Below, in pieces: positions 1 to 64,000 of a DNA stretch of 64,000 bases. The notes beneath the pieces were generated by a model that was given only the letters and a program-made list of their open reading frames with translations, made no database searches and was not told where the DNA came from. Origin of the DNA: Bacteroidia bacterium (lineage in GTDB: Bacteria; Bacteroidota; Bacteroidia; UKL13-3); NCBI GenBank assembly GCA_014376805.1, contig JACMQU010000001.1:1-64000 (forward strand), written 5' to 3'. A program made the translations under genes and the position numbers. Positions within the stretch are counted from its first letter, which is position 1. Every line of letters starts with the position of its first letter.

Positions 1-2
1 AC

Positions 3-986
3 CGAAACATTGATTTAAAAAATATTAAAGTGATTGAACTCACAACGGATGAAGTTAAGAAGTTGGGCATTACGGTTAAGGATAAATCCATTTTTATTTA
101 CTCCGGCGGTAAGGCAAATAAGCCCAAAGTTAAATCAAAGCCTTTTTATAGAGGTTATAATAAGTCGGGCCTCACCATTACATTCAATGCTGAATCGATT
201 GATAGTCTGAAATTAAGTACCTCGTTCAAAATGAAGTTTGGATCTGACGAGTGGAGCACTGTTGATTATAGTGGTTTTGAAAATGCTCCGGATACAATTC
301 TTGAGCTACCTTCTCATGTGCTGGTAACAGATGATTTAGGTCAGTTGTGGCGCACTTACAAAAAAGAGGATCAGCTTACAGATGAAGAGATGAAATATGC
401 ACGTAAGAATAATATCAAATGGGAAACCTGGGATGTTCTTGTGAACAGAATAAAAGAAAGTGAAAGAAAAATAAATGCAAATCTCTCTGGCTATATTCCG
501 GTTTTAGTTAGGTCAGGAGATGTAAATTTGCCCGATGATAAGTTGAAGAATCTTTACCGTGCAGACATCATCATCTGGTATGAACCATCAGAGCAACTCT
601 TCAACGCCCTGCCACCTCGTATCGCTGATGATTTACGAAGGGAATATCAATGCATCTTTGTTGATAAAGAAACCAAAGCACCCACCTGCAAATACTTTGA
701 GGCATGTAAAAATTCCCCGGGTGCTATAAGTTCTTATACTGTTTTTCCGAATCCTGCCGAAGATGAATTGCAGGTAGAATTTACATTAAATCAGCCTCGT
801 TCAATTAATGCGAATCTATACACCATCTCAGGCCAGTTGGTGAAGAAAATATGGAACAATGAAAAGGAGGAAAAGGGATTGCATACACATAGTGCCCACA
901 TAAGTGAACTCCCGCCGGGTATATACCTGCTGGTAATTGAAACCGACAAAGGAGATAGAATCAGCCAAAGGATTATAAGAAAGTGA
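3..986 (+). CDS. 3' part of a T9SS-secreted protein (type A sorting domain), 5' end outside the window
   Basis: The reading frame is open from base 3, so the GTG at 30 is probably an internal codon and the gene starts upstream. About 327 residues are visible. The last ~80 form a type A sorting domain of the type IX secretion system: a YTVFPNPAEDEL motif, a short beta-sandwich, GIYLLVIETDKG and the basic end RIIRK. Such domains direct export across the outer membrane and are then cleaved. The remaining ~240 residues are charged and contain a segment near DIIIWYEPSEQLF that I do not recognise. No catalytic motif was seen. The gene ends convergently with the paaD-like gene. The sorting domain is a secure call; the function is unknown. 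Confidence 0.85.
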   Translation, partial: RNIDLKNIKVIELTTDEVKKLGITVKDKSIFIYSGGKANKPKVKSKPFYRGYNKSGLTITFNAESIDSLKLSTSFKMKFGSDEWSTVDYSGFENAPDTILELPSHVLVTDDLGQLWRTYKKEDQLTDEEMKYARKNNIKWETWDVLVNRIKESERKINANLSGYIPVLVRSGDVNLPDDKLKNLYRADIIIWYEPSEQLFNALPPRIADDLRREYQCIFVDKETKAPTCKYFEACKNSPGAISSYTVFPNPAEDELQVEFTLNQPRSINANLYTISGQLVKKIWNNEKEEKGLHTHSAHISELPPGIYLLVIETDKGDRISQRIIRK

Positions 987-1101
987 TCCGGTTTATCAGA
1001 ATTTATTTCTCGCTTTGGATAAATAAAAGAAAGCAATCAACAATAAATGGTAAGCGGCTAAACTATCAAAATAATTGAATGTTTTTATTGCTAAAGGCTG
1101 G

Positions 1102-1590
1102 TTACACAACAGGTTTAAACTGTTCGAAGCCTTGCAAACAATTATTGCAATAGTGAATACTTCTGCACAGGGTTGCACCAAAAGGCGTTTTCATCTCTAC
1201 ATTATGGCTGTCACAAAACGGACATGCAATATTTTCCAGCAATTCCATCGTAATCTCACCCTGATGTTTTGGAGGAGGAGCAAGGCCATGTTTTAACAAG
1301 TGCTGACGACCACGTTCTGTTATCAGATTGCTGTTCCATGGCTTATTAAAGGTGGTGCGTACTTCCACTTCTTTGATCCCGAGTTCGCGTAAACGTTCAT
1401 GCACCATTTGCTCCATCTGCTTTACTGCAGGGCAACCCGAGAAAGTAGGGGTCATTTCTACAAAAACTTTGCTATGATCTGAAGCTAAAATAACGGATGT
1501 AATGATACCCATATCAACCATAGAAATGGTAGGGATTTCAGGATCCATCACCGTTTCTAAAGCATCCCAGATAGTTTGTTCGTTTATCAT
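1102..1590 (-). CDS. paaD: PaaD-like protein (phenylacetyl-CoA epoxidase maturation factor, DUF59 plus zinc ribbon)
   Basis: A 162-residue protein. The N-terminal half is a DUF59/MIP18-type domain (MDPEIPTISMVDMGII near residue 15, then TFSGCPAV). The C-terminal half is a zinc ribbon with cysteines at about C123, C126, C142, C148 and C151. This two-part layout is typical of PaaD (PaaJ), an accessory protein thought to help mature the iron centre of the phenylacetyl-CoA epoxidase PaaABCE. Its length fits the family. No paaA, B, C or E gene is adjacent, so it may serve another metal-cluster maturation role or a paa operon elsewhere. It starts at an ATG next to a short AT-rich gap and lies downstream of the helicase on the same strand, beyond a strong hairpin. 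Confidence 0.85.
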   Translation of the reverse strand: MINEQTIWDALETVMDPEIPTISMVDMGIITSVILASDHSKVFVEMTPTFSGCPAVKQMEQMVHERLRELGIKEVEVRTTFNKPWNSNLITERGRQHLLKHGLAPPPKHQGEITMELLENIACPFCDSHNVEMKTPFGATLCRSIHYCNNCLQGFEQFKPVV

Positions 1591-1633
1591 TTATAAAAAT
1601 AAATACACCGGTGTAAGTGTTATATATTATTAA

Positions 1634-1667
1634 TATGAAGAGACGCTATAAATAGCGTCTCTTCATA
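1634..1667 (-). terminator. Strong hairpin terminator downstream of the RNA helicase
   Basis: A perfect 15-bp inverted repeat (1634-1648 pairing with 1653-1667) with a 4-base loop starts 19 bases past the helicase stop codon. The run of T that follows on the minus strand is weak and mixed with A, so termination efficiency is uncertain. The hairpin separates the helicase from paaD. Confidence 0.75.
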
Positions 1668-1685
1668 CTTTAAAGGAAATTTCCT

Positions 1686-3659
1686 TTATTCTTTTCTTTT
1701 ACGTCTTTCGCCGCCAAAACTGCTGCTCTTTCTTTCGCCTGAGCCACCGCTGTTTCTGCGTCTTTCGCCACCTGCACTATCACCGCTTCCGCCACTGCTG
1801 CTTCGTCTTCTTTCGCCGCCAAATCCACTGCCTTCGCTGTTGCTACTTCTTCTTTCTGAACCAAATCTATCACCACCTTCAGCAGTGTTTCTTCTCTCAC
1901 CACCAAAGCCTCTTCCGCTTTCATTTCTTCTGCGTTCACCGCCTTCACTGCTACCGCGACCACCGCCGTAACCACCACCACCACCATAACTGCGTCTCGA
2001 ACTACCGCCACCACTTCCGCCGGCACTCTCTCCTGCATTGCTTCTGTCACCTGACACCTCAGCACGCACCGGACGATCTTTGTAGGTCATACCGTTTAAT
2101 GCTTTTAATATCGCCGGAACATGTTCTTCTTTTGAATCAACAAAACTATAAACGCCACTTACATCCACATGCAGATCTTTCCAGGATACATTTGATGAAT
2201 CTGCAACCCAGTCTTTAAAACTGCGGATATCAAAACCATCTTTTTTACCCAAACTTACAAATATTCTGGTACCACGAGATCCACCACGTGCCGAATCTCT
2301 TGAACCGCGTTCGCCACGATCTCCTCCTGCTGTAATATTCAGGTCGGGTTCATTGGCAAAATCTACAGAGAACCTGCGTAATTCTAATGAAAGGAATTTT
2401 TGCAATAACTCTTCCTTATCAAGTTCCATCAAAGTTTTTACACCTTGCATTACATGCGCATCAAAAATACTTTCATCAATTTCTGTATTGATGATGGTAT
2501 CTGTAAAAGCAACAAGTTTTTTATCGCGTACATCCTGCGCGCTTGGGATCAAAACTTTTTCGAATTTCACGTTGCTCATCCGTTCAATGTCTTTTAATCT
2601 GCCGCCTTCACGCATGTGCAAAAGAGTAAAAGATACACCCAACTTACCGGCCCTGCCTGTACGGCCACTGCGGTGTGTATAATTTTCAATATCATCAGGC
2701 AAATGATAATGGATAACATGTGTTAATCCACTAACATCAATACCACGTGCCGCAACATCTGTAGCCAGTAATATTTTAATGGCATGATGGCGAAAACGGT
2801 TCATTACCTTTTCGCGTTGTCCCTGGCTTAAATCACCATGAAGGCAATCAGCATTATAACCATCCTTAATTAATTTATCGCTAATGTCTTGTGTTTCATT
2901 TTTAGTTGTACAAAAGATAATGCAATAAAGACTGTCAGAATTGAAATCTACAAAACGTTTCAATGCTGCATATTTATCTTTTGCATGAACCACTGAATAC
3001 TGATGAGTAATATTTACATTACCCGAATTTGATTTTCCTACCGAGATTTCCACGGCATCTTTCATATAGCGGTTTGCTATAGAGCGTATAGATTTTGGCA
3101 TGGTAGCACTGAACAAACACACTCGTTTTTGTTCCGGTGTATGAGAAAGAATGTATTCAACATCTTCTTCAAAACCCATGTTTAACATTTCATCAGCTTC
3201 ATCAAGCACTACAAAACTAACATTGTTAATGTTTAATGCTTTGCGGCTCATCAGGTCCATTAAACGACCCGGAGTAGCAACAATAATATGTGCTCCGCGT
3301 TTAATTTCACTAATCTGACGATCAATGCTGGCTCCACCATAAACCGAAACAACATTAATGCCCGGTTTATTTTTGCTGTAGGTGGCTAAGTCACGTGAGA
3401 TTTGCATGCAAAGCTCGCGTGTTGGACAAATAATTAAGGCTTGAATGTGCTTCGCACGAAGATCAAGCAACTGTAAAATGGGCAGGCCAAATGCTGCCGT
3501 TTTTCCGGTTCCCGTCTGGGCTAGACCTAAAATGTCACGTCCGTTTTCTAAAAATACAGGAATTGTCTGCTCCTGTATAGGCGTTGGGTTCTCAAAACCC
3601 AGTTCTTGAATCGCATTCAAGATGGACTGTTCTACGCCTAGATCACTAAAATTTTTCAA
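1686..3659 (-). CDS. DEAD-box RNA helicase with DbpA-type RNA-binding domain and RGG-rich tail
   Basis: A 657-residue ATP-dependent RNA helicase. It has the Q motif (FENPTPIQEQTIP), Walker A AQTGTGKT (residues 47-54), the DEAD box in VLDEADEML, SAT in LFSATMP and motif VI HRSGRTGRAG, all within the first ~370 residues. Residues ~485-556 look like the DbpA/CsdA RNA-recognition fold (RIFVSLGKKDGF onward). The last ~100 residues are a low-complexity Gly/Arg/Ser tail with repeated GGERR units. Such proteins unwind structured RNA during ribosome assembly, cold adaptation and mRNA turnover. The tail is longer than in the minimal CsdA/RhlE type. A TAnnTTTG element lies 24-31 bases upstream of the start. 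Whether it is a DeaD or RhlE orthologue is not decided. Confidence 0.93.
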   Translation of the reverse strand: MKNFSDLGVEQSILNAIQELGFENPTPIQEQTIPVFLENGRDILGLAQTGTGKTAAFGLPILQLLDLRAKHIQALIICPTRELCMQISRDLATYSKNKPGINVVSVYGGASIDRQISEIKRGAHIIVATPGRLMDLMSRKALNINNVSFVVLDEADEMLNMGFEEDVEYILSHTPEQKRVCLFSATMPKSIRSIANRYMKDAVEISVGKSNSGNVNITHQYSVVHAKDKYAALKRFVDFNSDSLYCIIFCTTKNETQDISDKLIKDGYNADCLHGDLSQGQREKVMNRFRHHAIKILLATDVAARGIDVSGLTHVIHYHLPDDIENYTHRSGRTGRAGKLGVSFTLLHMREGGRLKDIERMSNVKFEKVLIPSAQDVRDKKLVAFTDTIINTEIDESIFDAHVMQGVKTLMELDKEELLQKFLSLELRRFSVDFANEPDLNITAGGDRGERGSRDSARGGSRGTRIFVSLGKKDGFDIRSFKDWVADSSNVSWKDLHVDVSGVYSFVDSKEEHVPAILKALNGMTYKDRPVRAEVSGDRSNAGESAGGSGGGSSRRSYGGGGGYGGGRGSSEGGERRRNESGRGFGGERRNTAEGGDRFGSERRSSNSEGSGFGGERRRSSSGGSGDSAGGERRRNSGGSGERKSSSFGGERRKRKE

Positions 3660-3682
3660 AGTACTTTATTAAAATTGAGCCG

Positions 3683-3690
3683 CAAAGGTA
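3683..3690 (-). promoter_or_regulatory. Bacteroidota -7 promoter element for the helicase
   Basis: The minus strand reads TACCTTTG, an exact match to TAnnTTTG, 24 bases upstream of the helicase start codon. No clear -33 TTG was found. It predicts a 5' leader of about 15-20 bases. Confidence 0.6.
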
Positions 3691-3758
3691 CGGAATTAAT
3701 TTGAATAAAATTCTAACGTGCTGAATTATTGTTACTTTGTGATTTAAAACAGGAAATT

Positions 3759-3790
3759 AGTCGATGGTCCATAGTCCATAGTCCATAGCG
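3759..3790 (-). repeat. GACYATS heptamer cluster R1 (reverse orientation)
   Basis: On the plus strand the cluster reads as successive GTCSATR units, the reverse complement of the GACYATS heptamer: one gtcgatg followed by three gtccata copies and a degenerate unit. Bases 3767-3784 are an 18-bp perfect inverted match to 4499-4516 upstream of metH part 1. Weaker related units continue to about 3835. Confidence 0.85.
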
Positions 3791-3864
3791 TATAGTGAAT
3801 TGTCGTTTTATGGTATATCAACTATCGTCTATAAACTTTTCTCAGGCGAATTGAGTGGCCGATC

Positions 3865-4068
3865 TCAAATGTCCATTCTATTTATATAACCAGCTTTTAT
3901 GCCTTCAATTTCGTTAATGATATCGTTTAGGTCATCCAAAGTGATATCAAAGTCGTCACATATTTCATTCGGATCAAATAGCTTTCCCATTAAGAACTTT
4001 TTATTTTGGTGGTAGTTGTAGATTTTCTCACGATTGTGATTTAAGTCTGTTAACCTAGCTTCATGCAA
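3865..4068 (-). CDS. Small hypothetical protein, 67 aa
   Basis: A short acidic reading frame with a protein-like C-terminal part (LFDPNEICDDFDITLDDL, then an Ile/Asn-rich amphipathic stretch). I recognise no family. Translation could also start at the internal Met before GKLFDPNE, giving about 40 residues. It lies between heptamer clusters R1 and F1, on the strand opposite metH, with no clear ribosome-binding site. It may be a decayed gene remnant or a cargo of the repeat-bounded segment. Confidence that it is expressed is low. Confidence 0.35.
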   Translation of the reverse strand: MHEARLTDLNHNREKIYNYHQNKKFLMGKLFDPNEICDDFDITLDDLNDIINEIEGIKAGYINRMDI

Positions 4069-4265
4069 TATATTTAAAACTTAGGCGTTGGCGAACCGAA
4101 TTCTATATCGCATATTTACTTCTTCAAAATATTTGTAAAATCAAACACATTTATAATCTTGAAGATTGGCTAATTATTACCAAATAATATTAAAGAACAA
4201 TCACCAATAATGAATGGCATACATTGAATAATTAAAAAAAAATGCTTAACATAAGTCTTAATCAA

Positions 4266-4273
4266 TATATTTG
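4266..4273 (+). promoter_or_regulatory. Promoter -7 element of the SAM riboswitch-metH transcript
   Basis: TATATTTG matches TAnnTTTG exactly and ends four bases before the first base of riboswitch stem P1. Transcription would therefore start at the very edge of the aptamer, which supports both calls. No convincing -33 element is visible. Confidence 0.75.
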
Positions 4274-4277
4274 CACT

Positions 4278-4381
4278 ACTTATCCAGAAAGACTGAGGGA
4301 TTAGGCCCTAAGACGTCTTGGCAAGTTGCACCTCGTGCAATAGTGCTAACACCTATTCTGCAATTGCAGGAGCTGATAAGT
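4278..4381 (+). promoter_or_regulatory. SAM-I (S-box) riboswitch upstream of metH
   Basis: The aptamer follows the SAM-I consensus in order: P1 left strand ACTTATC (4278-4284), AGA plus the CTGAGGGA block, GGCCC, TTGGCAAG (GGCAA core), a TTGCAC/GTGCAA hairpin (P3), the diagnostic GTGCTAA, a CTGCAATTGCAG hairpin (P4) and the P1 right strand GATAAGT (4375-4381). SAM binding normally lowers expression of methionine-synthesis genes. Here the target is the split methionine synthase that begins at 4530. No obvious intrinsic terminator with a U-run follows, so the control mechanism (translational or otherwise) is unclear. Confidence 0.92.
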
Positions 4382-4485
4382 GAATGAAATGCTTCTGTAC
4401 AGGTAAGCTCTCAAACACAAATCAGTAAAAATTTAAGGATAGTCAATTTGCCACAGATCATAGTCCGTGCTTATTGAAAATTTTA

Positions 4486-4516
4486 AGCTATAGTCTAGGG
4501 ACTATGGACTATGGAC
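4486..4516 (+). repeat. GACYATS heptamer cluster F1 (forward orientation)
   Basis: Two complete GACTATG units plus partial and degenerate ones lie between the riboswitch and the metH part 1 start codon, ending 13 bases before the ATG. Bases 4499-4516 are the perfect 18-bp inverse of 3767-3784. Bases 4502-4516 are the perfect 15-bp inverse of 5538-5552, directly after the metH part 1 stop codon. Confidence 0.85.
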
Positions 4517-4529
4517 ATTTTAAAAAAAA

Positions 4530-5537
4530 ATGAACATTTACGACATATTAAAAAAGCGCATTGTAATTCTTGATGGAGCAATGGGAACCATGATTCAACG
4601 GCACAAACTTGAAGAGGAAGACTTTAGAAATGTTGCGCTAAAAGATCATGCCTATCCTTTAAAGGGTAACAATGATTTATTATCGCTAACCCGCCCTGAA
4701 ATTATTAAGGATATACACAGGCAATATTTTAACGCCGGTGCCGATATGATTGAAACAAATACATTTAGCGGTACAACCATTGCTCAGGCCGATTATCACC
4801 TTGAACATTTAGTTGACGATATCAACTATTATTCAGCAAAAATTGCACGCGAAGTTGCTGATGAAATCACCGCAAAAGAACCGCATAAACCTCGCTTTGT
4901 TGCGGGTGCTATGGGACCAACAAACCGCACCGCATCTTTAAGTCCGGATGTGAATGACCCCGGCTATAGGGCGGTATCATTTGATCAACTCGTTGCGGCA
5001 TATAAACAGCAGGCAGCGGGCTTGATAAAAGGGGGTGTAGATATGCTGCTTATAGAAACCATTTTTGATACACTGAATGCAAAAGCTGCTCTTTATGCAG
5101 TTGATGAATTATTTGAAGAACTTGGCAAGCATTATCCTGTAATGATTTCAGGTACAATTACGGATGCTTCGGGCAGAACACTTTCGGGTCAGACTACTGA
5201 AGCGTTTTTGATAAGCATGCAACATGCACCCTTATTAAGTATAGGCTTAAATTGTGCTTTGGGTGCAAGTGCTTTGCGTCCGTATCTTCAAATTATGGCA
5301 AACAACTCTCCATTTTTTGTGAGTGCTTATCCAAATGCAGGTTTGCCTAACGAATTTGGTCAGTATGATGAAAGTCCTTCCGCAATGGCAAAACAAGTGG
5401 AAGAGTTTTGTAAAGAAGGCCTGGTAAATATTCTTGGGGGTTGCTGTGGTACTACACCTGAACACATAAAAGCAATTGCTGATATGGCGGTGAAGTATGA
5501 GCCAAGAAATTTGAATTCAGTAAAAGCGTCCGGGTGA
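4530..5537 (+). CDS. metH: Methionine synthase, homocysteine S-methyltransferase module (split MetH, part 1)
   Basis: A 335-residue homocysteine-binding barrel equivalent to the N-terminal module of B12-dependent methionine synthase. It activates homocysteine thiolate for methyl transfer from methylcobalamin. The zinc ligands are visible as C242 (GLNCALG) and C305/C306 ([10 protein letters not shown]). The start [15 protein letters not shown] is also typical. The folate, cobalamin and reactivation modules are in the separate gene at 6244, so the enzyme is assembled from two polypeptides, as in many Bacteroidota. Expression is expected to be repressed by SAM through the upstream riboswitch. 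Heptamer repeats sit immediately before the start and directly after the stop codon. Confidence 0.95.
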
Positions 5538-5562
5538 GTCCATAGTCCATAGCTGATAGACC
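5538..5562 (-). repeat. GACYATS heptamer cluster R2 (reverse orientation)
   Basis: It starts at the base following the metH part 1 TGA. It holds two gtccata units, a degenerate unit and a partial one. Bases 5538-5552 are the exact 15-bp inverse of 4502-4516, and 11 bases (ctatggactat in reverse complement) match 6155-6165 in the large array. Confidence 0.85.
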
Positions 5563-5600
5563 ATAATAACTCAAGGATGCAGTTGAATTCATTGTCAATT

Positions 5601-5627
5601 TTGGAAAACAGATAAACATTAACTTTG
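5601..5627 (+). promoter_or_regulatory. Possible promoter of the four-helix-bundle gene
   Basis: TTG at 5601-5603 and TAACTTTG at 5620-5627 fit the Bacteroidota -33/-7 pattern with a 16-base spacer, slightly shorter than usual. The gene starts 124 bases downstream. The match is moderate and could be chance in AT-rich sequence. Confidence 0.4.
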
Positions 5628-5751
5628 TCAGGTATGAACTGGTTTCATCGTTTAAAAGCCATAAAATATAATAATGTAAATTACACAGTCAAAGTCATAT
5701 ACGAAAGCCCCTATTAAATGTATTAAGGGTCATTAATAAAATCTAACAATA

Positions 5752-6099
5752 ATGTTCAAATTTGAAAATCTTGAAGTTTGGAAGAAGTCGATGGACTTAA
5801 TTGTTTCAATAGACAAAACTTCTAAAAAATTCCCCAAGGAAGAACAATATATACTTACCTCTCAAATTAAAAGAGCTGGAGATTCAATTACACTCAATAT
5901 TGGAGAAGGTTCCCAAGGACAAAGCAATCCGGAATTTTCTAAGTTTCTAGGGTATTCAATTAGATCTTGTATTGAAGTAGTATGTTGTATCTATATTGCT
6001 CGAGTGAGAAATATTATAGATGATGAAGATTTTGATATCATTTATTCAAGATGTGAAGAATTAGTTAAAATGTTACAATCTTTAAGAAATAAACTCTAA
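5752..6099 (+). CDS. Four-helix-bundle protein of the S23 / 23S rRNA intervening-sequence (IVS) family
   Basis: A 115-residue, nearly full-length member of the four-helix-bundle family first known from ORFs in intervening sequences of 23S rRNA genes and related to the Avd accessory protein of diversity-generating retroelements. Typical signatures are FENLEVWKKSMDL at the start, the central QIKRAGDSITLNIGEG and FLGYSIRSCIEV. The cellular function is unknown; Avd binds nucleic acid and reverse transcriptase. No reverse transcriptase or template repeat is nearby. It sits alone between the two metH genes and is flanked by heptamer repeats in inverted orientation (R2 and F2), so it looks like an inserted cassette rather than a methionine-pathway gene. 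Confidence 0.9.
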   Translation: MFKFENLEVWKKSMDLIVSIDKTSKKFPKEEQYILTSQIKRAGDSITLNIGEGSQGQSNPEFSKFLGYSIRSCIEVVCCIYIARVRNIIDDEDFDIIYSRCEELVKMLQSLRNKL

Positions 6100-6133
6100 T
6101 TAATAAATAAAATTATTCACCATTGAATGTAAT

Positions 6134-6220
6134 CTATGGACCATCGACTATCGACTATGGACTATCGACTATCGACCATGGACTATCGACTATCGACTAT
6201 CGACCATGGACCATCGACTA
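6134..6220 (+). repeat. Large GACYATS tandem heptamer array F2
   Basis: An uninterrupted 87-bp array: a 5-base partial unit, eleven complete heptamers and a 5-base partial unit. Every complete unit fits GACYATS, varying only at position 4 (C/T) and position 7 (C/G). It ends 23 bases before the metH part 2 start codon. A 7-bp period is not codon-compatible and no frame through it looks coding. Confidence 0.95.
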
Positions 6221-6243
6221 ACAGCTAAAAACAAAAAATATAA

Positions 6244-8925
6244 ATGAAAGACTACACACTTAGACTATCCGGTCTTGAGCCCTTAGTAATTACCAAAGAT
6301 ACCAACTTCGTTAATGTGGGCGAAAGAACCAATGTTACGGGATCAAAAATGTTCTTACGGCTGATCCGTGAAGGAAATTTTGAAGCTGCACTTGCTGTAG
6401 CAAGAGAGCAGGTAGAAGGGGGTGCTCAGATTATTGATATAAACATGGATGAAGGAATGATTGATGGCGTGGAGTCTATGGTACGCTTTCTTCACCTCAT
6501 TGGATCAGAGCCCGATATTTCAAGAGTTCCTGTTATGATAGATTCATCAAAATGGGAGATTATTGAGGCAGGTTTAAAATGTGTACAGGGTAAATGTGTG
6601 GTTAATTCAATTTCTTTAAAAGGCGGTGAGGAAGAATTTATCAGACAAGCCAAAATTGTTAAACGTTTTGGTGCGGCTGTCATTGTTATGTTGTTTGATG
6701 AAACAGGACAAGCTGACAATTTTGAACGAAGAATAGAAATTGCAGAACGGGCCTACCGCATTCTCACAGAACGTATTCACTTTCCTGCAAGTGATATTAT
6801 TTTCGACCCTAATATTTTTCCGGTAGCCACGGGCATGGAAGAGCACAGGCGCAATGCAATTGATTTTTTTAATGGAACCAAATGGATCAAAGATAACTTA
6901 GCCGGCGCTAAAATAAGTGGTGGTGTATCTAATGTGTCTTTTTCTTTTCGTGGCAACGATAAAGTACGTGAAGCGATGCACTCGGCTTTCTTATATCATG
7001 CCATAAAACATGGAATGGATATGGGAATTGTTAACCCCGGCCAGCTTGAAGTATATGATGAAATTGATAAGAAATTGCTGGAACATGTAGAAGATGTATT
7101 GCTTGATAGAAGAGATGATGCAACGGAACGATTGCTTGAGTATGCAGAAAAAGTAAAAGGTAAAGGTAAAGAGAAAGTGGTTGATGATGAATGGCGAAAG
7201 GCTCCTGTAGAGCAGCGTTTAAGCCATGCTTTAATTAAAGGCATTGTAGAGTTTGTTGAAGTGGATACAGAAGAGGCAAGACAGAAATATGCTAGACCAC
7301 TGGAAGTAATTGAAGGCCCGTTAATGGCCGGAATGAACGTGGTGGGAGATCTTTTTGGAGCCGGCAAAATGTTTTTACCTCAGGTGGTTAAGAGTGCCCG
7401 TGTAATGAAAAAATCTGTGGCTTACTTAATGCCTTACATGGAGGAAGAAAAAAGAAGAACCGGTGATACTTCAACTTCTCAGGGCAGAATTTTAATGGCC
7501 ACTGTAAAAGGAGATGTGCATGATATTGGTAAGAACATTGTAGGCGTGGTACTGGCGTGTAATAATTATGATATTATAGATATTGGCGTTATGGTTCCTG
7601 CAGAAAAAATTCTCGAAACAGCCATCAGGGAGAAAGTAGATATAATTGGTTTAAGTGGTTTAATTACGCCAAGTTTAGATGAAATGGTGCATGTGGCCAA
7701 AGAGATGGAACGCCTCGGAATGACTATTCCTCTTTTAATTGGTGGGGCCACTACTTCTCGTGCTCATACTGCCGTTAAAATAGATCCCGTTTACAGCGGT
7801 CCTGTAATACATGTGCTGGATGCAAGTAAAGGGGTTCCTGTGGTTCAAAGCCTTATAAGTCCGGCCCAAAAAGATGCAACCAAAATTAAATTTAAACAGG
7901 ATTATGATCAGTTTAGAATCGATTATAAAAACAGAAGAAAAGATAAAAACTTCGTTGACCTGACAAAAGCCAGAGAGCACAAATTTAAAGTGGAATTTGA
8001 AAACGTTGTTGAACCCTCTTTTATAGGAAATAAAATTATCAATAATTATCCATTGGCAGAATTGCGCAAAAGAATTGACTGGACTCCTTTCTTTTTAACA
8101 TGGGAACTTGCGGGTAAATATCCGGCCATTTTTAATGATAAAATAATTGGTATTGAAGCTAAAAAACTTTTTGATGATGCCAATGAATTACTGGATAAAG
8201 TAGTGAATGAAAATTTATTACAGGCATGTGGTGTAATTGGTTTATATAAAGCAAATTCAATAGGTGATGATGTATTGGTAACTATTCCGGTTGCAGGTAC
8301 GGAACAAAAACAAATCTTTCATTTTCTTCGTCAGCAAAATGAAAAAGCAGCAGATCTGCCGTATCTGTGCCTTGCAGACTTTATTGCCCCACAGGATAGT
8401 GGCATGCAAGATTATATCGGCATGTTTGCTGTAACAGCAGGTATCGGTATTGAACCTATTGTTGAAGCATTTGAAAAAAATCATGATGATTACAACAGCA
8501 TTATGATAAAAGCATTGGCTGACAGGTTAGCAGAAGCTTTCGCAGAGAAAATGCATGAACTGATTCGTACAGAATATTGGGGTTATGCAAAAGGAGAACA
8601 TTTTACGGATGAAGAAATTATCAGAGAGAAATATGATGGAATCCGCCCTGCACCAGGTTATCCGGCTTGCCCTGACCATACAGAAAAGCTAAAATTATTT
8701 GAAGTACTCGATGCTGAAAAGAACACAGGAATTTCATTAACTGAAAACTTTGCCATGTATCCAACAGCGGCTGTAAGTGGATTTTATTTTGCCAATCCAC
8801 AGAGTAAATACTTTGCAGTTGGTAAAATACAAAAAGACCAGGTAGTGGATTATGCTAAACGTAAAAATCAAAGTATAGAATGGGTTGAAAAGTGGTTAGC
8901 ACCTAACCTGGGTTACGACAATTAA
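6244..8925 (+). CDS. metH: Methionine synthase, folate/cobalamin/reactivation modules (split MetH, part 2)
   Basis: An 893-residue protein carrying the remaining MetH modules. Residues ~1-290 form the pterin-binding (methyltetrahydrofolate) barrel ([16 protein letters not shown]). Residues ~310-540 are the cobalamin cap and Rossmann domains, with the lower-ligand motif D424-x-H426-x-x-G429 and GGATTSRAH. Residues ~560-893 are the AdoMet reactivation domain ([15 protein letters not shown]). Together with the 4530 gene it transfers the methyl group from methyl-tetrahydrofolate to homocysteine. All key motifs are present. It lies 706 bases after part 1, beyond the four-helix-bundle gene and array F2. 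Joint expression from the riboswitch promoter is likely but not proven. Confidence 0.96.
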
Positions 8926-9065
8926 TCGCATCCTTAAGAAAGCTTATTAAAACAGATAAGGAATGTTTTCAGAACTTTTAAAAAAATAATTATATTCATT
9001 TTCTGTTATTCCGAATGTTAGTTTTTTCGCTTTAAATATTATCTTTATTCAACTTAAAGTAACTT

Positions 9066-9776
9066 ATGCAAAACGTGCCCGTTTATGTGAGTGCCTTATT
9101 CATACTCACCACATTTATTGCCGTAGCAATATTCTATAAAGCAAGCCATAAATCAGCATCTGTTTTATTAACTATTACAACGTGGTTATTGTTGCAAAGT
9201 ATAATTTCACTAACAGGATTTTATACCATAACCAAAAGCTTACCTCCCCGGTTCATCTTCTTGCTAATGCCCCCTTTACTAGCCATAATTGTTCTATTCG
9301 CCACAAAAAACGGGCAGAAATTTATAGATAGTCTCAACCCGCAATTTCTAACTTTACTTCACGTGGTACGAGTTCCTGTAGAGTTGCTTTTATTTTCTTT
9401 ATTCTTTTATAAAACCATCCCTCAATTAATGACTTTTGATGGTAGAAATTTTGATGTTTTATCAGGGCTTACTGCGCCGGCTATTTATTATCTGGGGTAC
9501 TATAAAAAACACATCGGGAAAAAAATAATTCTCATCTGGAATATGGTTTGTATAGCCTTGTTATTTAACATTGTTTTGAACGCAATTTTTGCAGCACCTT
9601 TCCCTTTTCAATTGCAGGCATTTGATCAGCCTAATATTGCCATTCTTTATTTCCCGTTTATCTGGTTGCCGGGTTGCATAGTTCCATTGGTTTTATTTTC
9701 ACACTTCGCTGTTATCCGCCAATTAATAATGAATAAAAATAATGCTGAACCTGTTTCATTCGGGTTTTCTTCATAA
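9066..9776 (+). CDS. Hypothetical integral membrane protein, ~7 TM
   Basis: A 236-residue very hydrophobic protein with about seven predicted membrane segments and short loops. No catalytic or binding motif was recognised and I cannot name its family. It stands alone: metH part 2 ends 140 bases upstream and the next gene is convergent. A near-consensus -7 box (TATCTTTA) lies about 20 bases before the start codon, so it may be transcribed on its own. Confidence 0.75.
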   Translation: MQNVPVYVSALFILTTFIAVAIFYKASHKSASVLLTITTWLLLQSIISLTGFYTITKSLPPRFIFLLMPPLLAIIVLFATKNGQKFIDSLNPQFLTLLHVVRVPVELLLFSLFFYKTIPQLMTFDGRNFDVLSGLTAPAIYYLGYYKKHIGKKIILIWNMVCIALLFNIVLNAIFAAPFPFQLQAFDQPNIAILYFPFIWLPGCIVPLVLFSHFAVIRQLIMNKNNAEPVSFGFSS

Positions 9777-9848
9777 CCTTAACAAGCAAAATTTTACCGT
9801 AGATGAGGATCGCCAACATATTTTAGAAATCTTTTGGACAGTCTGATT

Positions 9849-10613
9849 TTAAATATATCCTTTAAGTTTATACACTACTAATCCTATCCACTCTTTAATC
9901 ACATACGTCCAGTTTTCTATGCCACCATAAGTTGGTAAAAAGGTGTTTAGTATGTTTCCTTTGCTTCGTATGGAACGCAAATCTGTTGAATAAGGAGTTA
10001 CATTCAACCCCGCTTTTTCAAAGCAGGCCATAGCCCGTCTCATATGAAATCCGGAAGTGATGAGTAAATATTTTTTTTTCTGCCATTGAGGGTCTTTGTG
10101 TTCAAGCAAACTTTGTGTAAATACTGCATTTTGATACGTATTAATTGAAGCTGTTTCTATCCAAATCGCCGAATCAGGAATACAAGCCTTTAATAAAAAA
10201 GCCCTTCCCAATTCAGCTTCTGGTTTGTATGAACCAAAAATGGTATCGGCCCCGGCTGTATAAATGATCCGGTTTGAAACTCCTCTTTTATACAAATCCA
10301 TCGCTTGCATCATGCGGTCATTGCCATCAGAAAAATTAATCCGCATCTGGTTGTCTATTTTATAATTGGTAACAAATCCACCCAGAATAATGAGTGCATC
10401 ATACTTTTCATTTTTTGCTACCACTACCGGTTTAACTTCATACCAACTCATCATTAACTGACTGAGGTAAGGATTAGAAAAAAACACGAGCAAACCAAAG
10501 CCCCACCACAAATAACTTTTAATTTTTGTAAAAATATAAACTAAAAAAAGAATAATAATCACACTAATCGGGGCTACCAGTGCATATAAAACCTTCGATA
10601 AAAAATAAAACAT
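9849..10613 (-). CDS. YdcF/ElyC-type DUF218 membrane protein
   Basis: A 254-residue protein with two N-terminal membrane segments followed by a DUF218 domain. Visible signatures are KYDALIILGGFV, the acidic/serine region around TAGADTIFGS, ETASINTYQNA and LLITSGFHMRRAMACFEKAG. The E. coli relatives ElyC and SanA act at the envelope in undecaprenyl-lipid and peptidoglycan homeostasis. The enzymatic reaction is not settled. It is the last of three minus-strand genes and starts 2 bases after the DUF6427 stop. A role in envelope or lipid carrier metabolism is inferred from the family. Confidence 0.85.
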   Translation of the reverse strand: MFYFLSKVLYALVAPISVIIILFLVYIFTKIKSYLWWGFGLLVFFSNPYLSQLMMSWYEVKPVVVAKNEKYDALIILGGFVTNYKIDNQMRINFSDGNDRMMQAMDLYKRGVSNRIIYTAGADTIFGSYKPEAELGRAFLLKACIPDSAIWIETASINTYQNAVFTQSLLEHKDPQWQKKKYLLITSGFHMRRAMACFEKAGLNVTPYSTDLRSIRSKGNILNTFLPTYGGIENWTYVIKEWIGLVVYKLKGYI

Positions 10614-10615
10614 GA

Positions 10616-11626
10616 TTAATGATTAAAATATTGATAATAAACTGCGCAAAAAATCAAACCATAAAAAGTAACTTCTTTCATCAGCCAGCGCTTATCACTG
10701 ATAAAAAAATTAGATAAAATAAAAGATAAAGAAACCGATAGAAAACAAAGTCCAAACATAAAACTCTGGTTCTCGGCAAATACAGAAATAATACCAAATA
10801 ACAACATAATTAAAATCACCAATTGAATCCTTCGGGTTTTAACTTTATGTCTATAAAAGTTAAGCTGTATATTAAATGAAGAAAAAATAAATACAGGAAT
10901 AATTACTAACCATATTAAACCCTGCTGAAACTGAATTGCTATAGGATTAAAATAACTTTTATTAAGTGAGTACTGAAACGAAGCAATAAAATCTTTGAGG
11001 TGATTTGTTAAAAAGAAAATTACACCTAAAAAATATGCTGGCAGAATAATGCCAAAAACAGCAACCATCCAGTAACGAAAGTTAAAGGATGTCATATACA
11101 ATACGCTTATTAAAATAAACGGAAGATATATAATCAGATCATAACTGAACAATAAGCCAAATCCTAATAAAATGCCTGCATCAAATACTAATAATAAAGG
11201 TATTTTTGATTCATATAAATAACAAAGCCGGTATAGTAATAAAATAATAAATGTATTGGCAAATAGCTGCGGCGATAATACTAGTTGCTCGGGGTAGATA
11301 CTGTTTAGCAATACAAAAAAAGCAGCAGGTAAAAAGCTGTCTTTATATAGAATAGAATGAGAGGAACTGATATAATTAACCAATAATGCCTGAAAAAAAA
11401 CAAACAGTGTGGCAATAAGATTTGTTTTCAATTCAAACCCGCCAAACGACCGGAGCCAATCAAACACCAGTTGGGCAAAAGGAGTATTAATGGTGGGATG
11501 AACAGATACAGGTATAAAAATGGTTGACAGGCGGATAAGTATGGTGAAAACCAGTAAGCCAATAATTGATAAAAGTGATTTTGATCTGAATAAAGTTAAC
11601 AAAATTAAAGCATTAAAAGGTAACAC
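10616..11626 (-). CDS. DUF6427-family integral membrane protein
   Basis: A 336-residue hydrophobic protein with about ten membrane segments. It resembles the Bacteroidota DUF6427 family, which is distantly reminiscent of multi-pass mannosyltransferase-like membrane proteins. Motifs such as HPTINTPFAQLVF in the first loop and LLLYRLCYLYE are visible, but no catalytic residue can be assigned. It overlaps the preceding gene by 14 bases and is followed after 2 bases by the YdcF-like gene, so the three are very likely co-translated. The function is unknown. Confidence 0.75.
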   Translation of the reverse strand: MLPFNALILLTLFRSKSLLSIIGLLVFTILIRLSTIFIPVSVHPTINTPFAQLVFDWLRSFGGFELKTNLIATLFVFFQALLVNYISSSHSILYKDSFLPAAFFVLLNSIYPEQLVLSPQLFANTFIILLLYRLCYLYESKIPLLLVFDAGILLGFGLLFSYDLIIYLPFILISVLYMTSFNFRYWMVAVFGIILPAYFLGVIFFLTNHLKDFIASFQYSLNKSYFNPIAIQFQQGLIWLVIIPVFIFSSFNIQLNFYRHKVKTRRIQLVILIMLLFGIISVFAENQSFMFGLCFLSVSLSFILSNFFISDKRWLMKEVTFYGLIFCAVYYQYFNH

Positions 11627-13085
11627 GCATTAAAGTAAACTGCTTATCGCGGATGGTACAAAAAATTGCACCATTGGCAGATATTTGCTTAAATTCTCCG
11701 GGTATAACTGCAGCATTAAAATTGTTCGATTTAATCATAATTTTTCCGTCAGACTTGCCCTGATAATTGGTGTAATGTACCATGATATCACTTTCTTTAT
11801 CAAGGTCGCTGTTATAAACAACATATATATAATCAGTGGTAGAAAAAGTAATTACTGAGGAGAGATAACCTCCATCGCCAACAGAATTCTGACGTTTTTT
11901 AATCACATCAGTAAATTGAATTTTTCCGTCATTGTTAAAAGAGAGAAGTCCCACTTCATCGTAATTATAAACTACACGGGTGGCCGTTTGAGGGAAATTA
12001 TTAACATAGTAAGTGTAAGTCTGTTTTGTCTGATAAAACTTTTCAGCCACTAAAAAAACGCCTCCGTCACTCCTTGGAATAATTTTTCTTATATAATAAT
12101 CATTCAGATCCTGCTTGCTGCGTTCGAGCCGTGTAGCAGTGAGTTTTTGTAAAACACCCGGATCAATTAAACCCGAATAACTTTGTTCAACCTGCTGCGT
12201 TTTAAAACTAACTCGCTTCATAAAGTAAGAATTCAAATCCCTACTTTTTACCTCAGAATAAAAACCAATAACCGATACCGACTGATTAAAATTATTTACC
12301 GTCATGCCCAGCTCTTCAATAAATATTGAATCATTATCTAGCTGATATTCCAATATTTTATCATTACGCTGATAATAGCTGTAAAGGTAAAATTTACGAG
12401 GATCGTTCTTATCGTCTTTATCCTTGAACTTTGGATAGTCAATTAACATAAACATATCCCCTCCGTTATTCAAATCAAAAGAAGTTATAAAAACGGCCTG
12501 AGGGGTATAATTTAAATTAAACTGTTTACCATAAATTTGTTGAAGTTGACTATTAAAACAAAACAGGTTTAAAAAACTATTGTTTGGTTCAGTGCCAATT
12601 GTTAAAAACATAATACCTACTTTGTTTTTTTCAGCATTTGTTTTAATCTGGATCTTTCTTTTCTCTATAAAAGTACCTTTTTCAATTGTACACACAATAA
12701 ATGGCTGACCTGTTGGCTTTAAATTATCATCCAATTTCTGAACCAGTAAATCAACCTTTCCTGTTTGTGTATTTCGTGCACTGATAAAAACATACAGTGC
12801 ATTATCAACAAGCAAAACCCGCTCTACTAAACCATTAATTGTTAAGGGTAAAGGCACACTTAACTCAAGAGAAAGGTTTGATTTATATTTTTCAATGATT
12901 ACATCATTGGCAAAATCATTGTCTTTGCAGCGAAGGAGATAAAGTCCTGAAGGAGATTCTCCAATAATCTGAGAATATAAATTTTTTTGTTTTATTTTCT
13001 GCGGATTGCCCCATTCTACATTCTGCGAACCGGCCCGCAAGCACAACAAACACAATACTATGGCGAAAAGCTTGTTAAATGGCAT
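11613..13085 (-). CDS. Exported protein of unknown function, 490 aa
   Basis: It starts with a clear signal peptide (LFAIVLCLLCLRAGSQ) cleaved before NVEWG. The mature part is rich in beta-strand-like alternation, with repeated blocks such as LVDNALYVFISA and GGVFLVAEKFYQ, consistent with a beta-propeller-like fold. I recognise no named family and no T9SS tail. It is the first gene of a three-gene minus-strand unit (with DUF6427 and YdcF-like), overlapping the next gene by 14 bases. It probably resides in the periplasm or on the outer membrane. The propeller interpretation is tentative. Confidence 0.7.
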   Translation of the reverse strand: MPFNKLFAIVLCLLCLRAGSQNVEWGNPQKIKQKNLYSQIIGESPSGLYLLRCKDNDFANDVIIEKYKSNLSLELSVPLPLTINGLVERVLLVDNALYVFISARNTQTGKVDLLVQKLDDNLKPTGQPFIVCTIEKGTFIEKRKIQIKTNAEKNKVGIMFLTIGTEPNNSFLNLFCFNSQLQQIYGKQFNLNYTPQAVFITSFDLNNGGDMFMLIDYPKFKDKDDKNDPRKFYLYSYYQRNDKILEYQLDNDSIFIEELGMTVNNFNQSVSVIGFYSEVKSRDLNSYFMKRVSFKTQQVEQSYSGLIDPGVLQKLTATRLERSKQDLNDYYIRKIIPRSDGGVFLVAEKFYQTKQTYTYYVNNFPQTATRVVYNYDEVGLLSFNNDGKIQFTDVIKKRQNSVGDGGYLSSVITFSTTDYIYVVYNSDLDKESDIMVHYTNYQGKSDGKIMIKSNNFNAAVIPGEFKQISANGAIFCTIRDKQFTLMRVTF

Positions 13086-13251
13086 TAATTTGCAACTTAT
13101 AAAAAACGAAGATACTTTTTTCTATTATAAGTAAATAAATTTCCGGAAGGAAAAATTGTATCTTGCAGTTAAACCGTAAAATTTCCTGAATTGATTTTTA
13201 GGTATAGTTCAAAAACGGTATAAAAAAATTGTACGACCACAATATTCACCA

Positions 13252-14442
13252 ATGACCAGATTTAAACTCACAGAAACAGCAAAAAAACAGGAAACCGCAG
13301 TAATGATTGCAGTTATATCACAGAACCAGAAGCCTGAACAGGCAGAAGAATACCTGGATGAATTAGCATTTTTAGCGCATACCGCAGGGGCAAAAGTTGT
13401 AAAACGTTTCACACAAAAATTAACTCACCCTAACCCTCGAACCTTTATTGGCGAAGGCAAACTGGAAGAAGTGGAAGCTTACGTAACAACCAATGAAATT
13501 GATATAGTAATTTTTGATGATGAACTCACTCCATCGCAAATCCGAAACCTGGAGAAAACTTTAAAATGTAAAATACTAGACAGAAGTAATCTGATACTTG
13601 ATATTTTTGCTAGTCGTGCCCGAACCGCACAAGCTAAATTTCAGGTTGAACTGGCACAGGCACAATACATGCTGCCTCGGCTTACACGCATGTGGACTCA
13701 CTTAAGCAAGCATAAAGGCGGTATAGGCATGAAAGGGCCGGGCGAGACAGAAATTGAAACTGACAGAAGGGTACTCCGCGAAAAAATTACCAAGTTGAAA
13801 GAGCGGCTTGAAGGGATTAACAAACAAGCCGAAACCCGCAGAAGAAACCGCGATGAAAAGGCACGGGTTGCATTGGTTGGTTATACCAATGTAGGTAAAT
13901 CAACCTTAATGAATGTACTCACAAAAAGTGATGTATTTGCCGAAGATAAATTGTTTGCTACGCTTGATAGTACCGTTAGAAAAGTAGACTGGCCGGGCTG
14001 TAGTTTTTTAATAAGTGATACGGTAGGCTTCATCAGAAAATTACCACATCAGCTAATTGAATGTTTTAAATCTACGCTGGATGAAATAAGAGAGGCAGAT
14101 ATTCTGTTGCATGTAGTTGATACGAGTCACATTAATTTTGAAGACCAGATACATGTAGTGAGTGAAACCTTAAAAGATATCAAGGCACATGATAAAAGAG
14201 TGCTCCTTGTGTTCAATAAAATTGATAAATTAAGTGAACCATTTATATTGGGTGATGAAACTATTGAAAGCAAAAAAGCCTATATAAACCAGCTAAAAAA
14301 TTCATGGATGGCCAAGGAAAATTATCAGGTGGTTTTTATCTCTGCTGAGAAGAAAATAAATATCGAAGAATTAAAGGAACTGCTGATTGAACAGGTTGTT
14401 GAAGTAGTGAAGGAGCATAAGAAAAATCTGCCTGTGTTTTAG
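13252..14442 (+). CDS. hflX: Ribosome-associated GTPase HflX
   Basis: A 396-residue GTPase of the OBG-HflX group. The N-terminal HflX domain includes GAKVVKRFTQKLTHPNP and the glycine-rich linker GGIGMKGPGETEIETD. The G domain has G1 GYTNVGKST, G3 DTVGFI and G4 FNKIDK. HflX binds the 50S subunit and rescues or splits stalled ribosomes under stress. Length and motifs are normal. The start is the ATG before TRFKLTETAKK. A TATCTTGC box about 85 bases upstream may be its promoter. The glycosyltransferase gene follows on the same strand after ~156 bases. Confidence 0.96.
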   Translation: MTRFKLTETAKKQETAVMIAVISQNQKPEQAEEYLDELAFLAHTAGAKVVKRFTQKLTHPNPRTFIGEGKLEEVEAYVTTNEIDIVIFDDELTPSQIRNLEKTLKCKILDRSNLILDIFASRARTAQAKFQVELAQAQYMLPRLTRMWTHLSKHKGGIGMKGPGETEIETDRRVLREKITKLKERLEGINKQAETRRRNRDEKARVALVGYTNVGKSTLMNVLTKSDVFAEDKLFATLDSTVRKVDWPGCSFLISDTVGFIRKLPHQLIECFKSTLDEIREADILLHVVDTSHINFEDQIHVVSETLKDIKAHDKRVLLVFNKIDKLSEPFILGDETIESKKAYINQLKNSWMAKENYQVVFISAEKKINIEELKELLIEQVVEVVKEHKKNLPVF

Positions 14443-14598
14443 TTGTTAAAGACTCGCCGGCCGAAGTATGTTTTTATAGTTTACTGCATTCATTCACCTA
14501 CACTCCTGCACCCAACTTTTTATCTCATAAACCAGTTCAACATTTCTTTTAAAATTAGGCAAAGCCACAGAATTTCTTATTTTCGCAGGTATCGTAAA

Positions 14599-15765
14599 AT
14601 GAACCCGGAAGAAATACAAATAGAATTAAGCATTGTAATGCCTTGTTTAAATGAGGCGGAGACTATAGAAACCTGCATTAAAAAAGCATTTGGCTGGTTA
14701 CAGGCTAATAATGTAAAAGGAGAAGTTGTTATAGGCGATAATGGCAGTACCGACGGTTCACAACGCATGGCCGAAGCACTGGGCGCAAGGGTAATTGCCG
14801 TGCCCCGCAAAGGATACGGCAGCGCATTAATGGGTGCTATTGAAGCTTCAAAAGGCCGGTATGTAATTATGGGCGATAGCGATGACAGTTACGATTTTGG
14901 CAACCTCACCCTTTTTGTGGAGGCCTTGCGTAAGGGTTACGACCTGGTGATGGGAAACCGCTTTATGGGTGGTGTGCAAAAAGGTGCCATGCCATTTCTG
15001 CACAGGTATCTGGGTAATCCCGTATTGTCATTTATTGGCCGCCTCTTTTTTAAATGCCCCGCCGGCGATTTCCACTGCGGGCTGCGTGGGTTCAGACAAG
15101 ACATTGTTAGTGTGCTTGACTTAAAAACCACCGGTATGGAATTTGCGAGTGAAATGGTTGTTAAAGCTACCATCTTTAAATTAAAAATAACCGAAGTACC
15201 AACCATCTTATCTAAAGACGGAAGAACACGCCCACCACATTTACGCACCTGGCGTGACGGCTGGAGACACTTACGATTTCTGCTTATTTATAGTCCACGT
15301 TGGTTATTTGTAATACCAGGTATCGTATTAATGATTGCAGGTATCATTTTAAGTCTGCTTATTATAAAAGGACCTGTTGATTTATTTAGTCATATTTACT
15401 TTGATACCAATACACTGCTATATGCAGGAGCTTTTATCATTGTGGGGTTTCAGGCTGTAAGCTTTGGTATTTTCACCAGGGCTTATGCGGTACAGGCAGG
15501 ATTTTTACCTGTTAAAGATTCGCTTACTAAAGCCTTTGAAATTGTAACGCTGGAAACTGGTTTAATTATAGGACTGATTATTTTTATTGCAGGCTTATCC
15601 GGCACTTTTTATTCTCTGCATATCTGGGAGGAAAGCCATTTCGGGCAGTTGGATTATCCACGTATTTTACGTATTGTTATTCCAAGTGTGGTTGCAATTA
15701 TCATAGGGCTTCAAACAATTTTATCAAGTTTCTTTTTAAGTGTGCTGAGTGTTAACAAAAAATAG
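14599..15765 (+). CDS. Polyprenyl-phosphate glycosyltransferase, GT2 family with C-terminal membrane domain
   Basis: A 388-residue protein. The first ~230 residues are a GT2 domain (ELSIVMPCLNEAETIE, IGDNGSTDGS, and the metal-binding segment MGDSDDSYDF), followed by four C-terminal membrane helices. This fits dolichol/undecaprenyl-phosphate mannose or glucose synthases, which load a sugar from a nucleotide donor onto a lipid carrier at the inner membrane. I chose the ATG at 14599 rather than the in-frame TTG at 14443, because the extra 52 residues do not resemble the family and homology begins right after MNPEE. It leads a probable operon with a methyltransferase and a PMT-like fusion. Confidence 0.9.
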   Translation: MNPEEIQIELSIVMPCLNEAETIETCIKKAFGWLQANNVKGEVVIGDNGSTDGSQRMAEALGARVIAVPRKGYGSALMGAIEASKGRYVIMGDSDDSYDFGNLTLFVEALRKGYDLVMGNRFMGGVQKGAMPFLHRYLGNPVLSFIGRLFFKCPAGDFHCGLRGFRQDIVSVLDLKTTGMEFASEMVVKATIFKLKITEVPTILSKDGRTRPPHLRTWRDGWRHLRFLLIYSPRWLFVIPGIVLMIAGIILSLLIIKGPVDLFSHIYFDTNTLLYAGAFIIVGFQAVSFGIFTRAYAVQAGFLPVKDSLTKAFEIVTLETGLIIGLIIFIAGLSGTFYSLHIWEESHFGQLDYPRILRIVIPSVVAIIIGLQTILSSFFLSVLSVNKK

Positions 15766-15789
15766 TATTGTTGAAGATCGTTAACTCAA

Positions 15790-16347
15790 ATGAAGGCATT
15801 AGACAGATACTTACAAAAAATCAGAATACAAAAGGCAGGGAAATATATCCGCAAAAATGATACTGTACTTGATATTGGCAGTGTTGATGGAATTATGTTT
15901 GAAAGCTGGAGAGGTTTAATTGGTAAAAGTATAGGGGTTGACCCTACACTGAAAACTAAAATTGAAACAGATCTTTATACCTTATATCCTGGCTATTTTC
16001 CTGAGGCATGCCCGCAGAACATCACTTTTAATGCAATTACTTTATTAGCCGTGCTTGAGCATATTCCAACAAGTGAACAAACCCGGCTGGCTGCTGATTG
16101 CTATAATTTTTTACAGCCCGGCGGGCGCCTTATTATAACAGTTCCTTCACCTCAGGTAGATACTATTTTATCTGTTCTTTTAAAATTGCGTTTAATAGAA
16201 GGGATGAGCTTGGAAGAACATTACGGGTATAAACCTTCAGATACAGAACTTATCTTTTCACAACCTCACTTTAAATTAATTCATAAGCGATCTTTTCAAT
16301 TTGGCTTAAATAATTTATTTGTTTTTGAACGGGTTGAACCCATTTAA
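15790..16347 (+). CDS. Class I SAM-dependent methyltransferase
   Basis: A 185-residue protein with motif I VLDIGSVDG and the late motif LQPGGRLIITVPSPQ of small-molecule SAM methyltransferases. ALLAVLEHIP matches motif II. The substrate is unknown. It lies 24 bases after the lipid-sugar synthase and 13 bases before the PMT-like fusion, which suggests that it modifies a glycan or lipid intermediate of the same pathway. No signal peptide is present, so it is probably cytoplasmic. Confidence 0.85.
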   Translation: MKALDRYLQKIRIQKAGKYIRKNDTVLDIGSVDGIMFESWRGLIGKSIGVDPTLKTKIETDLYTLYPGYFPEACPQNITFNAITLLAVLEHIPTSEQTRLAADCYNFLQPGGRLIITVPSPQVDTILSVLLKLRLIEGMSLEEHYGYKPSDTELIFSQPHFKLIHKRSFQFGLNNLFVFERVEPI

Positions 16348-16360
16348 CAATTGTTGAAAC

Positions 16361-19294
16361 ATGGAACCTAACACTTTACTTGATACCAGAATAAGCCTGC
16401 TTATTGATGCAAGACAAGCAGACAAATCTTTTTGGAATGGCTTGAATCAATACCTGCTGAAAACAAAACAAGATACCGAATTTTTTTGCCTTGTGAAGGA
16501 TATTTATACCGACAAAAGTATAACAGACTGGTCGGTAAAAAATAAAATTCAACAGGTTGTTTTTGATAAAAATAAAACACTTTTTCAAAACATGCGTGAA
16601 GTTGCAGCCGCCGTAAGTGGTTCTTCAATTTTATTACTATTCAACACCCTGTTGCCTGTTGCAAATTTGGTTCAGACCTTACAAATCAACAAGAAACAGA
16701 TAGCGACAAATAAGCTTACAATTGGGTCACAAAACAACAGTATCAAAAGCAGTGTTGGTAAAGCATCTTTTGCTGTTAAAATATTTAATACACTCACCCG
16801 CTTATTCACTCCCATAAATGTAAGAGATGCCAACAGTGGGGTGGTATTTGGCAAAACGCAAACCCTATTGCCATTGCTGAACCATCAACTTATCAGTACC
16901 AATGATTATCAGCAGTTTTTATATCTTTTAAATGCATACGAAATACCTGTTAATGAACTGCCGCTAACTTCAGAGAAAAGAGTACCGGTAAAGTTATTGA
17001 AAGCATTTTCTCAAATTTTTGAACTACGCATTAATTATTTTATTAAAGATGCCTTGTGGCAAATTAAAAAAGAACCGGTTAATTTATCAGATGGTAATAG
17101 TCCGGTTTATAGATTGGCGTATTTTACCTGTTTTTTATTAGCCTTGTTTTTTATGCCTTTGCTTAGTCAGGATTTTGGCAGCACCTGGGATGAAAAAGCG
17201 CACAATGATTATTCTCAGTTATCCTATAATTATTTTACAAGTTTTGGTGCCGATAGTGCAGCACTGGCAGAATCTACAAATAGTGCAGATTTTATAAGAC
17301 AAGCTTACAGGTATTATGGCGAACAATTAAATACCATAGCCGCATTTGTTTATAATTGGGCAGGCACAGGCGTTTACGAAACAAGGCATCTGATCAATTC
17401 TTTTTATGGATTGCTCGGTTTAATATTTACCTCCTTAATTGCATTTGAACTGGCTGGCTGGCGTGCAGCAACGCTTGCGCTGCTCTTTATGTTCTTTAAC
17501 CCCGGCTGGCTGGGTCATAGTATGAACAACCCAACAGATATTCCATTTGCAACAGGTTTTGCCTTTGCCGGATATTTTATGATTAAGGTAATACGAACAT
17601 TACCACGGCCTAAATTTGCGCACGTTTTCTGGTTAGCGGTGGGTATTGGCATTGGCATTGCTTCGCGGGTTGGGGCATTTTTAATAGTAGCTTATTTTGG
17701 TTTATTTTTAGGTGTAAACTGGCTTAATAAATTTAAAGAAAAACAAAAAGATATTGGCAAACTTATTTTGCCTTATGCCAAACTTTTAATCATTGTTACT
17801 ATCATTGGCTATATTCTTGGAATCTTATTATGGCCTTATGGTATCAGTAATCCCTTTAAGCATCCCTTCGAGGCTTTTTCAAAAGCTTCTTCCAATGCCT
17901 TCTATACAAATAATGTTGAATTGTTTGAAGGAAAAAGAATGTACATGCTTACTACGGCTCCATGGTATTATGTATTCAAATTTCTAGGCATTGGTAATCC
18001 TGTTTATCTTTTATTGGGATTATTATTATCTGTAATTTTAATTAAACCGTTAAAAGCAAAAGTAGGTTTGGGCAATATAGCCATGTTATTATTCATGGTA
18101 TTCTTTCCAATACTTTACGCTGAATACAGTAACCTTAACTATTATAATGGTTGGCGGCACTATTTGTTTATTCTGCCTTTTGCTTTACCCTTAGCAGCAG
18201 TAAGCTATGATTATTTGCTCTCCCGAAGAAAGTATATTGCCATAGGATCAGCCCTGATACTTGCCGTATTGTTTGCCAAACCAACCTACTGGATTATAAA
18301 AAACCATCCGAATGAATATGTTTATTTTAATGAATTAACAGGAGGTTTAAAAGGTGCTTATGGATATTATGAAACAGATTATTATAGCAATTCCTGTAGG
18401 GAAGCCGCAGAATGGATTGCCCGCAAACATCCAAATGACAGCCTTATTATCGGAATTAATAATGAAACCACTACCGCAGCATACTGGGCACATCAGATTA
18501 ACCCACGGCTAAATTTTGTGTGGACGCGGGAAAGTGAAGAACAAAAACAAAGCTGGGATTACCTGATATTAACTACCCGTACCTTTTCTAAGAACGAGTT
18601 ATTAAACGGCTCGTTTCCTCCAAAGGGTACAGTTTACACGGTAGAGGCCGACGGCGTGCCCCTGGCTGCAGTTATTAAACGTGAAGACTGGAATATGCCT
18701 CGTGGTTATAATTCGCTCCTTAAACAAGATTTTGATTCTGCTTATTACTACTTCCGAAAGGCAACCGCTTATGCACCTAAAGACGAAGAAACCTGGCGAA
18801 TGTTAGGCTTTTCCTTAATTAACCGCTCAAGTTGGGATAGTGCTGAAATGGCAATCAGAAAGTCTATAGAAATTTATCCGGAGAACTTCTCTGCCTATAG
18901 TAATTTAGGATTGGTATATTTTAACAGAAAAGAATTTAAGAAAGCCACACAGGCTTTTGATTCATCAACAACCTATAAAGAAAATATGGTTGAAAGCTGG
19001 TACTATAGTGCCCTCTCCTATCTAAATTTAAACGATTATAACAATGCCATTAAACAACTGGAAATGGCTGTTAAACATAATGCAAGTATCCCCGAAGTTT
19101 ACTATTACCTGGCTAAATCTTATGATGCTACCGGTAACACCCAAAAGGCTGCCGATAATTATCAGTTAGCACTATCCATTAACCCTAATTTTGTTCAGGC
19201 ATGGGGAGATCTGGCAGCAGTTTTTACTAAACTTGGCAAACAGGATTTTGCAAATCAATGTCTCGAAAAATATCATGCATTAGGTGGTAAATAG
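16361..19294 (+). CDS. Pseudo-GT2 / PMT-like integral membrane glycosyltransferase / TPR fusion
   Basis: A 977-residue three-part protein. Residues ~1-230 follow the outline of a polyprenyl-phosphate sugar synthase (ISLLIDARQADKSFW; later NVRDANSGVVFGKTQ and NAYEIPVNELPL) but lack the DxD metal site. Residues ~245-640 are a multi-pass membrane domain of the PMT/ArnT type with the acidic first-loop motif FGSTWDEKAHNDY. Residues ~745-977 hold several TPR units, probably periplasmic. It likely takes a lipid-linked sugar made by the 14599 enzyme and transfers it to an acceptor outside the membrane; this is inference from context. It is the last gene of the unit, followed by a strong terminator. 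The degenerate N-terminal domain may serve in docking. Confidence 0.8.
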   Translation: MEPNTLLDTRISLLIDARQADKSFWNGLNQYLLKTKQDTEFFCLVKDIYTDKSITDWSVKNKIQQVVFDKNKTLFQNMREVAAAVSGSSILLLFNTLLPVANLVQTLQINKKQIATNKLTIGSQNNSIKSSVGKASFAVKIFNTLTRLFTPINVRDANSGVVFGKTQTLLPLLNHQLISTNDYQQFLYLLNAYEIPVNELPLTSEKRVPVKLLKAFSQIFELRINYFIKDALWQIKKEPVNLSDGNSPVYRLAYFTCFLLALFFMPLLSQDFGSTWDEKAHNDYSQLSYNYFTSFGADSAALAESTNSADFIRQAYRYYGEQLNTIAAFVYNWAGTGVYETRHLINSFYGLLGLIFTSLIAFELAGWRAATLALLFMFFNPGWLGHSMNNPTDIPFATGFAFAGYFMIKVIRTLPRPKFAHVFWLAVGIGIGIASRVGAFLIVAYFGLFLGVNWLNKFKEKQKDIGKLILPYAKLLIIVTIIGYILGILLWPYGISNPFKHPFEAFSKASSNAFYTNNVELFEGKRMYMLTTAPWYYVFKFLGIGNPVYLLLGLLLSVILIKPLKAKVGLGNIAMLLFMVFFPILYAEYSNLNYYNGWRHYLFILPFALPLAAVSYDYLLSRRKYIAIGSALILAVLFAKPTYWIIKNHPNEYVYFNELTGGLKGAYGYYETDYYSNSCREAAEWIARKHPNDSLIIGINNETTTAAYWAHQINPRLNFVWTRESEEQKQSWDYLILTTRTFSKNELLNGSFPPKGTVYTVEADGVPLAAVIKREDWNMPRGYNSLLKQDFDSAYYYFRKATAYAPKDEETWRMLGFSLINRSSWDSAEMAIRKSIEIYPENFSAYSNLGLVYFNRKEFKKATQAFDSSTTYKENMVESWYYSALSYLNLNDYNNAIKQLEMAVKHNASIPEVYYYLAKSYDATGNTQKAADNYQLALSINPNFVQAWGDLAAVFTKLGKQDFANQCLEKYHALGGK

Positions 19295-19357
19295 CTGAAT
19301 TTTCGATACCGGAAAACCTTTTATTAACAGCCTTTTTAATAGCTGTCTAATTTTTGT

Positions 19358-19400
19358 AAAAAGCCGAATCCTTCGTCAATAGAGGAGTTCGGCTTTTTTT
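19358..19400 (+). terminator. Rho-independent terminator
   Basis: A stem with AAAAAGCCGAA on the left and TTCGGCTTTTTTT on the right, plus an inner CCT/AGG pairing, ends in a run of seven T. It closes the glycosyltransferase operon 63 bases after its last stop codon. Confidence 0.9.
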
Positions 19401-19493
19401 ATTATTACTTCTTCTCTCATTTAAGGGTAATCCACCGGATTAATGTAAAGGTGCAGTGTTAAGGCAGTATAAATACTGTGTAGTTTCGTAGTA

Positions 19494-20663
19494 ATGATAC
19501 TGATTAATAAATACGAGCCCCTCATTTCTATCGATGAAGCATTTTTAAAATGCGTTCAGGACCATGTTGAGCTTTGTAAGATTTATGAATTTATCGACCT
19601 GCCTGATCAGATTAGAGTAATAGAAAAACAAAATAGCACCATACTGCGAAATTATTATGCCAATGCACTTGATAACAACCTGCTTGAAATTAAGACCGTA
19701 AAGTATTTAATCAATAAAAACCTAAGACCAGGAAACATTGCAGAAAAAGCTGTTGAACAATATCAAAAAGCCGAACAATTTATTAATGAGCAACTGCATG
19801 AACAATTAAGTGTGCCTTTATTATACCAGTTACAAAGAATTATTATTGATGATCTTTACCAGAATAATAGTGAAATAAATTTGTTTTCGACACAGCAGGC
19901 ACGCTTGCCCGAAAAGCTGAATGTAGAAACAGAACTGGAACTGGAAAGTCTTTTTGAATTTCTTAATAATGATACTGAATTTCATCCCATAGTTCAATCA
20001 TGGATGTTGCATTTTCGTTTAATTTCACTGCCCCTTTTTAGTTTATCACAAACTAAATTTGCAAACCTAGTGCAGTACTTCTGGTTACGTAAACATAAAA
20101 TGGATATGTTTGGCCTGTTAAGTATTGAACACGAAATTTATATTAATAAAACCGAGTACGATGAATTACTAAACAAAGTTAAACCGGGAGAAGAAATAAG
20201 CCTCAACGACCTTATTGCTTTCGGACTTCAATTACACCGGACACAACTAAACCGACTTAAAGATTTGTTCAAGTCGTACTTTAGAAAACAGGTTGATTTT
20301 GAAAAATTAAACCCACGACAGAAAAACATTATGAATTATGTTTTCGAACGTGGTTATAAATTAAAAGAAATTGACGATAGTATTTTAAATAAACGCCAAA
20401 AGCTAATCATGTATATTATTCAACACCGGGGTTTTATTTCAACAAAAGAACTGGTGAATGAATTTGATTGCAACCGTAAAACCATACAACGCGATTTTAC
20501 CATGTTGCTGGAGTTGGAACTGGTAAGATCAATAGGTGCCGGTGCCGGATTACGTTATTGTATTAACCTGCATGAAAAAGGAAATCCGCTATTGGAAAAA
20601 TACCAAGCGGATTTCGTTAAAATAGCTACACTAAATGAAGATAACGGACAAGAAGAATTATAA
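19494..20663 (+). CDS. Degenerate Fic-fold protein with C-terminal winged helix
   Basis: A 389-residue protein. Residues ~80-200 follow the Fic domain closely (EKAVEQYQKAEQFI, HPIVQSWMLHFRLI). At the place of the catalytic loop HPFxDGNGR, however, residues 179-187 read LPLFSLSQT, so the active histidine, aspartate, asparagine and arginine are all missing. Residues ~300-370 form a DeoR-like winged helix (FISTKELVNEFDCNRKTIQRD). Active Fic proteins AMPylate targets; this one should not. It may act as a DNA-binding regulator that kept the Fic fold as a scaffold or sensor. It stands alone after a terminator and ends 6 bases into the convergent DUF2795 gene. Confidence 0.7.
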   Translation: MILINKYEPLISIDEAFLKCVQDHVELCKIYEFIDLPDQIRVIEKQNSTILRNYYANALDNNLLEIKTVKYLINKNLRPGNIAEKAVEQYQKAEQFINEQLHEQLSVPLLYQLQRIIIDDLYQNNSEINLFSTQQARLPEKLNVETELELESLFEFLNNDTEFHPIVQSWMLHFRLISLPLFSLSQTKFANLVQYFWLRKHKMDMFGLLSIEHEIYINKTEYDELLNKVKPGEEISLNDLIAFGLQLHRTQLNRLKDLFKSYFRKQVDFEKLNPRQKNIMNYVFERGYKLKEIDDSILNKRQKLIMYIIQHRGFISTKELVNEFDCNRKTIQRDFTMLLELELVRSIGAGAGLRYCINLHEKGNPLLEKYQADFVKIATLNEDNGQEEL

Positions 20664-20879
20664 TTCGTCCTCGTTGTAAAAATAATCTTCACTAGTCGGG
20701 TAATCAGGCCAGATCTCATCAATGGTTTCAAATGGCTCACCATCATCTTCCAGTTCCTGTAAGTTTTCAATCACCTCCAATGGTGCTCCCGAACGGATAG
20801 CATAATCTATTAACTCATCTTTGGTTGCAGGCCACGGGGCGTCATCTAAATAAGATGCAAGTTCTAAAGTCCAGTACAT
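20658..20879 (-). CDS. DUF2795-family small acidic protein
   Basis: A 73-residue acidic protein matching the DUF2795 family (WTLELASYLDDAPWPATKDEL, DYAIRSGAPLEVIENLQEL). The function is not established. It is full length for the family. Its stop codon overlaps the end of the convergent Fic-like gene by 6 bases. It appears monocistronic, with a short AT-rich gap before its ATG. Confidence 0.88.
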   Translation of the reverse strand: MYWTLELASYLDDAPWPATKDELIDYAIRSGAPLEVIENLQELEDDGEPFETIDEIWPDYPTSEDYFYNEDEL

Positions 20880-20961
20880 ATCGTAATCAATTTAATTTTA
20901 CGCGAATTTAAAAAAACCAATCACTTATTGATGAAGTTTTTATTAAACTTCCAACTATAAA

Positions 20962-22032
20962 TCAAAGCCCTTGATTATGAATTAGTTCCTTTACAGCGTT
21001 CCGGTCTGTTTTCCCGTTTTCTGTGAGAGGCCACTCACTTATCACCCTTATTTCCTTTGGTAAATGATATTTGGGGAGCTTATCGCTTATCATATCAATC
21101 AATTCCTGAAATTCAAATTTGCTAATCGATTCCGTAGTTACACAGATACATTTTTGCCCCAAATCATCATCTGAAATCGACGAGATCATGAAATTGCCCC
21201 TGATTAATTTCTTTACCTTCAGTGCCTCTGATATGGCATTCTCAATTTGCTCAGGATTTAACTTTATGCCTCCGCTATTAATTACAAAATCGGATCTTCC
21301 CAATACCTTAAAGCTACCATCATTTAATATGTTAACTTCATCATGCGTTTCTATCCAGTGATTAATAAAATTTGTTTTGATACAGATACATCCACCATCA
21401 GTCATCTTGATTTTTACATGAGCGAGCGGATAAAATGAATCCTCTTTACCAACTCTTCTCAATGCTACATGAGAAAGTGTTTCAGTCATGCCATAAGTAT
21501 GAAATGTTTCTGGCAATCCTTGTTTCAATTGCGTTTCTAAAAAGGGTGCAATGTTTGCGCCACCAATTAAAACCTGCCTAAATCTGTTAAATTTACTGAA
21601 ACTAAAATTTCCGACGTTTAGTTGAATAGGTACAAATGAGGCAAAAGTATATGGATGATCTTCTGATAATAGGGCCAGAACATTTGCATTAGGTTCAACC
21701 AATGTAATTTCACAATCAAGCTCCAATGCTCTTGCTATCATCATGGCGCCTCCTACAAACTTTGGGTTGATACAACAAAAAATATGCTGGGGATAATCAC
21801 GAAGGCGTAAAGCCGTTATGGTTAATCGCGCACTCGCCTGTAATTGTTCTTTGTTAAACCCGAAGGCATGTGGCGCACCAGTGCTACCTGATGTAAAAAA
21901 AATAAACGGTAACTTATGATACCAATTGTATAAAAATCTGGCGGTATTTGCAGCATAATCCTCATGCCATATCATCGAGGCAAATGTTTCACCATCGTAA
22001 ACTTTGTTTTGAAAGTGGATTTTGAAACTCAT
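20962..22032 (-). CDS. menE: o-Succinylbenzoate-CoA ligase (MenE-like, AMP-forming)
   Basis: A 356-residue member of the ANL adenylating enzymes, shorter than typical acyl-CoA synthetases, as expected for Bacteroidota MenE. Motifs are the P-loop FFTSGSTGAPH, HTYGMTETLSHVALR, GRSDFVINSGGIKLNP and the catalytic lysine region PLTENGKTDRNAV. MenE activates o-succinylbenzoate to its CoA ester in menaquinone biosynthesis. No other men gene is adjacent. The divergent region upstream is 358 bases to the next, broken, gene. Confidence 0.85.
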   Translation of the reverse strand: MSFKIHFQNKVYDGETFASMIWHEDYAANTARFLYNWYHKLPFIFFTSGSTGAPHAFGFNKEQLQASARLTITALRLRDYPQHIFCCINPKFVGGAMMIARALELDCEITLVEPNANVLALLSEDHPYTFASFVPIQLNVGNFSFSKFNRFRQVLIGGANIAPFLETQLKQGLPETFHTYGMTETLSHVALRRVGKEDSFYPLAHVKIKMTDGGCICIKTNFINHWIETHDEVNILNDGSFKVLGRSDFVINSGGIKLNPEQIENAISEALKVKKLIRGNFMISSISDDDLGQKCICVTTESISKFEFQELIDMISDKLPKYHLPKEIRVISEWPLTENGKTDRNAVKELIHNQGL

Positions 22033-22390
22033 GGTTAAAAGAGGGTAAGAAATTATAATATCATACTTAGGATGTTCGTTTATTTTATCAGCCTTTTTAT
22101 TGCTGAACCAAAAGTTTTTTACTGATCAATTGATGGCCCACTTCAATTCTTAAAAATAGATGCCATCATTCAATGCAGGCAATGTATATTTTGTTTGATG
22201 TAATCCGATGAAAAAGAAAAAATGAGTTGTAATCTGAAAGAAATAAAATCTCTATATTTAATAAAAAGGGTTAAACAAATTTCAACATTTGCACGAAATA
22301 TATAAAAAAGAAAACATGATTTGTTTTTTAATTCATTATTCTATATTTGATTAACAAATTTTAAAATTATTAAACCTTTTAAGTCGTTAC
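22033..22390. other. Divergent intergenic region between menE and a broken T9SS gene
   Basis: 358 AT-rich bases with no gene. It holds a canonical Bacteroidota promoter facing right (22320-22349). Nothing else was recognised. Confidence 0.6.
22320..22349 (+). promoter_or_regulatory. Canonical Bacteroidota promoter (-33 TTTG, -7 TATATTTG)
   Basis: TTTG at 22320-22323 is followed by an 18-base spacer and TATATTTG at 22342-22349, matching both elements exactly. It lies 41 bases upstream of the ATG of the frameshifted T9SS gene. Confidence 0.7.
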
Positions 22391-23108
22391 ATGAAACAAT
22401 TTTTTCTTTAATTTTCTTTCTTGTTTCACTAACTTGTTCTGCTCAAATTCCTACTGGAGTTATTAATTATTATACCCCTGCTGAGCCAACAGGTGGGGCA
22501 CATTATGCCTTTATTAATAGTAACGCACAACTCATTGATGCTCCAATTGGTGAAATTTGGACTGCTGATGGAAATTATCGCAATCATGCATATTTAAAAA
22601 TAACACAGGATGGGGACAATTTTTATAATTATTTCACCCTTAGTTAAAGTGTCACTTGCCAAATAACGATTTAAACTATCATTACGTTATGGGAGAATAT
22701 GACAATACTTCAACAGGGAAAGAATTTTTAGGAAGCCCAGGCCATTTTTATACAACTGTTTTAGCCACACCTCAAGTAAATACTGATTCATCAGCTTATT
22801 ATTTCACTACCGGGCAAAAAGACATTAATAAAATTTACGCTGAAAATCTTCGCTTATCAATTTATCCAAATCCAATTAATAATAATCAAGAATTAACCGT
22901 ACACTATTACGTAGCTGCACAAACACAAATCAGTCTCGAATTATATGATAATTCAGGAAAACTAATTGATCAAAAAACATTAGCTACAGCGGGAAGAAAT
23001 ATTGGAGAACAAAAATTTAATACTGCGCCCCTGACTAATGGAATCTATTTTATCCGCCTTAAAACAGATTCGGAAAATACCACACAGCGATTCATTATTA
23101 ATAGATAA
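22391..23108 (+). pseudogene. Frameshifted T9SS cargo gene (signal peptide, short domain, type A sorting domain)
   Basis: Three pieces of one gene lie in different frames. From the ATG at 22391, frame 1 stops after six codons. Restoring one T in the adjacent T-run gives the signal peptide MKQFFSLIFFLVSLTCSAQ and continues as IPTGVINYYTPAEPTGG to a stop at 22645-22647. The reading then resumes in another frame near 22647-22656 (LPNNDLNYHYVMGEYDN) and ends with a type A sorting domain (LRLSIYPNPINNN, GIYFIRLKT, FIINR). A good promoter precedes it. Two single-base changes would restore about 238 codons, so it is either a recent pseudogene or two sequencing or assembly errors. The function of the short middle domain is unknown. 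Confidence 0.75.
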
Positions 23109-23119
23109 AATAGCACCAA

Positions 23120-24586
23120 ATGAAAGCTCGCAATGGGGTTGTTTTATATTTAATGTTGCTTCTATTTTTGATGGATAACCCGCTCTGCGCCCAAACAAAT
23201 CTAATCCCAAACCATAGTTTTGAAGAATATATTAAATGCCCGGACCAGGATATTTGGCTAGGCAACGATATTAGCAGGTTCGTTAAAGACTGGTTAGATC
23301 CAGGTTATTCTGCAACACAATATTTTAATTCCTGCGCTTACGGACCTGCCAAATTAATCAGCAGCGTACCAACTAACCTATTCGGGATCAGAAATGCTTC
23401 TGATGGCAATGCCTACATTGCAATAAGAGGTTATGGAACTACAAACGCCAGAAATTATCCGGGAGTTAAATTAATGTTCTCTTTAATTAAAGGGCAAAGT
23501 TACAAGGTTGGTTTTAAAGCGAGTTTAGCTGATTCATCTTCGGGCAATATTGATAAATTAGGAATGCTGTTTTATGAAAACAATCCAATGCCAGATTTAT
23601 ATTCTTACGATATCAATGGTCCATGTGTAATCTTTCCCAATAGGGCACATCTAATTTCAACAAAACAATTAGATACTAGTTGGAATGAGGTAAGCGGAAT
23701 TTTTAAAGCCGATTTAAATTACAATTATTGCATACTCGGCAATTTATTTGATTCTTCCATCACCCACTTCGTGAGAGATTATACCAAGCCAAGCTATGGT
23801 GAAAATGGTCAACATCAAAATGTAGTGATGTATTATATTGATGACGTAAGCGTAACTGAATACGGTAAAAGAATTGTATTTACAGACACTATTTTTTGTA
23901 TAAATGACACCTTAAATATAGCTGAAGGCGGGCAGGCTTATGTACCTTTCTTTTGGTCGTTTCATGCCAATGGCTCAGATACAATATCATTAGATAGCAA
24001 TTTAATTTTAACGCATCTCAATCATGATACAACCATTTATTTAATTACACCATTAAATACCGATTCGGTAAGATTTTATTTTTACCCACCACCTGTTGTA
24101 AGTATTATTGGAAGCACCACACTCTGCAACGACTCTATATTAACCTTAAAAAGCCTGCTTAATAAATTTCAATTGCATGTAAAATATAAGTGGTCAACCG
24201 GAGAAGCAAGCCCTGAAATTAAAGTTGCTAATGAAGGTATTTATAAGGTAACAGTAACATTAGGTTCTTGCCGGTCAACAGATGAAAAAACCGTGAAGTA
24301 TTGCACAAATTCATTGTTTGTGCCAAATGCATTTACACCCGATCATGATAACCTAAATGATAATTTTGAAATTACCAGTAGAAGCATTGAAAAATTTAAT
24401 ATCGAAATTTATGACAAATGGGGTAAGCAGGTTTTTAGTTCCAATAATCTTTTGCATTCATGGGATGGGACATACGTAAGCATTTCTTCACCTTCCGATG
24501 TGTACTTTTATCAAATTAATTATACCACTAAACAAGAGCCCCTGTTTGAGAAAATTTTAAAAGGAACAATCACATTGCTTAGATAA
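23120..24586 (+). CDS. Secreted protein with type B T9SS (gliding motility CHU_C-type) C-terminal domain
   Basis: A 488-residue protein. The signal peptide ends near NPLCAQ. The N-terminal domain starts NLIPNHSFEEYIKCPDQ, a pattern common in Bacteroidota surface proteins with a jelly-roll-like fold. A middle Ig/SprB-like stretch follows (SIIGSTTLCNDSIL, YKWSTGEASPEIKVANEGIY). The C-terminal ~85 residues are the type B sorting domain (SLFVPNAFTPDHDNLND, YDKWGKQVF, SWDGTY). Proteins of this kind are exported by T9SS and held at the cell surface, often as adhesins. It begins 11 bases after the broken T9SS gene and may share its promoter. Confidence 0.9.
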   Translation: MKARNGVVLYLMLLLFLMDNPLCAQTNLIPNHSFEEYIKCPDQDIWLGNDISRFVKDWLDPGYSATQYFNSCAYGPAKLISSVPTNLFGIRNASDGNAYIAIRGYGTTNARNYPGVKLMFSLIKGQSYKVGFKASLADSSSGNIDKLGMLFYENNPMPDLYSYDINGPCVIFPNRAHLISTKQLDTSWNEVSGIFKADLNYNYCILGNLFDSSITHFVRDYTKPSYGENGQHQNVVMYYIDDVSVTEYGKRIVFTDTIFCINDTLNIAEGGQAYVPFFWSFHANGSDTISLDSNLILTHLNHDTTIYLITPLNTDSVRFYFYPPPVVSIIGSTTLCNDSILTLKSLLNKFQLHVKYKWSTGEASPEIKVANEGIYKVTVTLGSCRSTDEKTVKYCTNSLFVPNAFTPDHDNLNDNFEITSRSIEKFNIEIYDKWGKQVFSSNNLLHSWDGTYVSISSPSDVYFYQINYTTKQEPLFEKILKGTITLLR

Positions 24587-24805
24587 AACCATTTTTTAAT
24601 TAAATAAGCTATAACTCAAAAGGGTTAAAAAATTAGAATAACATGATTCTGTAGATGTATTTAAATAAGTACTTTTTCTATCATTTAACCGGATGCAAAT
24701 AAGCAAATAAGCTCACCTCGCCTTTTAATATTAACTTCTTTCTAAAACAAAACTCTTTAAAAGATTGCCAACAAAAAAGGAATAATTTAAGTTGTCAAAA
24801 ATACA

Positions 24806-26134
24806 TCAATGGCCTCTCTTAATCCACAGTTGTGGGTTTTGTAATACCCTCTGTTTATATATTTCGAAGTGCAATGGTGTAGTTCCATCTTCTTCACTGG
24901 TAGCCAGTATTCCAACCTTATCTCCCGTTTCTATTTGTTGTCCTATTTTTACAAATACCGTGGCAAGTCTCGCATACACGGTAAAATATTCACCATGGCT
25001 GATGAGCACCACCCGTTCCATGCCCGGAATAGGGAAAATGGCTTTAACAGTTCCGTTAAATATGGTTTGAACAGTTGCATTTGTTTTGGTAGTAATATCA
25101 ACGCCATTATTATTGGTAATCACTCCTTTTAAGGAAGGGTGAGAATGTTCTCCAAAAGATTCAGTAATATTTCCTGATTCGAGAGGCCATGGTAAACGTC
25201 CTTTGTTTGATGCAAAATCGTTACTCAATTTCAGATCAGCTTCATTTAAATAACTATTTGCAGTACGTGTATCTTTTACTACAGGTAATGGTTTGTTTTT
25301 GGCTGTAGCAACTTTTGCAGCTCTTTTAGCAGCCGCCCTCATCCTCGCCTCTTCTGCCCTGCGAGCTTCTTCAATTTCTCTGGCTATCAACTCTCCTATG
25401 GCCTTATTAAGTCGTTTGGCATTTTTTTCCTGTTCAACTATTTGTTGATTAAGTTCAGACACTTTTTGTTGTAGTTTATTAAGCATTACTGCTTCCACCT
25501 TTTTATCTTTTTCAAGCAACAGTTTTTCCTTTTCCTTTTCTGTAAGTAAGAAGTTTTTTTTCTGTTTAATACCAATCATTTCACTAATCCCGTCAATAAT
25601 GGCATTTTGCGTATTTAAAATTAACAAGCCTTGCATTTGCCGGTATTGCCCGTATTGATTAAGATACCGAAGCCTTTTATATGCCTGGTTAAAGTTTTTT
25701 GAATCAAATACATATAATAAAGCATCATTAACATTGCGTCTTTTGTAAGCGGCAATAATGTTATCTGCATAATCCTTTTTAAGGTTTTCCAGATCATGCT
25801 GCAAAGTTTGTATTGCCTTACGCTGACCTTCTATCTCAAGGCTCAATTCAAATGTTTCCTGACCTATGTTATCAATTATCCTGACTCTTGTGGTAATTTG
25901 TGTAGATATAACATTTAGCTGCGTAAGGGAGTTATTTTCCTGCACTCGTGTGCGTTCAAGAATTTTCTTATTTTCTATAATTTCTTGTTGAAGGGCTTTG
26001 CGTTTTGCTTCCAGGTCTCTACGCTTGAGATTTGTTTTTTGGCCATAACACAAACTTAGTAAGCACAGTATGCCAACTGTACTTATAAAAATACGTTTAA
26101 AGTACCTGTACCTTATATGATTTTGGAACAACAA
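24806..26134 (-). CDS. envC: EnvC-like murein hydrolase activator (coiled coil plus degenerate LytM/M23 domain)
   Basis: A 442-residue exported protein. The signal peptide is FISTVGILCLLSLCYG. A long coiled coil (~25-290) is rich in Glu, Lys and Gln, and a C-terminal LytM/M23 domain covers ~315-442. The zinc-binding residues of active M23 enzymes are substituted: HxGxD appears as NNGVD, the YAHL histidine is YARL, and HLHFE is PLHFE. This matches EnvC, which is catalytically inactive and activates cell-wall amidases at division sites. Its start overlaps the DUF4292 gene by 38 bases, and it is the last gene of the envelope operon. Confidence 0.88.
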   Translation of the reverse strand: MLFQNHIRYRYFKRIFISTVGILCLLSLCYGQKTNLKRRDLEAKRKALQQEIIENKKILERTRVQENNSLTQLNVISTQITTRVRIIDNIGQETFELSLEIEGQRKAIQTLQHDLENLKKDYADNIIAAYKRRNVNDALLYVFDSKNFNQAYKRLRYLNQYGQYRQMQGLLILNTQNAIIDGISEMIGIKQKKNFLLTEKEKEKLLLEKDKKVEAVMLNKLQQKVSELNQQIVEQEKNAKRLNKAIGELIAREIEEARRAEEARMRAAAKRAAKVATAKNKPLPVVKDTRTANSYLNEADLKLSNDFASNKGRLPWPLESGNITESFGEHSHPSLKGVITNNNGVDITTKTNATVQTIFNGTVKAIFPIPGMERVVLISHGEYFTVYARLATVFVKIGQQIETGDKVGILATSEEDGTTPLHFEIYKQRVLQNPQLWIKRGH

Positions 26135-26891
26135 ATTGTGCGTCGCGTTTTAACTCAGTCGCAAAGTTGTTCAGCCTGAATTTACAATCAAGTTTTTTTT
26201 CGCCCTGAATGTTAATTATAAATTGTTGTGGAAACGAATTATCCCCCATTAATAAAAAATCCCCATAAGTAACAGTCATTTGGCGGTTTCGGCCTTGTTC
26301 AGTTAATAATACAGTTTGAGTTTTTAATGCTTTATTATATACACTTTTTTGCTGGGTTGTTCCCAAATTTATCAAAATGGTTAACATTTGATTCATCGTA
26401 TCCAACACAGTACCCGGCAAAGAGGGATCAAAAATAGCGTTCCCCAGAACGAGGTTCTGTAACTGTTCAAAATTTATAGGTGCCTCACTAAAAGAACGCA
26501 TATAATTATATGAAGCAGAAATATATGTTTTATTGATAAGATCAATTATACGTATTGAATCTGGTTTAATTAAAATGCGTGCAACATTTACAAAGCCAAG
26601 TGCTTTTGCATTTAGCCAGATATATTGATCCTGCTGAGCCTGCAATTCGAGTTCAAGAGATACTTCCTGCTTCCCATCATTATAGTCTACATCAGCTTTA
26701 TAATATACAGCAGCTGCGGAGTTTTTTGTTTTTTTAATTTCTGTAAAAAGCAGGTCGGGAGAATTAGGGATAGCTATTTCCTGCGTGGTTATTTCCGTTT
26801 TTTTTATCGTGTTCTTTTTTGTTTTACATCCCAACAAAAAAACAACCGGCAATAAAATAATGAGACAGGTGTTTATAATTTTTCTTCGCAT
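26097..26891 (-). CDS. DUF4292 outer-membrane lipoprotein
   Basis: A 264-residue lipoprotein with lipobox VFLLGC (Cys near residue 22). The mature part fits DUF4292, a LolA/LolB-like fold with lipid-binding grooves (VSLELELQAQQDQYIWL, ILIKPDSIRIIDLINKTY). Proteins of this family are usually encoded next to EnvC-type genes in Bacteroidota. A role in lipoprotein or lipid handling at the outer membrane is possible but unproven. It overlaps envC by 38 bases and lies 53 bases downstream of the TPR gene. Confidence 0.87.
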   Translation of the reverse strand: MRRKIINTCLIILLPVVFLLGCKTKKNTIKKTEITTQEIAIPNSPDLLFTEIKKTKNSAAAVYYKADVDYNDGKQEVSLELELQAQQDQYIWLNAKALGFVNVARILIKPDSIRIIDLINKTYISASYNYMRSFSEAPINFEQLQNLVLGNAIFDPSLPGTVLDTMNQMLTILINLGTTQQKSVYNKALKTQTVLLTEQGRNRQMTVTYGDFLLMGDNSFPQQFIINIQGEKKLDCKFRLNNFATELKRDAQFVVPKSYKVQVL

Positions 26892-26944
26892 ATAATTTTA
26901 ACATCAACAATTAAAACAAAAGAGATTTTATATTTTTAATAAAT

Positions 26945-28639
26945 CTACAATTTTTTGTCTTTAATTTTTTTATTCAGTCCATCACTTTCTGCTCCCATTT
27001 TTTTCGCTTTCACCCAGTTTTCCAGTGCTGCTTCTTTTTGGTTCAGCATATAAAGTATATCGCCCAGATGCTCCACAACTTCGGCATTTTCGGGGGCAAT
27101 TTTCAATGATTTCTCTATATATGTTTTTGCATTTTCGTAATCCTTTTTCTCATACAGTATCCAGCCATACGTATCCAGGTTGGAGGGGTTTTCAGGATCA
27201 AGTTTAATAGATTTTAAACTCATGCTGTCTGCCTTATTTAATTTTACTTTACGCAGGCTTAAAAAATAGGCATAGTTATTAAGTGCATTTGCATTATTGG
27301 GTTGTAATACCAGTGCTGCCTCGTAAGCAGAGTCTGAAAGCTCATATTGTTTGGCATAGTGCGCTACATCGCCCAGGTTGTTTAACATCTGTGCTATCAT
27401 TTCTTCATTGTCGGCATAATTTAAACCTTCTCTTGCCGTTTGTAATGCCTTATCATATTGCTTTAAATGTTTACTTGCAAGGCTCAAATACAAATAGGCA
27501 GTAGGATAAGTTGGAAATAACTCAATCAGCTTTGCACAATCAATTTGCATCAGATCAAAGCGCTGCATTTGCTGATCGCAAAATAAAATTTGTTCCCACG
27601 CAAGCAATGAACTTTCATTGCGCTCTGATGCCTGCTTATAAAATTTTCTCGCCTCTTCATAATTTCTTTCCTGCAAATACATATCTCCCTTAAATAAATA
27701 TGGAGCCACATCATTCGCATTTGTTTTTATAAAATCTTCTATCAGCGCGTTACATTTTTCTTTATGAGCCGAACCAAAATCTGTTGAAGGAATTAGTTTG
27801 GATAATACCTGCGTTTTAATTTTAGGATTTGCATCACTAATCATCCCTTTGTGCAGGTTTTCATAATATTTTAAATCATCATTTTTAATCTTATAATAAT
27901 CGGCTAAAGAAAATGCGGCATAACCATTTTGGGGTTCAGTCTCCAATATTTTATTATAGATTGAAAGGGCTTCATTTTCTTTACCATTAGCTAAATAAAG
28001 ATCTGCCAGCATACCTTTATAAGTCATGTTTAGAGGAAAAGCATTACTTAATTTTTCAATTTCAATAATGGCCTTTTTTAATTTATTCATCGAAAGATAA
28101 AGCTGCTCTTTTTGTCTGCTTAATTCTTCTTTTATGCCATGCTTTTTTTCTATTTCATTAAGCGCTTCCAATGCCTTTTCTGGCTTATTCAAAAGTATTT
28201 GTAAACCGGAGAGTTCGTATAAAAAAAGAACATCGCCGGATTTTTTATAATAGGCCTCACAAACCTTCACTGCAGGTTCATATAACTGTTGTTTTTTATA
28301 GAGCTCAACAAGAAACCTGTTATACCATTCATTGCCTCCATCTAGCTTTACTGCCTGCTCTGCTGCTATGGTGGCTTCCTGTATTTTACGCTGTGCTTGT
28401 AAAACAGTTGCTAACTGAAAATGGGTGTTCGCATTTAAAGGATCAATTGCCAGAGCTTTTCTGAAATCCGCTTCGGCCTCCGCAAAATTATTAATCAGCT
28501 TTTCTTTCATTCCCGCAAAAAACTGTTTATCAAATTCTATTCTCTGGGTTTCAGTAATTTTAGCGGATTTTGGCTGAGCCAACCCATATATGGAAAAACC
28601 AATTCCAAATATTAATAGAAAAAATTTATTTGTATTCAA
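26945..28639 (-). CDS. Exported TPR-repeat protein, 564 aa
   Basis: A signal peptide (FFLLIFGIGFSIYGLAQ) is followed by about a dozen tetratricopeptide repeats over the whole length. Recognisable units include ADFRKALAIDPLNANTHFQL, NALNNYAYFLSLR and YGWILYEKKDYENAKTYI. TPR proteins act as scaffolds, so a specific role cannot be read. Its place between the nucleotidyltransferase and DUF4292/EnvC suggests an envelope-assembly function in the periplasm. No membrane anchor other than the signal peptide is seen. Confidence 0.88.
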   Translation of the reverse strand: MNTNKFFLLIFGIGFSIYGLAQPKSAKITETQRIEFDKQFFAGMKEKLINNFAEAEADFRKALAIDPLNANTHFQLATVLQAQRKIQEATIAAEQAVKLDGGNEWYNRFLVELYKKQQLYEPAVKVCEAYYKKSGDVLFLYELSGLQILLNKPEKALEALNEIEKKHGIKEELSRQKEQLYLSMNKLKKAIIEIEKLSNAFPLNMTYKGMLADLYLANGKENEALSIYNKILETEPQNGYAAFSLADYYKIKNDDLKYYENLHKGMISDANPKIKTQVLSKLIPSTDFGSAHKEKCNALIEDFIKTNANDVAPYLFKGDMYLQERNYEEARKFYKQASERNESSLLAWEQILFCDQQMQRFDLMQIDCAKLIELFPTYPTAYLYLSLASKHLKQYDKALQTAREGLNYADNEEMIAQMLNNLGDVAHYAKQYELSDSAYEAALVLQPNNANALNNYAYFLSLRKVKLNKADSMSLKSIKLDPENPSNLDTYGWILYEKKDYENAKTYIEKSLKIAPENAEVVEHLGDILYMLNQKEAALENWVKAKKMGAESDGLNKKIKDKKL

Positions 28640-28683
28640 GTTAAAAGTATTTTTGAAAGCCCGCCTAAAATAAAAAGTTTAAG

Positions 28684-29694
28684 TTATTTTATAGTCGTAT
28701 AATCACCTATGCTCAGATCTTTTAATTCGCCATGATAATGCACAAAATTTCCAATCATTGCATTATCAATAACATCATTTTTAATATGAGTATTTGTTTG
28801 TATAATACTGTTTCCAACTATTGAATTCTCCACAAAACAGTTGTCTCCAATACTCACATAAGGCCCAACAATACTTCTTTTAATTTTAACATTCTTACCA
28901 ATAAAACAAGGTTGAATAATTGTTGCATTTTCAAGCTGCAATGTATTATCAATCATTTGTTCTTCGGCATCATGCATAAACTGTAAGATTCTGGAATTTG
29001 TAAAAACAGTAGAGTTCTTGTTTCCACAATCTAACCATTCTGTAACCTGGCCCGGCTCAAACTTCAGACCTTTGCTTTTCATGTTTTCTAACGCATTTGT
29101 TAGCTGATATTCGCCCTTTTCACGCACATTATTATCTAACAAATACTGTAGTTCACTGCGAAGGTTAATGCCATCTTTAAAATAATAAATGCCTATAATA
29201 GCAAGATCGGAAACAAATACTTCCGGCTTCTCGGCAAAATCGGTGATTATATTCTTTTCATTCACCTTTACCACTCCAAAAGGCCTTGGATCTTCTACCT
29301 TCTGAACCCAGATAATTCCATCCTTTTCCCGGTCAAGTGTAAAGTCAGCTTTAAATAAAGTATCGGCAAAAACCACTAAAACATTACCATCTAAGCTTTC
29401 TTTGGCACACATAATAGCGTGGGCGGTGCCTAATGGTTCATGCTGATAATATATGGAACCTTTAGCCCCTAATTTATTAGCTACAGCTATCAGCTCTTTC
29501 TCTACGGCTGAACCAAAAGCAGGCCCTATAATAAAAGCAACTTCTTCTATTCCTGTGCCGCAAACTTTTGCAAGGTCTTCTATAATTTTTTGAACAATGG
29601 GTTTTCCGGCAACCGGAATAAGAGGCTTGGGAACGGTAAGGGTATGCGGACGCATGCGCTTGCCCATGCCAGCCATAGGAACAATAATTTTCAT
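28684..29694 (-). CDS. Sugar-phosphate nucleotidyltransferase with C-terminal left-handed beta-helix
   Basis: A 336-residue enzyme. The N-terminal signature MAGMGKRMRPHTLTVPKPL is that of NDP-sugar pyrophosphorylases (RmlA/GlmU type). Residues ~245-330 are hexapeptide repeats typical of a left-handed beta-helix (IIQPCFIGKNVKIKRS onward). It likely joins a sugar-1-phosphate to NTP to give an activated sugar for surface polysaccharide or peptidoglycan precursors. Base and sugar specificity cannot be assigned. It sits 211 bases after dut, and a TAAATTTG box in that gap may give it its own promoter. Confidence 0.88.
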   Translation of the reverse strand: MKIIVPMAGMGKRMRPHTLTVPKPLIPVAGKPIVQKIIEDLAKVCGTGIEEVAFIIGPAFGSAVEKELIAVANKLGAKGSIYYQHEPLGTAHAIMCAKESLDGNVLVVFADTLFKADFTLDREKDGIIWVQKVEDPRPFGVVKVNEKNIITDFAEKPEVFVSDLAIIGIYYFKDGINLRSELQYLLDNNVREKGEYQLTNALENMKSKGLKFEPGQVTEWLDCGNKNSTVFTNSRILQFMHDAEEQMIDNTLQLENATIIQPCFIGKNVKIKRSIVGPYVSIGDNCFVENSIVGNSIIQTNTHIKNDVIDNAMIGNFVHYHGELKDLSIGDYTTIK

Positions 29695-29849
29695 GTATTA
29701 ATAATTTATAATTTGTAGTTACATGGCCCGCCTTAAAACACATTTAAAAGTATTTTCTGCTTTAGTCAGGCTTCTATAATCAGATTTCTTAGGGTTGCAA
29801 CCTAATATAAAGCCTTAAATTTTCAAAACAAATTTGGATCAGTAAGATA

Positions 29850-29857
29850 CAAATTTA
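29850..29857 (-). promoter_or_regulatory. Possible internal promoter for the nucleotidyltransferase-EnvC half of the operon
   Basis: The minus strand reads TAAATTTG, an exact -7 match, within the 211-base gap between dut and the nucleotidyltransferase. No -33 element is clear. It would give a 5' leader of about 150 bases. Confidence 0.4.
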
Positions 29858-29905
29858 CTTTGAACCGACGATTGTTATTACGAAACTGCATAATTTACGC
29901 ATAAT

Positions 29906-30340
29906 TTACTTTCCTGTACTTCCATATCCTCCGTTGCCGCGCACGGTAGTGGTAATGCTTTCAACAAGTTGCCATTCAACCGTTTCATGTTTACTAACAA
30001 CCAACTGTGCTATACGTTCACCGTGGTTAATAATAAAAGGTTCATTACCCAAATTTATGAGAAGCACCTTTACTTCGCCCCGATAATCGGCATCTATAGT
30101 GCCCGGACTATTTAAAACGGTTAATCCATATTTAAGTGCCAGGCCACTGCGGGGTCTTACTTGTGCCTCACAGCCAACAGGTACTTCAATAAACAATCCA
30201 GTTGCAATTAAAATTCTTTGCAAGGGTTCAAGAATTATTGGCTCCTCCAGATTTGCCATTAAGTCTACACCTGCTGCATGCGCAGACTGACGGGCCGGCA
30301 AGGCATTAGCTGATTTGTTCACTACCTTAATTTCTATCAC
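29906..30340 (-). CDS. dut: dUTP diphosphatase
   Basis: A 144-residue trimeric-type dUTPase with all five conserved motifs: AGVDLMA, RPRSGLALKYGL, NSPGTIDADYRGEV, GERIAQLVV and the C-terminal P-loop-like RGNGGYGSTG. It hydrolyses dUTP to dUMP and pyrophosphate, preventing uracil incorporation into DNA and supplying dTMP synthesis. Its start overlaps the flippase stop by 4 bases (translational coupling). The association of dut with envelope genes is commonly seen in Bacteroidota. Confidence 0.97.
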   Translation of the reverse strand: MIEIKVVNKSANALPARQSAHAAGVDLMANLEEPIILEPLQRILIATGLFIEVPVGCEAQVRPRSGLALKYGLTVLNSPGTIDADYRGEVKVLLINLGNEPFIINHGERIAQLVVSKHETVEWQLVESITTTVRGNGGYGSTGK

Positions 30341-31809
30341 TGTTTTATAAATAATTTTATACTCTTTCGCTCTGCAAAAATGCCCACACCCGCAAATATG
30401 AGCAATAAAACAATATGGATCAGTATATCAGCAACAGAATTAGGTTCAACATACTTTTTAATTAATATGTTTAAGGTAAAAATAAACATGGCCAAAATCC
30501 CATATAAGGCAAGTTTAATTGTCTTGTAAGGAATCGGATAAACTTTTTGTCCCCACATATAACCAATTATCATCATCATAAAGTAACAGATTAAAGTGGC
30601 ATAAGCGCAGCCGGTATAGCCCATTTTTGGAATTAATATAACATTTAAAACAATTGTAATAATAGCACCTATCAAAGATATAACCGCACCTTTATTTGTT
30701 TGATCCGAGAGTTTATACCAGATAGAAATATTATAGTAAATTCCCAAAAAAATATTTGCCATTAATAATATGGGAACTACATGCAATCCTTCCTGAAAAG
30801 AGGGCCCGATGAAATCTTTAAAGAAGTTGATGAAGAGCATCACCAATAAAAATATAAAAAGACATATAAGTACAAAGTAATTCATTACATCTGCATAGAT
30901 TTCACGCTTATCGCTTATTTTGGCATGTGAAAAAAAGAAGGGTTCTGCAGCATATTTAAAGGCCTGTATAAATAAAGTAATTAATATTGATAATTTATAA
31001 TTGGCTCCGTAAATCCCATTCATGGCAATGGCTTGCGCCTTATCAGGCCATAAATAACGCAATAAAACACGGTCTAATGTTTCATTAATCATGCCTGCAA
31101 AACCAACAAACAACATGGGTAAGGCATAGGCAAACATTTTTCTCCAGAGTGTTTTATCAAAACCCAGTTTAATAAATAACAATTCTTTATAAAGTAAACA
31201 GCTTGTAACTATGCTTGCAAAAAGGTTTGCAGCAAATACATAAGATATTTCTATATGCCCATAAAAGAAAGGCAGTAACGTATGATATTGCCTTTGCCAA
31301 AACGGGCAAAGCACCAGGAAGTACAAAGTTAGGGCGACATTAATTAAAATATTTGCGTTTTTAATCAGGGCAAAACGCAGTCCTTTGTTCTGCTGTCTAA
31401 GTAATGCAAAAGGAATGGCAGATAATGCATCAAAAGCAAGGATAAAAACGGAATACCACAAATATTCAGGATGAGAACCAAAACCGATAGCGTTTGAAAT
31501 AAAGTTACCTGCAAAAAGAAAAATAATTAGAAAACCCAATGTTGCCCCCACTACAGAAATTAAGGCATTGGCAAAAACAGACATACTGTTATCTTTTTGG
31601 GCAAACCTAAAAAAGGAAGTTTCCATTCCATGGGTAAGAATAATGTTAAAGAAAGAAATATAGGCGTAAAATTCTACATTAATTCCAAATTCTGTTTGGG
31701 TAAATACCCGCGTTAATATTGGCACCAGCAAATAGTTTAAAAACCTGCCTCCAATACTGCTTAATCCATAAACAACTGTTTGTCCTGCTAATTTTTTTAT
31801 CTGGTTCAA
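30337..31809 (-). CDS. Polysaccharide flippase (Wzx-like, MOP superfamily)
   Basis: A 490-residue membrane protein with about 12-14 helices. It starts NQIKKLAGQTVVYGLSSIGG and has the loop motif FAYALPMLFVGFAGM, typical of O-antigen/lipid-linked oligosaccharide flippases. It would move lipid-linked glycans across the inner membrane. It is the first gene of the minus-strand envelope operon (flippase, dut, nucleotidyltransferase, TPR, DUF4292, EnvC) and is divergent from the TPR gene at 31927. The 117-base gap between them should hold promoters for both. Confidence 0.9.
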   Translation of the reverse strand: MNQIKKLAGQTVVYGLSSIGGRFLNYLLVPILTRVFTQTEFGINVEFYAYISFFNIILTHGMETSFFRFAQKDNSMSVFANALISVVGATLGFLIIFLFAGNFISNAIGFGSHPEYLWYSVFILAFDALSAIPFALLRQQNKGLRFALIKNANILINVALTLYFLVLCPFWQRQYHTLLPFFYGHIEISYVFAANLFASIVTSCLLYKELLFIKLGFDKTLWRKMFAYALPMLFVGFAGMINETLDRVLLRYLWPDKAQAIAMNGIYGANYKLSILITLFIQAFKYAAEPFFFSHAKISDKREIYADVMNYFVLICLFIFLLVMLFINFFKDFIGPSFQEGLHVVPILLMANIFLGIYYNISIWYKLSDQTNKGAVISLIGAIITIVLNVILIPKMGYTGCAYATLICYFMMMIIGYMWGQKVYPIPYKTIKLALYGILAMFIFTLNILIKKYVEPNSVADILIHIVLLLIFAGVGIFAERKSIKLFIKQ

Positions 31810-31926
31810 AACTTAAATTTACTTACGCAAAAAACAAAAAAAACAAATGAAACTACATTCAGGTTATTCACAATACCACCAATATTGCATATTTTCGTTT
31901 GTACAATAACTCTATTTAACGTTCAA

Positions 31927-33738
31927 ATGTTGCCAACTCGTAAATTATTTATACTTCTGCTTGCCATCCTGAGCACCCTAAAACTATTCGCCCAATTGCC
32001 CGACGAAGAACTGGCAGCTCAATACCTGGGCAATCAGGAATATAATAAAGCAGCAGATATGTATGAAAAATTGCTTTCTAAAACCCCCCGCTCATTTTAC
32101 TATTACGATAATTTATTACGTTGTTATTTTGGCAACAAAGATTATGAATCGGCACAGAAAACAGTAAAAAAATTAAGCAAAAAATTTGATCAGAATTTAT
32201 ATTATCAGGTTGACCTCGGTTATATCGCTAAGCAGCAGCAGCAGGAAGATAAGTCCAAAAGTATATATGAAAGTTTAATACAGAAGCTAAAGCCGGTTTA
32301 TACACAAATTAATGAACTTGCTATGGCGTTTCAAAAAAGAGACGAAAAATATTATGCCATTGAAGCATTTTTAAAAGGCCGTAAATTATTTAACAATGAA
32401 ATATTATTTGCCGGCGAATTAGGTGGTTTATATGCTGAAACCAATCAGGTAAAAAACATGATTGATGAATACTTAAATGTTTTAGTTGGCGATGAAACCC
32501 AACTTCAGGAAGTACAAGGGTTTTTCCAGAATTTTTTAAAAGAAAACGCTGATTTTGAATTATTAAAACAATCATTAATAAAGAAAAACAGACAATATCC
32601 TGAAAGAGCCACCTTCCCTGAAATGCTTATCTGGCTGCATGTTCAAAGAAATGAATATGATAATGCATTAATCTATGCCAAAGCTTTGGACAAAAGGCAT
32701 AAGGAAGATGGCAAACGTTTGGTTGACTTAGGCTTTTTAGCTATTGCAAACGGTAAATATGATGCCGCAATAACCATATTTAAACAGGTAGAAAGTTATG
32801 GGAAAGACAAAGCCTTTTATACTTTAGCTAAAAACTCTGAAGTAGAGGCACGGGCAAAAAAATTACTTACAGGTAATTATACACAACTTGATTTAAAAAC
32901 GCTGGAAAATGAGTACCTGCTTTTATTACAGGAGTTTGGAAGAAATGAAACGATGGCACATACCATGAAAGACCTCGCCCATTTACTTGCTTTCTATGAA
33001 AATAATTTTGAACAGGCTATTATACAATATCAGGAAATTATAAATATGTTGCGTGCAGACCGTTATCTGAAAGCACAATGCAAACTTGAACTAGGTGATT
33101 TATATGTTTTAAAAAATGAAGTATGGGATGCCATGCTTTTATACGGGCAAGTTGATAAAGACTTCTTAGAGGAGCCCATTGGACAGGAAGCAAAACTCAG
33201 GAATGCTCAGCTCAGTTATTATATTGGAGAGTTTGAATGGGCTAAAGCACAACTTGATGTATTAAAAACAGCCACAACACAATTAATTGCCAATAATGCG
33301 CTTGAGCTCTCTTTGCTTATCCAGGATAATACAGTTGATAGTAATGAAAGCGCACTGAACATTTTCGCAAGGGCCGACCTTAATTTTCATCAGAACAAGA
33401 CAGATGTAGCACTTCAATTACTTGACAGTATTCATTTATTGTTTCCAAAGCATGAATTGAGTGATGATATCGCCTTTAAAAAAGCTGAGATCTTTTTTAA
33501 ACAAAAAGATTATTTAAAAGCTGCATCCTTTTATAAAATTGTGGTAGATGAGTATGGCAGTGATATTTTGGGAGACAATGCATTATATCAATTGGCAAGG
33601 CTCAACCAATATCAACTCAATAACCTCGAAGAAGCAAAAAAATTATACGAAAAATTTATTACCGATTATCCTGGTAGTTTCTTTTTAACAGCTTGCAGAA
33701 TACAATACAGGCTATTAAGAGGCGATCAGTTAAATTAA
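31927..33738 (+). CDS. Exported TPR-repeat protein, 603 aa
   Basis: Tetratricopeptide repeats run through the whole protein (AAQYLGNQEYNKAADMYEKL, KKAEIFFKQKDYLKAASFYK, ARLNQYQLNNLEEAKKLYEK). I start it at 31927 rather than at the in-frame ATG at 31885, because the later start gives a clean signal peptide (LFILLLAILSTLKLFAQ). It probably sits in the periplasm. The function is unknown; similar proteins are scaffolds. A TATTTTCG box lies about 35 bases upstream of the start. The DUF4286 gene follows after 9 bases. Confidence 0.87.
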   Translation: MLPTRKLFILLLAILSTLKLFAQLPDEELAAQYLGNQEYNKAADMYEKLLSKTPRSFYYYDNLLRCYFGNKDYESAQKTVKKLSKKFDQNLYYQVDLGYIAKQQQQEDKSKSIYESLIQKLKPVYTQINELAMAFQKRDEKYYAIEAFLKGRKLFNNEILFAGELGGLYAETNQVKNMIDEYLNVLVGDETQLQEVQGFFQNFLKENADFELLKQSLIKKNRQYPERATFPEMLIWLHVQRNEYDNALIYAKALDKRHKEDGKRLVDLGFLAIANGKYDAAITIFKQVESYGKDKAFYTLAKNSEVEARAKKLLTGNYTQLDLKTLENEYLLLLQEFGRNETMAHTMKDLAHLLAFYENNFEQAIIQYQEIINMLRADRYLKAQCKLELGDLYVLKNEVWDAMLLYGQVDKDFLEEPIGQEAKLRNAQLSYYIGEFEWAKAQLDVLKTATTQLIANNALELSLLIQDNTVDSNESALNIFARADLNFHQNKTDVALQLLDSIHLLFPKHELSDDIAFKKAEIFFKQKDYLKAASFYKIVVDEYGSDILGDNALYQLARLNQYQLNNLEEAKKLYEKFITDYPGSFFLTACRIQYRLLRGDQLN

Positions 33739-33747
33739 TATCAAAAT

Positions 33748-34053
33748 ATGATCATATATAATGTTACTATCAATATTGAAGAACAGTCGCACTCGGAATG
33801 GCTTGAATGGCTGCAACAAAAGCATATTCCGGATGTAATGGCCACCGGGTTTTTCAATTCATTTAAATTACTCAAATTATTAAGTACCCAGGATGATGAA
33901 TCAGGTTTTACCTATGCAATCCAATATTCCTGCACAGACATGGACACGTACATTCGTTACCAAAATGAATCCGCACCTGCACTTCAGTCAGATTCTCTTA
34001 AAATGTTTGGTGGTAAGTTTGTTTCCTTCAGAACGTTGTTAGAAGAAATCTAA
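33748..34053 (+). CDS. DUF4286-family small protein
   Basis: A 101-residue soluble protein matching DUF4286 (MIIYNVTINIEEQSHSEW, EWLQQKHIPDVMATG, FTYAIQYSC). The pattern suggests a ferredoxin-like/dimeric alpha-beta fold. No biochemical function is known to me. It starts 9 bases after the TPR gene, so the pair is probably co-transcribed, and is followed by a hairpin (34092-34118). Confidence 0.85.
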   Translation: MIIYNVTINIEEQSHSEWLEWLQQKHIPDVMATGFFNSFKLLKLLSTQDDESGFTYAIQYSCTDMDTYIRYQNESAPALQSDSLKMFGGKFVSFRTLLEEI

Positions 34054-34434
34054 AAATCAACTTTAATTTTCTCCCTTATTTGATGTAGGTAGGCTATCGT
34101 TGTTTACTTGCGATAGCCGCTGTATAATTGAATAACTCAAGTGTTGTTTGAGCAAATGTATAACCATTCACATAATTTTACCGCAGTTTAAATAATTAAA
34201 AATATAGATTATATGCATTTTAACATCCATTAAAATCGCTTATACATCAATTTAAATCTAAATACACCTTTCCGACAAAAATTTTTCACTCATTATCAAT
34301 TACTTATGAGTTGCAATAACTAACCGCTATTCAAATAGCAAAAAAAGCCTTTTAGATAAATACCTTTGTGCTGTGGATATCTTTAAAAATGTCTTCAAAA
34401 TTACTTAATCTATCAACCATTAAAGTAACAAGAA
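34054..34434. other. Intergenic region with a hairpin and a promoter
   Basis: 381 bases without a gene. GGCTATCG at 34092-34099 pairs with CGATAGCC at 34111-34118, a possible but U-poor terminator for DUF4286. A -7 box lies at 34361-34368. The rest is AT-rich and featureless. Confidence 0.6.
34361..34368 (+). promoter_or_regulatory. Bacteroidota -7 promoter element
   Basis: TACCTTTG is an exact TAnnTTTG match 66 bases before the start codon of the 93-residue membrane protein. No clear -33 box. Confidence 0.55.
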
Positions 34435-34716
34435 ATGAAAACAGCATTACCAATCGAAAGATCAATCTCCGGAATTTTCCAACCTTTACCAAATTTTTCA
34501 ACAAGGCAAAAACTGGTTTATCAGCTTCATCAAAGCACTAAACAATTACTGGATTTCGCTAAGTTTAGTTATTTGGCTATTGTTATGATACTTTTACTAT
34601 GCACTGTTATTGAACTCAAACATATTTTTAATGTAGATATATTTCCGGGAATAGACACCCCATTTGATAATGCATATTATGCGGGGAAAGAGCAAATTGG
34701 AAATAATACTTTGTAA
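34435..34716 (+). CDS. Small single-pass membrane protein, 93 aa
   Basis: A basic/polar N-terminal ~42 residues are followed by one membrane segment (FSYLAIVMILLLCTVIEL) and a short acidic tail. No family was recognised. It is preceded by a good -7 box and is followed after 29 bases by the GT2-like membrane gene, so it is likely a partner of that protein. The reading frame looks real from its length, promoter and hydrophobic pattern, but it could be lineage-specific. Confidence 0.55.
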   Translation: MKTALPIERSISGIFQPLPNFSTRQKLVYQLHQSTKQLLDFAKFSYLAIVMILLLCTVIELKHIFNVDIFPGIDTPFDNAYYAGKEQIGNNTL

Positions 34717-34745
34717 TTAATGTTTTACAGTTAAAAACACGCAAT

Positions 34746-35885
34746 ATGTTAAGTATCCTGCTAATTGTGGTACAAATTGTACTAGCCTTTTTTATAGCAA
34801 GTAGTCTATACCTCATTGGTATTTATTATCTAAAAATCTCTTTGGGCAGTATTCAAAAACATACTGAAACAACTAACAAAAAAAATCATCATTTTGCTAT
34901 CGTATTTAATGACTATATAAATGAAGAAAGTCTGCTGGAACAAATTCAGTTTTTAACAAATCAATCCTATACTAATTTCTCTGCCTATTTTTTTATTGAT
35001 ACACCTTACGTAACAGGAAACAACATGAGCCATATCAGAATTATCCGGCCTTTACAAAAAAGACTCGGTAAATTTGGTTTGCTTAATCTATCTAAAAATT
35101 ATTTTGCTGATACTACGGAGGCTATATTGGTATTGGATCCGGGAGCACATCTTAGTGATAATTACCTGCATGAAATGAACACCTGTTTATGTCAGGGATT
35201 CAGGGTTATTCAAAGCGATGTTCAAATTGATCCCAGCCAACAAAAAACACATGTTTATCAAGTGTTTGCAAAAAAATTCAATAATTTTATAGACCGGAAA
35301 GTACATCAGGCAAGCGGCATTTCTTCAGCATTATGGAATCAGGGTTTCGTTATACATGCGTCCTTGTTTGAAAAATTAAATTTTGATTCTTATACAAATT
35401 CAGATAAGGTTTTACAGGCTGAATTAATTACCCGTTCAGAAAAAATAGCATACGCTACAAAGGCCAGGTTAATTGAACGCGCATACTCCAGTAAAGAGAT
35501 GTTTAAACAAAAACAAAAGTGGTATCAACAATACTTTTTTAATTATCATTTAGGCTTTAATTTATTTTTAGAAGGAATAAAAAATCCTAATATAGAAAAA
35601 ATAATATTTGGATTTAATTTTATGCGGCCGCCCTTAATGATAATGTTTCTGGCATCTATTTCTCTGGCCACAATTGATCTTTTATGGTTGCCGGAGTTTG
35701 TATTCTTTTTTTGGTTATCTGCATTAGGTTTAATTACCAGTTTGTTTCTATTGTATAAACCTGAAAAATTATTTAGCTATATATATTCTGTTAAATCTTT
35801 TTGGATAACACTATTTGCAGTTCCAAAAAAGACAAATAAAAAGAACGTTGATAAAATACTTAATCATCCAAATTTTGCACGTTAA
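34746..35885 (+). CDS. GT2-like membrane glycosyltransferase homologue with altered metal site
   Basis: A 379-residue protein. One N-terminal membrane helix precedes a GT2-like domain (residues ~45-270), followed by two or three C-terminal helices, the layout of processive inverting glycosyltransferases. The segment expected to hold DxD reads ILVLDPGAHLSDNYL, with only one aspartate, and the first nucleotide-binding segment is poorly conserved (FAIVFNDYINEESLL). A QxxRW-like element may be KQKQKWYQQYF. It may be an inactive or divergent enzyme. It follows the 93-residue membrane protein. The product and sugar are unknown. Confidence 0.65.
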   Translation: MLSILLIVVQIVLAFFIASSLYLIGIYYLKISLGSIQKHTETTNKKNHHFAIVFNDYINEESLLEQIQFLTNQSYTNFSAYFFIDTPYVTGNNMSHIRIIRPLQKRLGKFGLLNLSKNYFADTTEAILVLDPGAHLSDNYLHEMNTCLCQGFRVIQSDVQIDPSQQKTHVYQVFAKKFNNFIDRKVHQASGISSALWNQGFVIHASLFEKLNFDSYTNSDKVLQAELITRSEKIAYATKARLIERAYSSKEMFKQKQKWYQQYFFNYHLGFNLFLEGIKNPNIEKIIFGFNFMRPPLMIMFLASISLATIDLLWLPEFVFFFWLSALGLITSLFLLYKPEKLFSYIYSVKSFWITLFAVPKKTNKKNVDKILNHPNFAR

Positions 35886-36403
35886 ATAAACTTTTAACTT
35901 ATTACCAATAATATAGGGTCACAAACTTTAAAAATCTTCTTCACTACAGTCTATTTTAGGTATATGTTTAAATGCGCTTTTAAAACGCTGTAAGTAGTTT
36001 ATGTTTTAGTGTGTTTTCAAAAATTTATCGTTGTGGTTTTCAAAAAAATAATATCCATTTTACACACTTGGCTAATTAATTTTTCCCGAATAAGGATTTG
36101 CATAAATATTGCCTGCGAGAAGCTATAATTATTTTAGAGAATTCTCTATATCCCACTCTCTGATAATTTAAAATTAAAAGCTAAAAAATAAATGCGGTCG
36201 GGTTAATTAAAAGTTAAAGAATTTATAAAAAAACTAAGTATAAGACAGTGATTTTTATAATATGAAAAACCTTTGAAAAGAGTAGTCTTTTATTTCATAA
36301 CTATAAATAACAAATCATATAAAAAGGAAGCTTAAAACAAAGTTTATAATTATAATTTATTTTTCTGTAAATCAATAATATTGAATGTTAGGAATACTAA
36401 TAA
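35886..36403. other. 518-base intergenic region between convergent genes
   Basis: No gene, tRNA or clear terminator was recognised. The sequence is strongly AT-rich. The only symmetric element noted is a 12-bp palindrome AGAGAATTCTCT at 36136-36147. Its length is unusual for a gap between two gene ends. Confidence 0.5.
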
Positions 36404-37882
36404 TTAAATTTCCTTACGCAACCTGGCCACAGGTATATTCATTTGTTCTCTGTATTTAGCTACAGTTCTCCTTGCGATATTATATCCTTTTATTTTTAAA
36501 ATATCCATAAGCTTTTCATCAGGAAGTGGTTTTACCTTTTCTTCACTTTCTATAGCTTCCTTAAGTATTTTCTTCACTTCCCTGCTACTCACCTCTTCCC
36601 CGTCATCAGTTTGAATACCTTCGCTAAAAAAATATTTTAGGGCAAATGTTCCCCATTCCGTTTGAACGTATTTACTGTTTGCAACTCTGCTAATAGTGGA
36701 AATATCTAGACTGGTTATCTCTGCAATATCTTTTAAGATCATTGGTCGGAGAAATGATTCATCACCTTCAATAAAAAAACGGTATTGATATTTTAAAATG
36801 GCATTCATGGTAACCAGCAAAGTATTATGCCTTTGTTTGATGCTATCAATGAACCATCTTGCACCATCAAGTTTTTGTTTAATAAACTGAGCGGTCTCCT
36901 TCTGTTCTCTGGTTGGCGTTTTGGCTTCATCATATCCCTTAAGTGTTTCCAGATAACTTCTGCTAATCCGTAAATCAGGCGCATTTCTGGAATTAAGATG
37001 TACCACCAGTTTTCCTATTTCTTCAATTAGAATAAAATCCGGTGTTATATATTGTGTAGCAGTATTATCTATGGCCTCTCCGGGCTTAGGGTTCAACTTA
37101 GTAATTACATATATAATTTCTTTTAATTCTGATTCGGCAATCTTGAGTTGTTTTATTAATTTATCGTAATGCTTTTTTGTAAAATCATCGAAATAATCCT
37201 CAATAATAGTAATAGCATATTTTACTGTAATATTATGCTGATCTTTCCTTTTAAGTTGCAATGAAAGACATTCTTGTAAAGATGTGGCCCCTATACCTGC
37301 AGGATCAAGTGTCTGTATTTTATGAAGAACTTTTTTCATTTCCTCCATACTTGTATCAACGTTTATCGAAAACGCCAAATCATTTGAAATGGCCTCCAAA
37401 GGCCGGCGAAGATATCCATCATCATCAATGGTGCCAATAATCTGATTACCTACAAGCAGTTCTTTTTCTGATTCCGCAATTACACTAAATTGCTCCATTA
37501 ATTCTTCGTGAAAACTGTGTGACTCTGCCAAAGGTCTTTCTTTTTTCTCCTCGTCACCCTCATCACTCAAATGAAAACCCTCCGGATCATACTCGTCATT
37601 AACATAATCTTTTACATCAAAAGCTTCATCAGTCAGGTAATCATCAACCGAAAGATCTTTTGCTTCTTCTTCTGTACTGCTTGTATCGGTTTCTTTTTGA
37701 ACACCACTTTCATCAGGCGCAGCATCACTATCTGCCGATTTAAGTAAAGCCGGATTTTCAATTAATTCCTGATCTATACGTTGCAAAATATCCACCGAAT
37801 TTAATTGCAACAATTTGATGAATTGAATTTGCTGCGGAGAGAGCTTTTGTAGCTGGCTTTGTTGTAATCCTTGTTTTAGCAT
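36404..37882 (-). CDS. rpoN: RNA polymerase sigma-54 factor
   Basis: A 492-residue sigma-54. It has the Gln/Leu-rich activator-interacting region I (QGLQQSQLQKLSPQQIQFIKLLQL), an acidic region II (~50-120), the core-binding region, the helix-turn-helix region and the RpoN box ARRTVAKYRE (residues 470-479). It directs transcription from -24/-12 promoters and needs an AAA+ activator. No such activator gene is in this window. It appears monocistronic, with 133 bases separating it from the WG-repeat gene. Confidence 0.96.
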   Translation of the reverse strand: MLKQGLQQSQLQKLSPQQIQFIKLLQLNSVDILQRIDQELIENPALLKSADSDAAPDESGVQKETDTSSTEEEAKDLSVDDYLTDEAFDVKDYVNDEYDPEGFHLSDEGDEEKKERPLAESHSFHEELMEQFSVIAESEKELLVGNQIIGTIDDDGYLRRPLEAISNDLAFSINVDTSMEEMKKVLHKIQTLDPAGIGATSLQECLSLQLKRKDQHNITVKYAITIIEDYFDDFTKKHYDKLIKQLKIAESELKEIIYVITKLNPKPGEAIDNTATQYITPDFILIEEIGKLVVHLNSRNAPDLRISRSYLETLKGYDEAKTPTREQKETAQFIKQKLDGARWFIDSIKQRHNTLLVTMNAILKYQYRFFIEGDESFLRPMILKDIAEITSLDISTISRVANSKYVQTEWGTFALKYFFSEGIQTDDGEEVSSREVKKILKEAIESEEKVKPLPDEKLMDILKIKGYNIARRTVAKYREQMNIPVARLRKEI

Positions 37883-38015
37883 TTTTATACAAATGCGAAT
37901 TTATAAAAAAAATTATGCCTTTGTATAAAAGGTTTAAAAAAGTAACGGAGATTCTAAATTGTGTTTATAAAGTGATGTTAAACTTTTGTTAAATGTTATA
38001 TGGTATGTATTGATT

Positions 38016-38543
38016 CTATTCTTCCTCATCAGGCTCTTTAGGCTTATATACTGGCACAACTTCCTCTCCAACCCTGTTTATAATTCCTTCTAATCTTTTA
38101 ATTCTAACTTTAGCAAGGCCTTTGTTGTTAAACTGACTTATTTCATCATAAATCAGTGGAACAATTTCATCCCCACGGTTATCTACCAGGCCCACTCTAC
38201 CGCGTAAAGACACAATTGCAATACCATTTTTAAAAGGTCCTATAAAATCATACTTTATAGGTACTAGTATTTGGTCGGCTACACTAATGTATCCATATTT
38301 TTTATTAATTGATACTTTCGCTGAACCATTCACAAAATCTCCGATGAAATCATACCTGCATTCAATTATTTCTTCCCCTTTTTCATTTATAAACCCAATT
38401 TTACTTTGTTTATAAACCTTGGCCATTCCATTCTTATAAGGATCTATTTCATCATAACCTTTTTGAGCAGCAGAAGGATAACCGGTAAGAATAACCAGCC
38501 CACCTATAAGATAATATTTATTTATTAACTGAAACACCTTCAA
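38016..38543 (-). CDS. Exported WG-repeat protein
   Basis: A 175-residue protein with a signal peptide (LIGGLVILTGYPSAAQ) and three to four WG-type repeats (KIGFINEKGEEIIECRYD, KYGYISVADQILVPIKYD, RVGLVDNRGDEIVPLIYD). It ends in an acidic tail (PKEPDEEE). WG repeats form beta-rich domains of unclear function, often in periplasmic or surface proteins. It is small for the family. It follows a 428-base intergenic gap and is not obviously linked to rpoN. Confidence 0.85.
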   Translation of the reverse strand: MKVFQLINKYYLIGGLVILTGYPSAAQKGYDEIDPYKNGMAKVYKQSKIGFINEKGEEIIECRYDFIGDFVNGSAKVSINKKYGYISVADQILVPIKYDFIGPFKNGIAIVSLRGRVGLVDNRGDEIVPLIYDEISQFNNKGLAKVRIKRLEGIINRVGEEVVPVYKPKEPDEEE

Positions 38544-38971
38544 TTCATTTTATTAAATAATACTGCCTGCTAAATTGATTGTTTTTTATGACCTTATCGA
38601 ATCGAATTTACCACTTATACACATATTAAACTATAAAAGTATACAAAAACTGCAACTTAAATAGATTTTTAAGAAGTTAACCGTATTAAGTAATATTCTA
38701 TATCAAATAAAATACCGATATATTACCTGCTTAATGCAGTTTATTTAACAACTCATGGCATAATTAATTAAATAATGTAACTAACTAATTTATAAGGTAT
38801 TTAACAAAATACTTTAAGAAAATTAAACACAAAAATCACAATAATTTAATCTATGCCTAAAACGGATATTGTAAATTTGGGGTATTAAAATCCCATTAAT
38901 AGATTTTGTATAGGAATTTTAAGCTTCAATTTCTATCTTGCAACACTTGCCATTAATTAAATATTAATTAA
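38544..38971. other. Divergent intergenic region between the WG-repeat gene and the M6 protease gene
   Basis: 428 AT-rich bases with no gene. Two candidate -7 boxes face right: TAAATTTG at 38872-38879 and TATCTTGC at 38934-38941. No leftward promoter was clear. Confidence 0.55.
38934..38941 (+). promoter_or_regulatory. Candidate -7 element of the M6 protease-comF-DUF5723 unit
   Basis: TATCTTGC resembles TAnnTTTG and lies 31 bases before the start codon. The same sequence occurs about 85 bases upstream of hflX (13159-13166). An exact TAAATTTG at 38872-38879 is an alternative. Confidence 0.4.
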
Positions 38972-41317
38972 ATGAGATCTATACAGTTATTTTTATTGAT
39001 TTGCCTATCTGGTATTGAGGTGTTTTCACAAAATTATCGCTCCAATTGTTCTGTATTTCCAATCCCAAATACACACATTTTGCCAGATAAAACTAGTTTA
39101 ACCTTAATAGCCACAGGTAATGAAATGGTAAGTTATCTGGAAACCACAGCTGGTTATACTGTTATTAAAAATACGAAAGGTTTTTTTGAATATGCATTTA
39201 ATGATTCTAAAGGCAATTTGACTGGTTCAGGTTTAATTGCGAGAAATGGCAATAATAATCTTCAAAAAAAACTTTCCCCTCATGCTCGTTATAGTCAAAA
39301 CCAACTAACTGTTTTATCTAATGCATTTGCCTGGCAAAATCAGGAACTTGCAAAAAAAGCGGGAGGAAAGCCTTTTCCATCAAAAGGAAAAAGAAAAGTT
39401 CTGACATTATTAATTCAATATCCTGACCTGGCTTCAACCTTTTCAAAATCTAATTTCGATTCTTTAATGGTTAAACCTAATTATAATGGGAATGGCTCTT
39501 TTAAAGATTACTATCTCAAATCATCTTATGGGCAACTTGATTTAGATGTAGACGTATTTGGATGGTATACTGCTGATAGCGGATATCTTTATTATGCTAA
39601 ATCCAACCCAAATTATATCACAAATGTGGGTAAATTAATACGAAAAGCTATCCTCTCTGCTGATGCTGCGGGAGTAGATTTCAGTCAGTATGATAATGAT
39701 AAAGATGGTTATGTTGATGGTATAATTGTAATGCACTCCGGGATAGGTGCGGAAGAACAAAGTGCACCAAATGCTAATAATTTCATTTGGTCTCATCGGT
39801 ATAATTTAAGTAATTCAGGTGGAAGTGTTTTAGCAGACGGTGTAATAGTAGATGCTTATGGATGTTTTCCCGAAAAACGCTACAACGGTGGCTCATACAG
39901 CCAGGTAGGGATAGGTGTTATCAGTCATGAATTTGGCCATTTATTAGACCTGCCTGATTTGTATGCTACTAACAATCTAAGTGAAGGATCTGGAAATTAT
40001 GCTAATATGGCCGGAGGTCCTTGGCTAAATAATGAACGAACCCCATGCCTGCACGACGCCTGGACCAGAATCCAACTAGGATGGTTGACACCCGTGCTAA
40101 TCAATACCATAAATACATTTAAAATACCAAAAGCTTTAGCCGATAGTAACTTCTGTTTCAGAATAAATACGCCTGTAACTAACGAATATTTCCTGCTGGA
40201 AAACAGGCAAAAAAAGGGTTTTGACAGATACCTGCCATCAAAAGGACTTGCTATTTGGCACATTAATTCCAGTAAAGCAAAGCTTTTATCTCAATCAAGT
40301 GGTAATTCAGTAAATAATGATACCAGCAATTATGGTGTTGGTCTAATTCAGGCTGATGGACGATTTGACCTTGAAAAGGGAAATAACAGAGGTGATGGCG
40401 GTGATCTTTTCCCAGGAACTTCAAATAATCGTAGTTTTACACCATTCTCCAGCCCCTCTTCAAGTTTAAATTATAAAGTGGGAGGAATTAAACAAGGTTC
40501 TAATGTATTGATTTCAAACATTATTCAAAATTCTGATAGTTCTATAACTTTTACAGTTGGCAATAAACCGAGTGCTGGATTTATTCCATCGGCTATTACA
40601 GGATGTGCGCCATTAACAGTGCAATTTGAAAACGGGTCTGCTTTTTCTACCAACTATTTATGGAAATTTAACGATGGTAGTGCTTCCACTAATAAAAATG
40701 AACTTAAAACTTTTAATGTAGCTGGTTCCTATCCGATAACCTTATATGTATTAGATTCTATTAATAATCCCGTAGATTCTGTAACGCAAATAATTACCGT
40801 GGGTGAATCACCTAAAGCAATATATCAGTTGATAAGAGGTGATAGTAATAATTTTACACTCAAAAACTTATCCACCAACTTTTTATACATTATATGGAGA
40901 TTTGGAACTAACCAAACGTCAACTGCTAACGACCCGGTTTATACAGTTACATCACCTGGAAAAGTTCCTTTTAAATTAATTGCTTATTCCCAAAACCAGT
41001 GCACAGATACAGCTTATGGTGAACTTGATTATTGGGCAACTGGTTTAACTGAGGCAGCCGGGTCAAAAATTATAGCAACTTATCCAAACCCTTATACGAA
41101 TGAGTTAAAAATTCAATTCCAATTATATCAGAAAGAAAATATTAAATTAACTTTATATGATTTGTTAGGGTCTAAAATTGAAGATTTATACCTGGGAACT
41201 AATGAAAGCGGAGAAAACCTCCTTACTCTAAAAGTTAATGACCATCCTTCAGGTTTATATTTTCTGGTAATTAGTGGATCAAGTTTTAAGAAAATAGTAA
41301 GAGTTATACATCAATAG
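38972..41317 (+). CDS. M6-family metalloprotease with PKD domain and T9SS type A tail
   Basis: A 781-residue secreted protease. The signal peptide ends VFSQ. The catalytic domain (~130-520) has the zinc motif SHEFGHLLDLPDLY with H319, E320 and H323; the residue that is usually glycine in HExxHxxGxxD is Asp326. A PKD domain follows at ~535-615 (CAPLTVQFENGS, LWKFNDGS). The last ~80 residues are a type A sorting domain (IIATYPNPYTNEL, GLYFLVISG). It is related to immune inhibitor A and is exported by T9SS. It leads a probable unit with comF (21 bases downstream) and a DUF5723 gene. Confidence 0.92.
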   Translation: MRSIQLFLLICLSGIEVFSQNYRSNCSVFPIPNTHILPDKTSLTLIATGNEMVSYLETTAGYTVIKNTKGFFEYAFNDSKGNLTGSGLIARNGNNNLQKKLSPHARYSQNQLTVLSNAFAWQNQELAKKAGGKPFPSKGKRKVLTLLIQYPDLASTFSKSNFDSLMVKPNYNGNGSFKDYYLKSSYGQLDLDVDVFGWYTADSGYLYYAKSNPNYITNVGKLIRKAILSADAAGVDFSQYDNDKDGYVDGIIVMHSGIGAEEQSAPNANNFIWSHRYNLSNSGGSVLADGVIVDAYGCFPEKRYNGGSYSQVGIGVISHEFGHLLDLPDLYATNNLSEGSGNYANMAGGPWLNNERTPCLHDAWTRIQLGWLTPVLINTINTFKIPKALADSNFCFRINTPVTNEYFLLENRQKKGFDRYLPSKGLAIWHINSSKAKLLSQSSGNSVNNDTSNYGVGLIQADGRFDLEKGNNRGDGGDLFPGTSNNRSFTPFSSPSSSLNYKVGGIKQGSNVLISNIIQNSDSSITFTVGNKPSAGFIPSAITGCAPLTVQFENGSAFSTNYLWKFNDGSASTNKNELKTFNVAGSYPITLYVLDSINNPVDSVTQIITVGESPKAIYQLIRGDSNNFTLKNLSTNFLYIIWRFGTNQTSTANDPVYTVTSPGKVPFKLIAYSQNQCTDTAYGELDYWATGLTEAAGSKIIATYPNPYTNELKIQFQLYQKENIKLTLYDLLGSKIEDLYLGTNESGENLLTLKVNDHPSGLYFLVISGSSFKKIVRVIHQ

Positions 41318-41338
41318 AAATCATAACTTGTATTTAGC

Positions 41339-42019
41339 ATGCTGAATAGTCTCCTGCATTTATTTTATCCAAATCTTTGCATCACCTGCAATAATAGTTT
41401 GGTGGGAAACGAGAAGCATCTATGTTTAGGGTGCAGGTTACAACTACCTGAAACAAATTTTCATCTGGAAAAAGAAAATCAGGTGGAGAAAACTTTCTGG
41501 GGTCGTATACCGGTAGAAAGAGCATTTGCATTCTTATATTTTAACCAGGCAGGACTCACACAACAATTATTACATCAGTTAAAATATAAAGGAAATGAAG
41601 AATTAGCCGATTTTTTAGGCGTAATTTACGGGCAAAAATTGATACAAACAATTGAAACGAATCATATAGACGGAATTATAGCAGTTCCTTTACATGTTAG
41701 TAAACTTCGTAAAAGAGGTTATAATCAAAGTTTAGCATTTGCTAATGGATTATCCAAATCACTTAAACTCACTAATTACAGCAATGTTATTAGTAGAAAA
41801 ACCGCTACCCAAACTCAGACAAAAAAAACAAGAATAGAAAGGTGGCAGAATGTAACTTCAATTTTTTCGGTTACGGAACCAGAAAAATTAGAGAATAAGC
41901 ATATTTTGTTAGTAGATGATGTAATAACTACCGGTGCTACACTTGAAAGTTGTGCTAAAGCCATAAAAGATCATTGTAATTGCCTGCTAAGTGTTGCTAG
42001 TATTGCTTATGTTAATTGA
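41339..42019 (+). CDS. comF: ComF-family phosphoribosyltransferase-like protein
   Basis: A 226-residue protein with an N-terminal zinc ribbon (CITCNNSLVGNEKHLCLGC) and a C-terminal phosphoribosyltransferase fold with the PRPP-binding motif LVDDVITTGATLES. ComF relatives take part in DNA uptake and recombination in competent bacteria; the exact reaction is unclear. It lies 21 bases after the M6 protease gene, which is probably a matter of shared transcription rather than shared function. Confidence 0.92.
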   Translation: MLNSLLHLFYPNLCITCNNSLVGNEKHLCLGCRLQLPETNFHLEKENQVEKTFWGRIPVERAFAFLYFNQAGLTQQLLHQLKYKGNEELADFLGVIYGQKLIQTIETNHIDGIIAVPLHVSKLRKRGYNQSLAFANGLSKSLKLTNYSNVISRKTATQTQTKKTRIERWQNVTSIFSVTEPEKLENKHILLVDDVITTGATLESCAKAIKDHCNCLLSVASIAYVN

Positions 42020-42048
42020 ACAAATCAGGACTTACCTTTTAAATAAAA

Positions 42049-43527
42049 ATGAAAAAAAAGATTCTATTTCTAATCGCTGTCTTTGAGTTTATTGCAACGT
42101 CTATAGTTTACGCACAGTTTCAAACTGGTATTTCGGGAAGCAACAATTCCGGGGTTTTAGGTGTAACAATTAACCCGGCAAATACAAATAAGCTTAGTAA
42201 TGGAACAGACATAATGCCGTTGTTTTTTAGCTCTTCTGTATTAAACAATGATTTTTACCTGCCGGCAAAACCAATTACAAGCGTTATTAAACCTGAAATT
42301 TTTTCTGCTTTTACTCAAAACGAAAAACTTGGAGGAGAAACTATAAACCAGAAATTTGAACGCCTTTTTAATTTAAAGCGAGATTTGAAAACAAACGGAT
42401 ATATTTTTGCAGATCTTAGCATTTACGGACCTTCATTTCTCACTAATATCGGACCACATTCTTTTGGCATAATAACAGCTTTTAAAGGATCATTAGGTAC
42501 AGTAGGTTTGCCTCCGGATATGGCTACTTTTCTTCAAAAAGGGCTCACCTCCACAGATTTAATAGGTAAAACATTCCAACTCAATAAAGTTAAAGCTGGC
42601 GCAATTGCCTACACAGATATAGCCTTTAATTATTCATATAAAATAAAGGAAACTTTTAAAACCCATCAAAGACTTGGAGTTACATTTCATTATCTTACAG
42701 GAATTAATTCAATAATTTTTGAAGATTACGGCACCACCTGGACAGTATTTGCAGATACATCGCTCTATTTTTCTAATTCAAGTTTTCAATACAATTATTC
42801 TGCCAATAAAGCAAAAACAATTGGGGATGTTCTAACATCAAAAGGAAATGGTTTTAGTTTTGATATTGGGTATAGTTATGCCAAAAAAAGTAAAATAAGA
42901 GCCACCCGCACTACCTACTGCCCAAATATAAAAGGTGGAGGAAGAGTGAGGGAATTCCAAACATTCAAGTGGAAATTTGGAATATCTGTTATGGATATTG
43001 GTTTCATCAACTTTAATAAACAAACCGTATCAAATTCTTATGTGCAATCTTTTGGAGTGGCTAAACATCTTGATGCTGATTTTTATCGAGGCGTATTTGC
43101 CTTAAACCGCGCATTTATATATGGATTAGAGGGTAGCTCCGGAATAGAGGGTTCAAACCATATTTTTGTAGACAATTATACCCATTTTATGCCTACAAGG
43201 GTAAATGTGCAATATGATTATCATTACAAAGAAAATTGGTATTTTAGTTTTTATGCTTCTCAACGCACTCCGCTAAGTTCAAAAATTCCTATGCGTTCGC
43301 CTAATATTTTAAGTTTATCGGCGAGATATGAAACGCTAAAATATGAAGTAGGTTTACCTATAAGTCTTATTGAGTATCAATACCCTGTTTTAGGTTTAAA
43401 CTTCCGAATTGGGCCTTTTATGATAGGTACAAATCAACTTCTCGAAATGGTGGGTCTGAGACAAATAAAAGGGCTTGATTTCTATTTCGGCTTTAAATTT
43501 AATATATCAAATATAAGAGGCGTATAA
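42049..43527 (+). CDS. DUF5723-family outer-membrane protein
   Basis: A 492-residue exported protein. The signal peptide ends VYAQ, followed by the family-typical start GISGSNNSGVLGVTINPANT. The rest has alternating hydrophobic and polar residues and aromatic girdle-like positions, consistent with a beta-barrel, and ends GFKFNISNI. DUF5723 proteins are found across Bacteroidota with unknown roles. It starts 29 bases after comF. Confidence 0.85.
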   Translation: MKKKILFLIAVFEFIATSIVYAQFQTGISGSNNSGVLGVTINPANTNKLSNGTDIMPLFFSSSVLNNDFYLPAKPITSVIKPEIFSAFTQNEKLGGETINQKFERLFNLKRDLKTNGYIFADLSIYGPSFLTNIGPHSFGIITAFKGSLGTVGLPPDMATFLQKGLTSTDLIGKTFQLNKVKAGAIAYTDIAFNYSYKIKETFKTHQRLGVTFHYLTGINSIIFEDYGTTWTVFADTSLYFSNSSFQYNYSANKAKTIGDVLTSKGNGFSFDIGYSYAKKSKIRATRTTYCPNIKGGGRVREFQTFKWKFGISVMDIGFINFNKQTVSNSYVQSFGVAKHLDADFYRGVFALNRAFIYGLEGSSGIEGSNHIFVDNYTHFMPTRVNVQYDYHYKENWYFSFYASQRTPLSSKIPMRSPNILSLSARYETLKYEVGLPISLIEYQYPVLGLNFRIGPFMIGTNQLLEMVGLRQIKGLDFYFGFKFNISNIRGV

Positions 43528-43582
43528 AATATTGCTGAATCTTTAAATTAAGATTTATTAACTTGTAATTATCTCAAAAATG

Positions 43583-44161
43583 TTATTTTACTTTTGAAGT
43601 TATATCAGCACTCATTGGATCAACCTTAGAAGGAAAATATGCGAGCCAGTTACCATTTTCATCTATCAGAAATTTATTAAAATTCCAAATTACAGCGGCA
43701 TCACTTTTGCCATTTAATGTTTGTTGGGTTAACCACTGATAAACGGGATGTTGATGCGTTCCCTTTACATCAATTTTTTCTGTTAATAAAAAAGTTACAC
43801 CATAATTTTTTTTGCAAAAATTTTCAATTTCGGCAACAGTACCGGGTTCTTGGCCACCAAACTGATTACATGGAAAACCTATTATAACAAGTTTATTCTT
43901 ATAAGTATCTGCTAATTTTTGTAGTCCCTCGTATTGGGGAGTATAACCACACTCACTTGCCACATTCACACACAATACTTTCTTATCCTTAAACTCACTC
44001 ATTTTAATGGTTCTGTTACCCGAAAGGTCCTTTATACTCAAATCATAAAATGATTTTGAATGAGTCGTTTTGAGTAATTTTTTTGTTTTAGCTTCAGAGA
44101 AACTATAAATAAACACACCGGTAAAAGCTAAAAGAAAAATTGAATAAAAGTAGTTTTTCAT
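43583..44161 (-). CDS. Glutathione peroxidase-family thiol peroxidase, exported or membrane-anchored
   Basis: A 192-residue protein with an N-terminal hydrophobic segment (FYSIFLLAFTGVFIYSF), so it probably acts outside the cytoplasm. The GPx fold shows the peroxidatic cysteine C71 in NVASECGYTPQ, the glutamine and a second cysteine in FPCNQFGGQEPG, and the tryptophan/asparagine in WNFNKFL. As a Cys-type enzyme it likely uses thioredoxin rather than glutathione to reduce peroxides. It is monocistronic and convergent with the DUF5723 gene. Confidence 0.92.
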   Translation of the reverse strand: MKNYFYSIFLLAFTGVFIYSFSEAKTKKLLKTTHSKSFYDLSIKDLSGNRTIKMSEFKDKKVLCVNVASECGYTPQYEGLQKLADTYKNKLVIIGFPCNQFGGQEPGTVAEIENFCKKNYGVTFLLTEKIDVKGTHQHPVYQWLTQQTLNGKSDAAVIWNFNKFLIDENGNWLAYFPSKVDPMSADITSKVK

Positions 44162-44297
44162 GAGAATAGTTAAATTTTTATTGTCTTATAATATTTAATA
44201 CCTTACAAACAAAAATCATGCAAAACTAAAAAACAGAGGTTAATTCTTCAACAATATTAATTAAATTGTTAGTGCTAAATAGGTATCGTATTAATCA

Positions 44298-45140
44298 TTA
44301 AAGTGATAAAATTGCATTTCTTACTTCTTCCATTTGCCATTGAGGTGTAGATGTTGCCCCGCAAATACCAATGGTTTCATTTTCATTGAACCATTCTTTT
44401 ATAATTTCATTCTTTGAACTAACAAAAAAGGTATTAGGATTATTTTCTTTACATACATCAAATAAAACTTTTCCATTGGATGATTTTAAACCCGCAACAA
44501 AAACAATCTTATCAAAACGTCTTGCAAATTCCCTAAGTTGAATATCGCGGTTGCTTACCTGTCTGCAAAGAGTATCATTAAAATCCACTTCTATACCCTC
44601 CTTCTCAAGTTTATCTTTTAGGGCATAGAGATTTTTTGTACGTTTGGTTGTTTGGCTAAATAGTTTTACTTTTAGGGGTAATTCATGTTGATCCAACTCT
44701 TCAAAGGATTCTACCACTATAGCTTCACCGCGCGTTTGGCCAACTAAACCCTTAACTTCTGCATGGCCATGTTTACCATAAATAATAATTTTTTCATCAC
44801 TATTGTATGCTTCTCTAACCCTAAGCTGCAATTTTAATACAACAGGGCAACTGGCATCAACAAGTTCAATATGATTATCCAACGCCAATTTATAAGTTTC
44901 CGGGGGCTCCCCATGTGCACGAATCAATACTCTTACATTGTGCAATGTTTTTAGTTTATCATGGTCAATAATTTCGAGTCCTTTAGCACGCAAACGGGCA
45001 ACTTCTTCATCATTATGTACGATGTCTCCCAGACAATATAAATGTCCTTCTTCAGTAAGAATATCTTCAGCCATTTGAATGGCAAAAACCACTCCAAAAC
45101 AAAAGCCTGAATTGGCATCAATTTCTACTTTTACATTCAT
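44298..45140 (-). CDS. ispH: 4-Hydroxy-3-methylbut-2-enyl diphosphate reductase
   Basis: A 280-residue iron-sulfur enzyme of the MEP isoprenoid pathway. The three cluster cysteines are visible: C14 (NSGFCFGV), the cysteine of VDASCPVV (near residue 90) and that of NDTLCRQVSNRD (near 190). The HGE motif is present in IRAHGEPP, and the late motif is CGATSTPQWQ. It converts HMBPP to IPP and DMAPP. Other MEP genes are not in the window. It follows the transketolase genes on the same strand after a 73-base gap. Confidence 0.95.
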   Translation of the reverse strand: MNVKVEIDANSGFCFGVVFAIQMAEDILTEEGHLYCLGDIVHNDEEVARLRAKGLEIIDHDKLKTLHNVRVLIRAHGEPPETYKLALDNHIELVDASCPVVLKLQLRVREAYNSDEKIIIYGKHGHAEVKGLVGQTRGEAIVVESFEELDQHELPLKVKLFSQTTKRTKNLYALKDKLEKEGIEVDFNDTLCRQVSNRDIQLREFARRFDKIVFVAGLKSSNGKVLFDVCKENNPNTFFVSSKNEIIKEWFNENETIGICGATSTPQWQMEEVRNAILSL

Positions 45141-45213
45141 AACCTAACAATAATAACCATTTAAAACCAATTAGGTTTTGACCCCATTTATGCTTCATAA
45201 AAAACTACTGACT

Positions 45214-46170
45214 TCATGTCTTTCTGGCTATCACCTTTAAAACAGCTTCAACAATATTTATACTTTCAAGACCATATTTTTTCAGCAGCTCATCTGGCGT
45301 CCCACTTTCACCAAAACTATCATTAACGGCAACCATCTCTAGTGGGGTTGGATTATTACGTGCTAATAGTTGACAAATACTATCTCCCAATCCCCCGTTC
45401 ATCTGATGTTCTTCTGCCGTAACAACACATTTTGTTTTAGCCACCGATTGTAGCACCGCTTGCTCATCTAAAGGCTTAATGGTATGAATGTTTATTATTT
45501 CAGCACTGATCCCTTTTTCAGCCAGCACATAGCCTGCTTCAATTGCCTTCCATACCAGGTGTCCAGTAGCAAAAATACTCACATCTGTTCCTTCATTTAA
45601 AATTAAGGCTTTACCAATTTCAAACTTCTGATCAGGATTCGTAAAATTAGGAACAGCCGGACGACCAAAACGTAAGTAAACAGGGCCTTCATAATCTGCA
45701 ATTGCAAGTGTAGCAGCTTTGGTTTGATTAAAATCGCACGGGTTAATAACAACCATTCCGGGTAGCATTTTCATTAATCCCAAATCTTCCAGAATCTGAT
45801 GGGTAGCACCATCTTCCCCAAGTGTGATACCGGCATGAGAAGCACAAATTTTGACATTTTTTGCACTGTAAGCAATAGATTGCCGAATCTGATCATATAC
45901 TCGCCCGGTGCTAAAATTAGCAAAAGTACCTGTGAAAGGAATCCAGCCTCCAATAGTTAAACCTGCAGCCAGTCCCATCATATTAGCTTCAGCTATACCA
46001 ACCTGAAAAAAGCGTTCAGGATAATCCTTTTGAAAAGCATCCATTTTTAATGATCCGGTTAGATCGGCACATAAAGCAACAACCTTTGGATTTGACTTTC
46101 CTAACTCAGATAACCCCGCTCCAAATCCACTGCGCGTATCTTTTATATTCTGTATTTCAAATTTTTTCAT
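45214..46170 (-). CDS. Transketolase, C-terminal section (split enzyme)
   Basis: A ~318-residue protein covering the pyrimidine-binding and C-terminal domains of transketolase (FEIQNIKDTRSGFGAGL, SHAGITLGEDGATHQILED, GFGESGTPDELL-like end NDSFGESGTPDEL). It pairs with the thiamine-pyrophosphate-binding half encoded at 47628-48479. Together they move two-carbon units in the pentose phosphate pathway; a transketolase-like DXP synthase role is less likely. I start it at the second Met (MKKFEIQ) as in relatives; an ATG 15 bases upstream is also possible. The two halves are separated by a VWA-domain gene. Confidence 0.9.
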   Translation of the reverse strand: MKKFEIQNIKDTRSGFGAGLSELGKSNPKVVALCADLTGSLKMDAFQKDYPERFFQVGIAEANMMGLAAGLTIGGWIPFTGTFANFSTGRVYDQIRQSIAYSAKNVKICASHAGITLGEDGATHQILEDLGLMKMLPGMVVINPCDFNQTKAATLAIADYEGPVYLRFGRPAVPNFTNPDQKFEIGKALILNEGTDVSIFATGHLVWKAIEAGYVLAEKGISAEIINIHTIKPLDEQAVLQSVAKTKCVVTAEEHQMNGGLGDSICQLLARNNPTPLEMVAVNDSFGESGTPDELLKKYGLESINIVEAVLKVIARKT

Positions 46171-46219
46171 AAGTTCAATTCTCATAAAGGCCCATTCTTT
46201 TTATAGGATCAAAAATAAT

Positions 46220-47614
46220 TTAATTTAAAACAATATTTGTTGCCTGACCACTGGTTATTTTAAATAAGCGCTCAAAGGTATGGCTGCTTCTTGTACCCCC
46301 TTTTGCTCGAAAAATAATCTTATAATCGCCCGGTTGTATTATCAATATATGACTCCGTCTTTCTACCGGGAGTTTACATATCCACATTAAATCATTGCGC
46401 ACCATTTGGTAAACATCTGCATAATAATCCTGTAACTGACAATTTACGATTAGTTTACCCGGCTGCGGTAATTGAATAGTGGTAGTAGTATCTTGGTTAA
46501 TACTCACATCTTTAAAAGTCATACGCGGCAAACAAAGTACTTCTATATCATACTTCCCTACAAGGTACTTTTCTTTAATTACAGCCTCTTGCACATGAAG
46601 TGTTTGAAACGAACCCCGCTTTCTTATTATACATTGCAGGTTGTTATAATTAGTGAGCCCTTCAACTCTTACTGTAAACTGACCCTGCGGTGCATCTACT
46701 CCTATAATGGTATGTTTGCCAGGCGAAACATCAATGTGCTCTTTTACAACTGGTGGTATAGTGTGTACTACCATTTTGTAATTGTATACGGGATCTAATA
46801 ATATAGTGTCCGGGTTACCCCGTTCATTAATAGTATGCATATAATTATAAATCAATTGCCCCGACTTCATATCATAAAACGACATGTTAACATTTGTTTC
46901 TGTTGGTTTGCTGTATATATCCAGTAAGTTAACCTGAGCAGTAGTATTATTTAAAGCCTGCGAGACAACAATTTTTAAGGCATCATCAAAACCCTGTTCC
47001 GTGTTGGCATCATAATAACGGCCAACACAATCAAAGGCTCTTCTGAATTCTTCTGTTGAACCAATACCGATAATGAATGGTTTAAGAATAATACCCTGAC
47101 TTTGTAAAGCTTCTGAAACGGCACAAGGATCTCCGGAGCATTCTTCAATTCCATCAGTAATTAATATGATTACATTGCGGGTATAAGGTTCTTTAGGGAA
47201 ATCGTAGGCAGATTGTAATAAAGAGTGTGCTATTAAAGTAGTTCCTTTAGGAGAAATAGAATTAATCTTTTTTTTCACATCTTCAAAATTACCTTCCCTA
47301 AAAGGTACTTCGAGTCTTGTATCCTTACAATTTCGCATGTTAGGTGGCGATGTATGCCCATATACCCGTAAGGCTATTTCTAGATTTTTTTGAGTTGAGA
47401 GACTATCAATTGTTTTGCTAAGTAAGCGCTTTGCTACATTAATTCTTGAATCATTATCAAGCCGCGCATACATACTTCCACTTGCATCCAGTAAAAATAA
47501 AATTCTGGTTTTAATTGGTCTTGATTTTTGTGCAAACACATGGCAACCAAAAGCCATAACTGCCATTAATAAAGTCAGATATTTTATAATAGATTTTTTT
47601 TTGAGCCGCAACAT
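46220..47614 (-). CDS. Exported von Willebrand factor A domain protein
   Basis: A 464-residue protein. The signal peptide ends GCHVFAQ. A VWA domain (residues ~36-215) has the MIDAS metal site D43-A-S45-G-S47, a threonine in SPKGTTLIAHSL and LITDGIEECSGDPC. The C-terminal half shows beta-rich repeats resembling carboxypeptidase regulatory-like or PEGA units. It probably binds a protein ligand in the periplasm or at the surface. It lies between the two halves of transketolase (13 bases after the upstream half, ~49 bases before the downstream half), with no obvious functional link. Confidence 0.87.
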   Translation of the reverse strand: MLRLKKKSIIKYLTLLMAVMAFGCHVFAQKSRPIKTRILFLLDASGSMYARLDNDSRINVAKRLLSKTIDSLSTQKNLEIALRVYGHTSPPNMRNCKDTRLEVPFREGNFEDVKKKINSISPKGTTLIAHSLLQSAYDFPKEPYTRNVIILITDGIEECSGDPCAVSEALQSQGIILKPFIIGIGSTEEFRRAFDCVGRYYDANTEQGFDDALKIVVSQALNNTTAQVNLLDIYSKPTETNVNMSFYDMKSGQLIYNYMHTINERGNPDTILLDPVYNYKMVVHTIPPVVKEHIDVSPGKHTIIGVDAPQGQFTVRVEGLTNYNNLQCIIRKRGSFQTLHVQEAVIKEKYLVGKYDIEVLCLPRMTFKDVSINQDTTTTIQLPQPGKLIVNCQLQDYYADVYQMVRNDLMWICKLPVERRSHILIIQPGDYKIIFRAKGGTRSSHTFERLFKITSGQATNIVLN

Positions 47615-47627
47615 GCAAATAACGCAG

Positions 47628-48479
47628 TTAATAGTCGCCTAATGTTAATGGTAATTGGCTAAGAGCATTTTCCAGTTCAGCATCATTAGGTGCAACACCA
47701 TGCCATTTATGGCTACCCATCATAAAACTTATCGGATAGCCCATGTCAGTTTTCATCACAACAAACACAGGCTTACCTTTACCTGTTAAAGTTTTAGCCT
47801 CACTCATTACGTCAAGTACACTCTCCATATTGTTACCATTCATATGTAGAACTTCCCAACCAAATGCAGCAATCTTTATGGCTATGTCATCGCCCAAGCC
47901 CATAATGTTTTTTGTTGAACCATCAATTTGCTGGCCATTAAAATCAATTGTTACTATTAAATTATCTATTTTGTTATGAGCAGCAAACATAAAAGCTTCC
48001 CAGTTCTGCCCTTCTTCAATTTCACCATCACCCATTAATGCATATACAATATGCTCATCCTTATTCAATCTTTTAGCCAATGCCGCACCTGCAGCAACAG
48101 AAATTCCTTGTCCGAGTGAACCAGATGCAACTCTAATACCCGGTAAGTGATCATGGTTTGTTGGATGACCTTGTAATCGCGAATTAAGTTTTCTGAAGGT
48201 TTTCAGTTCTTCCACCGGAAAATATCCGGATCGGGCAAGGGTACTGTAAAATACAGGGGATATATGACCGTTTGATAAAAAGAAAATATCTTCCCCTTTT
48301 CCATCCATCTGAAAGGAAGGATTATGGTGCATAATATTAAAATATAAAGCAGCAAAAAAATCTGCACAACCAAGGCTACCACCAGGATGTCCGCTTTTAC
48401 AGCCATGCACCATGCGTAAACAATCGCGGCGGATTTGAGTGGATAAATCATTTAATTCCTGAACGGTTCGTTTATTCAT
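47628..48479 (-). CDS. Transketolase, N-terminal (TPP-binding) section (split enzyme)
   Basis: A 283-residue protein with the TPP-binding domain of transketolase: SGHPGGSLGCADFFAALYF, FLSNGHISPVFYSTLA and the GDGEIEEGQNWEA motif that binds the diphosphate-metal group. It needs the partner half at 45214-46170. It is the first gene of the minus-strand group tkt-N, VWA, tkt-C. Length is normal for the split form found in Bacteroidota and some archaea. Confidence 0.93.
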   Translation of the reverse strand: MNKRTVQELNDLSTQIRRDCLRMVHGCKSGHPGGSLGCADFFAALYFNIMHHNPSFQMDGKGEDIFFLSNGHISPVFYSTLARSGYFPVEELKTFRKLNSRLQGHPTNHDHLPGIRVASGSLGQGISVAAGAALAKRLNKDEHIVYALMGDGEIEEGQNWEAFMFAAHNKIDNLIVTIDFNGQQIDGSTKNIMGLGDDIAIKIAAFGWEVLHMNGNNMESVLDVMSEAKTLTGKGKPVFVVMKTDMGYPISFMMGSHKWHGVAPNDAELENALSQLPLTLGDY

Positions 48480-48601
48480 TGCAGCTCACATTTAGTGTGG
48501 GCAAAAGTAATATTTGAATAGCAACTATTCATAAATAGTTTTAATGCCAGTTTGATCCTAAAAACAAGTAAGGCTGAACCAGATAAAAATAAGTAAAAAC
48601 A

Positions 48602-48631
48602 AAAATAGCACCAGAAAGCCGGTGCTATTTT
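48602..48631 (-). terminator. Hairpin terminator downstream of the 189-aa lipoprotein gene
   Basis: AAAATAGCACC (48602-48612) pairs perfectly with GGTGCTATTTT (48621-48631), an 11-bp stem with an 8-base loop and a T-tract on the minus strand. It lies 20 bases past the lipoprotein stop codon. It could also act on the plus strand. Confidence 0.85.
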
Positions 48632-48651
48632 AAAACTATAAATAAATTGTT

Positions 48652-49221
48652 TTAAACGTAATCAATTAAATAAAATAATAATCCTATTATGAATATGGCA
48701 ATTCCAATAGTGCCTAAAACATAACCAATATAACTGCCACCAATTATAAGCGAAATAATTAGTCCAATGAGCAACAAAATAGCCCCAATTACCATCCATC
48801 TTCTGCCATTAATATCTGCAGGTCTTTCTAATTTCTGAATATCTTTTTTAATAGTTTTTAATTGTTCATTTACATATTTAAAAGCCATTTTTGGTGCCTG
48901 CGCTGATGCTTTACTTCCTCCTTGCGGCATCATTTGATTTATGTCTGAAAGAACTACATCAACATTAATATTATCTCTTCTTACAAGTGAAGAAGACTGA
49001 GACAATTTAGTTGTGGGCAAAATAAATACTGCCGGTTTTACACATTCAGACATTATTGTTTTATTGCCGGTTAACAAGCCCCTTACCTCTTGTTTTACCT
49101 GAGCCGTTTGTGTGTTTACAGAAACTGTTTTACGGTAACCATACATTTGCCGGCTACATGAACTTAAAATACTTATGACACAAAATACTAAAATGACTAT
49201 AGATTGTTGACGTTTTTTCAT
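48652..49221 (-). CDS. Predicted lipoprotein with two C-terminal membrane helices
   Basis: A ~189-residue protein with lipobox ISILSSC, a polar middle part (LKTIKKDIQKLERPAD) and two adjacent hydrophobic helices at the C-terminus (WMVIGAILLLIGLIISLIIG and the last ~25 residues). No family was recognised. The first Met of the frame is at 49245, but the Met at 49221 (MKKRQQS) gives a better signal peptide. The combination of a lipid anchor with C-terminal membrane helices is odd; the cysteine may instead lie in an ordinary signal peptide. Confidence 0.65.
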   Translation of the reverse strand: MKKRQQSIVILVFCVISILSSCSRQMYGYRKTVSVNTQTAQVKQEVRGLLTGNKTIMSECVKPAVFILPTTKLSQSSSLVRRDNINVDVVLSDINQMMPQGGSKASAQAPKMAFKYVNEQLKTIKKDIQKLERPADINGRRWMVIGAILLLIGLIISLIIGGSYIGYVLGTIGIAIFIIGLLFYLIDYV

Positions 49222-49245
49222 GCTACTGTTTTTTTGATCCATCAA

Positions 49246-49609
49246 ATTTAAAAAAGCTTTAAATATATATCCTAATCACTGTCCGCTTTCTGTAAATGTT
49301 GTAAATATTTTTAAGGAGTGAAATAATAATTTTTTTGCAAAATAAGACATAACGGAAGGAATTACAACAGTGTAAATAATTTATTTCCATAAAAAACTTT
49401 CAGATTATATGGCGGTATAGATTTATTTTTCACGGTATTTTAATTTAGATTTGTTAACTCCAGAATAATTTTAACAAACCATTTATTTTCTATAAAAAAA
49501 CTTAAATTCACCCGGCTATTTTTTCATTCATAACAGAAGATTGGATTTAAGTAAAAAAAATGCTGCTTATCTGTTTAAGTTAAATTTTTATTGAATAATT
49601 ACTTTTAAT
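49246..49609. other. Divergent intergenic region between the lipoprotein and SET-domain genes
   Basis: 364 AT-rich bases. A TAGATTTG -7 match lies at 49446-49453, far (157 bases) from the SET gene start. Nothing else was recognised. Confidence 0.45.
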
Positions 49610-50071
49610 ATGCCTCAAAAACTCCTGAATTTAAATAAAAAAAAGTCAGACATTTATCAGATTAATGCCGAAGAGGTGGACTATTTATATACCCAAAAAT
49701 CACAGATTCCTGATGCCGGAAAAGGTTTATTTACTGCTGTAACAATCTTTAAAGACGAAATTATTTCTTATTTTAAAGGAGAATTATTAAGCAAAAAAGA
49801 AGCTGTTGAAAAAATAAATAAAAATGAAGATGCTTACTTTATAAATATGTTAGACGGAAATATCCTTGATTCAATGAATGTGCCATGTTTCGCTAAATAT
49901 GCAAATGACCCTGCAGGTATTATAAAAACAAGTTTTAAGAGCAATTCAAAAATTACTTTAGACGAGCTAGAGCAGGTATGTTTGGTAGCTAAAAGAAAAA
50001 TAAAAACAGGGGAAGAAATCTTTTGTGCATATGGAAAAAATTACTGGAAAAAGTATCAACAAAAAAAATAA
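49610..50071 (+). CDS. SET-domain protein (predicted protein-lysine methyltransferase)
   Basis: A 153-residue protein that is mostly a SET domain: KSQIPDAGKGLFTAVTIFKDE (binding the methyl donor), the central CFAKYANDP in place of the usual RFxNHS, and GEEIFCAYGKNYW in place of GEELxxDYG. In eukaryotes SET enzymes methylate histones; bacterial ones methylate DNA-bound or ribosomal proteins, or are uncharacterised. The substitution of Asn-His-Ser by Asn-Asp-Pro may alter activity. It is monocistronic and precedes a long repeat-bearing intergenic island. Acquisition by transfer is possible. Confidence 0.8.
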   Translation: MPQKLLNLNKKKSDIYQINAEEVDYLYTQKSQIPDAGKGLFTAVTIFKDEIISYFKGELLSKKEAVEKINKNEDAYFINMLDGNILDSMNVPCFAKYANDPAGIIKTSFKSNSKITLDELEQVCLVAKRKIKTGEEIFCAYGKNYWKKYQQKK

Positions 50072-50537
50072 AAAAATCTACAGAATACTTCATTGTAATT
50101 TTCCGTAAAAATTAAAAAGGAGTCTCTTAATTTAATTAAATCAGTATTTGTACATTCTTACACTTGTTAAAGTTTTTTATGGCTTACTTGCTAAAATAAC
50201 TTATAGAAGACAAGATATTTATTGCAGAAACGAATTGGTAATTACTCAATGTTATGTAAAGCATTAAATTTATTTTAACACCTTTCTTAAGCAGATTTAG
50301 ATATATTTTGTTCCTTACAACCATATCTACCCACGTGTAAGTAACCTTAGTGACCAATTTGAAAAATGTTGAAAAATAATATTTTCAAAATGCCCTTTAC
50401 TTTTATAGATTTAATGATATCTCATTTAAAAAAACTTATAAAGTAACGGGGAAGGTGAATACAAAACATTAAAACTTATGCATACTGAGTAAGCATAGCA
50501 GAAAAGCTATCCTCAAATTGTTTGTGCCATACGCGGC

Positions 50538-50572
50538 GTTAAAAATTTGGATCCTAACATACTTCACTTGCC
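50538..50572 (+). repeat. Repeat A, copy 1 (35 bp)
   Basis: Matches copy 2 at 50912-50946 at 33 of 35 positions, in direct orientation. It begins gttaaaaatt and ends cttcacttgcc. It is flanked by cggcg and gccgcg, giving a short stem. Confidence 0.85.
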
Positions 50573-50600
50573 GCGTAAAAGCTTTGGGGTGCTGTTATAG

Positions 50601-50665
50601 GTTACAAATATTTCACCACTAACGCGGTTTGATCAGTTACAAAGATTTCTCAACTAACGTAGTTT
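50601..50665 (+). repeat. Repeat C, two tandem copies (30 bp each)
   Basis: Copies at 50601-50630 and 50636-50665 agree at 25 of 30 positions; each begins gttacaaa and ends in gttt. Motifs of this kind are frequent in Bacteroidota intergenic repeats, by recollection. Confidence 0.75.
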
Positions 50666-50702
50666 AATGCATGGCTTGAGATCAGTGATAAACCTCCCCC
50701 AA

Positions 50703-50751
50703 CCCCTTTAGGGGTGACATCTTTGTAACCCAGGGTGCAACCCTGGGTTAC
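50703..50751 (+). repeat. Repeat B, copy 1, followed by a 12-bp-stem palindrome
   Basis: Bases 50703-50724 are identical to 50868-50889 and contain CCCCTTTAGGGG (5-bp arms). They are followed at once by GTAACCCAGGGT, a 3-base loop and its exact inverse (50725-50751). Confidence 0.85.
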
Positions 50752-50867
50752 AACAATAGTTACAACAGCGCGAAGACCGCAATCATATGAATGCAGATTT
50801 CAATTCGCGCCACACCTGAACAATTGCCGTGGTAAAGAAACAACAATCAAAAATGTTATTTCTGCAG

Positions 50868-50912
50868 CCCCTTTAGGGGTGACATCTTTAAAGCCCCGAA
50901 TAAAACACGGGG
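50868..50912 (+). repeat. Repeat B, copy 2, with a weaker palindrome
   Basis: Identical 22 bases to copy 1, followed by a hairpin with CCCCG/CGGGG arms (50894-50898 and 50908-50912). The B-palindrome order is the same as in copy 1. Confidence 0.8.
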
Positions 50913-50946
50913 TTAAAAATTCGGATCCTTACATACTTCACTTGCC
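50912..50946 (+). repeat. Repeat A, copy 2 (35 bp)
   Basis: 33 of 35 positions agree with copy 1 at 50538-50572. It follows directly after repeat B copy 2. Confidence 0.85.
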
Positions 50947-51000
50947 TTGATAGTTTATAATTCCTACAGTTAAAACATTAGCATCTTTGACACCACATTG

Positions 51001-51008
51001 TATATTTG
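51001..51008 (+). promoter_or_regulatory. Bacteroidota -7 promoter element for the flavoprotein gene
   Basis: TATATTTG is an exact TAnnTTTG match 31 bases before the start codon at 51040. The nearest TTTG upstream (50986-50989) is too close to be a normal -33 element. Confidence 0.6.
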
Positions 51009-51039
51009 CTCAAAATTTTAGGATAAATCCCTAACCTGT

Positions 51040-52590
51040 ATGCGCAAAATAATAGAACTTACGGCACTACCTCAGCAAGCCGCCTCTGATGAAAGTATCA
51101 GGCTGTTGCTTCACAAAAATTTTGGGTTCAACCCTGCCGAACTGAATGGCTTTAAACTGATAAAAAAAAGTATTGATGCCAGGCGCAACCCCATAAAAAT
51201 AAACCTGCAACTTGAAGTGTTTATTAATGAAATTGTTGAACATGGCACCTTTGAACTGCAATTAAAAAATGTTGAACATGCCACTGAAGTAGCGATTATT
51301 GGATCTGGTCCGGCTGGTTTGTTTGCTGCTATTGCATTAATAGAGCAGGGCTATAAACCTGTTATTTTTGAACGTGGCAAGGCAGTGCGCGAACGCCGGC
51401 GCGATCTTGCCGATATTACCCGACACAATACCATTAACCCTGAGAGTAATTATTGCTTTGGCGAAGGTGGTGCAGGCACTTATAGCGATGGCAAATTGTA
51501 TACACGCAGCAGCAAGCGCGGTGATGTAATGCGCATCCTGAACATATTGGTTTTTTTTGGTGCTGATCCGAATATTTTATATGAAGCCCATCCGCATATA
51601 GGCACAAATAAACTTCCGCAAATTATTACCGCAATGCGGGAGCAGTTGCTTGCCTGTGGTGCAGTGTTTCATTTCAATACAAAAGTTACCGACTTTAAAA
51701 TTAAAAACAATGGCATCCATGGTTTGTATGCAGGTAATGATTTTTATGCTTTCGAAAAAATTATACTTGCCACCGGACACTCGGCACGTGATATATTTGA
51801 ATTATTGAACCGCAAAGGCATTTTAATCGAATCTAAGCCCTTTGCGCTGGGGGTAAGGATAGAACATCCACAAGCGTTAATTGACGCCATACAATACAAA
51901 TGCACAGGCTCCAGGAGCGAATTTTTACCTGCTTCGAGTTATAGCCTGGTACAGCAAATTGCTGGTCGGGGTGTATTTAGCTTTTGTATGTGCCCGGGTG
52001 GAATTATTGCGCCGGCCATGACAGCCCCCGGTGAGATAGTGGTGAATGGCTGGAGCCCGAGCAAACGCAACAATCCTTTTGCAAACAGCGGCATGGTGGT
52101 ATCGGTTCAAACCGATGACTTTATACCCTTTCATAAACATGGCGCACTGGCAGGCATGACTTTTCAACAAAGTGTTGAACAGGCATGTTTTGAAATGGGC
52201 AATAAAACACTTGAAGCACCCGCACAGCGTATGGTGGATTTTGTAAACAAAAAGGTTTCTCAAAGCTTACCTAAAAACTCTTATTTACCCGGCACGGTAA
52301 GCAGAAATTTGCATGACATCTTACCTGGTTTTGTTTCTTACGGGCTTAAAGAATCGTTTAAATTATTCGGCTCAAAAATGAAAGGCTATCTAACCAACGA
52401 AGCCATATTGTTAGGTACTGAATCCCGCACTTCATCACCGGTAAAGATACCACGGAATAAAGAAACCTTTGAACACCCACAGATTAAAGGACTCTATCCT
52501 TGTGCTGAAGGTGCAGGTTATGCGGGTGGTATTGTATCAGCAGCAATGGATGGGGAGAATTGTGCGGCTGCGGTGGTACTTGCATCTTAG
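51040..52590 (+). CDS. FAD-dependent dehydrogenase of the COG2509 type
   Basis: A 516-residue flavoprotein. After a ~85-residue N-terminal alpha-beta domain comes the Rossmann motif VAIIGSGPAGLFAAIALIEQG with the acidic end of strand 2 (IFERG). The family block CFGEGGAGTYSDGKLYTR, ILATGHSARDIFELL and a C-terminal FAD motif PCAEGAGYAGGIVSAAMDG follow. The substrate is unknown. Its coding sequence is visibly richer in G and C than its neighbours (for example cgaacgccggcgcgat near 51389), and it follows a repeat island, so recent acquisition is possible. It is full length. Confidence 0.9.
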   Translation: MRKIIELTALPQQAASDESIRLLLHKNFGFNPAELNGFKLIKKSIDARRNPIKINLQLEVFINEIVEHGTFELQLKNVEHATEVAIIGSGPAGLFAAIALIEQGYKPVIFERGKAVRERRRDLADITRHNTINPESNYCFGEGGAGTYSDGKLYTRSSKRGDVMRILNILVFFGADPNILYEAHPHIGTNKLPQIITAMREQLLACGAVFHFNTKVTDFKIKNNGIHGLYAGNDFYAFEKIILATGHSARDIFELLNRKGILIESKPFALGVRIEHPQALIDAIQYKCTGSRSEFLPASSYSLVQQIAGRGVFSFCMCPGGIIAPAMTAPGEIVVNGWSPSKRNNPFANSGMVVSVQTDDFIPFHKHGALAGMTFQQSVEQACFEMGNKTLEAPAQRMVDFVNKKVSQSLPKNSYLPGTVSRNLHDILPGFVSYGLKESFKLFGSKMKGYLTNEAILLGTESRTSSPVKIPRNKETFEHPQIKGLYPCAEGAGYAGGIVSAAMDGENCAAAVVLAS

Positions 52591-52629
52591 AGACAATAAT
52601 TCCATTTTACAGATAAAAAGTTCTCAATG

Positions 52630-52818
52630 TTATAAAACAGAATTTAGCTCATATAACCTCTCTTCAACAATTTTTAATGTACAATAGATATCAGGTAGAT
52701 TTATTATTGGTTTGACATTATTCACCGCAAATGAAAACGCCTGTGTGCCATTGTTTTTATTCTGTGTTGCCAGGTGTTTTTCCTTATCCTTCAACAATTT
52801 TTTTTTAAACAGACCCAT
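52630..52818 (-). CDS. Small hypothetical protein, 62 aa
   Basis: A 62-residue reading frame with a basic start (GLFKKKLLKDKEKHL) and a protein-like end (VNNVKPIINLPDIYCTLKIV). It begins 46 bases after the cheB stop on the same strand, so it may be the last gene of the signalling operon. No family was recognised and no independent support for coding exists. Confidence 0.4.
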   Translation of the reverse strand: MGLFKKKLLKDKEKHLATQNKNNGTQAFSFAVNNVKPIINLPDIYCTLKIVEERLYELNSVL

Positions 52819-52864
52819 TAGTTTTAAAAGTTATTTAAACAGCTATAAAAACAAGAACTTTATA

Positions 52865-53443
52865 TTACAAACGGTTTATAAATGCAGCAATTTCATTGTC
52901 ATTCAAAATAATATCAACCTGTTTATTTTTAATGGCCATTTCAGGCATAAATGGAACTTTAGCATTAGTGGGTTCCTGCACCACTGACATTCCTTTTTTA
53001 CTTTTCACCTTTTTTAATCCTAACACACCATCAGCATTTGCACCCGAAAGCAAAATACAGACAAGTTTATCCTGATATACATCTGCTGCAGATTCAAAAG
53101 TAACATCAATACTTGGTCGGCTAAAATTAACCTTTTCAGAGGCATCAAGTGAAAAAACACCTGTGCTTTCAATTAAAAGATGATAATCTGCAGGGGCAAT
53201 ATAGATAGTGCCATCTTTAACAGGATCTTTGTCTTCTATATCTTTTACAAGGATTTTTGTTTTATTGGAGAAGAGTTCTGAAAGTTTTGAATCAGTGGAA
53301 TTTTTTCTGTGCAATACCATTATGATAGGAAATTTGAACCCCGCTTTTAAGTGAGGAAGTAACATTAGAATTACATCAATACTCCCCGCAGATCCCCCTA
53401 TTATAAGTGCCTTACAATTTATATTTATTTGATCTTTCTCCAA
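52865..53443 (-). CDS. cheB: CheB-type protein-glutamate methylesterase domain (no receiver)
   Basis: A 192-residue methylesterase domain with its catalytic triad S18 (IIGGSAGS), H45 (MVLHRK) and D138 (LSGANADG). It lacks the N-terminal receiver of classical CheB, so its activity cannot be switched by phosphorylation in the usual way. It would remove methyl groups from glutamates of receptor-like proteins. It overlaps cheR by 19 bases. No chemoreceptor gene is in the window, so the target may be a coiled-coil kinase of the same operon. Confidence 0.92.
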   Translation of the reverse strand: MEKDQININCKALIIGGSAGSIDVILMLLPHLKAGFKFPIIMVLHRKNSTDSKLSELFSNKTKILVKDIEDKDPVKDGTIYIAPADYHLLIESTGVFSLDASEKVNFSRPSIDVTFESAADVYQDKLVCILLSGANADGVLGLKKVKSKKGMSVVQEPTNAKVPFMPEMAIKNKQVDIILNDNEIAAFINRL

Positions 53444-54234
53444 ATCTTTTCCTTTGCGTGTTGCTTATATTTTAAATTGATTACAGAAAATTTTAAACTC
53501 TCTTTTGAACCAAGACAAAGATACCCGAGTTTGGCAAGACTTTCATCAAACAAATTAAAGACCCTATCCTGCAATTGCGAATCAAAATAGATGAGCACAT
53601 TGCGGCAAAGTATGAGGTTAAATTCATTGAATGAACCATCTGAAACAAGGTTGTGAGTGGAATGAACTGTTTTTTGAATGAGTGCCGGATCAAACAGTGC
53701 CGTATGATAATTTGCCGTGTAATAAGAGGAAAAATCTTTGACTCCGCCAGAAGCAATATAATTTTCAGAATACTGTTTCATATTACTTAGAGGGAAAATA
53801 CCTTTTGTGAATTTCTCCAGTACAGTTGGATTTATATCTGTAGCATAGATAAGTGATTTATGCAACAGGTTGAGCTCCTTCAATAAAATTGCCATCGAAA
53901 AAACCTCTTCTCCGGTAGAACATCCCGCATGCCATATTTTTATATAGGGGTTAGTTCCCATGGCAGGTAAGATTTCGGTTCGTAAAATTTTATAGAAACC
54001 CGGATCTCTGAACATTTCTGTTACATTAACGGTTATCTCTTCTATAAATCTTTGCAAATAATCTTTGTCGCTTTTAATCCGGTAATGGAATTCTGCAAAA
54101 CTCGGAAATTTATCGATTTCAAAAAGCCTGTTTAATCTTCTTTTTAGAGATGCCTTAGAATAAAAGGTAAAGTCATAACCATACAGTTCAACAATATCAT
54201 TAAGCAGTAACTCTATATCATGGTCATTTATCAT
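53425..54234 (-). CDS. cheR: CheR-type protein-glutamate O-methyltransferase
   Basis: A 269-residue methyltransferase with the CheR alpha-helical N-domain (ELYGYDFTFYSKASLKRRL), EEITVNVTEMFRDPGF and the SAM-binding motif IWHAGCSTGEEVFSMA, then LILCRNVLIYFD. It adds methyl groups to glutamates, classically on chemoreceptors. It overlaps the receiver gene upstream by 4 bases and cheB downstream by 19. No pentapeptide-binding tail is evident. Confidence 0.93.
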   Translation of the reverse strand: MINDHDIELLLNDIVELYGYDFTFYSKASLKRRLNRLFEIDKFPSFAEFHYRIKSDKDYLQRFIEEITVNVTEMFRDPGFYKILRTEILPAMGTNPYIKIWHAGCSTGEEVFSMAILLKELNLLHKSLIYATDINPTVLEKFTKGIFPLSNMKQYSENYIASGGVKDFSSYYTANYHTALFDPALIQKTVHSTHNLVSDGSFNEFNLILCRNVLIYFDSQLQDRVFNLFDESLAKLGYLCLGSKESLKFSVINLKYKQHAKEKIWRKIK

Positions 54235-54608
54235 GATAATAAGTACTGATCTACTACCAGAATGAGTTTATCTATATCTATGGGTTTGGAAATATAATCC
54301 GTGGCTCCTGCCTCTATGCATTTCTCTCTGTCGCCGGGCATAGCTTGTGCCGTTACCGCAATGATAGGAATTTTACTATATCCCGGTGTTAACCTTAAGA
54401 AAGGTATTGCCTCATAACCATCCATATCAGGCATCATCATGTCGATTAAAATAATTCCGATATCGGCTTGTTGGATCATTAAATTTTTACCTTCTTTCGC
54501 ATCAATAGAAGAAATACAATTAAAACCACTTGATCTTAAAATTGCGGAAAGAGCAAAGATATTACGGGTATCATCATCAATAATCAGGATTTTTTTTTGT
54601 TGGTTCAT
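54231..54608 (-). CDS. Single-domain response regulator
   Basis: A 125-residue receiver (REC) domain: acidic pocket D11/D12/D13, phosphoacceptor D56 in LIDMMMPDMDG, and K near 107 in YISKPIDID. No output domain. It overlaps cheR by 4 bases and follows the large hybrid kinase by 9 bases. It resembles the third receiver of that kinase, so it probably takes phosphate from it and passes the signal to a soluble partner. Confidence 0.92.
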   Translation of the reverse strand: MNQQKKILIIDDDTRNIFALSAILRSSGFNCISSIDAKEGKNLMIQQADIGIILIDMMMPDMDGYEAIPFLRLTPGYSKIPIIAVTAQAMPGDREKCIEAGATDYISKPIDIDKLILVVDQYLLS

Positions 54609-54617
54609 GATGAAAAT

Positions 54618-57600
54618 TTATTTAATACTGGCATAAAGCCATACCCTTAATAAAGAGAGTAACTGATCAATATCAACAGGTTTCGAAATATAATCTGAAG
54701 CACCTGCACTGATACATTTTTCCCGATCACCTGTCATAGCTTTTGCTGTTAAAGCAATTACGGGCAGTTTTTTCCATTTAGGGTTTTCTCTGATCCGTTT
54801 TGCCGTTTCATAACCATCCATTTCAGGCATCATCATATCAAGTAACACCACATTTATCTCAGGATGTTCCTGAAGTTTTTGTAATGCTTCCTTCCCATTA
54901 ACAGCCGCCAGCACTTTTAAATTTAAACTTTCTAACGCCTTGGTCAGCGAAAAAATATTTCGCACATCATCATCCGTTACCAGAACTGTTTTACCCTCTA
55001 ACACCTGATCAAGAGTTCCGAGTTTCTTAAATGACGAACTTGTTTGTGTTGATTTTTTTTCTTCCACCACATGCAAAAACAGAGATACTTCATCGAGCAT
55101 TCTTTGATATGAGTAAGCGGTTTTTATAACAATGGAATCGGCATATTTTCTGATCCGTTGTTCTTCTGCAAGTGAAAGACTTTTGCCTGTAAAAACAATG
55201 ATTGGAAGATTTTCAAGTGCTGCATCTTTTTTAAAATTTTCTAGCACTTCATAGGCATTATTTGCCGGTATTCCCATGTCTAAAATTACACAGTCAATCC
55301 TATCAGATTTTAACGCATCAATGCTTTCATTTACATTGTTTTTTATTTCCGACTGAATATTAAAAGTTTCCAGATAATAAGCAAGTGCTTCTGCATGCTT
55401 AGCATTATCTTCTACAATCAGAACCTTCTTTGAATCTTTACTCAGAACGTTTTCTATTTTCTTAAATATGTCATCCATTTGTTCTATTGCCACCGGTTTC
55501 TCAATAAAATCAACGGCACCTTTCAAAAGACTCTGCCTTCTTACATGGTGTGATGACATCATGTGTACCGGGATATGCTTTGTTGAACTTTCTTTTTTAA
55601 GAAGATCCATTACTTCCCATCCACTTTTTACAGGCAACTCCAAATCCAACAATATGCCTTTAGGCTGATAATGATTTGCCAGTTCCTGAGCTTCATCACC
55701 TCTAACACATACAATTGCTTTATAGCCTCTGGATCTTGTAAACTCAAGTAAAGATTTGGCATATGGAATGTCATCCTCTATTATTAAAATTATACTGTCT
55801 CCCGGTTGGCATATTTCCCGGTCGTCTTTTACATTGTCAGGTATTGTTGCAGATATATATTTATTTTCCTGCTCTTTAACGGGCTCTTGATTTGGCAGGG
55901 CTTGAACAGGAATGATATGATTAATCTCTTCCGTTTTATTTACAACGGTATCACTCATCTGATGAGGCAGTGTGAGCACAAATTCACTTCCTTTATTTAC
56001 TTCACTGTTTAAAGTTATTTCGCCTTGTAATAGCTTAGCAAGTTGTTTACTTATAGATAATCCTAGACCGGTACCCCCGTATTTTCTTTTTGTGGATCCG
56101 TCGGCCTGCTGAAATGCTTCAAAGATTAAAGCGTGTTTATCTTTTGGAATGCCAACACCTGTATCCTCTACACTAAATGAAATAAGATTATTATTTTTAG
56201 CTGACCGTGTTACATGAAGCTTAACAGAACCCTTAGCTGTAAATTTTATTGCATTTGAAATAAGATTTTTTAAGATCTGTTCAAGACGCATTTTATCGGT
56301 TCTTATAAATTCTGGCAGATCCCCGGCAGTTGATAAATTAAAGGCAATTCCTTTTTCTTTAGCAAGTTCTGTAAATAGGGATTTTAACCCATCAAGTACT
56401 TCTGTTATTTTTGTTTCTTCAGGATCAAGTTCCATTTTACCGGTCTCAATCTGCGACAGATCCAGAATTTCATTTATGAGGTTTAATAGTCCGTTGCCTG
56501 AATTTTGAATCACCTTTGCATACTCCACTTCATCATTACTAAGGTGCTTAAGTTTATTATCAGAGAGCAGCCTGCTTAGCAACAATATTGAATTTAATGG
56601 GGTGCGCAATTCATGCGACATGTTTGCAAGAAACTCTGATTTGTATTTTGTAGTGAGTGCCAGTTCCTGAGCTTTAGCTTGAATAACTGCATTTCTTTCC
56701 TGCAGCAAATTTGATCTCTCAACCAGTTCTGTATTGGCCTCAAGTAGTTCTTCCTGCTGTACCCTTAACTCTTCTTCAGATGCCTGTAATTGTTGGGTTT
56801 GTGCCTCCAGCTCAACATTTAAACTTTCTAACTCATTGTGCTGAGTCTTCATCTCTTCAGACTGAGATTGAGTTATCTCCAAAAGTTCTTGTTGCTTACT
56901 ATAACTTAACGCTCCATTTATACCTATGCCTAAGGCTTCTTTACAATTTTCAAGCAATTGCAAATCAAGTTCGGAAGGCTTTTTAATAAAACCAAGTTCC
57001 ATTATTCCAACAACATTTTTATTATAAAAAAGAGGTAAAAGCAATAGATAACCACCGGTACTTTCTCCAATGGATGAAGTTAACTTAAGGTGAGACAGTG
57101 GAATTTCATTTACAAGGATCGTTTTTTTATTCTTCAGGGCTTCCCCTGTTAATCCTTCTCCGGGTTTAAGATGTAATGCCGGGTTTACACATGCATGTTG
57201 AGCCGCCAACGAAAAATAACCACTGGAGTTGATTACATAAAATGTACCCACCTGAAAATTTAAAATATCACTGATAGCTTTAATTACATCATTGGCTAAT
57301 AATGCAACATCGGTCTGCCCACGCACTACATCACTTATCACGATTGTATGCACCTCCAGCCAGTTTTTCATCTCCAGTTCGCTGAAACTTTTCTGTAGTG
57401 ATATTGCCAATTTATTGATGGCTGAAGATACCCTGCCTATCTCATCCTGTTCGTTATCTCCGCTTCGTGCTGCAAGATCTCCGTTAGCGATCCTTTGCGT
57501 AATAACTTCCATTTGTGATATTCTGATAGAAGTATCGTCATACTTTTTCTCATCTTCATTTTGTTTTTTCAGCCGGTCTTCTGTTTCCCTTCTAATTCTT

Positions 57601-58208
57601 AAAAAGGAAACAATTGTAATACCTATAGATAACAAAGCGGCGAGAACAATAAGTATCGGTGCATACCTGGTATAAGCGTCAAGTTTAGCTGTTCTTATAG
57701 CAAGTAATCTGTTCTCTTCGGTTTTCATTTCAGCTATCTGTTTCCGGAGTTTATCCATGATAGCTTTGCCCTTCAGCATTTCCTCTTCTTTTACCTCATA
57801 AAAACCATCTTTTTTACTTAACTTTAAAACCTTATCTAATTGATTAAAACGATCATCAATCAGCGGGCTTATTAAAGAAAGTTTTCTTTGTTGAACAGCG
57901 TTATCTGAGGTAAGTTCTTTAAGTTTTCCAAAGGAGATTTTTATTTTATCATAAGCATAAGGGTCAAGGAAAATTGGATTTTTGGTAATAACAAATCCTC
58001 TCTGGCCAGTTTCAGCATCTTTAAGAAAAGATATCAGATTTTCGGCTTCTGATAATACTTCATTGGTATGGTTTACCCACTTCGCGCTGTCTATTAACCC
58101 TGTTATACTGCTGAGTGAACTTACAATACTTACCAGTAAAAGCACAGTTGAAATTATAAAAACCAAAAAGAGGTTTTTTATAATTTTTGTTGATGTTTCT
58201 TTTTGCAT
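54618..58208 (-). CDS. Hybrid sensor histidine kinase: CHASE3-type sensor, HAMP, GAF, kinase, three receivers
   Basis: A 1196-residue membrane kinase. Two membrane helices (~12-30 and ~182-205) frame a periplasmic sensor of the CHASE3 type (DAETGQRGFVITKNPIFLDP). HAMP (~205-280), GAF (~290-430) and a coiled coil rich in Gln/Glu (~440-520) follow. HisKA has H532 in FLANMSHELRTPLNS. The ATPase domain has N and G boxes (LKNLISNAIKFT, DTGVGIPKDK, YGGTGLGLSISKQL). Three receivers begin near 805, 928 and 1073. The coiled coil could be the substrate of CheR/CheB, as an alternative to a receptor. It sits between a REC-PAS kinase and a receiver gene in one tight operon. Confidence 0.92.
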   Translation of the reverse strand: MQKETSTKIIKNLFLVFIISTVLLLVSIVSSLSSITGLIDSAKWVNHTNEVLSEAENLISFLKDAETGQRGFVITKNPIFLDPYAYDKIKISFGKLKELTSDNAVQQRKLSLISPLIDDRFNQLDKVLKLSKKDGFYEVKEEEMLKGKAIMDKLRKQIAEMKTEENRLLAIRTAKLDAYTRYAPILIVLAALLSIGITIVSFLRIRRETEDRLKKQNEDEKKYDDTSIRISQMEVITQRIANGDLAARSGDNEQDEIGRVSSAINKLAISLQKSFSELEMKNWLEVHTIVISDVVRGQTDVALLANDVIKAISDILNFQVGTFYVINSSGYFSLAAQHACVNPALHLKPGEGLTGEALKNKKTILVNEIPLSHLKLTSSIGESTGGYLLLLPLFYNKNVVGIMELGFIKKPSELDLQLLENCKEALGIGINGALSYSKQQELLEITQSQSEEMKTQHNELESLNVELEAQTQQLQASEEELRVQQEELLEANTELVERSNLLQERNAVIQAKAQELALTTKYKSEFLANMSHELRTPLNSILLLSRLLSDNKLKHLSNDEVEYAKVIQNSGNGLLNLINEILDLSQIETGKMELDPEETKITEVLDGLKSLFTELAKEKGIAFNLSTAGDLPEFIRTDKMRLEQILKNLISNAIKFTAKGSVKLHVTRSAKNNNLISFSVEDTGVGIPKDKHALIFEAFQQADGSTKRKYGGTGLGLSISKQLAKLLQGEITLNSEVNKGSEFVLTLPHQMSDTVVNKTEEINHIIPVQALPNQEPVKEQENKYISATIPDNVKDDREICQPGDSIILIIEDDIPYAKSLLEFTRSRGYKAIVCVRGDEAQELANHYQPKGILLDLELPVKSGWEVMDLLKKESSTKHIPVHMMSSHHVRRQSLLKGAVDFIEKPVAIEQMDDIFKKIENVLSKDSKKVLIVEDNAKHAEALAYYLETFNIQSEIKNNVNESIDALKSDRIDCVILDMGIPANNAYEVLENFKKDAALENLPIIVFTGKSLSLAEEQRIRKYADSIVIKTAYSYQRMLDEVSLFLHVVEEKKSTQTSSSFKKLGTLDQVLEGKTVLVTDDDVRNIFSLTKALESLNLKVLAAVNGKEALQKLQEHPEINVVLLDMMMPEMDGYETAKRIRENPKWKKLPVIALTAKAMTGDREKCISAGASDYISKPVDIDQLLSLLRVWLYASIK

Positions 58209-58218
58209 AAAAGGGTTA

Positions 58219-59781
58219 TTAATTTTTTACAGGTAAAACAATAATAAATTCAGATCCTGCATCAATTGTACTGTTTGCAGTGATGATCCCATTATGTTTT
58301 TCAACTATTTTTTTAACAATTGCTAAGCCGATTCCAGTACCATCTAAGTTCTTATTTTCCAATTGCTGAAAAACGAGAAATATCTTATCAAGAAATTTTT
58401 CATCAAAACCAATTCCTTTATCTGCAACTTTAATTCTGCAGAAGTTTCCGTTAACAGCAGCCTTACTATTAAACTCGCATGTTTCAACAAGTTCTGCATC
58501 TATTTTAATTTCAGGATGCTGGAGTGGCTTTGCAAATTTAAAAGCATTACTCAACAGATTTTGAAATAGCTGACGCATCTGGTTGGGTGAACCTTCGATT
58601 ACGGGTAAGTTCCCCACCTTAACATTTGCCTGGAGATTCTCTATCTCATCTTCAAATTCACTCAAAACCTGACTAACAATTCTATTGAGATCGATGGGTT
58701 GAAAAACAACTGATCCCGGCATTCGTGAAAAATTTAACAGATCATCAATTAAGTCTGCCATACGCTCTGAAGATTCTATAATCCGGTTAAAATGCGGTTG
58801 TGCCTCCGGATTGTTTCCGATATATTTATCTTTGATAAAATTTGCATAAGTAATAATTTTTCTTACCGGCTCTTTCAAATCATGCGATAGTACCCAGGTA
58901 ACTTGCTGAAGTTCGCGGTTAGAAACCTCCAGTTCTATATTTTTTTTAAGTAGTTCAGAAGTGCGTTCTTCAACTTTTTGTTCTAATATTTCATTAACCA
59001 GTTTTTGTTCCTCTATGTCTGTAAAAGTGCCTACCCATTTAATGATGGAATCATTTTGTTTTACAGGTATAATTTTTAGCAAGAAATTTCTATATGCATC
59101 AGATCCTGAAACTTTAATTTTTACCTCGCCGCAATACTCCTCTTCATTCATAAAAGAGGTTTCCCAATGAGGAAAATTTGATTTATTTTCAGGGTTCAAA
59201 TTTGGTAATTGCCGGGTTTCTCCTAAATATTCAACCCATTTTTCATTCGTATATTCTATTTCACCTGTTTTACCTATTGTAAATGCAATCAGCGGCATTG
59301 ATTCCATAACAGTTCTTAGCTCTTCATTCCGCAAGGCTAATTCGGTTTGAGAGATTTTTCTTGCTTCAATCTCCTGTAGCAATTCAGTCTGCATTCTTTT
59401 AAGAGCTGTTTTTTGAGCCGACATTGCATAGATAGAAGCAACCTTTAATAAGAGTATGTCCGGATCAACCGGTTTAGTAATATAATCAATAGCTCCGGAT
59501 TTATATCCTTTGGTGATAAATTTTTTTTCTTTACTAATGGCAGATAAAAAAATTATAGGTGTGTCTTTAGATTTGCTGTAACTTAGTATTATTTCTGCCA
59601 CTTCAAAGCCATCCATGTCCGGCATCTGCACATCAAGAATAACAAGTGCGTAATTATTTCTGAGTATTTTTAGAAGTGCTTTTTCCCCAGATAAGGCAGT
59701 ATCCACCTCAAAATTATTCATTTCGAGAATGCTCTTTAAGGCAAATATGTTTTCTTGTTTATCATCAACAATTAATATCAT
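58219..59781 (-). CDS. REC-PAS-histidine kinase
   Basis: A 520-residue cytoplasmic protein with an N-terminal receiver (D50 in ILDVQMPDMDG), a PAS domain (~145-250, MPLIAFTIGKTGEIEYTNEKW), a coiled linker, HisKA with H300 in WVLSHDLKEPVRK and an ATPase domain (FDEKFLDKIFLVFQQLE, GTGIGLAIVKKIVE). The bacteriophytochrome-type HisKA and the receiver at the N-terminus suggest that it takes a signal from another kinase and relays it. It is 10 bases upstream of the hybrid kinase and overlaps the next upstream receiver gene by 1 base. Confidence 0.92.
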   Translation of the reverse strand: MILIVDDKQENIFALKSILEMNNFEVDTALSGEKALLKILRNNYALVILDVQMPDMDGFEVAEIILSYSKSKDTPIIFLSAISKEKKFITKGYKSGAIDYITKPVDPDILLLKVASIYAMSAQKTALKRMQTELLQEIEARKISQTELALRNEELRTVMESMPLIAFTIGKTGEIEYTNEKWVEYLGETRQLPNLNPENKSNFPHWETSFMNEEEYCGEVKIKVSGSDAYRNFLLKIIPVKQNDSIIKWVGTFTDIEEQKLVNEILEQKVEERTSELLKKNIELEVSNRELQQVTWVLSHDLKEPVRKIITYANFIKDKYIGNNPEAQPHFNRIIESSERMADLIDDLLNFSRMPGSVVFQPIDLNRIVSQVLSEFEDEIENLQANVKVGNLPVIEGSPNQMRQLFQNLLSNAFKFAKPLQHPEIKIDAELVETCEFNSKAAVNGNFCRIKVADKGIGFDEKFLDKIFLVFQQLENKNLDGTGIGLAIVKKIVEKHNGIITANSTIDAGSEFIIVLPVKN

Positions 59782-60206
59782 TAATGTATTATATTAATTT
59801 CAGTGTACATAGAGAAATCGAGATGTAATGCCTTTGTAAGAAGTTGAGATAAATTGTTTAGGTTATTAGGCTTGGTTAAAAATGCCACAGCTTTAAGTTC
59901 TTTTGCTTTTTCTATATCTTGCAAATGGCTGGAGGTTGTGAAAATGATAACGGGGATGTGCTTAAAATTTTCATCTTTTTTAATAATTTCCAGAAAATCA
60001 AACCCATTCATCTGAGGCATATTCAGATCTAAAAATATGATGTCGGGATTAGGGTTTTTAAGCAGTGCACTTAATCCTTTCAAACCATTATCTGCTAATT
60101 CACAAACAATAGAACTCTGTATATCCTCTATAGTTCTAACAAAAAAGAACTGGTCATCTTTATCATCATCAATTAACAGAATTCTGAGGGATTTTTTTTG
60201 AGCCAT
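59781..60206 (-). CDS. Rcp1-type single-domain response regulator
   Basis: A 141-residue receiver: acidic pocket D13-D15, phosphoacceptor D60 in IIFLDLNMPQMNG, K near 112 in FLTKPNNLN. It resembles receivers paired with phytochrome-like kinases. It is the first gene of the minus-strand signalling operon and its stop overlaps the kinase start by one base. The 206-base divergent gap upstream should hold the operon promoter, but no exact -7 box was found on this strand. Confidence 0.92.
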   Translation of the reverse strand: MAQKKSLRILLIDDDKDDQFFFVRTIEDIQSSIVCELADNGLKGLSALLKNPNPDIIFLDLNMPQMNGFDFLEIIKKDENFKHIPVIIFTTSSHLQDIEKAKELKAVAFLTKPNNLNNLSQLLTKALHLDFSMYTEINIIH

Positions 60207-60400
60207 TATAAGCTTACGAGTTCACAATGTTAAACTAAAATAAATTAGAAACGTTGCGGTATTAATTCCCCACAGTTATTAAAAAAATCGTGCCAAGGTT
60301 TTATATATTATGAATTAGTGCCTGAAAAATTTCTCTCACATAATTCCTTTCATCCAGATTTGACAACACGCTTTTCTTATTTTTTGGCATTTGTTTTTTG

Positions 60401-60408
60401 TATTTTTG
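60401..60408 (+). promoter_or_regulatory. -7 promoter element almost touching the endonuclease I start codon
   Basis: TATTTTTG fits TAnnTTTG and ends 5 bases before the ATG at 60413, so transcription would begin at or near the start codon. Confidence 0.5.
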
Positions 60409-60412
60409 TAAT

Positions 60413-62506
60413 ATGAGCAGGAAAAAAATTTCACTTCTTATCTCTTTCGCTATTACCTTAACTTCTTTTGCAGGAACCATCTCCATTGCACCGGCCAGTC
60501 TTTATACTTTTGGTAGTTGCCCCGTTAATTATGCTACTGCTCCGCAGAAATATACGGTAAGTGGAACCGGCTTAACACAGAATATTGTAGTACAGGCACC
60601 TGAACATTTTGAAATTTCTATAACTTGTTATTCCGGTTATACCAGTAATCTGCAATTAATTCAAAGTGGCGGTAGCGTTTCAGGCACTATTATCTATTGC
60701 CGGTTCAGCCCATATACCAGTGGTAGTAAAACCGGCAGCTTATTTAATAGCAGTGCAGGTTGTACAACCATAAACATTAGTGTTAGTGGTACTGCAACAG
60801 CCACCCCAGCTTCAGGCACCGGCGCATCAACCTATTATAACAGTATAAGCACTACACAAACCGGTGCTGCACTTAAAACGTCCTTATATAACAAAATATT
60901 AGGCCATACAGTAACTGCATATGGAAGTGGGAGCTCGGGCTTATGGGCCACCTATGCTACAACAGATCCCTTTTATAATGGCAAAGTGTGGGATATCTAT
61001 TCAACAAGTATCTGTGATACTTCACCCTACGAGTACACTTTCAGCACAAACCAATGTGGCACTTACAGTATTGAAGGGGATTGTTATAACCGCGAACATA
61101 GTTTTCCGCAAAGCTGGTTTGGTAGCAGTAGCCCGATGGTTTCTGATATGTTTCATATTTATCCTACAGATGGCAAAGTAAACGGCGTTCGTAATAATTT
61201 TCCCTATGGTGAGGTGTCTTCACCAACTTATACTTCCCTGCTCGGTGGCAAATTAGGCCCAAACACTTTTCCGGGATATAGTGGTACTGTATTTGAACCA
61301 ATTAATGAATATAAAGGTGATTTGGCTCGCGGATATTTATATATGGCAACCCGTTATGAAAATCTCATTGCCGGCTGGCAAACAAATGGAAATGCCAATG
61401 ACGTTCTAAACGGGAATTCTTTTCCTGTTTATGATGCATGGGTAGTTAATCTGCTAATCAAATGGAGTAATCAGGATCCTCCGGGTGTAAAAGAAATTAA
61501 CCGCAACAATGCCGTTTACGGGTATCAGGTTAACCGCAATCCTTATATTGACAGCCCTCAATATGTGTACAAGGTTTTTGGGGGCTTAAAACCGCTTGAA
61601 CCAACTCTTGCTTCAACAAGTTTTATTGTTAAAAGTAATACGGCTACCACAGCACTTATAAGCTGGAAATGCGGAAATGGAAACCGCCGCTTGGTTGTAG
61701 CCCGTTCTTCTGCTCCTGTTTCAGGTTTGCCGGTAGATTCAGGTTATTATCAGGCTAACAATACTTTTGGCAGCGGCACACAAATAGGTTCAGGCAATTT
61801 TGTAGTTTATGACGGTATGGGAAATACCGCTCAGATTAGCGGATTAAATAACAGTCTGGTTTATTATTTTACAATAGTTGAGTTTAACGGACAAGGTATA
61901 ACAGCTAATTATTTAACTGGTTCTGTATTGTCATCCACTTCTGTATCATTGCCTGTTGCGTGGCTTACTTTTATTGGTAATTTAAATAACGATAATAACA
62001 TACAATTAGAATGGTCTACTGCCTCAGAAACTAATACTTCACGTTTTGAGTTATTCCGGAGTTCTGATCAGATTAATTTTGAATCCATTGGATCTGTGAA
62101 GGCTGCCGGTAATAGCAGGTTAACAGAACATTATTATTTTATAGACGTAATAAATGACGACCCAAATAACAGTGCCTTGATTTACTTATATAAAATAAAA
62201 CAATGGGACAAGGATGGAAATTTTTGTTTTTCAAAAACCATACAGATCCGAAAAGAAAATATGCTCAGTAAAATCACTGTCGAACCCAATCCATTTGAAA
62301 ATGATTTCCGTATCTCCTGTGCATTATGTTATGGAGAGGCACAAATAATTCTCACCGACCTTACAGGAAAAACAATTTTACAACAACAAATAAAACTTAA
62401 AGATGATACAACTGTTCCCCTTCCGGATAACGTTAGTAGTGGCATGTATTTTTTACATGTCCTGCAACAGTCAAACCAACAAATCTTCAAAATCATCAGA
62501 CGATAA
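60413..62506 (+). CDS. Secreted endonuclease I with T9SS type A tail
   Basis: A ~697-residue protein. The signal peptide is [16 protein letters not shown]. An N-terminal Ig-like region (~20-135, [22 protein letters not shown]) is followed by the endonuclease I domain (~150-400) with H229 in [12 protein letters not shown] and [17 protein letters not shown], a FN3-like stretch, and a type A sorting domain ([22 protein letters not shown]). It cleaves DNA outside the cell, probably for nutrient or phosphate scavenging, or biofilm turnover. I start it at 60413; a TTG 15 bases upstream lies inside the promoter. MsrB follows one base after the stop. Confidence 0.93.
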
Positions 62507-62507
62507 A

Positions 62508-62945
62508 ATGAAAACTTTAACACAACACACTGAAGTAAAAAACGATCAGCAATTTGACGTAAATAAATCAGATAGCGAATGGCAAAAAGAGCTAAGTCCG
62601 GAACAATATAATATTCTGCGTAAAAAAGGCACTGAACGCCCCTTTACCAGTAAGCTGGAAGATAACTATGATGGAGGAACTTATACCTGTGCAGCATGTG
62701 GTAATGAGTTATTTACCTCCGATGCTAAATTTGACAGTGGCTGTGGCTGGCCGAGTTTTTATGATGCATTAGATAAAACAAAAATAGTAGTGCAAACCGA
62801 TTCAACTCATGGAATGGCGCGAACAGAGATCATGTGCGCCAAGTGTGGTAGTCATTTAGGACATGTATTTAATGATGGTCCAAAAGATAAAACAGGCCTA
62901 AGGTATTGTGTTAACGGGGGTTCGCTTAAATTCTCCAAAAAGTAA
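62508..62945 (+). CDS. msrB: Methionine sulfoxide reductase B
   Basis: A 145-residue enzyme with the zinc CxxC pairs CAAC and CAKC, the [11 protein letters not shown] motif, [10 protein letters not shown] and the catalytic cysteine in [11 protein letters not shown]. It reduces methionine-R-sulfoxide. The ATG at 62508 lies one base after the endonuclease stop. However, the same frame is open upstream to an ATG at 62403, and the extra 35 residues look like a lipoprotein signal ([14 protein letters not shown]). That extension overlaps the endonuclease tail by about 100 bases. Whether the enzyme is cytoplasmic or a lipoprotein is therefore open. Confidence 0.93.
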
Positions 62946-63021
62946 AATTACCAACTTTTTCTATTTCTTTTATAAGGGTTAACTTTTTTGCATCTTTGTA
63001 GCCTGTAATTAAAGTAAGCAC

Positions 63022-63246
63022 ATGAAATTTTTTTTATCGTTACTTGCATTTTATTTCATATTCCGTTATTTATTTAACGGGTTGTTTAAAGTAAAAGTTT
63101 ATAATTTTAACCAGCATCACCATTATAAAGCTGATACCCAAAAAAGGGAGGAAGGAAAGGTTACTATTGATCCTAAGGTAAAAACAAAAAGTAATGAATC
63201 AGATAAAAAGTTGGGTGAATATGTAGATTTTGAGGAAGTAAAGTAA
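63022..63246 (+). CDS. DUF4834-family small membrane protein
   Basis: A 74-residue protein with one N-terminal hydrophobic segment (FFLSLLAFYFIFRYLFNGLF) and a charged, lysine-rich tail ending YVDFEEVK, typical of DUF4834 in Bacteroidota. The function is unknown. It probably sits in the inner membrane with the tail in the cytoplasm. The FkbM gene begins one base after its stop codon, so the two are likely co-translated. Confidence 0.85.
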   Translation: MKFFLSLLAFYFIFRYLFNGLFKVKVYNFNQHHHYKADTQKREEGKVTIDPKVKTKSNESDKKLGEYVDFEEVK

Positions 63247-63247
63247 G

Positions 63248-64000
63248 ATGCTGGAAAAAAAATTACGTTCCCTCTTATTAAAGTCCCTGGGCATCCGTTC
63301 ATACCTCAGTTTAGTTAGTTCTGCTTACATTAGGTTGATCAGGGCAGGGTTCTTAAAAAACAAATATCCTGAACTATTTTATTTATCATCCATTATAAAG
63401 CCCGGTTTTGTTTGCATTGATATTGGGGCAAATGTAGGATACTACTCTGTGTTTTTATCAAAATATGCCGGAAACCAGGGCCACGTATATGCTGTTGAAC
63501 CTGTACCTTTATTTGCTCAGATTTTTTTAAAAAACAGTAAAAAATTCGCTTCTAATAATATTACATTATATCAATGTGCACTTGGTGCTGAGGTAAAAGA
63601 AGTTATATTGGGAACGCCATTATTAGATGGGGTTTTCAGACATGGTCTTACAAAAATTTTGGATCAGGCCGAAACAAAGAATGCACAAACTTACAAAGCC
63701 GTAATGCAAATACCGGATGTGTTGTTTAACCCATTACCAAAAATAGATTTCATAAAATGTGACGTAGAAGGATATGAAGTACACTTGTTTCCACACATGC
63801 TTAATACGCTTAAGCGTTGCCTGCCACTTATTCAGATAGAAATTTCAAGTGAGATAAACAGGAGAGCAATAATTGATTTACTTAAACCTTTAGGGTATCA
63901 GGCCTATAGTTTGGCTAACCATAAACTGGAACTCTTAAAAGATGAAACTGCATTGTATTATGAGCAAGGAGACTTCTATTTTATGGCAGGTAGTAATTAG
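63248..64000 (+). CDS. FkbM-family methyltransferase
   Basis: A 250-residue protein, complete to the TAG at 63998-64000. It has the SAM-binding motif FVCIDIGANVGYYSVF, AVEPVP and IKCDVEGYEVHLF, diagnostic of FkbM-type O-methyltransferases. Substrates are often sugars or glycan side groups. It starts 1 base after the DUF4834 stop. A link with surface glycan modification is inferred from the family only. Confidence 0.92.
   Translation: MLEKKLRSLLLKSLGIRSYLSLVSSAYIRLIRAGFLKNKYPELFYLSSIIKPGFVCIDIGANVGYYSVFLSKYAGNQGHVYAVEPVPLFAQIFLKNSKKFASNNITLYQCALGAEVKEVILGTPLLDGVFRHGLTKILDQAETKNAQTYKAVMQIPDVLFNPLPKIDFIKCDVEGYEVHLFPHMLNTLKRCLPLIQIEISSEINRRAIIDLLKPLGYQAYSLANHKLELLKDETALYYEQGDFYFMAGSN

What the first reader, a model, noticed from the sequence alone, without database searches (positions are those of the whole stretch)
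5538..6220. IVS-like cassette: a four-helix-bundle gene bounded by inverted heptamer repeats between two halves of an enzyme
The S23/IVS four-helix-bundle gene lies between metH part 1 and part 2, with R2 on its left and F2 on its right in opposite orientation. Eleven consecutive bases (5542-5552 against 6155-6165) are perfectly complementary in the transcript, and many registers are possible because F2 is tandem. In 23S rRNA, family members sit in intervening sequences closed by a stem and cut out by RNase III. A comparable stem-loop here would place the ORF in the loop of an mRNA between metH halves. This could be a mobile or processed element that uses protein-coding operons rather than rRNA.
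Basis: partly seen in the sequence, partly recalled or inferred. Interest (0 to 1): 0.75.

Follow-up and report, generated by a model that had tools for sequence, protein, structure and literature searches.

The report
S23 gene cassettes with heptamer ends
A small gene of unknown function (the S23 or four-helix-bundle family, known from inserts in ribosomal RNA genes) turns out, in many bacteria and apparently some archaea, to sit inside a cassette bounded by inverted arrays of seven-base repeats; the cassettes lodge between genes of metabolic operons, replace one another there, and may explain seven-base repeats that have puzzled genome readers for years.

Summary
The window's S23 gene (5752-6099) lies between heptamer arrays in inverted orientation (5537-5565, 6134-6220), between the two genes of a split metH. 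In Bacteroidota 53% of 113 S23 genes have inverted flanking repeats scoring >=14, against 2.6% of 654 neighbouring genes and 0% of shuffles. The arms have period 7 (sometimes 8). The same holds in Cyanobacteria and six other groups including one archaeal MAG, while random regions almost lack such repeats. The left arm starts at the upstream stop codon, and S23 is co-directional with the operon. Heptamer sequence follows S23 relatedness even at unrelated sites. At the metH junction three unrelated cassettes replace one another among close relatives. So S23 plus arms behaves as one exchangeable, mobile cassette. Best reading: a DNA-level cassette whose Avd-like S23 protein recognises its own heptamers. 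Recognition and the way it moves are inferred, not shown. The metH split is not caused by the cassette. No link between S23 and heptamers was found in the papers searched.

The parts
5537..5565 (+). left arm: degenerate heptamer array AGTCCAT AGTCCAT AG..., beginning at the stop codon of metH part 1
5752..6099 (+). S23 / 23S rRNA intervening-sequence family four-helix-bundle gene, 115 aa; predicted fold TM 0.94 to 2gsc; type-A family found only at the metH site, dN/dS 0.03-0.13 in relatives
6134..6220 (+). right arm: about 12 tandem heptamers (CTATCGA/CTATGGA), inverted to the left arm, ending 23 nt before metH part 2
4530..5537 (+). metH part 1 (homocysteine S-methyltransferase domain), host operon gene upstream of the cassette
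6244..8925 (+). metH part 2 (pterin-binding, B12-binding, activation domains), host operon gene downstream
4277..4382 (+). SAM riboswitch upstream of metH part 1
3767..3795 (+). left member of a second inverted heptamer pair, without S23
4488..4516 (+). right member of the second inverted heptamer pair, just before metH part 1

Best explanation
The segment 5537-6220 is an S23-heptamer cassette: a small DNA element of an S23 gene and two inverted arrays of heptamers that form its ends. Shown: cassettes lie at junctions inside operons in sense orientation. The left arm starts at the upstream gene's stop codon (median +1 nt), and removing the arm-to-arm segment would leave a normal gap (median 12 nt). 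Arm sequence follows S23 protein relatedness at both shared and unrelated sites. Unrelated cassettes replace one another at the metH junction, and close S23 relatives with like arms occur at different sites. Inferred: the S23 protein, whose family forms a homopentameric ring and has the fold of the DGR accessory protein Avd, binds its own heptamer array at the two ends and thereby favours the keeping, copying or insertion of the cassette. It hitch-hikes on operon transcription for expression. Movement uses host or trans-acting enzymes that I could not identify.
For: Arms: 53% of 113 S23 genes against 2.6% of 654 other genes, Fisher p 6e-42, and 11 of those 17 other genes are next to S23. 80 named genome loci: 53% of 77, against 3% in mismatched pairs. 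Seven genomes of other groups 59% of 29 loci; Cyanobacteria 64% of 28. Period-7 autocorrelation 0.67-0.71 against about 0.25 at most other lags; best period 7 in 80 of 98 loci. Random regions: 0 period-7 pairs in 360 kb of S23-less and 0 in 400 kb of S23-rich Bacteroidota genomes, 1 in 316 kb of Cyanobacteria. Ends: left arm nearer the upstream stop in 84 of 93. Orientation: upstream gene co-directional 55/58 against 272/356. Arms track the protein: 6-mer overlap falls from 0.63 to 0.013 with S23 distance among loci sharing no neighbour, Mantel 0/500. Mobility: Flavobacterium S23s 96/118 identical with like arms at different sites. Exchange: A, B and GxxExxY cassettes interleaved on the metH tree; A-type heptamer remnants beside a B cassette (L072). 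Selection on S23: dN/dS 0.03-0.13.
Against: No transposition intermediate, target duplication or recombinase was found. S23 paralogs within one genome are mostly under 50% identical, unlike an actively copying transposon. Binding of heptamers by S23 is not tested. About 40-47% of S23 genes lack clear arms by this ungapped test. The right arm shows no preference for the downstream start over the S23 stop (40/83). At metH type A, own and swapped arms pair equally well. The arm-protein correlation is not controlled for host genus.
Confidence: 0.62

Rival explanations
1. IVS-like RNA element: the arms pair in the mRNA, RNase III cuts the stem and frees the S23 segment, leaving separate upstream and downstream messages.
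For: Same protein family as rRNA IVSs, which are bordered by complementary sequences and cut by RNase III (PMC4990558); sense orientation in operons; minimum-free-energy fold of the window closes on the arms; arms stay complementary at orthologous fad sites while diverging.
Against: G·U against A·C mismatches 133:157 in Bacteroidota and named loci, 26:24 in other groups, 35:30 in Cyanobacteria: no sense-strand RNA pairing signature; fold z -0.5; no rRNA in 20 loci scanned.
Confidence: 0.14
2. Regulatory module: S23 binds heptamer stems in its own operon mRNA and regulates or couples translation of the flanking genes; long-standing sites such as fadB-fadA are domesticated.
For: Arms abut stop codons and often lie near start codons; 26 loci share fadB-S23-fadA and 12 fadA-S23-fadE across orders; a second heptamer pair lies beside the SAM riboswitch of the same operon; S23 under purifying selection.
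Against: Unrelated cassettes and cassette-free junctions interchange among relatives; no G·U signal; hosts are many unrelated operons.
Confidence: 0.14
3. Reverse-transcriptase-assisted retroelement: S23 acts like Avd with an RT encoded elsewhere.
For: S23 model matches Avd of DGRs (TM 0.79-0.80 to 4dwl and 8ub7).
Against: RT (PF00078) occurs in 48 of 116 S23-bearing and 12 of 32 S23-free genomes (counted), no link; several genomes with 11-16 S23 genes have no RT match.
Confidence: 0.04
4. Chance or mutational by-product: intergenic slippage makes heptamers and S23 merely tolerates them.
For: Tandem repeats can grow by slippage; heptamer arrays without S23 exist.
Against: Inverted pairing, period specificity, near absence from random regions, and correlation with S23 relatedness.
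Confidence: 0.03

Closest known systems
Intervening sequences (IVS) of 23S rRNA genes encoding S23 protein (Coxiella, Leptospira, Brucella; PMC4990558)
   Same: Same protein family PF05635; element bordered by complementary sequences; sporadic distribution suggesting horizontal transfer; conserved insertion sites.
   Different: Here in mRNA operons, not rRNA; ends are tandem heptamer arrays; no RNA-pairing signature; RNase III cutting untested.
Heptanucleotide repeats of Beggiatoaceae, Cyanobacteria and Bacteroidetes (TAACTGA; PMC4679880) and of Geobacter (PMC2700814)
   Same: Intergenic tandem heptamers, often near start codons; in Geobacter some heptamer and octamer arrays lie on opposite strands and were proposed as regulator binding sites.
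   Different: S23 is not mentioned in either text; here the arrays are the inverted ends of S23 cassettes and their sequence follows the protein clade.
Avd of diversity-generating retroelements (4dwl, 8ub7)
   Same: Four-helix-bundle fold (TM 0.79-0.80 to the window model).
   Different: 6-8% sequence identity; no linked reverse transcriptase, template or variable repeat; RT presence not associated with S23.
S23-family crystal structures 2gsc (Xanthomonas XCC0516) and 2rld (Bacteroides thetaiotaomicron BT_0352)
   Same: Same family and fold (TM 0.94 and 0.84); the Xanthomonas protein is described as a toroidal homopentamer (PMC4990558).
   Different: Function unknown; their genomic flanks were not examined here.

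Membership tests
PF05635 / TIGR02436 S23 four-helix-bundle family | profile score above curated cut-off | tested here: met
   118.2 bits against 33.8; TIGR02436 109 bits against 24
PF05635 / TIGR02436 S23 four-helix-bundle family | four-helix-bundle fold as in 2gsc | tested here: met
   pLDDT 90, TM 0.94 to 2gsc
PF05635 / TIGR02436 S23 four-helix-bundle family | homopentameric ring | not tested
   monomer predicted only
rRNA intervening sequence (IVS) | inserted in a 16S or 23S rRNA gene | tested here: not met
   lies between metH genes; no rRNA in the window or in 20 S23 loci scanned
rRNA intervening sequence (IVS) | ends complementary, able to form a stem | tested here: met
   29 nt, 83%; MFE closes on the arms
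rRNA intervening sequence (IVS) | stem maintained and processed as RNA (RNase III) | tested here: inconclusive
   no G·U excess in the arms; processing itself not testable with these tools
DNA transposon / insertion sequence | recombinase encoded inside | tested here: not met
   only an S23 gene inside
DNA transposon / insertion sequence | inverted ends and movement to new sites | tested here: met
   arms; like cassettes at unrelated sites
DNA transposon / insertion sequence | target-site duplication | tested here: inconclusive
   none seen at the metH junctions, but the heptamer arrays obscure the borders
Diversity-generating retroelement | linked reverse transcriptase with template and variable repeats | tested here: not met
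   no RT beside the window's S23; RT not associated with S23 across 148 genomes

The most novel reading that the evidence does not exclude
A new class of minimal mobile element in bacteria and probably archaea: a four-helix-bundle ring protein, not a recombinase, paired with tandem-heptamer inverted ends whose sequence drifts together with the protein. It lodges at operon junctions and accounts for part of the unexplained heptanucleotide repeats of Cyanobacteria and Bacteroidota; rRNA IVSs would be its special case inside rRNA genes.
Probability: 0.45. Interest if true: 0.92.

Novelty: new variant of a known kind. Interest (0 to 1): 0.8.

Why it matters
S23 proteins are common (116 of 148 genomes of the phylum), solved in structure and still without a function. 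Short tandem heptamers have been reported in several groups without an agreed role. Tying the two together gives the protein a testable ligand and the repeats a testable owner. It also makes the origin of rRNA intervening sequences testable: they may be the rRNA-borne form of a wider cassette that mostly lives in operons.

Tried and rejected
RNA-stem maintenance: G·U test negative. RT in trans: no co-occurrence. Active multicopy transposon: within-genome S23 copies diverged, one pair excepted. Insert as the cause of the split metH: rejected, since empty sites are split too. Degraded S23 in the upstream pair 3788-4488: no S23-like frame found. Universal three-frame stop codons in the left arm: considered, but heptamers such as AGTATCA and AAGAATC have no stop. 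Right arm fixed at the downstream start: no preference. Total folding energy as a test: uninformative. One alignment was too diverse for the contig scan and was narrowed. In the dN/dS run the pair L064/L066 was ignored because L066 has a premature stop. The G151 region was placed beside its S23 by mistake and served only as control.

Full report
WHAT IS THERE. The window carries a split methionine synthase: metH part 1 at 4530-5537 and part 2 at 6244-8925, with a SAM riboswitch upstream at 4277-4382. Between the parts lies an S23/PF05635 gene at 5752-6099 (118 bits). Left of it, starting at the metH part 1 stop codon, is AGTCCATAGTCCATAGCTGATAGACCATA (5537-5565). Right of it, 6134-6220, are about twelve tandem heptamers of the type CTATCGA/CTATGGA, inverted to the left array. 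The stated 11-base complement is exact; the best pair is 29 nt at 83%. In the whole 3.88-Mb draft genome this heptamer pattern occurs in only four contigs, and there are four S23 matches.

THE metH SITE IN RELATIVES. I read the junction in about 50 relatives. It may be empty: gaps of 0-24 nt in L128-130, L143, L144. So the gene split does not depend on the cassette. It may hold type-A S23 with CTATGGA-type heptamers, type-B S23 (31-41% identical to the window's in L060-L077) with GCTTCTA-type repeats, a GxxExxY-like gene with CACAGAG-type repeats (this gene was assigned by eye from its sequence, not by a profile run on these loci), or, in the nearest genus member read, an ORF-less CAAAGAAA hairpin (L059; fold z -7). 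On the metH part 1 tree these types interleave among close relatives: L065 (B) and L068 (GxxExxY) are sisters and L066 (A) is next, while the flanking genes of such pairs stay 91-97% identical. L072 has A-type heptamer remnants between the metH part 1 stop and its B-type arm, a footprint of replacement. Types A and B are each a clade of metH-site genes only and are not sisters. In several relatives the arms encode the last residues and the stop codon of the upstream protein.

THE ASSOCIATION IS GENERAL. In Bacteroidota the left and right flanks of S23 genes pair as inverted repeats (ungapped score >=14) in 53% of 113 genes, against 2.6% of 654 other genes in the same regions and none after shuffling (Fisher p 6e-42); 11 of the 17 exceptions are next to S23. 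The survey favours high-scoring S23 genes. Eighty named genome loci, mostly Bacteroidota, give 53% of 77, against 3% for mismatched flanks. Seven further genomes, labelled Cyanobacteria, Syntrophobacterales, Ignavibacteriae, Clostridia, Atribacterota, Marinimicrobia and Methanophagales, give 59% of 29; most are MAGs, so single contigs may be misbinned. Cyanobacteria give 64% of 28, with scores up to 68. Period 7 dominates: autocorrelation 0.67, 0.70 and 0.71 at 7, 14 and 21, about 0.25 at most other lags; best period 7 in 80 and 8 in 11 of 98 loci. Such repeats are nearly absent elsewhere: 0 of period 7 in 360 kb of S23-free and 400 kb of random S23-rich Bacteroidota regions and 1 in 316 kb of Cyanobacteria, against 36 of period 7 or 8 in 795 kb chosen around S23 genes and own-genome arrays, 21 of them enclosing S23.

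ANATOMY. Left arms carry AG every seven bases in 62 of 98 loci, right arms in 7; that is, the same motif points inward at both ends. The left arm starts at the upstream stop codon (median +1 nt, quartiles -4 and 11) and lies nearer to it than to S23 in 84 of 93; the right arm ends a median 11 nt before the downstream ATG but shows no preference over the S23 stop. Removing arm to arm would leave a median gap of 12 nt. S23 is co-directional with the upstream gene in 55 of 58 and with both neighbours in 50 of 58, against 272 and 205 of 356. Recurrent host junctions read from sequence include metH-metF, fadB-fadA (26 loci), fadA-fadE (12 loci), gmk-nadD and pyrB-carA (gene names from the protein sequences and my own knowledge); gmk/nadD also holds a four-helix-bundle gene in F. 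columnare (PMC5524665).

UNIT BEHAVIOUR. Arm 6-mers follow S23 relatedness even for loci that share no neighbouring gene: overlap 0.63 at the closest distances (11 pairs), 0.17 next, 0.013 far; Mantel 0 of 500. Host genus is not separately controlled. At fad junctions own arms match better than swapped arms (0 of 5000 permutations), at metH type A they do not. Two Flavobacterium S23s, 96 of 118 residues identical and with like arms, lie at gmk-nadD and at an unrelated site. Within one genome, S23 genes are mostly under 50% identical. This is exchange and occasional transfer, not bulk copying. S23 itself is under purifying selection (dN/dS 0.03-0.13).

RNA OR DNA. If the arms were kept as a stem in the transcript, mismatches should favour G·U over A·C. 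They do not: 133 against 157 in the Bacteroidota and named loci (p 0.18), 26:24 in other groups, 35:30 in Cyanobacteria; no positive control was run. The minimum-free-energy fold of the window segment closes on the arms, but its energy is ordinary. I therefore favour a DNA-level element and lower the RNase III reading without excluding it.

PROTEIN. The predicted fold (pLDDT 90) matches 2gsc (TM 0.94), 2rld (0.84) and Avd of diversity-generating retroelements (0.79-0.80). The family is reported as a toroidal homopentamer without known function (PMC4990558). A ring with several like subunits is a plausible reader of a repeat array; this is inference. RT genes do not co-occur with S23 (48 of 116 against 12 of 32 genomes, counted).

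KNOWN AND NEW. rRNA IVSs share the protein and complementary borders. Heptanucleotide repeats are described in Beggiatoaceae, Cyanobacteria, Bacteroidetes and Geobacter (PMC4679880, PMC2700814), with no S23 mention in either text. A CRISPR-mining study lists the 23S rRNA IVP domain in a figure legend on associations of CRISPR adaptation modules (PMC10910872). Searches of open-access papers found no report of S23 with heptamer ends; subscription papers are not covered. I file this as a new variant of the S23 element kind, with a real chance that it is a class of its own.

Noticed in passing
window 3767-3795 and 4488-4516: A second inverted heptamer pair of the same type, without an S23 gene, encloses the SAM riboswitch upstream of metH part 1; G012 has a short-loop heptamer hairpin just before metH part 1 (L043 378-449).
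   Followed up: partly
L061, L067, L068, L069 (metH junction); L236-L265: GxxExxY / PDDEXK_3 (PF13366) genes also sit in inverted repeats of CACAGAG type, roughly period 8 (11 of 29 at score >=14): a second cargo in a similar container.
   Followed up: partly
L059 (G008, metH junction, gap 84 nt): ORF-less CAAAGAAA-type period-8 hairpin (fold z -7) in the nearest relative; perhaps a cassette remnant or a non-autonomous form.
   Followed up: partly
L066 metH junction: Type-A S23 with a premature TAA after codon 11: a decaying copy between intact arms.
   Followed up: no
G000:C86:15590-15653, C34:6340-6361, C36:11160-11174: Heptamer arrays in the window's genome with no S23 gene and no inverted partner found.
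   Followed up: partly
L299, L303, L321, L341: Some loci have a separate hairpin at each side of S23, or an extra right-type arm before S23, so arms may pair in alternative ways.
   Followed up: no
L117/L118 (G001:C39): Pair of S23 genes on one contig, 77% identical, the only close within-genome pair seen.
   Followed up: no
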